Origin: Armatimonadota bacterium
GTDB lineage: Bacteria; Sysuimicrobiota; Sysuimicrobiia; Sysuimicrobiales; Sysuimicrobiaceae
Length of the DNA stretch: 36,726 nucleotides
Assembly: GCA_025059775.1 (NCBI GenBank)
Contig: JANXCW010000017.1
Span: 1 to 36,726 of the forward strand
Direction of reading: 5' to 3'
In this document: piece after piece, positions 1-36,726 of the stretch
Position numbering within the stretch: position 1 is the first letter of the stretch
Layout of the letters: every line of letters starts with the position of its first letter
Made by a program: the position numbers and the translations under genes
The notes under the pieces: generated by a model
Database searches by the model: none
What the model saw: the letters and a program-made list of their open reading frames with translations, nothing else
Told to the model about the DNA's origin: nothing

Positions 1-2
1 GG

Positions 3-125
3 GCAGAACGTCCCAGCTATGCCCGCGCAGCGCTCAATGAAGCGGCAATAGCCGCCCTGCCTTCTTCTCATGCCAACATCCTGGGTCTCCGGCATGGAGG
101 GCTGGTCGATCTTCTTGCTTTTTAA
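3..125 (+). CDS. C-terminal end of an unidentified protein (partial)
   Basis: An open frame runs in from the left edge and stops with TAA at 123-125, giving the last 40 residues of a protein whose start lies outside the window. The tail is rich in Ala and Leu and ends in HGGLVDLLAF. I do not recognise a family. It converges on the next gene, with only 16 bases between the stop codons, which is typical of a real gene pair. Base composition is lower in G+C than the rest of the window, like its neighbour, so it may belong to the same acquired patch. A chance open frame of this length remains possible. Confidence 0.4.
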   Translation, partial: AERPSYARAALNEAAIAALPSSHANILGLRHGGLVDLLAF

Positions 126-141
126 CTCTCCCCCTGCCCAA

Positions 142-909
142 CTAGGACCCGCGCTGTCTCCAAATTGAGATCACTCGCCCTAAGTGCCTTCGACGCGCCT
201 CCGTCAGCTTGGAAAATCCGTAGTGCTCTAGCACTGCGCGCATTAACGCTTCACCTTGCGCCCCTTTTGACCCCAGGCGCTCTAACATCAGCCATATCTC
301 CGACGCAGGTATTTCCACCAGGTCTCTACCACCGCCAGCCCTCGGTCTAACCCTAGGAGTGCCTGCAAGTCGTACGACCTGCGATTCAAGAGACCGGTCA
401 CCTAGCTCGTCTTCAATAATAATTTCTCCTTCCTTCTGCATGCTGTACAAGGCCCCATTAAGCAGACGCTTTACGGTTTTCCCGGCACGATGCAAAGTAG
501 GACAGCCCGCCACGTAGAGCTTGAAGAGGAATCGTTTCGTTAAGGGACCTTCCTTTCCGATTATCCGCCGCAAAGCCGCCTGAACGTTGGGTCCCCTGTC
601 AATGTACTCATCGGGGTGCATCTGAAATTGCTGAGGGACCCATTCTTGAAGTTCCTTGGGGAGCAGCGGGAACGCTGGCTTACGCTTCTTACGAACCTCG
701 AGCCAGAGATCAGGGATATCTGCTGGGTTGTTCGCAAAAAACGCCGATCTACACGTGTCTCTCCAGGTTTCGGGCAGACCCTGAGGAAGGTCAGAAATCC
801 ATAAGACCTTATCATTTTCTGTGTACTCCGGAATGCGTTTTTTCCGAAGGGTCGCTAGGTGCCCCAGGAAGGAGAGGAGAGATTTTGTCCTATCTAGGCG
901 TGCTGTCAT
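142..909 (-). CDS. Orphan protein resembling the ends of DUF4011/DUF3320-type helicases
   Basis: A 255-residue protein. The ATG at 909 has a good ribosome-binding site (AGGAGG about ten bases upstream). Residues about 8-90 (LRKKRIPEY, KVLWISDLPQ, LWLEVRKKRKP) recall, from memory, the N-terminus of very long superfamily-1 helicases found near defence genes. Residues about 110-250 (GPLTKRFLF, RVRPR, VEIPASEIW, HYGFSKLTEARRRHL) recall the C-terminal DUF3320-like winged-helix part of such proteins. No Walker motifs or nuclease motifs are present, so the ATPase core is absent. It could be a deletion derivative or a free-standing adaptor. Base composition is clearly lower in G+C than the core of the window, which suggests horizontal acquisition. 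The family assignment is by recall only and should be treated as weak. Confidence 0.65.
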   Translation of the reverse strand: MTARLDRTKSLLSFLGHLATLRKKRIPEYTENDKVLWISDLPQGLPETWRDTCRSAFFANNPADIPDLWLEVRKKRKPAFPLLPKELQEWVPQQFQMHPDEYIDRGPNVQAALRRIIGKEGPLTKRFLFKLYVAGCPTLHRAGKTVKRLLNGALYSMQKEGEIIIEDELGDRSLESQVVRLAGTPRVRPRAGGGRDLVEIPASEIWLMLERLGSKGAQGEALMRAVLEHYGFSKLTEARRRHLGRVISIWRQRGS

Positions 910-954
910 GGTTTCCTTGCCTCCTGCGACCCAATCTATCGCACGCTCATAGGA

Positions 955-1041
955 CTATTCCCGGCTACACTTGCCATAGTCCGACTCACCAAATTGTGCC
1001 ACCATGTGCTCAATGGCGATGGCTTCCCACATGTCCTTCAC
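955..1041 (-). pseudogene. Truncated HepT (HEPN/DUF86) toxin remnant
   Basis: Directly after the MNT gene a GTG overlaps its TGA stop (GTGA). It opens a 28-codon frame reading [19 protein letters not shown] and then a few residues to TAG. HepT-type HEPN toxins begin with a similar stretch (V/L-x-D-ML-EAI-xx-IE), and MntA-HepT pairs are usually coupled in this order. Only the first helix is left. The RX4-6H catalytic motif and about 80-100 residues are missing, so this piece cannot be a functional toxin. The call rests on position and a short motif. Confidence 0.35.
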
Positions 1042-1348
1042 CCGCTCGGCGGAGTCTCTCTTAGCGGCACGGCCTCCTTGAGGACACGTTCGCGAATCCG
1101 GGCTCTGAGCCCCTCCTCTGTGACCACGTCCACCGGACAGCCCAGGCGCTGCTCCAACTCGTACTGAAGCCCGCCCAGGTCAAAAAGGGTCCGGCCGGGT
1201 TCAAGGATGACGACGAAGTCCAGGTCACTTTGCTCGTCGGCGTCCCCTCGGGCGACCGAGCCGAAGACGCGCACATCCCGTGCGCCATACTTGGAGCACA
1301 CCCGCGGAATCTCGTCGGCTTTTCCCGAAGTAGCGCTTCAAGTGCCAT
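1038..1348 (-). CDS. MNT-type nucleotidyltransferase (MntA-like antitoxin), frameshifted near its start
   Basis: The main open frame (GTG at 1301 to 1038) carries the minimal nucleotidyltransferase signature [18 protein letters not shown], with the GS motif and the SDLD metal-binding aspartates, followed by the usual [12 protein letters not shown] helix and PVDVV strand. The natural start appears to be the ATG at 1348, preceded by AAGGAG seven bases upstream. From there the frame reads [10 protein letters not shown], then loses register at a run of four A (plus-strand T run 1320-1323). Adding one A restores a continuous protein (…[23 protein letters not shown]), exactly as expected for the family. 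MntA proteins neutralise HepT toxins by AMPylation; here the partner is only a stub. The indel may be real decay or a homopolymer sequencing error. Confidence 0.7.
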
Positions 1349-1481
1349 ATCCAAGCTCCTTGAAGCTCTTCCAGGTCGCCTTCTCCGGCGGGCGCGGTTC
1401 GCCCGTCTGCTCGAGACTTGCTCCGCGAGGCGGCGAGTCGTAGATCCAGGCGGCTTTGTGGTTGTTGCAGGCTGGCACGAA
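1338..1481 (-). CDS. Possible 47-residue ORF ahead of the MNT gene
   Basis: A GTG-started frame from 1481 to a TGA at 1338-1340 overlaps the start of the MNT gene by 11 bases, an arrangement that often marks translational coupling. A GGAGG lies only three to four bases before the GTG, which is closer than ideal. The peptide begins VPACNNHKAAWIYDSP and resembles nothing I know. It lies downstream of the TATAAT promoter at about 1530, so it would be transcribed. It may equally be untranslated leader. Confidence 0.25.
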   Translation of the reverse strand, partial: FVPACNNHKAAWIYDSPPRGASLEQTGEPRPPEKATWKSFKELGYGT

Positions 1482-1523
1482 CCTCCGCGCCGTCCCCCTG
1501 GAACGTTCACCCCCGTCGCGGCC

Positions 1524-1552
1524 ATTATAGCAACTGGCGTTCGCGGGTCCAG
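1524..1552 (-). promoter_or_regulatory. Extended -10 promoter reading toward the MNT gene
   Basis: On the minus strand an exact TATAAT (1529-1524) is preceded by TGC, giving the full extended -10 TGNTATAAT. A poor -35 (CTGGAC, 1552-1547) lies 17 bases upstream, which is usual for extended -10 promoters. Transcription would start near 1517 and reach the MNT gene after about 170 bases. Confidence 0.5.
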
Positions 1553-1730
1553 AGTGCCGACCTCCGGCTCGGGCGACGGGAGGCGGGCACCCTCGCGGGC
1601 GGCCGCCCTGCGACTGGCTCGTGCGAACCGCGCTCACCTGTGCACCTGCAGGAAGGTTGCCCCGGGGGCCCGACTGCGCAGGGCGCGCTATGACTTTTGC
1701 CTCGCGAAGTGCACAGCCTGCCCCACGTCC
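1553..1730. other. Stretch without a recognisable gene
   Basis: No frame on either strand here has a plausible start, ribosome-binding site or familiar protein motif. It separates the MNT promoter from the decayed ferredoxin/P450 remnants and is probably degenerate sequence. Confidence 0.4.
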
Positions 1731-1750
1731 GTCGGGCCGTGTGGCCCGAC
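1731..1750 (-). terminator. Perfect 8-bp hairpin after the ferredoxin remnant
   Basis: GTCGGGCC (1731-1738) and GGCCCGAC (1743-1750) form a perfect stem with a 4-base loop, one base past the ferredoxin remnant's stop. No U-tract follows on either strand, so it may be a Rho-independent terminator of the GC-rich kind or only a relic of one. Confidence 0.35.
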
Positions 1751-1751
1751 C

Positions 1752-1914
1752 CTACGGGAACAGCTGCTCGCCCGTGTCTGCGTCGTACACCGTGATGGCC
1801 ATGGTGGGACAGCCCTCCGCGGCCTCCGGGACCGTCTCCACGGGGTCGCCTTCCGGGTCGGTGACCGCGGACCGGACCTCGGGGTTGAGGGCAAAGGTGC
1901 GGGGCGCCGCACGG
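1752..1914 (-). pseudogene. C-terminal remnant of a [4Fe-4S]/[3Fe-4S]-type ferredoxin
   Basis: This minus-strand frame ends in EAAEGCPTMAITVYD and a short tail before TAG at 1754-1752. A typical small ferredoxin ends the same way: the last cluster cysteine followed by Pro (CPTxAI), then an acidic tail. About 50 residues remain and the N-terminal cluster cysteines (CxxxxxC…) are gone. The frame begins directly where a P450 heme-loop fragment ends, so an internal deletion seems to have joined two formerly adjacent genes. P450-ferredoxin neighbours are common, the ferredoxin being the P450's electron donor. The piece has no start codon of its own. Confidence 0.55.
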
Positions 1915-2010
1915 CTACCACTCCACGGGCAGCTCCACCAGGGCCCGGGACACGATGGTGGGGCAGATGTGGATCCCGTGGCCGAAGGCCACGTGGGTGG
2001 GCTGAGCTCC
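1915..2010 (-). pseudogene. Cytochrome P450 heme-loop remnant
   Basis: The frame reads HVAFGHGIHICPTIVSRALV and stops at 1917-1915. This matches the P450 heme-binding signature FGxGxHxCxG with the axial cysteine in place, but the glycine two residues after it is Thr. In intact P450s about 40-50 residues follow this loop and some 350 precede it; here the I-helix, ExxR motif and C-terminus are absent. The fragment leads straight into the ferredoxin tail. I read the pair as a decayed P450-ferredoxin operon. The short motif is diagnostic but the call would benefit from a profile search. Confidence 0.5.
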
Positions 2011-2094
2011 CGCCCTTCGGCTCGACCGGCGGGTCGGCTCGGTGGGTGGCTGGGGTCTTCCGGAAGGTGCGGCGGGTGGGCCGGTACACCTTCG

Positions 2095-2103
2095 TGGCAT
2101 AAT
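2095..2103 (+). promoter_or_regulatory. Extended -10 giving a leaderless MFS transcript
   Basis: TGGCATAAT fits the extended -10 (TGN plus CATAAT). The GTG start of the MFS gene lies exactly six bases after the hexamer, so the expected transcription start falls on the first base of the start codon. No convincing -35 is visible, which extended -10 promoters tolerate. Confidence 0.5.
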
Positions 2104-2109
2104 GGGGGC

Positions 2110-3297
2110 GTGAACCGTCCGCTCGTCATTATCTTCCTCACCGTGCTCACGAACCTGATCGGGTTCGGGATTGTAATCCCGCTGCTGCCGTACTATGCCC
2201 GTGCGCTCGGCGCCTCGCCCGTGGTGATCGGGCTCCTTTTCGCCTCGTACTCCGCCTGCCAGCTCCTGGCTGCTCCCGTACTGGGCGTGTGGTCGGACCG
2301 ATGGGGCCGGAGACCTGTGCTCCTGCTGAGCCTGCTGGGAACCGCCTTGAGCTTCGTGCTCCTCGCCCTGGCCCATTCCGTGGGCATGCTGTTCGCGGCC
2401 CGGATCATCGATGGGCTTTCGGGCGGAAACATCTCCACGGCCCGTGCTTACATTGCAGACGTGACCCCAGCGGAGGACCGGGCGCGGGCCTTCGGCCTCA
2501 TCGGAGCCGCCTTCGGTCTGGGATTCATCGTCGGCCCGGCCCTGGGCGGTGTGCTGGCCCACCTCAGCTACGCGGCGCCCGCGTGGGTGGCGGCAGGCGT
2601 TACCCTGGGCGCCGCGATCCTGGCCTGGCTGTGGCTGCCGGAGACCGTGCACCGGGTCTCTGCCTCCCGCGGCCCGGTCTGGCGGGAACTTCCCCGCCTT
2701 CTCCGGCATCCGCATCTGGGACCCCTGCTGGGGGTGGACTTCCTGTACTGGGCCACGGCCTCGGTGTACCAGACCACCTTTGCTCTGTTCGTGAGCCACC
2801 GGTTCGGCTTTGGCCCGGGACAGGCCGGTGTCCTGCTGGCCCTCTGGGGCTTCGTGGGGGCTGTGGTCCAGGTGGGTGTGGTGGGACCCGTGGTGCGACG
2901 GGTGGGAGAAGGACGGGCCCTGGCCATGGGGCTTTTATTGGCCGGGCTAGGATTGGGCGCTGCCGCGGCGAGCCATACCGCCACCCTGTTCGTCCTGAGC
3001 ACGCTTCCTGCGGCCCTCGGCGCCGGGGTCTCCAACCCCGCCCTGGTGGCGCTCTTAAGCCGATCCGCACGTCCAGGGGAGCAGGGGGTGGTGCAGGGGG
3101 TGGCGAGCACCCTGGAGAGCCTGGGGCGCATGGTGGGGCCGATCTGGGGCAACGGGACATTGGGGGCCTTTGGAGAGGGCGCGGCCTTCAGCTCCGCGGC
3201 CGCGGTGATGGCCCTCACGGGGCTGCTGGCCCTGCGGCTGCGACCCCTTCCCGCCCCGTGCGAGACCCCCGCGCGCATGCTTTCCCTGCGGAGGTAG
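2110..3297 (+). CDS. MFS efflux transporter, TetA/DHA1-like
   Basis: A 395-residue inner-membrane transporter with about twelve hydrophobic segments. The first loop holds the MFS motif A (GVWSDRWGRRP), and the fifth segment has the antiporter motif C (GFIVGPALGGVL), which places it among drug:H+ antiporters of the DHA1 group, near tetracycline-efflux proteins in style. The substrate cannot be read from sequence. The reading frame is open far upstream of 2110, but that part reads as low-complexity sequence over the P450/ferredoxin remnant. The GTG at 2110 directly precedes the first membrane segment (NRPLVIIFLTVLTNLIGFG) and sits where transcription should begin, so the mRNA is probably leaderless. 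The next gene starts five bases after its stop. Confidence 0.88.
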   Translation: MNRPLVIIFLTVLTNLIGFGIVIPLLPYYARALGASPVVIGLLFASYSACQLLAAPVLGVWSDRWGRRPVLLLSLLGTALSFVLLALAHSVGMLFAARIIDGLSGGNISTARAYIADVTPAEDRARAFGLIGAAFGLGFIVGPALGGVLAHLSYAAPAWVAAGVTLGAAILAWLWLPETVHRVSASRGPVWRELPRLLRHPHLGPLLGVDFLYWATASVYQTTFALFVSHRFGFGPGQAGVLLALWGFVGAVVQVGVVGPVVRRVGEGRALAMGLLLAGLGLGAAAASHTATLFVLSTLPAALGAGVSNPALVALLSRSARPGEQGVVQGVASTLESLGRMVGPIWGNGTLGAFGEGAAFSSAAAVMALTGLLALRLRPLPAPCETPARMLSLRR

Positions 3298-3301
3298 GCC
3301 C

Positions 3302-3874
3302 GTGCGAGCTCGGGTGGACTGGCAGACGAAGTTTCATCAGGCGCTTCCGTACCATGCCTTCCTGGATCGCTACGGGACCGAGGCACACCGGGAGCGGTGG
3401 CGGCGGGTCTACGAGGCAGTGAGGCTCACGGGGGAGCAGCGGGCGCTGCTGGAGGGATTCCAGCGCGACATGAAGCTGTTGGTCCTGGCGGGGACGTGGT
3501 GCGGGGACTGCGTAAACCAGTGCCCCATCCTCCAGCGGTTCGCGGAGGTCACCCCCCGCATCGAGCTTCGGTTCCTGGAGCGGGACGAGCATCCGGACGT
3601 GCGGGAGGAACTCGCCATCAACCTCGGCTACCGCATTCCCGTGGTGGTGTTTTTGAGCGAGGACTTCGTGGAGGTGGCCCGGTACGGGGAGCGCACCCTA
3701 TCCCTGTACCGGCAGATGGCCATCGAACATCTGGGGCCCGCCTGCCCCGTGGGGATCCGGCCTCCCGGGGAGGATCTTCTCCGGAACGTGACACAGGAGT
3801 GGCTGAACGAGGTGGAGCGGGCGCAGCTCCTCCTGCGGCTTTCCCCGCGCCTGCGACAGCGATACGGAGACTAG
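3302..3874 (+). CDS. Thioredoxin-fold protein with a WCGDC active site
   Basis: A 190-residue cytoplasmic protein starting at GTG 3302, six bases after GGAGG that overlaps the MFS stop. The central motif TWCGDCVNQCP is a redox-active CxxC in a thioredoxin fold, followed by the cis-proline strand (YRIPVVVFL). Its likely role is thiol-disulfide reduction of an unknown partner. The N-terminal 50 residues (Trp/Arg-rich, FHQALPYHAFL) extend beyond a classic thioredoxin, as in the thioredoxin-family proteins of Bacillus YtpP/YneN style, though I cannot name the subfamily. No signal peptide is seen. It is tightly packed between the MFS gene and the spermidine-synthase-like gene and is probably co-transcribed with both. 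Confidence 0.8.
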   Translation: MRARVDWQTKFHQALPYHAFLDRYGTEAHRERWRRVYEAVRLTGEQRALLEGFQRDMKLLVLAGTWCGDCVNQCPILQRFAEVTPRIELRFLERDEHPDVREELAINLGYRIPVVVFLSEDFVEVARYGERTLSLYRQMAIEHLGPACPVGIRPPGEDLLRNVTQEWLNEVERAQLLLRLSPRLRQRYGD

Positions 3875-3885
3875 GAGGTGGAACC

Positions 3886-5379
3886 ATTCTCGAGCTCATC
3901 GTGTTCGCAAGCGGCGGGGTCCTGCTGGCCCTGGAGATTGTGGCGAGCCGCGTGCTGGCCCCCACCTTCGGCAACTCCATCTTCGTGTGGGGGAGCCTCA
4001 TCGGTGTGTTCCTGACGGCCCTGAGCGTGGGATACTGGGTGGGCGGGCACGTGGCGGACCGCTACCCCCGCTACGGCGTCTTCTGCGGCCTCGTGCTCCT
4101 GGCGGGGCTGCTGGTGGTGCCGATTCCCGCGGTGAGCCCATGGCTCCTTGAGCGCATCGCCCTGGCGGATGTGGGGCCCCGCATGGGCCCCCTGCTGGCA
4201 GCGACCCTCCTCTTTTTCCCGGCGAGCCTGGTGATGGGCACCGTCTCGCCCTTCGCGGTGCGGCTCGCAGCCCGCACGGTACAGACCGTGGGCAACACCG
4301 CGGGGCGGCTGTACGCCCTCTCCACCCTGGGCAGCATCGCCGGATGCCTTGCCGCGGCCTTCTGGCTTCTCTCGGTGATGGGCGTGCGGGAGATCATCCT
4401 GGTCCTAGGGCTCGTGGAGATGGGCATGGCGGCCCTCGGATTCGCGGTGGCCCGACGGGTGGGGTGGGCGGTGGCGGCGACCGCGGCGGGAGTCGTCGCA
4501 GCCGTTTTGATCCCCCGGGTGGGGTACGCGGGCCCGCCCGGAGTGGTCTATGCCCGGGACACGGTCTACCACCGCATCACTGTGAGCGATGAGGGCGGGG
4601 TGCGCTACCTCAAACTGGACAACTACTGGCAGAGCGCCATGGACCTGCAGGACCCGAACCGTACCGTGTTCCGGTACGCGGACTACATGCACGCGGGCAT
4701 GCTGTTCGTACCGGACCCGGCACGGGTGCTCCTCATCGGCGTGGGGGGCGGTACGCTTCCCAAGCAGTACCTCCGGAACTACCCCGGGGTCCACATGGAC
4801 ATGGTGGACATCGATCCGCACGTGATCGAGGTGGCCCGCCACTACTTCCACGTGCCCGTGGGCGGCCGCCTGCGTGCCTTTGCGGAGGACGGACGTCAGT
4901 TCGTCCGCCGCACCTCCGACCGCTACGACCAGGTCCTCATGGACGCCTACCTCCGCGACACCCTTCCCTTCCACCTCGCCACCCGGGAGTTCTTCCAGGA
5001 GGTCCGGGGGATCCTCACGCCCCGCGGGGTGTTCGTGATGAACGTCATCGGGGCCATGGCGGGCCCCGAGAGCCGGCTGTTCCGGGCTGTGTACCGGACC
5101 CTGCGGGAAGTTTTTCCCGCGGTGTACGTTTTCCCAGTTGAGTTCGGCCCGTGGGGAGGGGAGGAGGCCCTGCGGAACATCATCGTGGTGGGCACCCAGA
5201 AGCCTCCGGAGCCACCCGGCTCGATCCGCGCGCGCTATGCGCGGGTGCGAAACCGGATTCGGATTCCGGATTTCGGGGCCGTGGTACGGGATCTGTACAT
5301 CCGGCCGGTCCCCACCCAGGACGTGCCTGTGCTTTCCGATAACTACGCACCCGTGGACGACCTGATCCACGCCCGCTAG
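3886..5379 (+). CDS. Membrane-anchored spermidine-synthase-like protein, probable ATT start
   Basis: A protein of about 497 residues. The first 200 hold six to seven hydrophobic segments. The C-terminal half is a spermidine synthase/Rossmann methyltransferase fold: VLLIGVGGGTLPKQYL is the nucleotide-binding loop, DMVDIDPHVIEVAR the acidic strand, and DQVLMDAYL the catalytic-region aspartate. Such fused-MFS synthases are common in bacteria, and their substrate is often not spermidine. GGAGGT (3874-3879) overlaps the stop of the previous gene and lies six bases before ATT at 3886. The nearest in-frame GTG (3901) is 21 bases away and would cut into the first membrane segment. ATT is a rare start known from infC, so the call is an inference. 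The aminopropyl-transfer residues were not checked individually. Confidence 0.82.
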   Translation: MLELIVFASGGVLLALEIVASRVLAPTFGNSIFVWGSLIGVFLTALSVGYWVGGHVADRYPRYGVFCGLVLLAGLLVVPIPAVSPWLLERIALADVGPRMGPLLAATLLFFPASLVMGTVSPFAVRLAARTVQTVGNTAGRLYALSTLGSIAGCLAAAFWLLSVMGVREIILVLGLVEMGMAALGFAVARRVGWAVAATAAGVVAAVLIPRVGYAGPPGVVYARDTVYHRITVSDEGGVRYLKLDNYWQSAMDLQDPNRTVFRYADYMHAGMLFVPDPARVLLIGVGGGTLPKQYLRNYPGVHMDMVDIDPHVIEVARHYFHVPVGGRLRAFAEDGRQFVRRTSDRYDQVLMDAYLRDTLPFHLATREFFQEVRGILTPRGVFVMNVIGAMAGPESRLFRAVYRTLREVFPAVYVFPVEFGPWGGEEALRNIIVVGTQKPPEPPGSIRARYARVRNRIRIPDFGAVVRDLYIRPVPTQDVPVLSDNYAPVDDLIHAR

Positions 5380-5389
5380 GGAGTTGCGC

Positions 5390-5752
5390 ATGTCGGGGGT
5401 CCTGAAGCTGTATGTGGGGGACGTGATCCGCACGCGGAAAAAGCACCCCTGCGGCGGGGACGTGTGGGTGATCGAGCGGGTGGGTGCGGATGTGGGCATG
5501 ACCTGCCGCACGTGCGGCCGGTACGTGCTCATGGATCGCATCAAGCTGGAGCGCCGCATCCGGGAGTTCCTGGAACGGGGGGGTGAAGAGGCTCCTCTTC
5601 TCCCTCCGCGGCTTCCGCCCAGGCCCATCCGCTATCCGGAGCCGCCTCGGCGCGGCCGCAAAACCACGCTCCCGGAGGCTCCCCCCCGCCCCCGGCGCCG
5701 GATCGTGAAGCGGGCGACGCACGCGGAATGGGGCTCGCAGTCGGCATCGTAG
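5390..5752 (+). CDS. DUF951 family protein
   Basis: A 120-residue protein from ATG 5390, with AGGGAG six bases upstream. Residues about 5-62 are the DUF951 domain: VGDVIRTRKKHPCGGDVW, then VGADVGMTCRTCGRYVLMDR, with three cysteines (HPCGG and CRTCG) that look like a small metal site. Family members are normally about 65 residues. Here the protein continues for roughly 55 Pro/Arg-rich residues that run into the start of ychF, overlapping it by 25 bases. The extension begins right after a run of seven G (5578-5584), so a sequence slip there is conceivable. DUF951 next to ychF is a conserved Firmicutes neighbourhood; the function is unknown. Confidence 0.85.
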   Translation: MSGVLKLYVGDVIRTRKKHPCGGDVWVIERVGADVGMTCRTCGRYVLMDRIKLERRIREFLERGGEEAPLLPPRLPPRPIRYPEPPRRGRKTTLPEAPPRPRRRIVKRATHAEWGSQSAS

Positions 5753-6810
5753 GGCTTCCCAACGCAGGGAAGTCCACCCTCTACCGCGCGCTCACCCGCG
5801 CGTCCGTGGCCATCGCGCCCTATCCCTTCACCACCCTCGAGCCCAACGTGGGCGTGGTGGCCGTGCCGGATCCCCGCCTTGCGGCCATCGCGCGGGCGGT
5901 GGGCGCTCAACGCGTGGTGCCCGCCACCATCCGGGTGGTGGACATCGCGGGTCTGGTACGCGGGGCACACCGGGGAGAAGGGCTCGGGAACCAGTTCCTG
6001 GCCCACATCCGGGAGACCTCCGCCCTCCTGCACGTGGTGCGGGCCTTCGAGGATCCGGAAGCTCCGCACGTGGAGGGTGCTCCGGACCCGATGCGGGACA
6101 TCGGGATCGTGGAGCTGGAGCTCAGCCTGGCGGATCTCACCACTGTGGCACGCAGGCGGGAACGCCTGGCCCCTCGGGCCCGTGTCGGGGATCGGACGGC
6201 TCGCACGGAGCTGGAGGTGCTCGATCAGGTGGAGGCGCAGCTCAACCGGGGAGAACCCGTGCGGCTGCTGCCCGCGGCCGTACGGGAGGCGGTGCGGCAC
6301 CTGCGGTTGCTCACCGACAAACCCGTGGCCTACGTGTTGAACGTGGGGGAGAACGGACGGGTGCCGGGATGGGAAGCTGTGCAGGAGCACGCGGCGCGCA
6401 CCGGGGGGGAGGTGGTGGTGGTGAACCTGAAACTCGAGGTGGAGCTGCTCGATCTGCCCCCCGAGGAGGCGGTCGCCTACCGGCAGGCCCTGGGGCTCGG
6501 AGAGGATGCCCTCCACCGGGTGATCCGGGCCGCCTACGAGCTATTGGGGCTCGTCACCTTTTTCTCCATCGAGAGCGGAGAGGTGCGGGCGTGGCCGGTG
6601 CCCCGGGGAACCCCGGCTCAGGAGGCGGCAGGGGAGATCCACTCGGACATGATGCGAGGGTTCGTGGCCGCGGAGGTGATCTCGTGGGAGGATCTGGTGC
6701 AGGCGGGCTCCGTGGCCGCGGCCCGGGAGCAGGGGAAGGTTCGGACGGAGGGCCGGAGCTACAGGGTCCGGGACGGAGACGTGATCACCTTCCGGTTCGC
6801 TCCCCGGTGA
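5728..6810 (+). CDS. ychF: Redox-regulated ATPase YchF (Obg-like GTPase family)
   Basis: A 360-residue cytoplasmic P-loop ATPase of the TRAFAC/Obg group, associated with ribosomes and stress responses. The Walker A GLPNAGKST is at residues 8-16 and switch II is DIAGLVRGAH. The G4 position reads NVGE rather than NKxD, the hallmark that makes YchF prefer ATP. The central part is a coiled-coil domain, and the C-terminal 85 residues are the TGS domain (FFSIESGEVRAW … HSDMMRGFVAAEV). Length matches the family. It overlaps DUF951, so the two are almost certainly co-translated. A sigma-54-type promoter follows its stop. Confidence 0.96.
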   Translation: MGLAVGIVGLPNAGKSTLYRALTRASVAIAPYPFTTLEPNVGVVAVPDPRLAAIARAVGAQRVVPATIRVVDIAGLVRGAHRGEGLGNQFLAHIRETSALLHVVRAFEDPEAPHVEGAPDPMRDIGIVELELSLADLTTVARRRERLAPRARVGDRTARTELEVLDQVEAQLNRGEPVRLLPAAVREAVRHLRLLTDKPVAYVLNVGENGRVPGWEAVQEHAARTGGEVVVVNLKLEVELLDLPPEEAVAYRQALGLGEDALHRVIRAAYELLGLVTFFSIESGEVRAWPVPRGTPAQEAAGEIHSDMMRGFVAAEVISWEDLVQAGSVAAAREQGKVRTEGRSYRVRDGDVITFRFAPR

Positions 6811-6815
6811 TTGCC

Positions 6816-6831
6816 TGGCACGGGAATTGCT
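6816..6831 (+). promoter_or_regulatory. Sigma-54 (RpoN) -24/-12 promoter
   Basis: TGGCACGGGAATTGCT matches the RpoN consensus TGGCACG-N4-TTGCW at every defined position, with the invariant GG and GC separated by exactly ten bases. It begins six bases after the ychF stop. Initiation would fall near 6842, about 70 bases before the small coiled-coil gene. No enhancer-binding-protein site is recognisable in the short upstream gap; it would have to lie inside ychF. Confidence 0.7.
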
Positions 6832-6911
6832 AGTAGATCCGGTGGGGCTGTGGGCCCCCAAACCGAGGATCCGCATTCCACAGCATGGAAGACGAGTACG
6901 GAGGAGATCCG

Positions 6912-7223
6912 ATGGCGCTCTCAGACCAGGGGCCGGATCCCTTCGCGCCCTCGCTGGAGGAGATCGAGCGGAGGATCCGGGACCTCAACGACCAACGTCG
7001 CCGCATCTGGCGGTCCAGCGCCCCGGCCACGGGGGCCGGAGAGGTGGGCCGGCGGCAGCTGGCGGCCATCGAGCAGGAACTGGAGGAGCTGTACCACCTG
7101 AAGCGGGAGCTGCTGGCCCGCAAGGCCCGGGGAGGGCGGCCCCTTCCCCGCAAGCCCCCCCGCCGGGGGAAGCCTACCCCGCCTCCTGGTCTGTTCCGGG
7201 ACGAGGACTCTCTGGTAGAATAA
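6912..7223 (+). CDS. Small coiled-coil protein ahead of rpsF
   Basis: A 103-residue protein. I prefer ATG 6912 because GGAGGAG lies six bases upstream; the in-frame ATG at 6885 has no such site. Residues 14-75 are strongly helical and charged (LEEIERRIRDLNDQRRR, AIEQELEELYHLKRELL), predicting an antiparallel coiled coil. The tail is Pro/Arg-rich and ends DEDSLVE. The layout faintly recalls DUF2630 proteins, but I cannot assign it. No signal or membrane segment is present. It is the first gene downstream of the sigma-54-type promoter, and its TAA overlaps the -10 region of the rpsF promoter, so it may be regulated separately from the ribosomal genes. Confidence 0.65.
   Translation: MALSDQGPDPFAPSLEEIERRIRDLNDQRRRIWRSSAPATGAGEVGRRQLAAIEQELEELYHLKRELLARKARGGRPLPRKPPRRGKPTPPPGLFRDEDSLVE
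7213..7221 (+). promoter_or_regulatory. Extended -10 promoter for the rpsF operon
   Basis: TGGTAGAAT fits an extended -10 (TGN plus TAGAAT) and overlaps the upstream gene's stop codon. Transcription would begin near 7228, leaving a leader of about 65 bases before rpsF. The -35 is weak (TTCCGG at 17 bases). Confidence 0.45.
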
Positions 7224-7239
7224 GTTGGTTGGGAAATCG

Positions 7240-7291
7240 CCCTCCTGTCCTGCGGACGCAGGACCAGGAAGAGCTCCTGTCCGGAGGAGGG
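7240..7291 (+). promoter_or_regulatory. rpsF leader: foldable three-way junction masking the ribosome-binding site
   Basis: CCCTCCT (7240-7246) can pair with AGGAGGG (7285-7291), which is the rpsF Shine-Dalgarno region. Enclosed are two perfect hairpins: GTCCTGC/GCAGGAC (7247-7253 with 7258-7264, loop GGAC) and CAGGA/TCCTG (7265-7269 with 7275-7279). A CCG follows at 7281-7283. Ribosomal S6:S18 complexes autoregulate rpsF leaders in many bacteria through a stem with a conserved CCG. I infer a similar autogenous switch here, although this fold was drawn by eye. Confidence 0.45.
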
Positions 7292-7293
7292 AG

Positions 7294-7692
7294 ATGCAGC
7301 AGACGCCGACGGCGGCCGCGCCGGGCGCCCGGAGGGCCCCGAGGGAATATGAACTCGTCTTCGTGCTCCGCCCGAACCTCCCGGATGCGGAGGTTCGGGC
7401 GGCCATGGATCGGATCGTGGCCCGGATCACGGAACGGGGCGGCGAGGTCCGGGCGGTGCAGCCCTGGGGGAAGCGGCGGCTCGCTTACCCGATCCGGAGG
7501 TATCGGGAGGGGCTCTATGGGCTTGTGCGCTTTGTGCTTCCGGGGCAGCGCGTGCAGGAGCTGAAAAGTGCCCTCGGGATCACCGAAGAGATCCTGCGGT
7601 TTCTCCTCGTGGCCGCACTCCCCACGGCCCAAGCGGAGCAGACCCGGGAGGAAGCGCGGGAAGTGTCCGCGGAGGGCGGTGGAGGTGCGTAG
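7294..7692 (+). CDS. rpsF: 30S ribosomal protein S6
   Basis: A 132-residue protein from ATG 7294 with a strong GGAGGAGGGAG just upstream. The upstream in-frame extension covers the structured leader and is not coding. Residues 17-110 are bacterial S6: YELVFVLRPNL, the RRLAYPIRRYREGLYGL strand and the helix after LGITEEILRFLLV. S6 binds the central domain of 16S rRNA together with S18. Both ends carry alanine-rich or Glu-rich extensions (about 16 and 20 residues), longer than in Bacillus. The stop abuts the ssb start codon directly. Confidence 0.95.
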   Translation: MQQTPTAAAPGARRAPREYELVFVLRPNLPDAEVRAAMDRIVARITERGGEVRAVQPWGKRRLAYPIRRYREGLYGLVRFVLPGQRVQELKSALGITEEILRFLLVAALPTAQAEQTREEAREVSAEGGGGA

Positions 7693-8088
7693 ATGTACAA
7701 CCGGATCATCCTGATCGGGCGCTTGGTCCGGGACCCGGAGCTGCGGTACGTGCCCAGCGGACATCCCGTGGCGCGGTTCCGGCTGGCTGTGGACCGTCCC
7801 TTCACAAACCAGGCGGGCGAGCGCAAGACGGACTTCTTCACCGTGGTGGCCTGGCGGAAGCTGGCAGAGCAAACCTCCCAGCACCTCACCAAGGGGCGAC
7901 TCGTGGCCGTGGAGGGGAGGCTGGAAATCCGCGACTACGAGACCACCGCGGGCGAGCGGCGGCGGGCGGTGGAGGTGGTGGCGGACAACATCCGCTTCCT
8001 GGACCGCAAGCCTGTGACGGAGGCGGTGGAGGAGGAGATCCCGGACTTCGAGCCGCCTCTGGAGGAAGACGAGGAAGTCCCGTTCTGA
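7693..8088 (+). CDS. ssb: Single-stranded DNA-binding protein
   Basis: A 131-residue SSB starting at the base after the rpsF stop; its ribosome-binding site lies within the rpsF end (GGAGGTG). Residues 1-105 form the OB fold with the typical opening MYNRIILIGRLVRDPELRY and FFTVVAWRKLAEQ. The C-terminal tail is short and acidic and ends EEDEEVPF, the partner-binding peptide (usually DDDIPF) that recruits replication and repair proteins. The linker is unusually short. Its place between rpsF and rpsR is the standard Firmicutes order. Confidence 0.96.
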   Translation: MYNRIILIGRLVRDPELRYVPSGHPVARFRLAVDRPFTNQAGERKTDFFTVVAWRKLAEQTSQHLTKGRLVAVEGRLEIRDYETTAGERRRAVEVVADNIRFLDRKPVTEAVEEEIPDFEPPLEEDEEVPF

Positions 8089-8100
8089 GGAGGGAGGCCC

Positions 8101-8364
8101 ATGGCGGAGGCCACGGCGGACAAGGAGAAGAAAAAACAGGAGTATCGAATCCGGCAGAAGCGGCGCAAGGTGTGTGCCTTCTGCACGCAGAAGGCGGAGT
8201 TCATCGACTACAAGGATCCCGGTCCCCTGCGCCGGTTCATCTCGGAACGGGGCAAGATCCTCCCGCGGCGGATGACGGGCACCTGCGCAAAGCATCAGCG
8301 CATGCTGGCCCAGGCCATCAAGCGGGCGCGGGAGCTGGCGCTGCTGCCGTACACCGCCGACTGA
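8101..8364 (+). CDS. rpsR: 30S ribosomal protein S18
   Basis: An 87-residue protein from ATG 8101 after GGAGGGAGG. It contains the S18 core [19 protein letters not shown] and the C-terminal [13 protein letters not shown]. It keeps CAFC and a later Cys (TGTCAKH), the zinc-binding form of S18 seen in several bacteria, as opposed to the cysteine-free paralog. It assembles with S6 on 16S rRNA. It is co-transcribed with ssb (12-base gap). Confidence 0.96.
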
Positions 8365-8382
8365 GTACGGCCCGGAGAGGCC

Positions 8383-9378
8383 ATGAGCAGACCTGCCCCG
8401 GCCCTCACCCTCCGGGAGCGCACCGCGGGCCTTACGGAGGGGGCGCTCCTCGCGGCCCTCACGGCCCTGGTGGCGGTGCTGGTGGTGTTCTTCGGGCAGC
8501 TGGGGCTCATGGCCGCCCCCCTGCCGCTGTTTGTGCTCACCTACCGGCGCGGAGTGCGGGCCGCGATCCTCTCCGCGGCTGTGGCGGGGTTCGTGCTTTC
8601 GCCTTTCTTCGGCTTTCCACAGGGGTTGCTCTTCGTGGCCGCGTTCGCGCCCATGGGGATCGTTCAGGGACTCGTGGCCCGGCGCGGGGGTTCCCGGGCG
8701 GCGGGCATGGCAGTGGCCTTGGGCGTGGGGGTGGGACTCGGGGTCACCCTACTCAGCCTCCTCGTGAGCCGGTTCGTGTTCGGGCTGGATCCCTTCTCAA
8801 CCCTCATTGAGGCGCAGGTAAAGGGGGTCCAGACGGCTCAGGACCTCCTGCGGCGGGTCGGAGCCCCTCCCCAACAGGTGGATCAGATGGAGCGCTTGGC
8901 CCAGCAGCTGCCCGCCTTCCTGCGCATGGTCCTGCCCGCCGCGGTTCTGCTGGGAGTCCTCCTGTGGTCCTACGGCTCGTACACCCTGGCCCGCCACACC
9001 CTGCGCAGGCTCGGCGTGGCCCTGCCGGGGTTTTCGCCCATCCTCACCTGGCGGCTTCCGCCCACGGCGGGGGTGCTCCTGGTCCTTCCCGTGCTGGGAG
9101 GAGCAGCCCTGCAGCCCTATGCGCCGGGGGTGGGCGCGGTGCTCGTGGCCAACGGCTTCATGATCTCCCTCTTCGTGTTCGCATTCTTCGGGGTGCTCAC
9201 CGTGCTCCGGTACCTGGAAAGCCGGGAGGTCCCCAGGGCGGGCCGGGTGCTCGCGGTGGTGGCCTTGTTGTTCCTGGGGGATCCCGGGATCCTCGCCATG
9301 GCGATCCTGGGGCTCGTGGACCTCTGGTTTGACCTCCGGCGGGTAGGGCCCCGGGCCCCGGGGGAGGAGGAGACGTGA
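8383..9378 (+). CDS. DUF2232 family membrane protein (YybS-like)
   Basis: A 331-residue integral membrane protein with about eight hydrophobic segments and a long amphipathic loop at residues 140-180 (VQTAQDLLRRVGAPPQQVDQ). DUF2232/YybS proteins sit at this position in the rpsR-rplI region of Firmicutes. Their role is unknown, although a transporter or membrane-organisation role is often proposed. Start ATG 8383 follows GGAGAGG. The stop overlaps the rplI GTG start by four bases (GTGA), which couples their translation. The phosphodiesterase gene gdpP, often found between these two genes, is missing here. Confidence 0.87.
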   Translation: MSRPAPALTLRERTAGLTEGALLAALTALVAVLVVFFGQLGLMAAPLPLFVLTYRRGVRAAILSAAVAGFVLSPFFGFPQGLLFVAAFAPMGIVQGLVARRGGSRAAGMAVALGVGVGLGVTLLSLLVSRFVFGLDPFSTLIEAQVKGVQTAQDLLRRVGAPPQQVDQMERLAQQLPAFLRMVLPAAVLLGVLLWSYGSYTLARHTLRRLGVALPGFSPILTWRLPPTAGVLLVLPVLGGAALQPYAPGVGAVLVANGFMISLFVFAFFGVLTVLRYLESREVPRAGRVLAVVALLFLGDPGILAMAILGLVDLWFDLRRVGPRAPGEEET

Positions 9379-9818
9379 AGGTGATCCTGGCCCGCGACGT
9401 CCCTTCCCTGGGCAAGGCCGGGACGGTGGTGGAGGTCAAGGAGGGGTATGCCCGCAACTACCTCATCCCCCGGGGGTTGGCGGTGGAAGCCACGGAGGGA
9501 GCCCTGCGGAGCTTCCAGGAACAGCAGGAGGCGGCGAGGCGGCGGGCGGAGCGGGAGCAGATGCGGGCGCGGGAGCTGGCCCGCGTGCTCTCCGAGACCT
9601 CCGTGGTGATCCGGGCCCGAGCTGGCGAGGGGGGACGGCTGTTCGGCTCGGTGACCGCGGAGATCATCCGGGAGGCCCTGCGGGAGCGGGGAGTGGAGGT
9701 GTCCCGTAAGCAGATCGAGCTCCCGGAACCCATCAAGGCAGTAGGCACCCACGAGGTCACGGTCCACCTGGGGCACGGCCTCCATGCCCGCGTCCGGGTC
9801 CAGGTGGAGGGAGCGTGA
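9375..9818 (+). CDS. rplI: 50S ribosomal protein L9
   Basis: A 147-residue protein with GTG start inside the DUF2232 stop (GTGA). The N-terminal 23S rRNA-binding domain reads KVILARDVPSLGKAGTVVEV and GYARNYLIPRGLA. A long charged connecting helix spans residues 50-78, and the C-terminal domain contains GRLFGSVTAEIIREAL. L9 buttresses the L1 stalk and helps maintain the reading frame. Length is standard. The downstream protease gene begins three bases after its stop. Confidence 0.96.
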   Translation: MKVILARDVPSLGKAGTVVEVKEGYARNYLIPRGLAVEATEGALRSFQEQQEAARRRAEREQMRARELARVLSETSVVIRARAGEGGRLFGSVTAEIIREALRERGVEVSRKQIELPEPIKAVGTHEVTVHLGHGLHARVRVQVEGA

Positions 9819-9821
9819 TCC

Positions 9822-11720
9822 GTGGCACTCCGAAGGGTCTCCACACGCCCCAGCCGACAGGACCTCCGCCGGCAGGTGGGAGCGTTGCTGAACGTGTTAA
9901 GCGAGGTGTACGGGCCGGATCGGCTCGTGGTCAAGGCCGGCAAGCTGGAGGCCCTCTCCCTCCTGCGCTCTCCTCGCCTGGAGGACCGGGTGCTGGCCCT
10001 GCAGCGCCTGGTATACGAGGATCCCACCATCCGGGAAACGCCTCAACCCGCGGAGATCCCCCGCATCCTCTCCGAGATCGAGGAGGAGATCGCGGACCTC
10101 ATCGCCCAGCGCCGGGTGGAGGACGAGCTGGAGCGTCGGGTCCAGGAGCGGATGAACCAGCGGCAGGACGAGTACCTCCAGGAGATCCGGCTGCAGGTCC
10201 TGCGGGAGCGGACGGGCCCGGAGACCGCGGCCACCCGGAAGAAGCTGGAGGAGCTGGAGGCCCTGGATCGCATCCGCCTCTCCCAGTCTGCCCTGGAGGT
10301 GCTGCGGCCCCGCCGGCTGCGGGAGGTGGTGGGACAGGATCGAGCCATCCGGGCCCTACTGGCGAAACTGGCCACCCCCTACCCACAGCACGTGATCCTT
10401 TACGGGCCGCCCGGTGTGGGCAAGACCACGGTAGCGCGCCTGGTGCTGGAGGAGGCCCGAAAGCTCCCCTACACCCCCTTCGGACCCCACGCCCCATTCG
10501 TCGAGGTGGACGGTTCCACCCTCCGGTGGGATCACCGGGAGGTTACCAATCCTCTTTTGGGCTCCGTGCATGACCCCATCTACCAGGGCTCCCGCCGGGA
10601 CTTCGCGGAGGGCGGGATTCCAGAGCCAAAGCTGGGGCTCGTGACCAAGGCCCACGGTGGGGTGCTGTTCATCGACGAGATCGGGGAGATGGACCCTGTG
10701 CTGCAGACGAAGCTGTTGAAGGTTCTGGAGAACAAGCGGGTGTATTTCGAGTCCTCTTACTACGACCCCGACGACCCCGCGGTCCCCGCCTACATTAAGT
10801 ACCTGTTCGAAAAAGGAGCTCCCGCGGACTTCGTGCTCATCGGTGCCACCACCCGGGAGCCGGAGGACATCAGTCCCACCCTGCGCAGTCGGTGCGCGGA
10901 GGTGTTCTTCGATCCCCTCACCCAGCACGACATCGAGCACATCGTGCGGCAGGCAGCCCGCCGGCTGGGGGTGGGCCTGGATCCCAAGGTCCCCTCCCTC
11001 ATCGCCAGCTACACGGTGGAAGGGCGCAAGGCAGTACAGCTCCTCGCGGACGCCTACGGCATCGCCCTGTACCGGCGGCGCCGCGGCGGTCGGATCCGCA
11101 TCACGCAGGCGGACGTGCTCGAGGTGATCCGCGCGGCCCGCCTGAGCCCCTATACCCCCACCCGGGCCTCGGAGACCCCGGAGGTGGGCAAGGCCTTCGG
11201 GCTCGGCGTCTACCACTACCTCGGCTCCATCATCGAGGTGGAGGCCGCGGTCTTCCCCACCGGCCGCAGGGGCGGAGGCGTTGTGCGGTTCAACGAGACC
11301 GCGGGCTCCATGGCGAAGGACTCCGTGTTCAACGCCCTCTCCGTCCTCCGGAAGCTGCTGGGGGTGGATCTCAGCCAGTATGACGTGCACGTGAACGTGG
11401 TGGGCGGAGGGCTCATCGACGGCCCCAGCCTGGGGCTCGCCATCACCGTGGCCCTGGCGAGCGCGGTGCAGAACCGGCCCGCGCTCCAGAACGTGGCCCT
11501 TACGGGCGAGGTGAGCATCCAGGGCCGGGTCAAGGGCGTGGGGGGGATTCCGGAGAAACTCTACGGAGCCCGCCAGGCGGGGATGCGCAAGGTGGTCCTT
11601 CCCCAGGAGAACCGTCACGACGTGCCCGCGGACCTCCAGGGGATTCAGGTGGTGTTCGTGCAGACCGTGGAGGAGGCCCTGCCCCAGGTCCTGGCGTCAA
11701 CCAAGCGGAAGGCTCCCTAG
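9822..11720 (+). CDS. lonC: Lon-family ATP-dependent protease, LonC/LonB type
   Basis: A 632-residue protein with GTG start after GGAGGGAG. Residues about 60-160 are a charged coiled-coil region. The AAA+ module has Walker A YGPPGVGKTT (about 193-202) and Walker B GVLFIDEIGEMD (about 280-291). The Lon S16 peptidase domain follows, with catalytic Ser536 in DGPSLG and Lys579 in GGIPEK, the normal 43-residue spacing. It lacks the N-terminal substrate domain of LonA. Phrases such as TLRWDHREVTNPLLGSVHDP and SSYYDPDDPAVP match, from memory, the LonC family (TIGR02903) of endospore formers, often beside dnaB. A forespore role is therefore possible. It could be filed as LonB by other schemes. Confidence 0.9.
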   Translation: MALRRVSTRPSRQDLRRQVGALLNVLSEVYGPDRLVVKAGKLEALSLLRSPRLEDRVLALQRLVYEDPTIRETPQPAEIPRILSEIEEEIADLIAQRRVEDELERRVQERMNQRQDEYLQEIRLQVLRERTGPETAATRKKLEELEALDRIRLSQSALEVLRPRRLREVVGQDRAIRALLAKLATPYPQHVILYGPPGVGKTTVARLVLEEARKLPYTPFGPHAPFVEVDGSTLRWDHREVTNPLLGSVHDPIYQGSRRDFAEGGIPEPKLGLVTKAHGGVLFIDEIGEMDPVLQTKLLKVLENKRVYFESSYYDPDDPAVPAYIKYLFEKGAPADFVLIGATTREPEDISPTLRSRCAEVFFDPLTQHDIEHIVRQAARRLGVGLDPKVPSLIASYTVEGRKAVQLLADAYGIALYRRRRGGRIRITQADVLEVIRAARLSPYTPTRASETPEVGKAFGLGVYHYLGSIIEVEAAVFPTGRRGGGVVRFNETAGSMAKDSVFNALSVLRKLLGVDLSQYDVHVNVVGGGLIDGPSLGLAITVALASAVQNRPALQNVALTGEVSIQGRVKGVGGIPEKLYGARQAGMRKVVLPQENRHDVPADLQGIQVVFVQTVEEALPQVLASTKRKAP

Positions 11721-11776
11721 CGGTTCTCCCCAGGACGTCCACCAAAAAAGCCACACAATTCACACCTTTCCCCAAC

Positions 11777-11821
11777 TTTTCCACAAGGGAATCCGCAGAC
11801 CCGTCGCTCAAAACTCCCTTG
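11777..11821 (+). promoter_or_regulatory. Inverted and direct repeats upstream of dnaB
   Basis: In the 161-base gap before dnaB, CAAGGGA (11784-11790) and TCCCTTG (11815-11821) form an inverted repeat, and GGGAATCCG occurs twice in direct orientation (11787-11795, 11821-11829). TTTTCCACA at 11777-11785 differs by one base from a DnaA box. The spacing just upstream of the -35 suggests an operator, or a weak end signal for the protease transcript; no U-tract is present. Confidence 0.35.
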
Positions 11822-11829
11822 GGAATCCG

Positions 11830-11859
11830 TTGAAATTGCGAACACAGGTTCGCCATAAT
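11830..11859 (+). promoter_or_regulatory. Promoter of dnaB
   Basis: TTGAAA (11830-11835) and CATAAT (11854-11859) are separated by 18 bases, a good housekeeping sigma-factor promoter. Initiation near 11866 gives a short leader containing GGAGG before the ATG at 11882. dnaB can therefore be expressed independently of the ribosomal operon. Confidence 0.6.
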
Positions 11860-11881
11860 ACAGGAGAGGACGGAGGCCGCC

Positions 11882-14215
11882 ATGGGTGTCGTCTCGGTCG
11901 AGCGGGTCCCCCCCCAAAACCTGGAGGCGGAGATGGGGGTCCTAGGCTCCATGTTGTTGGATCGGGACGCCATCGCGCAGGTGGTGGAGATCCTCCGGCC
12001 CGAGGATTTCTACCGGGAAGCCCACCGGCTCATCTACAGCACCATCCTCGAGCTGTTCGACCGGGGAGAGCCGGTAGACCTCATCACCGTCACGGACCGG
12101 CTGCGGGATCAGGGCAAACTGGAGGAAGTAGGGGGCGCGGCGTACATCGCGGCTCTCCTGAACAGCGTTCCCACCGCGGCCAACGCGGAGTACTACGCCC
12201 GCATCGTGCTCCAGAAATCCATCCTGCGCTCCCTCATCCGGGTGGGCACGCAGATCGCGCATCTGGGCTTCGAGGGGGAGGAGGATGTGGAAGTGCTGGT
12301 GGACCGGGCCGAGCGGCTCGTGTTCGAGCTCAGCCGCCGGCGGCTCGTGCGGGACTTCGCGCCTATCCGGGATGTCCTCAAGGAGACCATGGAGCGCCTG
12401 GATGCAGGCTACGACCGGGGCATGATCACGGGGGTCCCCACGGGCTTCGTGGACCTGGACGAGCTCACAGGTGGGCTGCAGCCCGGAGACCTTATCATCG
12501 TGGCCGCGCGTCCCTCCATGGGCAAGTGCCTCAAATACGACGCGCGGATCGTGGACGCGCAGACGGGAGAGGTCCGCACCATCGAGGAGATCGTGCACAG
12601 GCAGGACGTGGTGCTGCTCACCCTGGATGGAGGGCGGCTGGTGGAGGCCCGGCCCAGCGCCTTCGTGGACGACGGCCGCAGGCCCGTCTACCGGGTGCGC
12701 ACGAGCCTCGGCCGGGTGGTGGAGGTCACCGCCACGCATCCCTTCCTCACACCCCAGGGCTGGAAGCCCCTGGCAGCCCTGCGGGCTGGCGACTACGTGG
12801 CCGTGCCTGCCCGTATCCCCGTCTTCGGCACCCTGGATCTCCCCAGCTGCGAAGTGAAGCTCATCGCCTACCTCGCCGCGGGACGGCTGCCCACGGACCC
12901 GCGGCTGAGCCAGGACTTCCTGGACGCGGTGCGGGCTGCCGCAGCGGTCCGCGCTTCCACCCGGGCCCCCACCCTGGCCGGAGTTCGGGCGTGGTCAGAT
13001 CCGGATCCCGAGGTTCCCCTGGAGATCCCCGGAGAACTCACCGGGTATGCGGAGCTCTGTGGTCCTCCCCCGGAGCTCCGGCGGCTCCCTTCCGTGGTCT
13101 ACCGCTTGAACCGCGCGAAGCTGTGCCTGCTGCTCTCGCGCCTGCTGGCGTGCACGGCCACCTGGGAGGAGGAGACCCATACCATCCGCGTCGAGCTGCC
13201 CAGCTCCTTTATGGCGGAGCAGGTCCAGCACCTCCTCCTGCGCCTGGGCGTGGTGGCGGCCCGGGAGGGGGATCGAACCCTGGAGGTACGCCAGAACGCG
13301 GCGGTGCACCTGCTGCGGAGCTGCGGAGTGTTCGGGTGGGAGAAGCTGCGGGAATGGGCCCGCTACGAACCCCGCCCCTTGCTCGAGGAGCCGGACATCC
13401 TGTGGGATGCCATCGAGCGCATCGAGTACGTGGGGGAACACCAGGTCTATGATCTCACGGTACCTGGAACCCACAACTTCGTGGCCAACGACATCTGCGT
13501 GCACAACACCACCTTCTGTCTCAACATCGCCCAACACGCCGCGGTCCGCCACCGCGTCCCTGTGGCCATTTTCTCCCTGGAGACAAGTGCGGAGCAGCTG
13601 GTGCAGCGGATGCTGTGCGCGGAGGCGGGGGTGGACAGCCAGAGGCTGCGGCGGGGCTACCTCTCGGAGGCGGACTGGCGGAAGCTCACCCGGGCCATGG
13701 GCGGGCTCGTGGAAGCCCCCATCTTCATCGACGACTCAAGCAACCTCTCCGTGATCGAGATGCGGGCCAAGGCCCGCAAGCTCAAGGCAGAGCACGGCCT
13801 GGGCCTCATCATCGTGGATTACATCCAGCTCATCCAGTCCTACAAACGCAGCGAGAACCGTACCCAGGAGCTCAGCGAGATCGCCCGCGCCATCAAGTCC
13901 CTGGCCAAGGAGCTGCACCTACCTGTCCTCGCCATCTCCCAGCTCTCGCGGGCCGCGGAGCTCACGGGCTCCAAGATCCCCATGCTGTCCCACCTCCGGG
14001 AGAGCGGGGAGCTGGAGCAGGTGGCGGACCTCGTGATCTTCCTCTACCGGGAGGATTACTACGATCCGGAGAAGGCACGTCGGGAGGGGAAGGAGAACAT
14101 CGCGCTCGTGCGGGTAGCCAAACACCGCAATGGACCCACGGACGACATCGAGCTCTTCTTCCACAGGGAGTACGGCCGGTTCGCGAACCTGGAAAAGCAC
14201 AGTCCGGGGCCCTAG
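11882..14215 (+). CDS. dnaB: Replicative DNA helicase DnaB, interrupted by an in-frame intein
   Basis: The open frame codes for 777 residues; removing the intein (216-542) leaves a 450-residue DnaB of normal length. The N-terminal domain (MGVVSVERVPPQNLEAEMGV to about 150) binds primase. The RecA-like helicase domain has VPTGFVDLDELTGGLQPGD, Walker A RPSMGK joined to TTF only after splicing, Walker B GLIIVDYIQLI, and LSRAAELTGSKIPMLSHLRE near the C-terminus. Because the insertion splits the P-loop, the unspliced protein cannot bind ATP, so replication depends on splicing. DnaB unwinds DNA ahead of the replisome. It has its own promoter and a GGAGG site ten bases before the ATG. Confidence 0.96.
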   Translation: MGVVSVERVPPQNLEAEMGVLGSMLLDRDAIAQVVEILRPEDFYREAHRLIYSTILELFDRGEPVDLITVTDRLRDQGKLEEVGGAAYIAALLNSVPTAANAEYYARIVLQKSILRSLIRVGTQIAHLGFEGEEDVEVLVDRAERLVFELSRRRLVRDFAPIRDVLKETMERLDAGYDRGMITGVPTGFVDLDELTGGLQPGDLIIVAARPSMGKCLKYDARIVDAQTGEVRTIEEIVHRQDVVLLTLDGGRLVEARPSAFVDDGRRPVYRVRTSLGRVVEVTATHPFLTPQGWKPLAALRAGDYVAVPARIPVFGTLDLPSCEVKLIAYLAAGRLPTDPRLSQDFLDAVRAAAAVRASTRAPTLAGVRAWSDPDPEVPLEIPGELTGYAELCGPPPELRRLPSVVYRLNRAKLCLLLSRLLACTATWEEETHTIRVELPSSFMAEQVQHLLLRLGVVAAREGDRTLEVRQNAAVHLLRSCGVFGWEKLREWARYEPRPLLEEPDILWDAIERIEYVGEHQVYDLTVPGTHNFVANDICVHNTTFCLNIAQHAAVRHRVPVAIFSLETSAEQLVQRMLCAEAGVDSQRLRRGYLSEADWRKLTRAMGGLVEAPIFIDDSSNLSVIEMRAKARKLKAEHGLGLIIVDYIQLIQSYKRSENRTQELSEIARAIKSLAKELHLPVLAISQLSRAAELTGSKIPMLSHLRESGELEQVADLVIFLYREDYYDPEKARREGKENIALVRVAKHRNGPTDDIELFFHREYGRFANLEKHSPGP
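12527..13507 (+). other. DnaB intein with a degenerate LAGLIDADG endonuclease domain
   Basis: The 327-residue insertion starts at Cys216 (CLKYDARIVD, block A) and ends with His-Asn (VHN, block G) followed by extein Thr543. Block B is VEVTATHPFLTPQGW, with the TxxH motif; block F is VYDLTVPGTHNFVANDICVH. All residues needed for protein splicing are present. The middle (about residues 320-440) has the layout of a two-motif LAGLIDADG endonuclease, but the motif helices read LIAYLAAGR (327-335) and LLLSRLLACTATW (about 416-428). The acidic residue that should close each helix is replaced by Ala and Thr. The endonuclease is therefore probably dead, leaving a fixed, splicing-only element. The insertion point is the conserved Lys/Thr of the P-loop, a known DnaB intein site. 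Confidence 0.9.
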
Positions 14216-14250
14216 GCGCCGCGCGCCCTCTTTGCGAAGATGGAGCTGCG

Positions 14251-15915
14251 GTGGGTCTCGGGGTCCTGGTGGTAGACCTGTTCCTGAACCTCCTCCGCGT
14301 CCTGCGGAATCTGGTCCTGGAGCGTCTTCCGGTCCCCCCGTACGTGGTGGTGGAGATCGGCGGCCCCCTCCCGGAGCGTCGTCCCCTCCTGCCGCCCTTC
14401 GTGCGATGGCTCCGCCGTCCCCCGATCAGCCTGGAGGAGCTCCGGGAGCAGCTGGACCGGATCGCGTCACACCCCCGCGTCCGAGGGATCGTGCTGACCT
14501 TCCGGGACCTGAACGCGGGCTGGGCCTCCCTGGAAGGTCTACGCCGGGCGCTCGTGCGGTTCCGCGAGCGTGGGAAGCGCGTCTGTGCGTACCTTCCCAC
14601 CGCCACCCTCGCGGAGTACTACGTGGCCAGCGTCGCGGACCGGATCCTGGTCCCTGAGGGAGCGGAGCTCTGGCTGGTTGGCCTGCGGCGGGAGGTGGCC
14701 TTCCTGCGCGCGGCCCTGGGTCGCCTGGGGATCCTCCCTCAGTTCCACCATACGGGGGAGTACAAGACCGCCCTGCACCCGCTCCTTTACGAGCGCATGC
14801 CACCCGAGCAGCGGGAGGTCCTCTCCGCGATCCTGGAGGACGTGCGGGAGCACGTGGTCCAGGCCATCGCGGAAAGCCGCGGTCTTGCGCCCGAGCGGGT
14901 ACAGGAGGCCATCGAACGGGGGTTGCTCTCCGCCCGGGAGGCCCATGCCCGAAACCTGGTGGACGCCCTGGCTTACGAGGACGATCTCCCGGGTGCGGTG
15001 GAGCCCGGCCGGAGGGTACGGATAGAGCCCTGGAGCCGGGTGCGGCACCGGCTCCCGAAGCCGTACCGCTGGCGGATCCTGGACCGGTGGACCGTGGGGG
15101 TGGTGGAGGTGGTGGGCACCCTCGTGCTGGGCGAAAGCCAGGAGCTCCCCTTCCCCCTCCCCGGCATCGGCCGGCGGCTCGCGGGGCACGGAACCATCAC
15201 CCGGGCCCTTCGCCGGGCAGAGCGAGACCGTCGGATACGGGCCGTGGTGCTGCACGTGGACTCGCCCGGCGGGCTCGTGGTGGCCTCGGATCTCCTGGCG
15301 CGGGAGGTGCGCCGCTTGAGCCAGCGCAAGCCCGTGGTGGTGCACATGGGCAATGTGGCCGCCAGCGGGGCCTACTACGTGGCCTGCGGTGCTTCGCACC
15401 TGGTGGCCGCGGCCACCACCCTCACGGGTTCCATCGGCGTGGTGGGCGGGAAGCTGGTGGTCGGGGAGTTCCTCCACCGGCACGGGGTGCAGGTGGAGGT
15501 GGTTGCCAGCCCCGCGACCGCCACCCTGCCTTCCCCTTACGTCCCGTACGCGGATCGGGACTGGACCCTCGTCGTGGGATGGATGCGGGACAGCTACGAG
15601 CGGTTCAAAGCGCACGTGGCAGCCTCGCGGGGCAAACCTGTTGAGGAGGTGGAAGCCATGGCCCGGGGTCGGGTGTGGACCGGCATCCGGGCAAAGTCCC
15701 TGGGGCTGGTGGACGCCATCGGCGATTTCGAGGACGCGGTGCGACAGGCCCGGCAACTCGCCCGGCTTCCCCGTAGGGCTCCGGTGCGTACCCTCCTGCC
15801 GTCCCCCCTTCCCATCCTTCCGGCTCCCTCGACCCGGGGCCTGCACACGGCCGCGGATCTGCTGAGGGAACCCGTACTGTGGATGGCCCCCGCGCCGTGG
15901 GGAAATTTTTATTGA
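14251..15915 (+). CDS. sppA: Signal peptide peptidase SppA (protease IV), long tandem form
   Basis: A 554-residue protein with a GTG start at 14251, five bases after GGAG. The frame is open upstream but that part overlaps dnaB out of phase. A hydrophobic N-terminus ([15 protein letters not shown]) could anchor it in the membrane. The N-terminal repeat carries the catalytic Lys172 ([10 protein letters not shown]) and the C-terminal repeat the nucleophile Ser372 ([10 protein letters not shown]). The 200-residue separation is the same as in the E. coli enzyme. The GSIGVVGG motif follows. It cleaves leftover signal peptides in the membrane. It may share the dnaB transcript (35-base gap). Confidence 0.92.
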
Positions 15916-15940
15916 CAAACCCCCCACGGTGCGGGATCAT
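15912..15940 (+). promoter_or_regulatory. Promoter of the cold-shock gene
   Basis: A perfect -35 TTGACA (15912-15917) is followed after 17 bases by GATCAT (15935-15940). The -35 overlaps the sppA stop codon, inside an AT-rich patch. The predicted start near 15947 leaves a 50-base leader. Confidence 0.65.
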
Positions 15941-15944
15941 GAGG

Positions 15945-15973
15945 CAGGCCCAAAAACCAGACGCAGGGGCCTG
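15945..15973 (+). promoter_or_regulatory. Leader hairpin of the cold-shock mRNA
   Basis: CAGGCCC (15945-15951) pairs perfectly with GGGCCTG (15967-15973) around a 15-base A-rich loop, at the very 5' end of the predicted transcript. Such 5' hairpins stabilise csp mRNAs in other bacteria; this role is inferred. Confidence 0.4.
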
Positions 15974-16000
15974 GAACGGCAAGAGAACGGAGGTACTGCA

Positions 16001-16207
16001 ATGCCAGTCGGAACGGTGAAGTGGTTCAGCCCGGAGAAGGGGTACGGATTCATCACTCCGGAGGACGGCGGCAAGGACGTGTTCGTGCACTACACCGCCA
16101 TCGTGGGAACCGGGTACCGGAACCTTCAGGAAGGGCAGAAGGTCGAGTACGAGGTCACGCAGGGGCAGAAGGGGCCGCAGGCCGCGAACGTCCGCGTCAT
16201 CGGTTAA
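16001..16207 (+). CDS. Cold-shock protein (CspA family)
   Basis: A 68-residue single cold-shock domain starting at ATG 16001 after ACGGAGGT. It contains both RNA-binding motifs: RNP1 KGYGFI and RNP2 VFVHY, and begins [15 protein letters not shown]. It binds single-stranded nucleic acid and acts as an RNA chaperone. The frame extends upstream to 15929, but the ribosome-binding site and the family length fix the start. It is monocistronic, with its own promoter and a hairpin after the stop. Confidence 0.95.
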
Positions 16208-16225
16208 CCCTATCCAAGACGCCTC

Positions 16226-16243
16226 CCCTCCCGCCTAGGAGGG
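16226..16243 (+). terminator. Short GC hairpin after the cold-shock gene
   Basis: CCCTCC (16226-16231) and GGAGGG (16238-16243) form a 6-bp stem with a 6-base loop, 19 bases after the csp stop, followed by CTTTG. The U-tract is minimal, so termination efficiency is uncertain. Confidence 0.4.
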
Positions 16244-16264
16244 CTTTGCGGAAGGTGTATGCTG

Positions 16265-16297
16265 GGGCCGGCAGGGTTCTTTCAAAAAGGCCGGCCC
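16265..16297. terminator. 8-bp inverted repeat between convergent genes
   Basis: GGGCCGGC (16265-16272) and GCCGGCCC (16290-16297) form a perfect stem with a 17-base loop. It lies between the csp stop and the convergent methyltransferase stop at 16317, where a bidirectional terminator is expected. No T-tract follows on either side. Confidence 0.35.
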
Positions 16298-16316
16298 TAG
16301 TTCATCCCACAGGCTC

Positions 16317-17126
16317 CTACGCGCGGCGAGCGATGACCTGGAGCCAGGTACGGGGGACCTCGGTCAGGCCGAGCTCCTGGAAGGCCTGACGTACGCCTTT
16401 CTGGAGAGCCTGGGATCCGATCTCCAGGGGGACACCCGGTAAAGCGCCCTCGATGAACAGATCGAATTCGCTGATGTCCAGCAGGCTTTGCTCGGAGAGA
16501 GCGTGCGTCTGCAGCTCCATCCGGATGTCCCCGAATCCCGTCCGGGCCAGCATTTCCGCGTACTGCTCGGGCGTTAACCACCGCATGGCTGTGGTCTTGA
16601 CCCCTCGGGCGAGCTCGATGCCCTGCCGCCGGAGGAAGCGGATGGCGCGTAGGACCCACACCGTGTAGAAGCGGATGGTCTCGGGGGGATAGGCACCCTC
16701 GAAGAAGGTGGTGTTGAAGGCGAACACGCCCCCCTTGCGGAGGACGGAGAGGATCTCCTGGCATACCAGGGCCTTCTCCTGGATCAGGTGGATGGCGTTG
16801 CAGAACAGGACCGCGTCCGCCTGAGGGACGAGCTGACTGAGTCGCTCCGCGGTGCCCCGCAGGAAGCGGACGATGGAGGACCGGATGCGGGACCGGGCGA
16901 TCTCCAGGGCGGAGGGGGAGGGGTCGATGGCGTACACCACGGCGCCCGCCAGTGGATCCAGCCGTTCCAGGATCATCTCCGTGACGGTTCCGACCCCGCA
17001 TCCCAGGTCCACCACGGTGGCGTTCCGGGGGATGCGGGCGTGTTCCACGAGCCAGGCGTTCACCGCGCGGAAGAAGGGGTGGGCGCTGAACTTCTCAAAG
17101 GAGAACCGGTGCTCGGGGCTGTCCAT
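16317..17126 (-). CDS. Class I SAM-dependent methyltransferase
   Basis: A 269-residue soluble protein from ATG 17126. Motif I VVDLGCGVGTVTE (about residues 38-50) binds S-adenosylmethionine, VYAIDPSPSALEIAR supplies the acidic residue for the ribose, and the post-motif region (VLRKGGVFAFNTTF) completes the Rossmann fold. It resembles the Methyltransf_11/25 group acting on small molecules or lipids, but the substrate is unknown. The start is preceded by a weak GGGAA. It lies 26 bases downstream of the riboflavin kinase-YbaK gene and is probably the last gene of that minus-strand operon. Confidence 0.82.
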   Translation of the reverse strand: MDSPEHRFSFEKFSAHPFFRAVNAWLVEHARIPRNATVVDLGCGVGTVTEMILERLDPLAGAVVYAIDPSPSALEIARSRIRSSIVRFLRGTAERLSQLVPQADAVLFCNAIHLIQEKALVCQEILSVLRKGGVFAFNTTFFEGAYPPETIRFYTVWVLRAIRFLRRQGIELARGVKTTAMRWLTPEQYAEMLARTGFGDIRMELQTHALSEQSLLDISEFDLFIEGALPGVPLEIGSQALQKGVRQAFQELGLTEVPRTWLQVIARRA

Positions 17127-17152
17127 GGTACCGGGAAAGTTCTCCGTCTTCC

Positions 17153-17998
17153 CTACGGCTCCTCCTTCAGATCCACTACCCGGGCCCCCGTGATCCGGCG
17201 AAGGTCGGAGGAGGAGAGGACCAGCAGGGCATCCGGAGCGCCTCCTCCCGCATACACCTCCTCGTGCTGGAGCAGGGCCTCATCCATGTACACCGGGATC
17301 TCCGAGGCGAGCCCTACGGGAGGGACGGCGCCCACCGGAAACCCCGTGATGCGCAGCACCGTCTCAGGGTCCGCGGAGCGCACCGCACGGGCGTTCGCCA
17401 CTTCCCTGAGCTTGTCCCGGCTCACCCGGTGCGCGCCGGAGATCAGCACCAGGAGCGGCTCCCCATCCGCCAGGAACACCAGGGACTTCACGATCCGCCG
17501 CGGGGTGGTTCCTAAGGCCGCGGCGGCCTCCTGCGCGGTGCGGGTGTCCTGCGGGAACCGCAGGATGCGGGCGGAAAGGCCGTGTTGGGCGAGCGCCGCG
17601 ACAACCCGCCGAATGCCCCGGTCGGCTTCCAGGATCGCCCGGGCCCGTGCCACATCCTCCGCCATCTGGCGGGCGAGGGCTTCGGGGGATGCGAAGGCCT
17701 GCACGGGACGTAAGAACCGCACGACCTCTACGGTGACCGCGGCGGGAGGATCCCGCAGCTCCACGTCGAGCAGGTGGACCTCCAGGGAGGGATCTTCCTC
17801 TCCGAAGACGGGGACGGGACCGAAGTGGAGGGCGCCCGCGTAAACCGCCTGCTCCGTCCGTACCCAGCAGGCGTAGATGCCGGGTGCGAGGTGGAGATCC
17901 GGGGGAATTTGGAGGTTCAGGGTAGGGAAGCCGAGGCGCCGACCTCGCCCCTTCCCAGGGATGAGGTGGGCGGTGAAGCGGATCGGTTCGTCGCTCAT
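17153..17998 (-). CDS. Fusion of a riboflavin kinase domain and a YbaK/ProX aminoacyl-tRNA deacylase domain
   Basis: A 281-residue two-domain protein. Residues 1-120 are a riboflavin kinase: the GKGRGRRLGFPTLNL loop with the PTxN Mg-ATP motif, PGIYACWV, and LEVHLLD with the catalytic Glu. The FAD-synthetase half of bacterial RibF is absent. Residues about 130-281 are a YbaK/EbsC domain (TAQEAAAALG, RRIVKSLVFL, GAHRVSRDKL, TGFPVGAVPPVG), the family that hydrolyses mischarged Cys-tRNA(Pro) or Ala-tRNA(Pro). The ATG overlaps the exoD stop (ATGA), so translation is coupled. The two activities have no known link, which makes the fusion unusual. The frame stays open upstream only as a shadow of exoD. 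Confidence 0.85.
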   Translation of the reverse strand: MSDEPIRFTAHLIPGKGRGRRLGFPTLNLQIPPDLHLAPGIYACWVRTEQAVYAGALHFGPVPVFGEEDPSLEVHLLDVELRDPPAAVTVEVVRFLRPVQAFASPEALARQMAEDVARARAILEADRGIRRVVAALAQHGLSARILRFPQDTRTAQEAAAALGTTPRRIVKSLVFLADGEPLLVLISGAHRVSRDKLREVANARAVRSADPETVLRITGFPVGAVPPVGLASEIPVYMDEALLQHEEVYAGGGAPDALLVLSSSDLRRITGARVVDLKEEP

Positions 17999-18729
17999 CG
18001 GGCCAGGGAGAGGAGCCACGTGAGGACGCCCCGCAGCGCCTGAGCGCTCGCGCCCACCAGGGAGAGGACGAAGAGCGCAATTCCGATGCCGACGGACAGG
18101 AGAATGCCATCCCGGTTCAGGAGTCCCACGCCTATAGCGAGGGCCGCGAGCCCGGGGAGGGTGTTGAGGAAGGGCAGGGGCAGGAAGAGCACGACGCCCA
18201 TGGCCAGGATGAACGCCGCGCACAGGCGCAGCAGGGCCGCGTCCCCTATGGGCGTCCAGCGGGGCCTGGAGAAGCGCTCCAGGTAGCGCAAGATCCGAAC
18301 CCCGCGAGACCGCAGTCCCTCGACCGCGCGGTGGCTGAGCCGGTAATCCAGGACCCTGCGGGGAAGCCAAGGGCGCTCCCGGCCCAGGGCCATCTGGATG
18401 GCGAGGAGGACGTAGAGACAGCCCACAGCGCCGGAGGTGCCCGGCGGGAGCACGGGGATCAGGGTGGGCAGCGCGAGCAGGATGAGGGCAAATCCAAACC
18501 CCCGTTCGTCGATGCGGTCTGCGATTTCCCGTACGGTGATCACCCGCCCGTCCTCCGCGGTCAGGGCCTCCTCCAGCAGCTCCGACAGCGGCCGCTCCTC
18601 CGGCGGTACGTGCACGAGGCGATGCATGGCGAGAAGGACGAACCCCTGCCCCGCGGCTCCGAGGTGCTCGGTCCGCGCGTCGTTCCGCATTCTACCGGAA
18701 GCGGCAAGAAACCGGAAGCGCGGGCTCAC
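17995..18729 (-). CDS. ExoD family membrane protein
   Basis: A protein of about 244 residues resembling ExoD, an exopolysaccharide-synthesis-related family. After a soluble N-terminal part it shows RPLSELLEEAL and VREIADRIDERGFGFALILLALPTLIP, then four hydrophobic segments with PLPFLNTLPGLAAL. I chose GTG 18729 because it overlaps the stop of the moeA-mobB gene (GTGA) and is preceded by a purine-rich GGGGAGAGGG; a start at Met 18690 or 18627 is possible. ExoD's molecular function is not established. Its place in a cofactor operon is probably incidental. Confidence 0.8.
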   Translation of the reverse strand: MSPRFRFLAASGRMRNDARTEHLGAAGQGFVLLAMHRLVHVPPEERPLSELLEEALTAEDGRVITVREIADRIDERGFGFALILLALPTLIPVLPPGTSGAVGCLYVLLAIQMALGRERPWLPRRVLDYRLSHRAVEGLRSRGVRILRYLERFSRPRWTPIGDAALLRLCAAFILAMGVVLFLPLPFLNTLPGLAALAIGVGLLNRDGILLSVGIGIALFVLSLVGASAQALRGVLTWLLSLAR

Positions 18730-20453
18730 GGGCCCTCTCCCCGCAGCCAGGCGCGGATCCGGGTCGCCAGATCGTCCAGTACCGCCTCCCGCCGAGTGCC
18801 GGGCAACCTGGAGAGGGAAGGGACCTCCAGCCATGCCCCATCCAGGGGATCCTTGGGCGTCCCCACCCGGATCACGGGGTGGTCCCGATGGCGGAATCCC
18901 TCGACCAGCACGAGGTCTAGGCCTCCCGTGGCATCCACCAGTTCCTCCACGAGCTGCTCCACGCTCGGAGTCCCGACCTCCTCGCGGAGCCTGAGGAATC
19001 GCTCCTCAGGCCCCACCACGAGGACCGCCCGAGCTCCCGCACGGGCCATGCGGTGGCTGTCGCTTGCAGGTCGGTCCGGATCGAACCCGTGGGCCGCGTG
19101 CTTGATGGTCGCCACCGTCCTGCCGTCCGACCACAGCCGGCGCAACAGCCCCTCGATCACCGTGGTCTTCCCGCTCCCGGAGACCCCCACCACTCCCACC
19201 ACGAGGGGGGCGGGTTGGACTGGGGGGATGCGCAACTGTGGGCCCTCCTCCTGTCGGTCCAGGCAGAGCACGGGCACCCGGGAGCCCGGCCGGAGCCGGG
19301 GGGTCCCCGCCCGGAGGAGCACGAGCCCGTTCGCCCGGCTCATCCCCGGCAGGACCCCGCCCTCCAGGATCTCCACCTCCGGCGGCTCCCCGAGCACCCG
19401 ACTCCACAGCGCCCGGGTCCGGTCCGCTTCCCGGGTGGGACCATTCCGCAGGCGGGCCAGGACCACGGGCCGCACGATCCGCGCGTGACCCGCAAGACGT
19501 AGCAGGAAAGGCCGCACGAGGAGGTGGTAGGCGGCGAGGCACGCCGCGGGGTTTCCGGAGAGTCCGATTCCCCAACATTCCCCGAGCCGGCCCGCGAAGA
19601 AGGGGCCTCCGGGCTTGAGATCCACCCGTCCCACGATCCGGCGGGCTCCCAAGTCGAGCCAGGTGCGTGGGACACGGTCCGTGGCACCCACGGAAACCGC
19701 ACCCGTGGTGAGGACCACGTGGTAACCCTCCTCCACAGCCGTTCGGAAGGCCCTCGCGAGGGCCGCCGACGCATCCGGGACGATGCCCGCGGGGTACACC
19801 TCGCATCCGATCGCCGCGAGCTCCGCGGCGAGGGTTGGGGTGTTGGAGTTCACCACCCGTCCCGGAGGTGGAAGCACGGTAGGATCCACGAGCTCATCCC
19901 CTGTGGCCAGCAGTGCCACCCGCGGTCTCCGGTATACCGCGATCTCCCGGAACCCGCACGCGGCCAGGGCTCCCACCGCGGCCGGGCGGATCACCTCTCC
20001 CCGCTCTACCAGCACCGCACCGGGGAGGGCTTCCTCTCCGGGTTCCGCCACGTGGGGTTTTCGGGGAAGGGGACCGGAGAAGACCAGCACGTCCCGCTCC
20101 CGTCGCACGTGCTCGATGGGGATCACCCGATCTCCCCGACGCGGCAGGGCACCTCCCGTGGGGATGGCCCAGGCTTCCCCGCGGTCCGGGCCTTCCGCCG
20201 GCCCCTCTCCCATGCGGACTTCCCCCGTGATCCGCAGCCGGGCGGGTCGGTCCGGGGAGGCGTCCCGCACGTCCGCATCCCAGACCACGTAGCCATCCAT
20301 GGCCGCCCGCCGGAAGGAAGGGATGGGCCTGGGGCACATGTAAGTCTCCGCCGCCACCCGTCCCGAGGCCGCGGCCACGGGGACGCGCTCGGTTCCGATC
20401 GGCTCCGCTTCCCGCAAGAGCTGCTGGAAGGCCAGTTCCAGCTCCAGGGCCAC
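18726..20453 (-). CDS. Fusion of MoeA molybdenum transferase and MobB GTP-binding protein
   Basis: A protein of about 575 residues. Residues 1-400 are MoeA (molybdopterin molybdenumtransferase), which inserts molybdate into adenylylated molybdopterin: SFRRAAMDGYV, the IPTGGALP loop, LLATGDEL, VLTTGAVSVG and GLSGNPAACLAAYHLLVRP. From about residue 410 a MobB module follows, with P-loop GVSGSGKTT, the TIKHAAHGFD motif and DLVLVEGFRHRDHPVI; MobB assists the later MobA step. Two GTG starts are possible. I prefer 20453, five bases after GGAGG; the other is at 20468. It is divergent from mobA with about 45 bases between, so the pair shares a control region. The product serves molybdoenzymes not seen here. 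Confidence 0.9.
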   Translation of the reverse strand: MALELELAFQQLLREAEPIGTERVPVAAASGRVAAETYMCPRPIPSFRRAAMDGYVVWDADVRDASPDRPARLRITGEVRMGEGPAEGPDRGEAWAIPTGGALPRRGDRVIPIEHVRRERDVLVFSGPLPRKPHVAEPGEEALPGAVLVERGEVIRPAAVGALAACGFREIAVYRRPRVALLATGDELVDPTVLPPPGRVVNSNTPTLAAELAAIGCEVYPAGIVPDASAALARAFRTAVEEGYHVVLTTGAVSVGATDRVPRTWLDLGARRIVGRVDLKPGGPFFAGRLGECWGIGLSGNPAACLAAYHLLVRPFLLRLAGHARIVRPVVLARLRNGPTREADRTRALWSRVLGEPPEVEILEGGVLPGMSRANGLVLLRAGTPRLRPGSRVPVLCLDRQEEGPQLRIPPVQPAPLVVGVVGVSGSGKTTVIEGLLRRLWSDGRTVATIKHAAHGFDPDRPASDSHRMARAGARAVLVVGPEERFLRLREEVGTPSVEQLVEELVDATGGLDLVLVEGFRHRDHPVIRVGTPKDPLDGAWLEVPSLSRLPGTRREAVLDDLATRIRAWLRGEGP

Positions 20454-20496
20454 CGCTTCCTCCCCCACGCACCTCTATGGTACGATCCCCCGCGAC

Positions 20497-21087
20497 GTGC
20501 CGCATGCCACGGGGATCGTCCTCGCGGGAGGCCATAGCCGACGGATGGGTCGGGACAAGGCGACCCTACCCTTCGGCCCGGACACCCTGCTCGGGTGGGT
20601 GGTGCGCCGGGTTCGATCCGTGTGCCCGAGGGTCCTTGTGGTCGCGCGGGAGCCGGCCCGGTATCCGGGGTTCGAGGTGGTTCCGGATCGGTTCCCGGGA
20701 CTTGGGCCCCTCGCGGGGCTGCACGCGGGCCTGTCGGTCGCGGAGACGGAGTTGGGGGTCTGTGTGGCCTGTGACCTGCCGTTCGTGGAGCCTGCCCTCC
20801 TGCGCCACCTCCTCCACGCGGCGGAGGAGGTGGACGCCGTGGTACCGGTGGTGCGGGGAAAGCCCGAGCCCCTCTGCGCGGTCTATCGTCGGACCGCGCT
20901 TCTCCCCGCGGAGGCGCTGCTGCGGGCGGGTGGAGGTTCCCTGCGGGATCTGTTTGCGCGGTTGCGCGTGCGCTTCGTCCCGGAGCCGGAGCTGCGGCAG
21001 GCGGACCCGGAGCTCCTGAGCTTCCTCAACCTGAACACCCCGGAAGATTACGCGCGGGCCCTTCGTCGGCTGCGCGGGGAGGACTAG
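20497..21087 (+). CDS. mobA: Molybdenum cofactor guanylyltransferase MobA
   Basis: A 196-residue nucleotidyltransferase. The GTP-binding start reads GIVLAGGHSRRMGRDKATLP, with the LAGGxSxRMGxDK signature; the metal-binding VACDLPFVEP and the RGKPEPLCAVY strand follow. It attaches GMP to Mo-molybdopterin to form the guanine dinucleotide cofactor. The GTG at 20497 has no Shine-Dalgarno. A -10-like TACGAT (20481-20486) ends ten bases before it, so the mRNA is leaderless or nearly so. Its stop shares the CTAG tetranucleotide with the stop of the convergent proS. Confidence 0.92.
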   Translation: MPHATGIVLAGGHSRRMGRDKATLPFGPDTLLGWVVRRVRSVCPRVLVVAREPARYPGFEVVPDRFPGLGPLAGLHAGLSVAETELGVCVACDLPFVEPALLRHLLHAAEEVDAVVPVVRGKPEPLCAVYRRTALLPAEALLRAGGGSLRDLFARLRVRFVPEPELRQADPELLSFLNLNTPEDYARALRRLRGED

Positions 21088-22520
21088 TAGGCCCGGGCGA
21101 AATACACCACCGCCCGGGAGGGCTGGCCGCAGACCACGCAGGCGCCCTCCGGAGACTCCTCCGGAATCACCCGGGGGGATCCGCCCGTTTCCTCCCGCAG
21201 CCGGTCCTCGCAGCCCTGGTCCAGGCACCACGCCACCCGCACGAACCCCCGGCGCTGCCGGATGAGCTCCGCGGCCTCCTCGTAGGATGTGGCGACGAAG
21301 GTGTGGGTCTGGAGGAACTCCCGGGCCCGCTCGAGCATCCGCCTCTGCACACCTTCCAGCTCCGCGGCCACCGCATCCTCAATGCCCGCAAGCGGCACGG
21401 GGCGCTTGCCGCCCGCACCGTCTCGGGCCACCAGCACCGCCTGCTCCTGCTGGACTTCCCGGGGACCCAGCTCGATGCGCAGGGGAACACCGCGGAGCTC
21501 CCACTCGTTGAACTTCCACCCGGGCGTGTACTCCTCGCGGTCGTCCAGCTGCACCCGAAAGCGCTCCCGGAGCTGTGCGGCAAGAGCCCGGGCCCGCTCC
21601 AGGACCACGGATGTCTCCTCGAACCGGATGGGAACGATCACCACCTGAATGGGCGCGATGCGGGGTGGCAGGAACAGCCCCCGGTCGTCCCCGTGGGCCA
21701 GCACCAGGGCCCCGATCAGGCGCGTGGTCACCGCCCAGGAGGTGGTCCACACGTACTTCTCCGTGTTGTCCCGGTCTAGGAACTTCACGTTAAAGGCGCG
21801 GGCGAAGTGCTGTCCGAGGAAGTGGGAGGTTCCGGCCTGAATGGCCTGTCCATCGGGCATGAGGGCCTCCAGGGTGTAGGTCCACTCCGCGCCCGCGAAC
21901 TTCTCGCTGGGGGGCTTTTTGCCCACGAGCACCGGGATCGCCAGTTCCCCCTCCAGCAGGCGCCGGTAGATGTCGAGAATCAGGCGGCACTCCTCGTCCG
22001 CCTCCTCCGCAGTGCGGTGGGCGGTGTGTCCCTCGTGCCAGAAGAACTCCAGGGTACGCAGGAACAGGCGCGTGGACTTCTCCCAGCGCACCACACTTCC
22101 CCACTGGAGGATGCGCACGGGCAGATCCCGGTAGGACTGGATCCACTTCGCGTACATGGGCATGATGATGGCCTCGGAGGTGGGGCGTACCGCGAGCCGC
22201 TCGCCCAGCGGCTCGTCTCCGCCGTGGGTGACCCACGCCACCTGGGGGGCGAACCCCGCCACGTGCTCCGCCTCTTTCTTCAGGAAGGACTCGGGGATGA
22301 ATAGGGGGAAGGCTGCGGTCTGGTGTCCCGTGCGCCGGAACTCCCCGTCCAGCCACCGCTGGATGGCCTCCCAGATGGCCCATCCGTATGGCCGGACCAC
22401 CATGCACCCGCGTACCGGTGCGTAGTCCGCGAGCTCCGCCCGCAGGCACACCGCGGTGTACCATTCCGAGAGGCTCTCCTGCTTCCGGGGGATCTCCTTG
22501 ACCGCCTCCTTCGCCTCCAT
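21084..22520 (-). CDS. proS: Prolyl-tRNA synthetase, archaeal/eukaryotic-type, without insertion editing domain
   Basis: A 478-residue class II synthetase from ATG 22520, with AGGAGAGG upstream; the longer open frame beyond it overlaps the thioredoxin-like gene and is not coding. Residues 1-280 are the catalytic core: VRPTSEAIIMPMYAKW (motif 2 region), RTLEFFWHEGHTAH, and motif 3 near LAHGDDRGLFLPPRIAPIQV. The anticodon-binding domain follows, then a C-terminal zinc-like domain with two cysteine pairs (WCLDQGC, CVVCG) ending in the typical aromatic-Tyr (FARAY). The roughly 180-residue INS domain of E. coli-type ProRS is missing, so Ala- or Cys-tRNA(Pro) must be cleared in trans. It has its own promoter within a long inverted repeat. 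Confidence 0.95.
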   Translation of the reverse strand: MEAKEAVKEIPRKQESLSEWYTAVCLRAELADYAPVRGCMVVRPYGWAIWEAIQRWLDGEFRRTGHQTAAFPLFIPESFLKKEAEHVAGFAPQVAWVTHGGDEPLGERLAVRPTSEAIIMPMYAKWIQSYRDLPVRILQWGSVVRWEKSTRLFLRTLEFFWHEGHTAHRTAEEADEECRLILDIYRRLLEGELAIPVLVGKKPPSEKFAGAEWTYTLEALMPDGQAIQAGTSHFLGQHFARAFNVKFLDRDNTEKYVWTTSWAVTTRLIGALVLAHGDDRGLFLPPRIAPIQVVIVPIRFEETSVVLERARALAAQLRERFRVQLDDREEYTPGWKFNEWELRGVPLRIELGPREVQQEQAVLVARDGAGGKRPVPLAGIEDAVAAELEGVQRRMLERAREFLQTHTFVATSYEEAAELIRQRRGFVRVAWCLDQGCEDRLREETGGSPRVIPEESPEGACVVCGQPSRAVVYFARAY

Positions 22521-22540
22521 GGACCTCTCCTGCCGCAACA

Positions 22541-22582
22541 CGCGTGACGGATTGTACCACCCCCCTGCGGTTCCGTCACGCG
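22541..22582 (-). promoter_or_regulatory. proS promoter inside a perfect 10-bp inverted repeat
   Basis: On the minus strand a -35 GTGACG (22579-22574) and a -10 TACAAT (22556-22551, preceded by TGG) are 17 bases apart. CGCGTGACGG (22541-22550) and CCGTCACGCG (22573-22582) form a perfect inverted repeat whose arms cover the -35 and the predicted start site. This is classic operator geometry. The outer arm also overlaps the stop of the upstream thioredoxin-like gene, so a terminator role is possible. Confidence 0.55.
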
Positions 22583-22983
22583 CGGGCGGGCTCGTGACGG
22601 AGGGGGGAGGACCGGGCCAGCTGTCCCAGGAGGCGATGCTCGTCCGCCACCCCGTGGTTGAGGGCGACGATGCGACCGGAGGCGTCCACCACCGCGGTGG
22701 CGGGGACGGTCCAGACCCCGTACCGCCGGGCGCGCTCCGGCTGCCGCTGGACGTCCACCACCTCGATGCGCACTCCCCCCCGTAGGGCACGCAGGCGTTC
22801 CAGGGCTGGCAATTGCTGGGTCCGGCACGGAACGCACAGGGGGTGCGTGAAGGCCACCACCGCGGGCCCGACTACATCTGCCGGTGCGCGCAGGAACCGC
22901 CGGTCACGGATGCCCAGGAGAGCGGACCACCCTACCGCCACCAGGAGGAGGATTCCGAAGGCGATCAATGCCCGTTCCGGCAT
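22576..22983 (-). CDS. Membrane-tethered thioredoxin-like protein (ThiX-like)
   Basis: A 135-residue protein with a single N-terminal hydrophobic segment (ALIAFGILLLVAVGWSALLG) that probably anchors it in the membrane, followed by a thioredoxin fold. The active site is CVPC in FTHPLCVPCRTQQLP, and the cis-proline is in VWTVPATAVVD. It is the third gene of the sulfur operon; in mycobacteria a thioredoxin (ThiX) and a DUF4395 gene likewise accompany the CysA2 sulfurtransferase (from memory). Its likely task is to reduce a persulfide or disulfide formed in thiosulfate use. It follows the DUF4395 gene by four bases. Confidence 0.78.
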   Translation of the reverse strand: MPERALIAFGILLLVAVGWSALLGIRDRRFLRAPADVVGPAVVAFTHPLCVPCRTQQLPALERLRALRGGVRIEVVDVQRQPERARRYGVWTVPATAVVDASGRIVALNHGVADEHRLLGQLARSSPLRHEPARA

Positions 22984-22987
22984 TCCC

Positions 22988-23404
22988 TCACCGCCGAAGA
23001 AGGCCCAGGCGGGCGAGCTGGAGGTAGAGGAAGCAGCCCACGCAGAAGCCGAAGAGGAGGTTCACCAGGGCCAGGGCCGCCACGAGCCACGCGAGCGCCC
23101 AGCCCACCCTGGGGGATCCCCCGAGCATGCCCACCGCGGCCGCGAGCAGGAATCCTCCGCCCAGGGCCTGGGCGAACCGGTGGGGGGTCGGGTCCTCCGG
23201 GCGCACGTCCGGCCGCACCAGGCGGCCTTTCAGCACCCGGTGGTACAGGACCTGGAAGGGGGCGATCCGGGGATCCAGGGCTCCCAGGGCGAGGGCAAGG
23301 CCCGTGAGGAGCACGAGCCACGGCAGATCCCACAGGAACGCCGCCACCACGAGCACCAGGAGGCTCACCTGGTTGGTGCGCAGGGCGTTGCGGTCCACCG
23401 TCAT
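22988..23404 (-). CDS. DUF4395 family membrane protein
   Basis: A 138-residue membrane protein with about four hydrophobic segments. It shows the DUF4395 features [12 protein letters not shown] at the N-terminus, a central [12 protein letters not shown] and a conserved [13 protein letters not shown] near the end. The two cysteines in FCVGC could be redox-active within the membrane. Its ATG overlaps the sulfurtransferase stop by four bases (ATGA), so they are co-translated. DUF4395 genes often sit beside thioredoxins and rhodaneses, suggesting electron transfer across the membrane for sulfur metabolism, but no function is proven. Confidence 0.83.
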
Positions 23405-24267
23405 CCCTGGGCCTCCCCGCGGACTGTGCGCTCAATGGGAACGCCCACGAGGCTACCCCACTCCGTCCAGGCCCCGTCGTAGTTCTTCACCTTGGGGTAG
23501 CCCAGCAGGTACTTGAGCACGAACCAAGTGAGGCTCGAACGCTCCCCGATCCGGCAGTAGGCGATCACATCCTTCTCAGGGGTAATCCCCAGCGGCTCAT
23601 AAAGGGCCCGCAGCTCTTCCGCGGACTTGAAGGTCCCGTCTTCCCGCACGTTCTGGGTCCAGGGGATGTTCGCGGCACCCGGGATGTGCCCAGGGCGCTG
23701 CGCCCCCTCCTGGGGGTAGCCGGGCGGCGCGATGAGCTCCCCATGGTACTCCTGGGGGGAGCGTACATCCACGAGTGCGAGGCCTGGATCCTTCAGTCGC
23801 TGGAGGATCTCATCCCGGAAGGCCCGCAGCGCGCGATCCGGATCCCTTGCCCGGAAGGTGGTGGGCGGGTACCGCGGGACTTCCGTGGTCAGGGGGCGGC
23901 CCTCCGCGATCCACTTCTGTCGGCCGCCGTTGAGGATCTTGAGGTTCTCCACCCCGTAGTACCGCAGCAGCCAGAAGGTGTAGGTGGCGAACCAGTTGTT
24001 CTTGTCTCCGTACAGGATAATGGTGTGCTCGTTGCCGATGCCCCGTTCGTCCAGCAGCCTCTCCAGTTGCTCCCGGCTGATCCAATCCCGGCGCACGGGG
24101 TCCTGGAGATCCGTCTTCCACCGGAGGTGGATGGCCCCGGGGATGTGCCCCTGCGCGTAGAGATCAGGATCCTCGTTGGATTCCACGATCCGCAGGGTGG
24201 GATCCCCCAGGTGCTCGTGCAGCCATTGGGTCTCCACCAGAACCTCAGGGACCGCGTACTGAGCCAT
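23401..24267 (-). CDS. Thiosulfate sulfurtransferase (two-domain rhodanese, CysA/SseA type)
   Basis: A 288-residue protein made of two rhodanese domains. The N-terminal one (residues 1-140) is inactive; the C-terminal one holds the active-site loop [17 protein letters not shown] with the persulfide-forming cysteine at about residue 236. CRIGER followed by SS is the pattern of actinobacterial thiosulfate sulfurtransferases. It transfers sulfane sulfur from thiosulfate to a thiol acceptor. ATG 24267 has GGAGGG six bases upstream, better than the TTG at 24270. It leads an operon with DUF4395 and the thioredoxin-like gene and has a long structured leader. Confidence 0.92.
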
Positions 24268-24294
24268 CAAGATCCCTCCTCACCGAGACGTTTG

Positions 24295-24362
24295 AACCCT
24301 TCCTGGGGACCGCGTTATCCGCGGCTAGGGGAAGCGGAGACAGAGCGTGCTCGGGAAGGCTT
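24295..24362 (-). promoter_or_regulatory. Structured leader hairpin before the sulfurtransferase gene
   Basis: Between the leader peptide and the sulfurtransferase start, AAGCCTTCC (24362-24354) can pair with GGAAGGGTT (24303-24295), eight of nine positions matching. A perfect CCGCG-loop-CGCGG hairpin (24324-24310) is enclosed. The outer stem begins in the leader peptide's stop codon, so a ribosome stalled on or leaving the peptide could change it. This is an inference from pairing only. Confidence 0.4.
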
Positions 24363-24447
24363 AGGCGGACTGCGGCGAAGGCACACCCTGCCTCCGCCCA
24401 GGACAGATACAGCTGCGGGGCGCATACCGGATGAAGGCCCGCCTCAT
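24361..24447 (-). CDS. Candidate leader peptide with a Cys-Ile-Cys motif
   Basis: A 28-codon frame, ATG 24447 to TAA 24361-24363, lies in the leader of the sulfurtransferase operon. It has no Shine-Dalgarno, but its ATG is ten bases after a -10-like CATATT, so it could be translated from a nearly leaderless mRNA. Codons 13 and 15 are Cys (APRSCICPG). In mycobacteria, leaderless cysteine-rich leader ORFs attenuate a homologous sulfurtransferase operon in response to cysteine. The two cysteines here are fewer than in those examples, so the assignment is tentative. Confidence 0.35.
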   Translation of the reverse strand: MRRAFIRYAPRSCICPGRRQGVPSPQSA

Positions 24448-24457
24448 GACAGCTCTC

Positions 24458-24491
24458 AATATGGCACCCCCTTGACGGGCCGTCAAGGGGG
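24458..24491 (-). promoter_or_regulatory. Long perfect palindrome next to the sulfurtransferase -10 region
   Basis: CCCCCTTGACGG (24467-24478) and CCGTCAAGGGGG (24480-24491) are perfect 12-base arms around one G. Immediately downstream on the minus strand is CATATT (24463-24458), a plausible -10. The palindrome therefore covers the -35 region, as an operator would. It lies 14 bases after the end of the upstream methyltransferase gene, so as RNA it could also terminate that transcript. Confidence 0.55.
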
Positions 24492-24504
24492 CGGCGGCCG
24501 CCCG

Positions 24505-25059
24505 CTAACCGGTTTTCACGCTCAGGGAGATGCCATCTTCGATGGGGATGATGGCGGAGCGGAGCCGCGGGTGTTTCCTAAGGGCTTCCCGGAAGCCCCG
24601 GAGTTCAGGCCAGAGAAGGTTATCCGCCACCAGGATCCCGCCGGTTCGCAGCTTCTCGATGCAATCTTCCAGCAGGGGCAGGTATCGGGACTTCTCCACG
24701 TCCAGGAAGATCATGTCGTACAGGGAAGTGCTCCGGCGGAGGAACGCGCCGACCTCCTCGACCACCACCTCCACCACCCCTTCGAGCCCCGCCTTCTGGA
24801 GATTCCTGAGGGCTTTCCGGGCGTTTTGAGGGTTCCAGTCCACGGAGATCAGCTTCGCCCCCAGGGGCAGGGCCCGGGCCATGTGGAGGCAGGAGTAGCC
24901 GATGCCGGTTCCCAGCTCGAGCGCAAGACGTGGCTGGGCCAGGAGGGTGAAGGCGTAGGGCAGCTCGCCCTTGGCGGGGCCCACGATGGGGAAGAGCCGG
25001 CCGTTGCCGATGGCCCTCTCCACCTCCCGGATCACCTGGAGAATCCGGTCCTCACCCAC
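24505..25059 (-). CDS. O-methyltransferase of the COG4122 type
   Basis: A 184-residue SAM-dependent methyltransferase. Motif I is LALELGTGIGYSCLHMA, followed by AKLISVDWNPQNARKA, MIFLDVEKSRYLPLL (metal- and substrate-binding Asp) and GGILVADNLLW, the pattern of catechol-type O-methyltransferases. The substrate is unknown. I chose GTG 25059, shortly after AGGAGGGGGAG; the frame extends 29 codons further but runs through the intergenic palindrome. It is transcribed divergently from the liv operon across a 128-base region. Confidence 0.8.
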   Translation of the reverse strand: MGEDRILQVIREVERAIGNGRLFPIVGPAKGELPYAFTLLAQPRLALELGTGIGYSCLHMARALPLGAKLISVDWNPQNARKALRNLQKAGLEGVVEVVVEEVGAFLRRSTSLYDMIFLDVEKSRYLPLLEDCIEKLRTGGILVADNLLWPELRGFREALRKHPRLRSAIIPIEDGISLSVKTG

Positions 25060-25092
25060 CCAACTCCCCCTCCTAACCCTACGTCCTCCCTC

Positions 25093-25137
25093 CCTCCAGG
25101 ACAAGCCGGGCCGGGGCCGGCCCGGGTTCCCTGGAGG
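25093..25137. repeat. Nested palindrome between the O-methyltransferase and liv genes
   Basis: Two perfect inverted repeats share one centre: an inner CCGGGCCGG/CCGGCCCGG (25106-25114, 25117-25125) and an outer CCTCCAGG/CCTGGAGG (25093-25100, 25130-25137). The structure lies between divergent genes, so it is more likely an operator or cruciform than a terminator. No obvious -35/-10 pair was found beside it. Confidence 0.55.
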
Positions 25138-25187
25138 AGAGTGCACCGGGTGGTGCGAAACTGGAGAATCGAAGGGGGAGGTGTGGG

Positions 25188-26171
25188 GTGGATCTGCGAA
25201 CCTCCTATGCCCAGGACCTGCGGCTGGTTTCGGGGACCGCAGGATGGGCCGCCCTGGTCGCCTTCCTGGGGTTTCTTGCGGCGCTTCCCCTCTTCGCGCC
25301 CCGCTACGTGGTCTATGTGGCCACCCTGGTGGGGGTGCACGGAATTGTAGCGGTTGGCCTGAACCTCTTGATGGGCTATACGGGGCAGGTTTCCCTGGGA
25401 CACGCGGGATTTGTGGCCATCGGGGCTTATGCCCACGGGCTTTTCCTCACGCGGCTGGGCTGGGGATTCGGACCCGCGCTGGTGATCGCGGCGGGGATCT
25501 CGGGATTTGCGGGTGCCCTCGTGGGACTGCCGGCCCTCCGGCTCACGGGGCCGTACCTCGCGGTGGCCACCCTGGGATTCGGGCTTGCGATCCACCAGGT
25601 GTTGGTGAACTGGGAGTCCCTTTCGGGCGGGCGCTCGGGTCTGTTCTTCCCGGAAGTCTCCGTGCTGGGGAGGTCGCTTCAGGACGAACGGGTGCTGTAC
25701 TGGTTGGTCCTCCTGGTGGCGGTCCTTCTGGTGCTCGGGGCCTACCGGCTGGTGCGCAGCTACATCGGCCGGGCGTTCGTAGCCATCCGGGACAGCGAGC
25801 TCTCCGCCCCCACCGTGGGAATCCACCTCACCGCGTACAAGACCCTGGCGTTCGGACTCAGCGCCCTCTACGCGGGGGTTGCGGGAGCGCTGCTGGGACA
25901 CGTGATGGGCTTTCTGGAGCCCCAGCTGTTTACCCTCTTCGACTCCATCTATTTCCTGGCCATGGTGGTGGTGGGGGGGCTCGGGTCCGTCTCCGGGGGC
26001 CTGCTGGGTGCGGCCCTCCTTACCCTCCTCCCACAGGCCCTCTCGGGACTCGGGGAGGCTCTGAACGTGGTATACGGGCTTGCCCTGCTCCTGGTCCTCC
26101 GGTTCGATCCGGGGGGTCTGTACGCCCGGTGGCTGCGGATCCGGCGGTATGGAAAATCGTGGCCGCTATGA
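25188..26171 (+). CDS. livM: Branched-chain amino acid-type ABC transporter permease, LivM family
   Basis: A 327-residue membrane protein with about nine to ten hydrophobic segments. The LivM signatures are VGLNLLMGYTGQVSLGHAGF near the N-terminus and MVVVGGLGSVSGGLLGAALL near the C-terminus; AFVAIRDSELSAPTVGI is the cytoplasmic coupling loop (EAA-like) that contacts the ATPase. It pairs with LivH to form the membrane channel. The GTG start follows GGGGGAGG. The stop overlaps the livH ATG (ATGA). The substrate may be an amino acid or an aromatic or carboxylic acid, which these systems also import. Confidence 0.92.
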   Translation: MDLRTSYAQDLRLVSGTAGWAALVAFLGFLAALPLFAPRYVVYVATLVGVHGIVAVGLNLLMGYTGQVSLGHAGFVAIGAYAHGLFLTRLGWGFGPALVIAAGISGFAGALVGLPALRLTGPYLAVATLGFGLAIHQVLVNWESLSGGRSGLFFPEVSVLGRSLQDERVLYWLVLLVAVLLVLGAYRLVRSYIGRAFVAIRDSELSAPTVGIHLTAYKTLAFGLSALYAGVAGALLGHVMGFLEPQLFTLFDSIYFLAMVVVGGLGSVSGGLLGAALLTLLPQALSGLGEALNVVYGLALLLVLRFDPGGLYARWLRIRRYGKSWPL

Positions 26172-27043
26172 CGCTCCTGACGCAGTACATCGTCAACGGG
26201 CTCTCGGCCGGCAGTCTGTACGCCCTCGTGGCCCTTGGGATCGTGCTCCTGTACCGCTCCAGCCGCGTGCTGAACTTCGCGCACGGGGATCTTGCCTCCA
26301 CGGGGGTGTTCCTGGCCCTCTCCGCTCTGGCCGCGGGATGGCCCTATCCCCTGGCCCTGGCTGCGGGTTTGGGGGGCTCCGGGCTGCTCGCCATGGCCTT
26401 TTACCGGACCTTTCTGCGGCCCGTGCGGGGAGGCACCCAGCTGGGGTTTGTGATCGCCACCCTGGCTTTTGCCCTGATCCTGAGCGGTCTGCAGGTGTGG
26501 GTATGGGGGACGCACACTCGGGTGTTCCCCTTCCTCCTCTCGGAAAACCGGGTGATACGGTGGGGTGGGGTAGCGGTGAGCGAGCGCACCCTGGGGACGT
26601 TGGGGATCGGGATCCTGTTGGTCGCTGGCCTATCGGTGTTCGTGCGGAGGTCCCCATGGGGGCTCGCCATGCGGGCGGTGGCCCAGGACCCTGAGGCCGC
26701 GCAGCTGCTGGGGGTTCCCGTAGGCCGGGTGCTCGCGGGGACGTGGGCCCTCTCCGGAGTTCTGGGGGCGTGCGCGGGCATGTTGCTCGCGCCCGCGGTC
26801 TTTGTAGACCCCTTTATGATGCTGGACCCCTTCTTAAAGGGATTTGCCGCCGCGGTCCTGGGTGGCATGGAGAGTCTGCCGGGCGCGGTGATCGGCGGCT
26901 TCGGGTTGGGCGTGCTGGAGAGCCTCTTTGCAGGCTACGTGTCGGTACGGTTCAAGACCACCCTGGCGTTCGGAGTGATCGTGGCGGTGCTCCTGATCCG
27001 GCCAGAGGGTCTGTTGGGACGCCCCTTCCAGCGCCGGGCGTGA
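26168..27043 (+). CDS. livH: Branched-chain amino acid-type ABC transporter permease, LivH family
   Basis: A 291-residue membrane protein. It begins with YIVNGLSAGSLYALVALGI and SRVLNFAHGDL, both diagnostic for LivH, and carries the coupling loop AMRAVAQDPEAAQLLGV and the end region AVLGGMESLPGAVIGGFGLG. It has about eight membrane segments. The start codon overlaps the livM stop, so the two permeases are made together. The long open frame upstream in the same phase lies inside livM and is not coding. Confidence 0.93.
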   Translation: MTLLTQYIVNGLSAGSLYALVALGIVLLYRSSRVLNFAHGDLASTGVFLALSALAAGWPYPLALAAGLGGSGLLAMAFYRTFLRPVRGGTQLGFVIATLAFALILSGLQVWVWGTHTRVFPFLLSENRVIRWGGVAVSERTLGTLGIGILLVAGLSVFVRRSPWGLAMRAVAQDPEAAQLLGVPVGRVLAGTWALSGVLGACAGMLLAPAVFVDPFMMLDPFLKGFAAAVLGGMESLPGAVIGGFGLGVLESLFAGYVSVRFKTTLAFGVIVAVLLIRPEGLLGRPFQRRA

Positions 27044-27066
27044 CTCTACGGAGGGGAGGTGCAGGG

Positions 27067-28242
27067 ATGCGGTGCCTGGCGGTGTTCCTGCTGGTGGTAG
27101 GGCTTGCGGGACTTCTGGGGAGGGCCACAGCCCAGGAGCGGGGCGTGACCCCGGAGGAGGTGGTGATCGGGACCTCCATGCCCTTGAGCGGTCCCGCCGC
27201 GTACTGGGGAGCGGTCGGCAGGGGGATGGAGGCCTACGCTCGGTATCTCAGCGAGCAGGGGGGGATCCACGGACGGAGATTGCGGGTGGTGGTGCGGGAC
27301 GACGGGTACCTTCCGCCCCGCGCCGCGGCAAACGTACGGGAGCTGGTGGAGCGGGTGGGCGTGTTCGCCATCGTGGGCCTCATTGGGAGCGCGAACGCAT
27401 TCGCGGTGCGCGACTACCTCGTGCGCAACCAGGTCCTGTGGATCACACCGACCGCGGACGCCACCATGTGGTACGGCTTCCGGCAGAAGCGCTACCTCTT
27501 CGTGACCTATCCCTCCTACGTGGAGGAGGCCCGGATCCTGGTGGAGTACGCGGCCGAGAGACTGGGCGTGCGCACGGTGGCGGTCTTCTACCAGAACGAC
27601 CTGTACGGCCAGAAGGGCCTGCTGGGCGCCAAGCAGGGGGCGCATAAGGCCCGGATCCGCATCGTGGCCCAGGTGCCCTATGAGGTGACCGCGGCGGAGG
27701 TGAGCACGGAGGCGGTGAAGCTGCGGGAATCCCGGGCGGAGGCGGTGCTCCTCTACGCCACCCCACGACACGGCGCCCTCATCGTGCGGGAGATGGCGAA
27801 AGTGGGGTATGCGCCAAGGCTCCTGAGCTCCTTCACCTTGGGCGACCCCATCATGTTCACCCTGGCGGGGGAGGCGTGGAACAACGTGATCTCCACCGGC
27901 TTCTTCCCGCTCCCGGGTACCGGGGATGCCCGGGTGGACCAGGCCTTGAGCATCCTCACCCGGATCGACCCCGCCCTGCGGGCCAACCCGTACAACGCGC
28001 TCGCGGGCTGGGCCTTCCTGGAGCCCTTGGTGGAGGCTCTCCGCCGTGCGGGTCGGGAGCTCACCCAGGAGCGGGTGGTGTCGGCTCTGGAGAGCCTGCG
28101 GAACTGGGATGGAGAGGTGATCCGGGGGGTCACCTTCGGTCCGGACCGGCGGCAGGGCATCCACCGGATCTTCCTCACCCGGGCGGAAGGCGGGCGGTAC
28201 GTCCGGATCTCGGACTGGATCTCGTACCCCGTGCGGTTCTAG
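27067..28242 (+). CDS. Periplasmic-type ABC substrate-binding protein (LivK/Peripla_BP_6)
   Basis: A 391-residue exported protein. A signal peptide spans residues 1-22 (LAVFLLVVGLAGLLGRATA) with probable cleavage after ATA; there is no lipobox cysteine, so it is not an obvious lipoprotein, which is worth noting if the cell is Gram-positive-like. The mature domain opens EEVVIGTSMPLSGPAAYWG and shows the leucine-binding-protein fold (IVGLIGSANAFAVRDYL, AVFYQNDLYGQKGL, MAKVGYAPRLLS). It captures the substrate for LivHM. ATG 27067 follows GGGGAGG. It lies between the permease and ATPase genes. Confidence 0.92.
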   Translation: MRCLAVFLLVVGLAGLLGRATAQERGVTPEEVVIGTSMPLSGPAAYWGAVGRGMEAYARYLSEQGGIHGRRLRVVVRDDGYLPPRAAANVRELVERVGVFAIVGLIGSANAFAVRDYLVRNQVLWITPTADATMWYGFRQKRYLFVTYPSYVEEARILVEYAAERLGVRTVAVFYQNDLYGQKGLLGAKQGAHKARIRIVAQVPYEVTAAEVSTEAVKLRESRAEAVLLYATPRHGALIVREMAKVGYAPRLLSSFTLGDPIMFTLAGEAWNNVISTGFFPLPGTGDARVDQALSILTRIDPALRANPYNALAGWAFLEPLVEALRRAGRELTQERVVSALESLRNWDGEVIRGVTFGPDRRQGIHRIFLTRAEGGRYVRISDWISYPVRF

Positions 28243-28246
28243 GCCC

Positions 28247-29017
28247 TTGGGGCATCCGCTCCTTCAGGTAGAGGGGGTCCGCCTGCGGTTCGGCGGGATC
28301 GTCGCCCTGCGGGACGTCTTCCTGGAGGTGCAGGCCGGGGAATTCATAGCCCTCCTGGGGCCGAACGGCGCAGGCAAAACCAGCCTCTTTAACTGCATCT
28401 GCGGGCTCTATCGGCCGCAGCAGGGGAGCATCCGGCTGGAGGGATATGAGCTCACCCGCCTGCGCCCCGACCGCATCGCCCGGTTGGGTGTGGCCCGCAC
28501 CTTCCAGAACCTGGAGCTTCCGCGGGGCATGACGGTCCTGGAGGTGCTGCTGCTGGGCTGCCACCGGCACTTCCAGGCCCGGGTGTGGGAGGTGGTCCTG
28601 GGCCTGCCACAGGCGGTGCGGGAGGAGATCGCCCAGCGGGAGCGGGCAGAGGAGGTCCTGGAGTTCCTCCGGCTGGAGGCGTACCGGGACCGGCCGGTGG
28701 GAGCCCTGCCGCACGGCATCCAGCGCCTGGTGGAGGTGGGGCGAGCCCTGTGCACTGGGCCGCGGTTGCTGCTCCTGGATGAGCCCTCCGCGGGCCTTAC
28801 ACCGGAGGACAAGGAGGAGCTGGCGTATCGTCTCCAACAGATAAGGCGGCGGTTCGGGGTCACCCTGCTCCTCGTGGAGCACGACCTACGGATGGCCATG
28901 GAACTGGCGGAGCGGGTGGTGGTGATGGACCACGGGGAGGTCATCGCCCAGGGATCCCCGGAGGAGGTACGGCGGGATCCGCGGGTGATCGAGGCGTACC
29001 TGGGAGCTGCGGGATGA
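28247..29017 (+). CDS. livG: ABC transporter ATP-binding protein, LivG family
   Basis: A 256-residue ATPase. Walker A is GPNGAGKTS, the Q-loop is VARTFQNLEL, the signature motif is the LivG-type LPHGIQRLVEVGRAL in place of LSGGQ, Walker B is LLLLDEPSAGL, and the switch His is in LLVEHDLRMAM. The start is uncertain: TTG 28247, four bases after the preceding stop, has no clear ribosome-binding site but fits the family N-terminus. It pairs with LivF to drive import. The stop overlaps the livF ATG. Confidence 0.91.
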   Translation: MGHPLLQVEGVRLRFGGIVALRDVFLEVQAGEFIALLGPNGAGKTSLFNCICGLYRPQQGSIRLEGYELTRLRPDRIARLGVARTFQNLELPRGMTVLEVLLLGCHRHFQARVWEVVLGLPQAVREEIAQRERAEEVLEFLRLEAYRDRPVGALPHGIQRLVEVGRALCTGPRLLLLDEPSAGLTPEDKEELAYRLQQIRRRFGVTLLLVEHDLRMAMELAERVVVMDHGEVIAQGSPEEVRRDPRVIEAYLGAAG

Positions 29018-29784
29018 GCGCGTTGCTGGAAGTGCGCAACGTAGAAAGCGGCTACCGACGTGGGTTCGTGGTGCTTCGGGGCGTCTCCCTGCGGGTGCGG
29101 GAGGAGGAGATGGTTGCTCTGCTGGGCCCAAACGGCGCGGGCAAGACCACCCTGCTGCGCACCCTCATGGGGCTCATCCCGGATCAGCCCGAGAAGGGCG
29201 AGGTACTGTTCCAGGGCCAGCGCCTCCAGGGGAAGGAGCCCCACGAGATCACGCGGATGGGGATGGTGTTGGTGCCCGAGGGCCGGGGGATCTTTCCGGA
29301 ACTCACGGTTGCGGAGAACCTGGCTCTCGCAGGCTTTGGCCGCCGGATCTGGGCCGGGGAGGTGGAGGCGGTGCTGGACCGATTCCCCGTACTCCGGGAG
29401 CGGTGGCGGCAGCTCGCAGGGACCCTCTCAGGAGGCGAGCAACAGATGCTGGCCCTGGCCCGGGCCCTGGTGCTGCGACCCCGTCTGCTGCTCCTGGATG
29501 AACCCTCCCTGGGACTTGCGCCCCGGGTGGCGGCGGAGATCTTTGCGGCTCTCCAGGCCCTGAACCGGGAGGGGATGGCGGTGCTGTTGGTGGAACAGAA
29601 TGCCCGCGTGGCCCTCCGCATCGCCCACTACGGGTACGTGCTGGAGGCGGGCAGGCTCGTGCTGGAGGGAAGCGCGGAGCGGCTGCGGGAGGATCCCAAC
29701 GTGCAGGCCCTGTACCTGGGGATGGGGGGAGAATCCTCTCCCAAGGGATTCCGGCGCTGGCGGCCGAAGCGCCGGTGGGCGTGA
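29014..29784 (+). CDS. livF: ABC transporter ATP-binding protein, LivF family
   Basis: A 256-residue ATPase with Walker A GPNGAGKTT, a VLVPEGRGIFPELTVAENL region typical of LivF, signature LSGGEQQMLALARAL and Walker B LLLLDEPSLGLAP. The C-terminal 20 residues are Arg/Lys-rich (FRRWRPKRRW) and go beyond the usual end. It is the last gene of the transporter operon. Its stop lies only four bases from the stop of the convergent acyl-CoA synthetase gene, leaving no room for a separate terminator. Confidence 0.93.
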   Translation: MSALLEVRNVESGYRRGFVVLRGVSLRVREEEMVALLGPNGAGKTTLLRTLMGLIPDQPEKGEVLFQGQRLQGKEPHEITRMGMVLVPEGRGIFPELTVAENLALAGFGRRIWAGEVEAVLDRFPVLRERWRQLAGTLSGGEQQMLALARALVLRPRLLLLDEPSLGLAPRVAAEIFAALQALNREGMAVLLVEQNARVALRIAHYGYVLEAGRLVLEGSAERLREDPNVQALYLGMGGESSPKGFRRWRPKRRWA

Positions 29785-29788
29785 GGGA

Positions 29789-31609
29789 TCAGCGCCGGTA
29801 GAGGGACTCGATGAGGTCCGCGTACTTCTCCCCGATGGCCTTCCGCTTCACCTTGAGGGTAGGGGTGACCTCCCCGTCCTCCTCGTAGAGGCGCTTGGGG
29901 AGAATGGCGAACCGCTTCACCTGCTCAGGGCCGCTGAGGGTGCGGTTCACACGCTGCACCTCTCCCTCGATGAGCTCGTAAACCCGCTCGTTCATGCTGA
30001 GGTCCGTGAAGGTGGTGAAGGGGATCCGGTGTTCCTGTGCCCAGCGGGCCACGTGGTCCTCGTCCAGAACGATGAGGGCCACGAGGTACGGCCTCCGGTC
30101 TCCGATGACCACCGCGTCGTGGATGTAGGGACTCGCTTTCAGTTTGTTCTCCACATAGGCGGGCGCGATGTTCTTGCCGTACGCGTTGATGAGGATGTCC
30201 TTCTTCCGATCCGTGATGCGCAGAAAGCCCTCCGCGTCCATCTCGCCCACGTCCCCGCTGTACAGCCAGCCATCCCGGAGGGCCTGCGCGGTGGCCTCCG
30301 GATCCTTGAAGTACCCCGCGAACACGTTAGGCCCGCGTACCAGGATCTCCCCATCCTCCGCGATGCGCACCTCCACCCCGGGAAGGGGCTGACCCACAGT
30401 CCCCAACCGGATGCGGTCGCCATGGTGGATGGTGGTGGGACCGCTCCCCTCCGTCTGGCCATACACCTCCCGGATGGGCACGCCGATGGCGTGGTAGTAC
30501 TCCAGGACCTCGGGGGCGATGGGGGCAGCTCCGGAGACCGCGAACCGAACGCGATCGAGCCCCAGGCGGCGGCGCAGGGGCCGCAGGAGCAGGACTTCGC
30601 TCAGGGCGTGCGCCACGCGGAGGGGAAGCGGAATCGGTTGCGCCGCCAGGCGGAGGAGCGCATACCGCCGACCGAAGCGGACCGCGATCCGGTATGCGGT
30701 GCGCTTGAGGAAATCCGCCTCCCGCATGTGCAGCTCCACCTGCGCGGAGAGCTTCTCCCACAGGCGGGGCACCGCAAAGAGGATGGTGGGCCGGACCTCC
30801 TGTAGGTTCTGGAAGAGGGTATCCAGGCTCTCCGCGAAGTGCACGGTATAGCCCCACACCAGGGGGAGGTACAGGGAGAGCATGCGCTCCGCGATGTGGG
30901 CGAGGGGAAGGAAGGAGAGGGCGGTGTCCGTAGGGTACAGGGGGTTTGCGGCGCCGAGGGCCTGCGCGGTCCACAGGAGGTTGCGGTGAGTGAGCATTGC
31001 GCCTTTCGGCGGCCCTGTGGTGCCGGAGGTGTACAGCAGGACCGCCACATCCTCCTCGGCGGTCTCCCGGATCCGGGCCTCCAGCACACCGGCGTCCTGG
31101 AGGGCCCGCCCCAGGGTCCGCAGCTCGTCGAGCGTCATCGTCTGCGGATCCGCAAACCCCTCCAAGCCCTCCAGGTCCATGACCACGATGGCCCGCAGGT
31201 GCGGGAGTCGTGAGCGGATGACCAGGGCCTTGTCCAGCTGCTCCTCGTTCTCCACGAAGAAGACCCGGGCCCCGCTGTGCCCGAGCACGTAGGCGCATTG
31301 CTCTGGAGGACTGGTGGCGTACACGGCCACGGAGATCCCCCCTGCGAGCTGGATCCCCATGTCGCAGAAGAGCCACTCGGGCCGGTTCTGACCGACGAGG
31401 GCCGCGGTCTCGCCCCTCCGCAGGCCCAGGCTTACGAGTCCGCGAGCGATCTCCTCCGCGGCCAGGCCGTACTCCTCCCACGTGATGGGCTGCCAGAGCC
31501 CCCGGCGCTTGTGCCGCATGGCCACGCGACCGCCCCGTTCCCGCACCGCCCGGAGGAACCGGCCCGGGATCGTTCCGGTGAGAACCTGCGGGCGTTCAAG
31601 GACTGCCAT
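29789..31609 (-). CDS. Long-chain acyl-CoA synthetase (AMP-forming, FadD/FAA1 type)
   Basis: A 606-residue adenylate-forming ligase. The AMP-binding P-loop is LLYTSGTTGPPKGAM, followed by LSFLPLAHIAERM, the FAVSGAAPIAPEVLEYY strand, the EVYGQTEGSGPTTIH motif and the hinge DRKKDILINAYGKNIAP, with a C-terminal catalytic Lys in VKRKAIGEKYADLI. It activates fatty or related acids to CoA thioesters. Length and the long insertion match the FAA1-like group. ATG 31609 is preferred; the TTG at 31639 is an alternative and the ribosome-binding site is weak for both. Convergence with livF and proximity to a Liv-type importer suggest uptake and activation of an organic acid. Confidence 0.9.
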   Translation of the reverse strand: MAVLERPQVLTGTIPGRFLRAVRERGGRVAMRHKRRGLWQPITWEEYGLAAEEIARGLVSLGLRRGETAALVGQNRPEWLFCDMGIQLAGGISVAVYATSPPEQCAYVLGHSGARVFFVENEEQLDKALVIRSRLPHLRAIVVMDLEGLEGFADPQTMTLDELRTLGRALQDAGVLEARIRETAEEDVAVLLYTSGTTGPPKGAMLTHRNLLWTAQALGAANPLYPTDTALSFLPLAHIAERMLSLYLPLVWGYTVHFAESLDTLFQNLQEVRPTILFAVPRLWEKLSAQVELHMREADFLKRTAYRIAVRFGRRYALLRLAAQPIPLPLRVAHALSEVLLLRPLRRRLGLDRVRFAVSGAAPIAPEVLEYYHAIGVPIREVYGQTEGSGPTTIHHGDRIRLGTVGQPLPGVEVRIAEDGEILVRGPNVFAGYFKDPEATAQALRDGWLYSGDVGEMDAEGFLRITDRKKDILINAYGKNIAPAYVENKLKASPYIHDAVVIGDRRPYLVALIVLDEDHVARWAQEHRIPFTTFTDLSMNERVYELIEGEVQRVNRTLSGPEQVKRFAILPKRLYEEDGEVTPTLKVKRKAIGEKYADLIESLYRR

Positions 31610-31811
31610 ACCCCACTGGGTGGGCCGTGAAGGATTCAAACCCGCGTATTTTCGGTAACCCCCGCCAAAATCCTACCACGGAGGACGGACGTGCGGAGAG
31701 GAGTGCACAAGCCCGCAGCTGCGCATCCAAGGCCCCTGCTTGGGTAGCGGTCCGGAACCCCCTCCTGGTGGAGATCCGGGGAGCCCATCCGTGGTGCTCC
31801 CGCGGGGCCGG

Positions 31812-32519
31812 TCAGGGCAGGATCGCCAGAAGTTCGGACAGGCAGTCCACGGTGTGGTGCGGTTCGGCTTCCCCGGAGCCCGCCAGGTCCGGCCGGCGGC
31901 ACACCCACACCGCGGTCATCCCGGCCGCCCGGGCTCCGGCTACGTCCGCATGCAGCAGGTCACCCACCATCCAGCACTCCGCAGGACGGGCTCCCACCCG
32001 CCGTGCGGCCTCCAGGAACACCGCGGGGTCAGGCTTGCTGCAGCCCACCTCTTGACTGGTCAGCACCGATTCCAGCAGCTGCTCTAGCCCGGTAGCCTGC
32101 AACTTCCACCGCTGGAGTGCGGTCTCCCCGTTGGAAATCACTCCCGTGCGGTACCCGCGCCGGCGCAGCTCCACGAGCACGGGGCGCGCGTCCGGGAAGG
32201 CCCGGACGAGGCCATCGCGGAGGGACGTGTAGCGTTCGAGGAACGGTTCCACAGGGCCGGAGACACCGAGCCGGCGCAGCGTCTCTTCCCAGGTCCACCG
32301 GCGCATCCGGCGGATGGTGACCCCGGGCTGGGCAGGGGTCACGCGCCGCCAGAGGTCTACGGAGGCCTCCAGGTAGGTCCGGACCACCAGGTCCGGGGTC
32401 AGTGGGTAAGTGTCTTGCATGACTTCGGCTACCTGGCGGACGCAGTCGGCCATCAGCCCCGTTTCGTCCACCAGGGTGTCGTCAAGGTCGAAGAAGACCA
32501 CCCGGGGTCGCACAGACAT
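31812..32519 (-). CDS. HAD-superfamily hydrolase (phosphatase-like)
   Basis: A 235-residue protein. Motif I is VVFFDLDDTLVDE (nucleophile and acid aspartates), motif II GVISNG, motif III Lys in GCSKPDPAVF, and motif IV WMVGDLLHADVAGARAAG. The helical cap between motifs I and II makes it a subfamily I HAD phosphatase of the YjjG/Gph style. The substrate is unknown, perhaps a phosphorylated small metabolite. ATG 32519 is one choice; GTG 32513 has the better AGGA spacing. The frame is open further upstream over non-coding leader. Confidence 0.88.
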   Translation of the reverse strand: MSVRPRVVFFDLDDTLVDETGLMADCVRQVAEVMQDTYPLTPDLVVRTYLEASVDLWRRVTPAQPGVTIRRMRRWTWEETLRRLGVSGPVEPFLERYTSLRDGLVRAFPDARPVLVELRRRGYRTGVISNGETALQRWKLQATGLEQLLESVLTSQEVGCSKPDPAVFLEAARRVGARPAECWMVGDLLHADVAGARAAGMTAVWVCRRPDLAGSGEAEPHHTVDCLSELLAILP

Positions 32520-32540
32520 TCCTGGGCTCGGGCTCACGGA

Positions 32541-32560
32541 GGGGGTGAAGTTTGACCCCC
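32541..32560. repeat. 6-bp hairpin in the HAD gene leader
   Basis: GGGGGT (32541-32546) and ACCCCC (32555-32560) form a perfect stem with an 8-base loop, about 20 bases upstream of the HAD start. It could be an operator or a leader hairpin. No more is visible. Confidence 0.3.
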
Positions 32561-32642
32561 ATGGGGCGGGCATCAACCCGCCTCCACGCCCTCCAGGCGT
32601 GCCGGATCGGCCGGACTCCCGCACCTCTCCGGCTGTACCTCT

Positions 32643-32671
32643 AGCATAGCAGAGCCCCGGGCCCGGTCGAA
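32643..32671 (-). promoter_or_regulatory. Possible promoter of the HAD gene
   Basis: On the minus strand TTCGAC (32671-32666) and TATGCT (32648-32643) are 17 bases apart. Both hexamers match only partly. It would give a leader of about 115 bases. The remaining intergenic bases, to about 32780, show nothing recognisable. Confidence 0.3.
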
Positions 32672-32787
32672 TGCCGGTCTGCACGAGGGGATCCATCTTA
32701 TTCGCATTGAGCGCGGCACAGGGGCCTGGGTTGACCTCGCCCCATAAGGGCGGGGCCGAATCGGGCCTCCAAGGCTTGGACAGCCCC

Positions 32788-32816
32788 TTGAACGCCCCGG
32801 AGTGCGGGCTTACGGT
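32788..32816 (+). promoter_or_regulatory. Promoter giving a leaderless TIGR01777 transcript
   Basis: TTGAAC (32788-32793) and TACGGT (32811-32816) are 17 bases apart. The GTG start at 32823 lies six bases after the -10, the same spacing as at the MFS gene, so initiation should fall on the start codon. No Shine-Dalgarno is present. Confidence 0.5.
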
Positions 32817-32822
32817 AGAGGC

Positions 32823-33721
32823 GTGCGGATCGCCATTACGGGAGCCTCCGGATTGCTGGGGCGGCCCCTGCGGGCGCGGTTGGAGGCCGCGGGGTACGCG
32901 GTGATCCCGATCAGCCGCAGGCCAGGAGCCGACGGGGTCCGCTGGGAACCTAGTCGTGGAGAGCTGGACGCAGGGGCCCTCGCCGGATGCGACGTCGTCG
33001 TCAATCTGGCCGGTGCCCGGATCGCCCCAGCCCGCTGGACGGAGGCGTACAAGCGGGAGCTGCGCGCAAGCCGTGTGGCTGCAACCCGGCTGCTGAGCGA
33101 GACCATGGTCCGGCTCAAGCAGCCGCCCAGGGTCTTCCTCTCAGCCTCTGCGACGGGTTACTACGGACCTAGGCCCTTCGAGGAGGTGCTGGACGAAACG
33201 AGTCCACCGGGGCGGGGGTTCCTAGCGTCCCTCTGCGTGGACTGGGAGGCGGCGACCGAGCCGGCCCGGACAGCAGGGATCCGCACCGTGCTCCTGCGGA
33301 CCGGGCCGGTCCTCGCCCGGCAGGGAGGGTTCCTGGCTACCCTCTTACCCGTGTTCCGCCTGGGGCTTGGGGGGGCGTGGGGGACGGTCAGCAGGGCGTG
33401 AGCTGGATCGCCCTGGAGGACTGGCTGCGGGCGGTGGAGTTCCTGGTGTCGGCAACGTCCGTGGATGGCCCCATGAACCTGACCGCCCCCAACCCGGTCC
33501 CCTTCGCGGAGTTCGCCCGGACCCTGGGACGCGTCCTCCGCCGGCCCGCGGTGCTGCGCGTGCCGGCGTTCGCGCTGCGGCTAGCGTTCGGGCGAGAGAT
33601 GGCGGACGAAGCCCTGCTGTCTGGGAACCGCGTGGTGCCCCGGCGCTTGGTGGAGTCAGGATTCCAGTTCCGATGGCCCGACCTCGAAAGCGCACTCCGG
33701 GCGACCCTGACCCTGCCGTGA
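32823..33721 (+). pseudogene. TIGR01777 family NAD-dependent epimerase-like protein, frameshifted
   Basis: The first part (32823-33401) holds the Rossmann start RIAITGASGLLGRPLRARL, NLAGARIAPARW and SATGYYGPRPFEEVLDE with the SDR Tyr, then goes out of frame. The second part (33377-33721) continues with GVSWIALEDWLRAVEFLV and the DUF1731 C-terminus (NPVPFAEFARTLGRVLRRP, FRWPDLESALRATL). The break falls at the family's LGLGG…G motif, beside G runs at 33369-33375 and 33379-33383. One extra G in either run restores a full protein of about 299 residues. The function of TIGR01777 proteins is unclear; some are cell-division-related sugar-epimerase relatives. The mutation is either real or a homopolymer base-calling error. 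Its stop overlaps the next start. Confidence 0.82.
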
Positions 33722-34200
33722 GGGGTGTTCTGCACCGGCTGGAGCGGACGCTCGTACTGCACGCGGAGCTCGGGACGGTATGGGAGTTCTTCGCAGATCC
33801 CCGCAATCTACCGGAGATCACTCCCCCGTGGCTCGACCTGCGCTTGGTCTCACCAGTACCGGACCGCATGTATCCGGGGCTCCTCCTGGAGTACCGCGTG
33901 CGCCCCTTCGGAGGGCTCGCCTGGCCGTGGGTGGCGGAGATCACCCACATCCGGGAAGGCTCGTTGTTCGTGGACGAACAGCGGCTTGGCCCCTACCGCC
34001 TGTGGCACCATGAGCACCACTTCCGCATCGTTCCTGGAGGGGTAGAAGTCCGAGACCTCGTGGTCTACGCGCTCCCTGGAGGATGGCTGGGCGATCGGCT
34101 CCTGGCCGCTTCGGTGGCCCGTCGGCTTGAGGCCATCTTCCAGTTCCGGGAGGTGGCCGTGCGGCGACGGTTCTCGGGCTCGGAGGGTCCAGGTGTGTGA
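33718..34200 (+). CDS. SRPBCC-family ligand-binding protein
   Basis: A 160-residue protein of the START/Bet v1-like SRPBCC fold: VLHRLERTLVLHAELGTVWEFFADPRNLPEITPPWL is the usual opening (positions about 4-38), with a central EITHIREGSLFVDEQRLGPY and WHHEHHF. Such proteins bind hydrophobic ligands and are frequent neighbours or fusion partners of TIGR01777 proteins. I prefer GTG 33718, which overlaps the previous stop (GTGA); ATG 33673 is possible but overlaps the TIGR01777 tail. No catalytic function is assigned. Confidence 0.82.
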   Translation: MRGVLHRLERTLVLHAELGTVWEFFADPRNLPEITPPWLDLRLVSPVPDRMYPGLLLEYRVRPFGGLAWPWVAEITHIREGSLFVDEQRLGPYRLWHHEHHFRIVPGGVEVRDLVVYALPGGWLGDRLLAASVARRLEAIFQFREVAVRRRFSGSEGPGV

Positions 34201-34879
34201 CGGATCAACAATTCGCCGTCTGGTCACGGAGCGGATCGGGCAGGCCATAACCCGCATGTTCCTCCGCAGCCTGACGGCGAGCCTCCGTGGGGTCTACCTC
34301 GAGGGGGAACTCCCGGAGGGGCCTGCCGTGCTCGCCATGAATCACCACAGCTATTTCGACGGTCATCTCGCCGGCCTCCTCGCCAGGCTTGCGGGCCAGC
34401 GGGTGAGCGTGCTGGTCTCAGCCGAGAACCTCCGGGCGTTTCCCGTGCTCGCCGCGGTCGGAGCGGTCGACGCACGGCGTGTCCGGGAAGCCCTGCGGAG
34501 GCTCCGACGGGGAGAGTGGATCGCGGTGTTCGTGGAGGGGGAGCTGCGGTATCCGGGGACACTAGGCCCAGTGCGTCGGGGAGCCCGATACCTCGCGGAC
34601 CGGGCGGGTGTCCCGCTCGTGCCGGTGGCGGTCCGGGTGGTGTTGCGGGGCTTCGAGCTCCCCGAGGCGTTCGTATGGGTCGGCCCGCCGGTTCCTCCCG
34701 GACAGGATCTGGCGGAGGTCCTCGGCGGTGGGCTCCGGAGAGTCGATGAGACGCTGGCGGCTACGCACCCCAGGACGGTCCCGCCGCAGTTCCGGCTCGT
34801 CCTCCGGGGACGGTCCAGTCTCGATGAGCGGGTGGCGCGGTGGATCCGGTGGTTCCGGTGGGTTGGTGGAGAAATCTGA
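34193..34879 (+). CDS. 1-acyl-glycerol-3-phosphate acyltransferase-like protein (PlsC family)
   Basis: A 228-residue membrane-associated acyltransferase. The catalytic block NHHSYFDG is the HX4D motif, and the substrate-binding block FVEGELRYP corresponds to the EGTR-type motif; a PVAVRVVLRGFELPEAF region follows. It transfers fatty acyl groups to a glycerol phosphate or glycolipid acceptor. GTG 34193 has GGAGGG five bases upstream and overlaps the SRPBCC stop. It stands between an SRPBCC gene and a glycosyltransferase, as in some glycolipid or carotenoid-glycoside clusters, so a non-phospholipid acceptor is possible. Confidence 0.85.
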   Translation: MCDGSTIRRLVTERIGQAITRMFLRSLTASLRGVYLEGELPEGPAVLAMNHHSYFDGHLAGLLARLAGQRVSVLVSAENLRAFPVLAAVGAVDARRVREALRRLRRGEWIAVFVEGELRYPGTLGPVRRGARYLADRAGVPLVPVAVRVVLRGFELPEAFVWVGPPVPPGQDLAEVLGGGLRRVDETLAATHPRTVPPQFRLVLRGRSSLDERVARWIRWFRWVGGEI

Positions 34880-35968
34880 GCGGGATCGAGTGGCTCGCTG
34901 CCGCCCGGTTCGCCGTGCTGGCGTACAACGCCGTGCGCTTCCCCATCCTGCGAGGGGGCTCCCTCCCCTCCGAGGTCCGTGTGTCTATCCTGGTGCCCGC
35001 CCGGAACGAGGTCCCCAACCTCCGTCGAACCCTACCGGGTTTGCTGGGTCAGGGCGCGGCGGAGGTCCTCGTCCTCGATGACGGCTCGGAGGACGGCACC
35101 GGCGTGGTCGCCCAGGAGGCCGCCGGCGCGGATTCGAGGTTCCGACTCCTCCGTAGTGAGCCTCTACCTCCTGGCTGGCTGGGGAAACCCTGGGCGGCAT
35201 GGCAGCTGGCCCAGGCTGCGGGGGGAGACGTGCTGGTGTTCACGGATGCCGACGTGCAGTGGGGGCCCGGTGCCCTCGGCGAACTCGTGCAGGCGCTGGG
35301 TGCGTATGGACTGGTTTCCGTCTGGCCGCGGCAGGATGTCCAGGGGATCCTGCTGGGCTCGGCGGTGAGCTTCCTGCTGAACGGGGCCTTCGGGTTCCTC
35401 CCCCATGGCGTTCTGCGGCGTCTAGGGCTCGCCAACGGCCAGGTGCTGGCCGTTCGGCGGGAGGCATACTTCCGCGCGGGCGGGCACCGGGCGGTTCGTG
35501 ACCCCGTGCTGGAGGACGTGGCGCTCGCCCGACGGTTCCGCCAGTTCGGCCTTTTTCAGGGGGTCTGCTCTTCCGGACTCGGATGTACCGGACGTACGGG
35601 GAGATGGTGGAGGGGTTCAGCAAGAACCTCCTCGAGGTGCACTCAGGCTCCCCGGGGGTTCTGGTGGGATCCCTGGTATACCATCTGGCCCTCTACACGC
35701 TCCCTTGGCTCCGGGGTCGGTGGGGTCTGAGGGGGCGATGGTGCTCGAACGGCTGGCGTCTCAGGGTGTCGCGGGCGGTCCCCTGTGGTCCGGCCTCTTC
35801 GCCCCTGTGGGGCCTATCCTCCTGTTTCCGGCTTTCTTCCGGGCGCTCTGGGGTCCGCGCATGTGGAAGGGCCGGCAGCTCTCCCCGGGTCGGGTGTCTG
35901 GGAGGGGTCGGGGCGGGTGGACAGCCCGCACTCAGGGGCGTGGTCCAGGCCGGCAGCCGGAGCAGTAG
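34858..35968 (+). pseudogene. Family 2 glycosyltransferase (CrtQ-like), broken by two frameshifts
   Basis: The first segment (to about 35555) contains an N-terminal membrane stretch, the nucleotide-sugar motif VSILVPARNEVPNLRRTL, VLVLDDGSEDGT, the DxD-like FTDADVQWGPGAL, and EDVALARRF. The frame then shifts at T5 (35552-35556) or G5 (35559-35563); the protein goes on as LLFRTRMYRTYGEMVEGFSK up to PWLRG. A second shift at G5 (35731-35735) leads to VLERLASQGVAGGPLWSG and the typical end WKGRQL. One added base at each run restores a GT2 of about 350 residues with three C-terminal membrane segments. The stop at 35968 reads past the natural end into the next remnant. The start is uncertain: GTG 34858, or CTG 34876 overlapping the plsC stop. 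Confidence 0.78.
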
Positions 35969-36187
35969 AAGGTGACCCCCCGGTGTTTAGGCGACGGACG
36001 GGCTCACCGCAGCGGAGGCACGGTCTGTGCGCCCGGCGGTAGACCACCCAAGTAGAGGAGCAGGTGTTTGCCGTAACCCTCCACCCTGTGCACCGTGGCC
36101 CTCACGCGGACTGCTTGCCGGGAGCCGAGCTACCCTAGACCCGGCTGAGACGGTGAGCCGTCCGGTAGACCTGAGGCTCCTCCGTCG
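35932..36187 (-). pseudogene. Formamidopyrimidine-DNA glycosylase/endonuclease VIII remnant with internal deletion
   Basis: On the minus strand EEPQVYRTAHRLSRV (near 36185) and, in another frame, VRVRATVHRVEGYGKHLLLY resemble the N-terminal domain of Fpg/Nei base-excision glycosylases. The sequence then jumps directly to VYRRAHRPCLRCGEPVRRL and, after one more frame slip at a run of six G (plus-strand C run 35976-35981), to TFYCSGCRPG. The two CxxC pairs are the Fpg/Nei C-terminal zinc finger. About 180 central residues, including the H2TH region, are missing, the initiator ATG-Pro is lost, and stops interrupt the N-terminal part. The gene is therefore dead. Confidence 0.6.
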
Positions 36188-36205
36188 CGGTGAGGCGCGG
36201 GGCTT

Positions 36206-36726
36206 CTAAGGGACGACCCGGCCGTCCTGAATGCGGACCACGCGGTCCGCCTCGGCCGCGAACCGCTCGTCGTGGGTGACCATGACGAAGGTCTTCTTGA
36301 GAGAGCGGTTGAGCTCCCGCATCAGTTCGAAGACCGCCCGCCCGCTGGCGCTGTCCAGGTTCCCCGTGGGCTCGTCTGCGAGGACGAGCACGGGGTCGTT
36401 CGCCAGGGCCCGGATCACTGCCACCCGCTGCTGCTGGCCGCCGGAGAGCTGATGGGGGAAAGCCCGGACGTAGGGGAGCAGGCCGACGCGTTCCAGCAGG
36501 CCGGTGACGCGCTGGAGCTCCTCTGACCGGACCGGGCCCTTGAGGCGGAGGGGCAGCAGGGCGTTGTCGAGGACGTTCAGCTCCGGCAACAGGTAGTAGC
36601 TCTGGAAGACGAAGCCGATGAGGTCCCGGCGGAGTACTGACCGGGCGTGGTCTGGGAGGTCGGAGACGTCCTGGCCAGCCAGGAGGACCCGGCCCTCGGT
36701 CGGCCGGTCCAGCAGGCCCACGAGGT
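36206..36726 (-). CDS. ABC transporter ATP-binding protein, MacB/LolD type (partial)
   Basis: The C-terminal 173 residues of an ATPase whose start lies beyond the right edge. Visible are the Q-loop IGFVFQSYYLLPELNVLDNALLP region, signature LSGGQQQRVAVIRAL, Walker B LVLADEPTGNLD (the GNLD ending is typical of the MacB/LolD/FtsE group) and the switch His in VMVTHDERFAAEADRVV. The Walker A is outside the window. Such ATPases work with FtsX-like permeases in lipoprotein release or in peptide and antibiotic export. The reading direction means its partner would lie upstream, outside the window. Confidence 0.92.
   Translation of the reverse strand, partial: LVGLLDRPTEGRVLLAGQDVSDLPDHARSVLRRDLIGFVFQSYYLLPELNVLDNALLPLRLKGPVRSEELQRVTGLLERVGLLPYVRAFPHQLSGGQQQRVAVIRALANDPVLVLADEPTGNLDSASGRAVFELMRELNRSLKKTFVMVTHDERFAAEADRVVRIQDGRVVP

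Follow-up and report, generated by a model that had tools for sequence, protein, structure and literature searches.

A riboflavin kinase domain fused to a ProXp-x-like aminoacyl-tRNA deacylase domain, conserved within one family of Sysuimicrobiota

The window, by which we mean the whole stretch of 36,726 nt that was analysed, carries a single open frame in which a riboflavin kinase domain is joined to an aminoacyl-tRNA editing domain. The genes and domains of concern here are the following:

16317..17126, minus strand: class I methyltransferase gene (Pfam Methyltransf_25), 26 bp downstream of the fusion gene
17153..17998, minus strand: fusion gene, riboflavin kinase :: ProXp-x-like aminoacyl-tRNA deacylase (open frame, Pfam, five intact homologues)
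17195..17548, minus strand: aminoacyl-tRNA editing domain, residues 151-268, with conserved K171 and GxxPP loop (PF04073)
17549..17629, minus strand: linker, residues 124-150, in predicted helix 105-138 (AlphaFold, alignment, dN/dS)
17630..17989, minus strand: riboflavin kinase domain, residues 4-123, with T26/N28 (PTLN) and E73 (PF01687)
17995..18630, minus strand: ExoD-family membrane protein gene, upstream, start codon uncertain (PF06055, 169.5 bits)
21084..22676, minus strand: proS, type I (archaeal-type) prolyl-tRNA synthetase (ProRS), true start probably near 22500 (TIGR00408)

The fusion frame runs from an ATG at 17998 to a TAG stop (17153-17155), encoding 281 aa with zero internal stops. 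Its N-terminal part (residues 4-123) matches Flavokinase, PF01687, at 98.1 bits against a cut-off of 19.6, and contains the motifs PTLN (T26, N28) and SLEVHLLD (E73); its C-terminal part (residues 151-268) matches tRNA_edit, PF04073, at 111.8 bits against a cut-off of 25.5. The initial annotation had read one frame here as an FMN-forming kinase joined to a tRNA editor, and its domains, motifs (PTxN and EVHLLD), coordinates and strand are all correct. The TGA of exoD overlaps the ATG of the fusion gene (ATGA, 17995-17998) and the methyltransferase gene follows after 26 bp, so that the fusion gene is probably part of an operon. Neither an FMN riboswitch nor a tRNA gene was found within the window. 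Elsewhere in the window there is a DnaB helicase gene containing an intein (12566-13507; PF14890, 76.9 bits; residues 229-542), and a MoeA-type molybdopterin biosynthesis protein fused to MobB (18729-20468), adjoined by a MobA-like gene on the opposite strand.

Conservation of the fusion and its status as sole flavokinase

The domain order was sought in 43 genomes of the phylum Sysuimicrobiota (CSP1-3), all belonging to one order, a search across genomes that the initial annotation had proposed. An intact, near full-length fusion occurs in six genomes, representing three genera (g1 to g3) of a single family (f1), or six of the seven f1 genomes. The other five fusions are uninterrupted and share 59-83% identity with the window protein (genome G000); their carriers include Bacterium HR32, Armatimonadetes bacterium SKYB51 and Armatimonadota bacterium QQ_201912_bins_187, and HRBIN32 has been assigned to phylum CSP1-3, now Sysuimicrobiota (PMC11974145). 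The fusion is real and conserved. That an error of sequencing or assembly, or a frameshift, had joined two genes is virtually impossible and is ruled out by the six intact relatives: the frame recurs in six genomes at 59-100% identity, with three matching independent depositions and no stop codons, and nothing was found in favour of an artefact. The seventh f1 genome (G039, 94% complete) yielded neither the fusion nor any flavokinase, which may reflect a gap in its assembly. In a pattern-based contig scan reaching outside Sysuimicrobiota, only three records among the matches listed span both domains, and these are Sysuimicrobiota. A literature search found no pairing of a flavokinase with a tRNA-editing domain; according to a 2024 review (PMC11295145), free-standing editors of the INS superfamily consist of one domain, except for ProXp-ala fused to ProRS or to a plant C-terminal domain, whereas here a ProXp-x-like editor follows a flavin kinase on the same chain.

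In all six fusion-bearing genomes, G000 included, PF01687 matches once, at the fusion, which rules out a second such kinase covering for it, and a CTP-dependent, archaeal-type riboflavin kinase was not found in G000. Hence, the fusion is the only detectable flavokinase of each of these uncultured hot-spring bacteria. It is not a bifunctional RibF (prokaryotic type I FAD synthetase), since PF06574 (FAD_syn) is absent from it; the FAD_syn domain of G000 is on contig C4, without a kinase domain. RibF consists of FAD_syn only in f1 and f7 (loci L042 of G042, L038 of G035, L037, L039, L040 and L041 of g3, and L035 and L036 of g1), the kinase module having been lost from its C-terminus in three ways: it is truncated (g2), replaced by an unrelated extension of ~100 aa (g3), or represented by a remnant of ~90 residues without a Pfam match (g1). 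RibF of f2, f4 and f5 is the usual two-domain protein.

T26, N28 and E73 align with T208, N210 and E268 of the Corynebacterium ammoniagenes riboflavin kinase (RFK) module (CaFADS) and are invariant in the six fusions, and the domain has a fold match in 5a8a. Judged from these likenesses, the kinase half would convert riboflavin to FMN at the expense of ATP, and the separate, kinase-less RibF would then make FAD. The fusion kinase thus has its fold and its T/N/E catalytic residues in common with the C. ammoniagenes RibF module (PDB 5A88, 2X0K), but it is shorter, has no FMN adenylyltransferase domain and groups with standalone Patescibacterial kinases.

Origin of the kinase and of the fusion

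This grouping comes from a tree of 94 kinase domains (120 columns; sequences from other phyla chosen by the fusion motifs, and the clade named after inspection), in which the fusions join the unfused kinase of family f7 (G042) and standalone kinases of Peregrinibacteria and Liptonbacteria with support of 99/96, and the RibF kinases of their own phylum fall elsewhere. Constraining the fusions to group with those RibF kinases is 56 log-likelihood units worse (p-AU 0.0013), and this, with the standalone grouping, rules out that the kinase was cut from the organism's own RibF. Rather, a version related to Patescibacterial kinases has apparently replaced RibF's own module. The Peregrinibacteria and Liptonbacteria kinases are not fused; four such Patescibacterial genomes (L068, L069, L070, L071) have one flavokinase each, and FAD_syn did not exceed its cut-off in any of the four. 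A CSP1-3 bacterium has been proposed as a host of CPR bacteria (PMC11974145), an association that makes transfer of the kinase plausible while bearing on the organisms and not on this gene itself.

The kinase of f7, a sister family, belongs to the same group, is 56% identical and is syntenic with the fusion, but it is unfused. In G042 the gene order is X - exoD - RFK - rluB-like - Y - Z, and in G035, G038 and G040 homologues of X, exoD, Y and Z flank exoD - RFK::deacylase; the order exoD-RFK is common to f7 and to the f1 loci for which flanks are available. Since the same flanks surround the unfused f7 kinase, the kinase gene has kept its position, and it is the deacylase that was appended downstream. 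The distance from the exoD-fusion pair to proS varies, being 3.1 kb in g1 and more than 200 kb in G035 and G040, while in G038 proS is on another contig. We infer a sequence in which a standalone kinase, related to the Patescibacterial ones, would have entered the common line of f1 and f7 at a site following exoD, with transfer in that direction; RibF's own kinase module would then have decayed; and the deacylase gene, which in other parts of the phylum neighbours proS and ribD, would have arrived directly behind the kinase in the ancestor of f1 and fused with it.

Identity of the deacylase and its ProRS context

The initial annotation had called the second domain a YbaK/ProX deacylase acting on Cys- or Ala-tRNA(Pro). 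Its placement in the editing family (PF04073) stands, but YbaK proper is not supported: the YbaK equivalog model TIGR00011 gives 73.5 bits against a cut-off of 153.25, and the nearest relative appears to be ProXp-x. Among solved proteins the closest by sequence is 2CX5 (Thermus thermophilus TTHA1699, 110 bits), which is also the best fold match to the AlphaFold model (Foldseek; TM 0.90 by target length, 43% identity). 2CX5 has been used as a representative of ProXp-x, whose main substrate is given as 2-aminobutyryl-tRNA, with less activity towards Ala-tRNA(Pro) (PMC11295145). A preference for A73 is a further mark of ProXp-x. By sequence and fold the domain matches ProXp-x (2CX5; APE2540, 1WDV); the YbaK/EbsC Cys-tRNA(Pro) deacylase shares superfamily and fold, but the domain is below the TIGR00011 cut-off and only 25% identical to 2DXA (fold match). 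The deacylase tree, which leaves its inner forks unresolved, was built from families other than ProXp-ala, ST1 and ST2. The INS-superfamily lysine (K171) is invariant in the six fusions, and two of them have an altered GxxPP loop (GAVSP, GAVAP).

The proS gene starts 3089 bp from the fusion gene, and its product matches TIGR00408 (proS_fam_I) at 545.6 bits against a cut-off of 437, with no Pfam match to the PF04073 editing domain; it is therefore an INS-less, archaeal-type ProRS some 3 kb away, as first noted. T. thermophilus ProRS likewise lacks INS (PMC3973320). The further suggestion, that such an enzyme needs trans-editing help, fits the deacylase but does not account for the fusion. Type I INS-less ProRS is found phylum-wide (34 of the 43 genomes are over the cut-off), and in families without the fusion this deacylase is encoded by a gene of its own. 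The need for a trans-editor is thus explained, but the joining to a kinase is not; as a cause of the fusion, a phylum-wide trait is ruled out. On this footing the deacylase half would hydrolyse tRNA mischarged by the INS-less ProRS, most likely 2-aminobutyryl- and Ala-tRNA(Pro).

One f2 genome, G005, which is without the ProXp-x-like gene present in most of its relatives, has a 570-aa ProRS-like ORF (L189:814-2523; C9, minus strand) directly downstream of type I proS (L189:2527-3972). It combines an INS-type editing domain (79.5 bits) with an anticodon-binding domain, and a class II synthetase core was not detected in it; it looks like a bacterial ProRS retained for editing alone.

Most other genomes of the phylum have an unfused homologue of the deacylase (~50% identical). 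These genes lie within 6 kb of proS in six of nine f2 and 10 of 11 f5 genomes, which supports a role in proofreading, and within 6 kb of ribD in seven of nine f2 and 10 of 11 f5 genomes, so that the deacylase has flavin genes for neighbours outside the fusion as well. Rfam reported an FMN riboswitch at three f5 loci, in each of them between the deacylase gene and ribD. In f4 the deacylase is linked to neither proS nor ribD.

Relationship between the two halves

We consider it probable that the protein comprises two enzymes, a kinase and a ProXp-x-class deacylase, which work independently on one chain. This reading draws on a linker whose length and helix are not conserved and on the C. ammoniagenes RFK module, which is active by itself (PMC5544777); the altered GxxPP loop in two of the six fusions counts against it. 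The modules are most likely held together as the outcome of a fusion of neighbouring genes, one of which, the kinase, cannot be lost. AlphaFold predicts the window protein with a mean pLDDT of 88.5 and pTM of 0.79, and places a single helix (105-138) that leads out of the kinase and into the deacylase; in a g3 relative the same stretch is split into two predicted helices (100-118, 124-134), and a rigid helical bridge that fixes domain geometry was rejected on this account. An alignment of the six fusions shows the linker to be their least conserved part, varying in length between genera. When G000 is compared with G036, the kinase has a dN/dS of 0.18, the deacylase one of 0.28 and the linker one of 0.47 (this last figure from 14 changes only), and so both domains are maintained under purifying selection while the join is not tightly constrained.

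It is improbable that the chain is kept for its essential kinase while the deacylase decays as a passenger, or the reverse. The altered loops, and the presence in G000 of a second, distant YbaK-family gene on contig C1, would be in keeping with decay, but selection acts on both domains, the catalytic lysine is invariant, and the second gene is from a different branch. That gene (G000:C1:224403-224768, L004) is nearest, among solved proteins, to 3OP6 of Legionella (139 bits), and its like is found in many genomes of the phylum.

Coupling between the halves, whereby FMN, riboflavin, ATP or redox state at the kinase domain alters the deacylase, or tRNA binding alters FMN production, is an unlikely alternative that deserves consideration because both domains have been kept on one chain in three genera, with no unfused copy remaining. 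The proximity of the unfused deacylase to ribD, with an intervening riboswitch in some f5 loci, could moreover reflect a functional tie with flavin metabolism, which would speak against a chance joining. Yet proS is as near as ribD in the f2 and f5 clusters, which may be a mere housekeeping neighbourhood, and f4 has neither linkage. The fusion contains no additional regulatory domain, and its variable linker, with a predicted helix that is whole in one member and broken in another, argues against precise communication between the domains. The more specific proposal that flavin status (riboflavin, FMN or ATP occupancy) or redox state gates the clearing of mischarged tRNA by ProXp-x, or the reverse, we regard as quite improbable; a single observation suggests it, the co-location of unfused deacylase and riboswitch-controlled rib genes in sister families.

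A comparison may also be drawn with RibR of Bacillus subtilis, a monofunctional flavokinase that acts on the rib leader (PMC12542839), the comparison being one of described function. Like RibR, the fusion combines a monofunctional kinase with an RNA-related function, its added domain comes from an RNA-acting family, and an RFN-like element lies upstream of ribD in f1 genomes (in G000 it scores 61.7 bits, just below the cut-off). RibR acts on riboswitch RNA, however, and the partner domain here is a tRNA deacylase (tRNA_edit) of standard type with K171, whose close relatives are known tRNA editors; there is no indication of riboswitch binding, and it is very unlikely that the C-terminal domain binds RNA to modulate rib expression at an FMN riboswitch.

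Two independent enzymes on one chain thus remain the probable reading. A cofactor enzyme that the cell cannot do without has parted from RibF, its usual partner, and has then been joined to an enzyme of translation quality control. The proposal that a CSP1-3 bacterium hosts CPR bacteria (PMC11974145) suggests circumstances in which the kinase gene could have been transferred. Since the fusion is the only flavokinase, gene loss cannot separate the two functions, and coupling is directly testable on one purified protein. If true, flavin-gated proofreading would fit the position of the unfused deacylase beside riboswitch-controlled rib genes in sister families.
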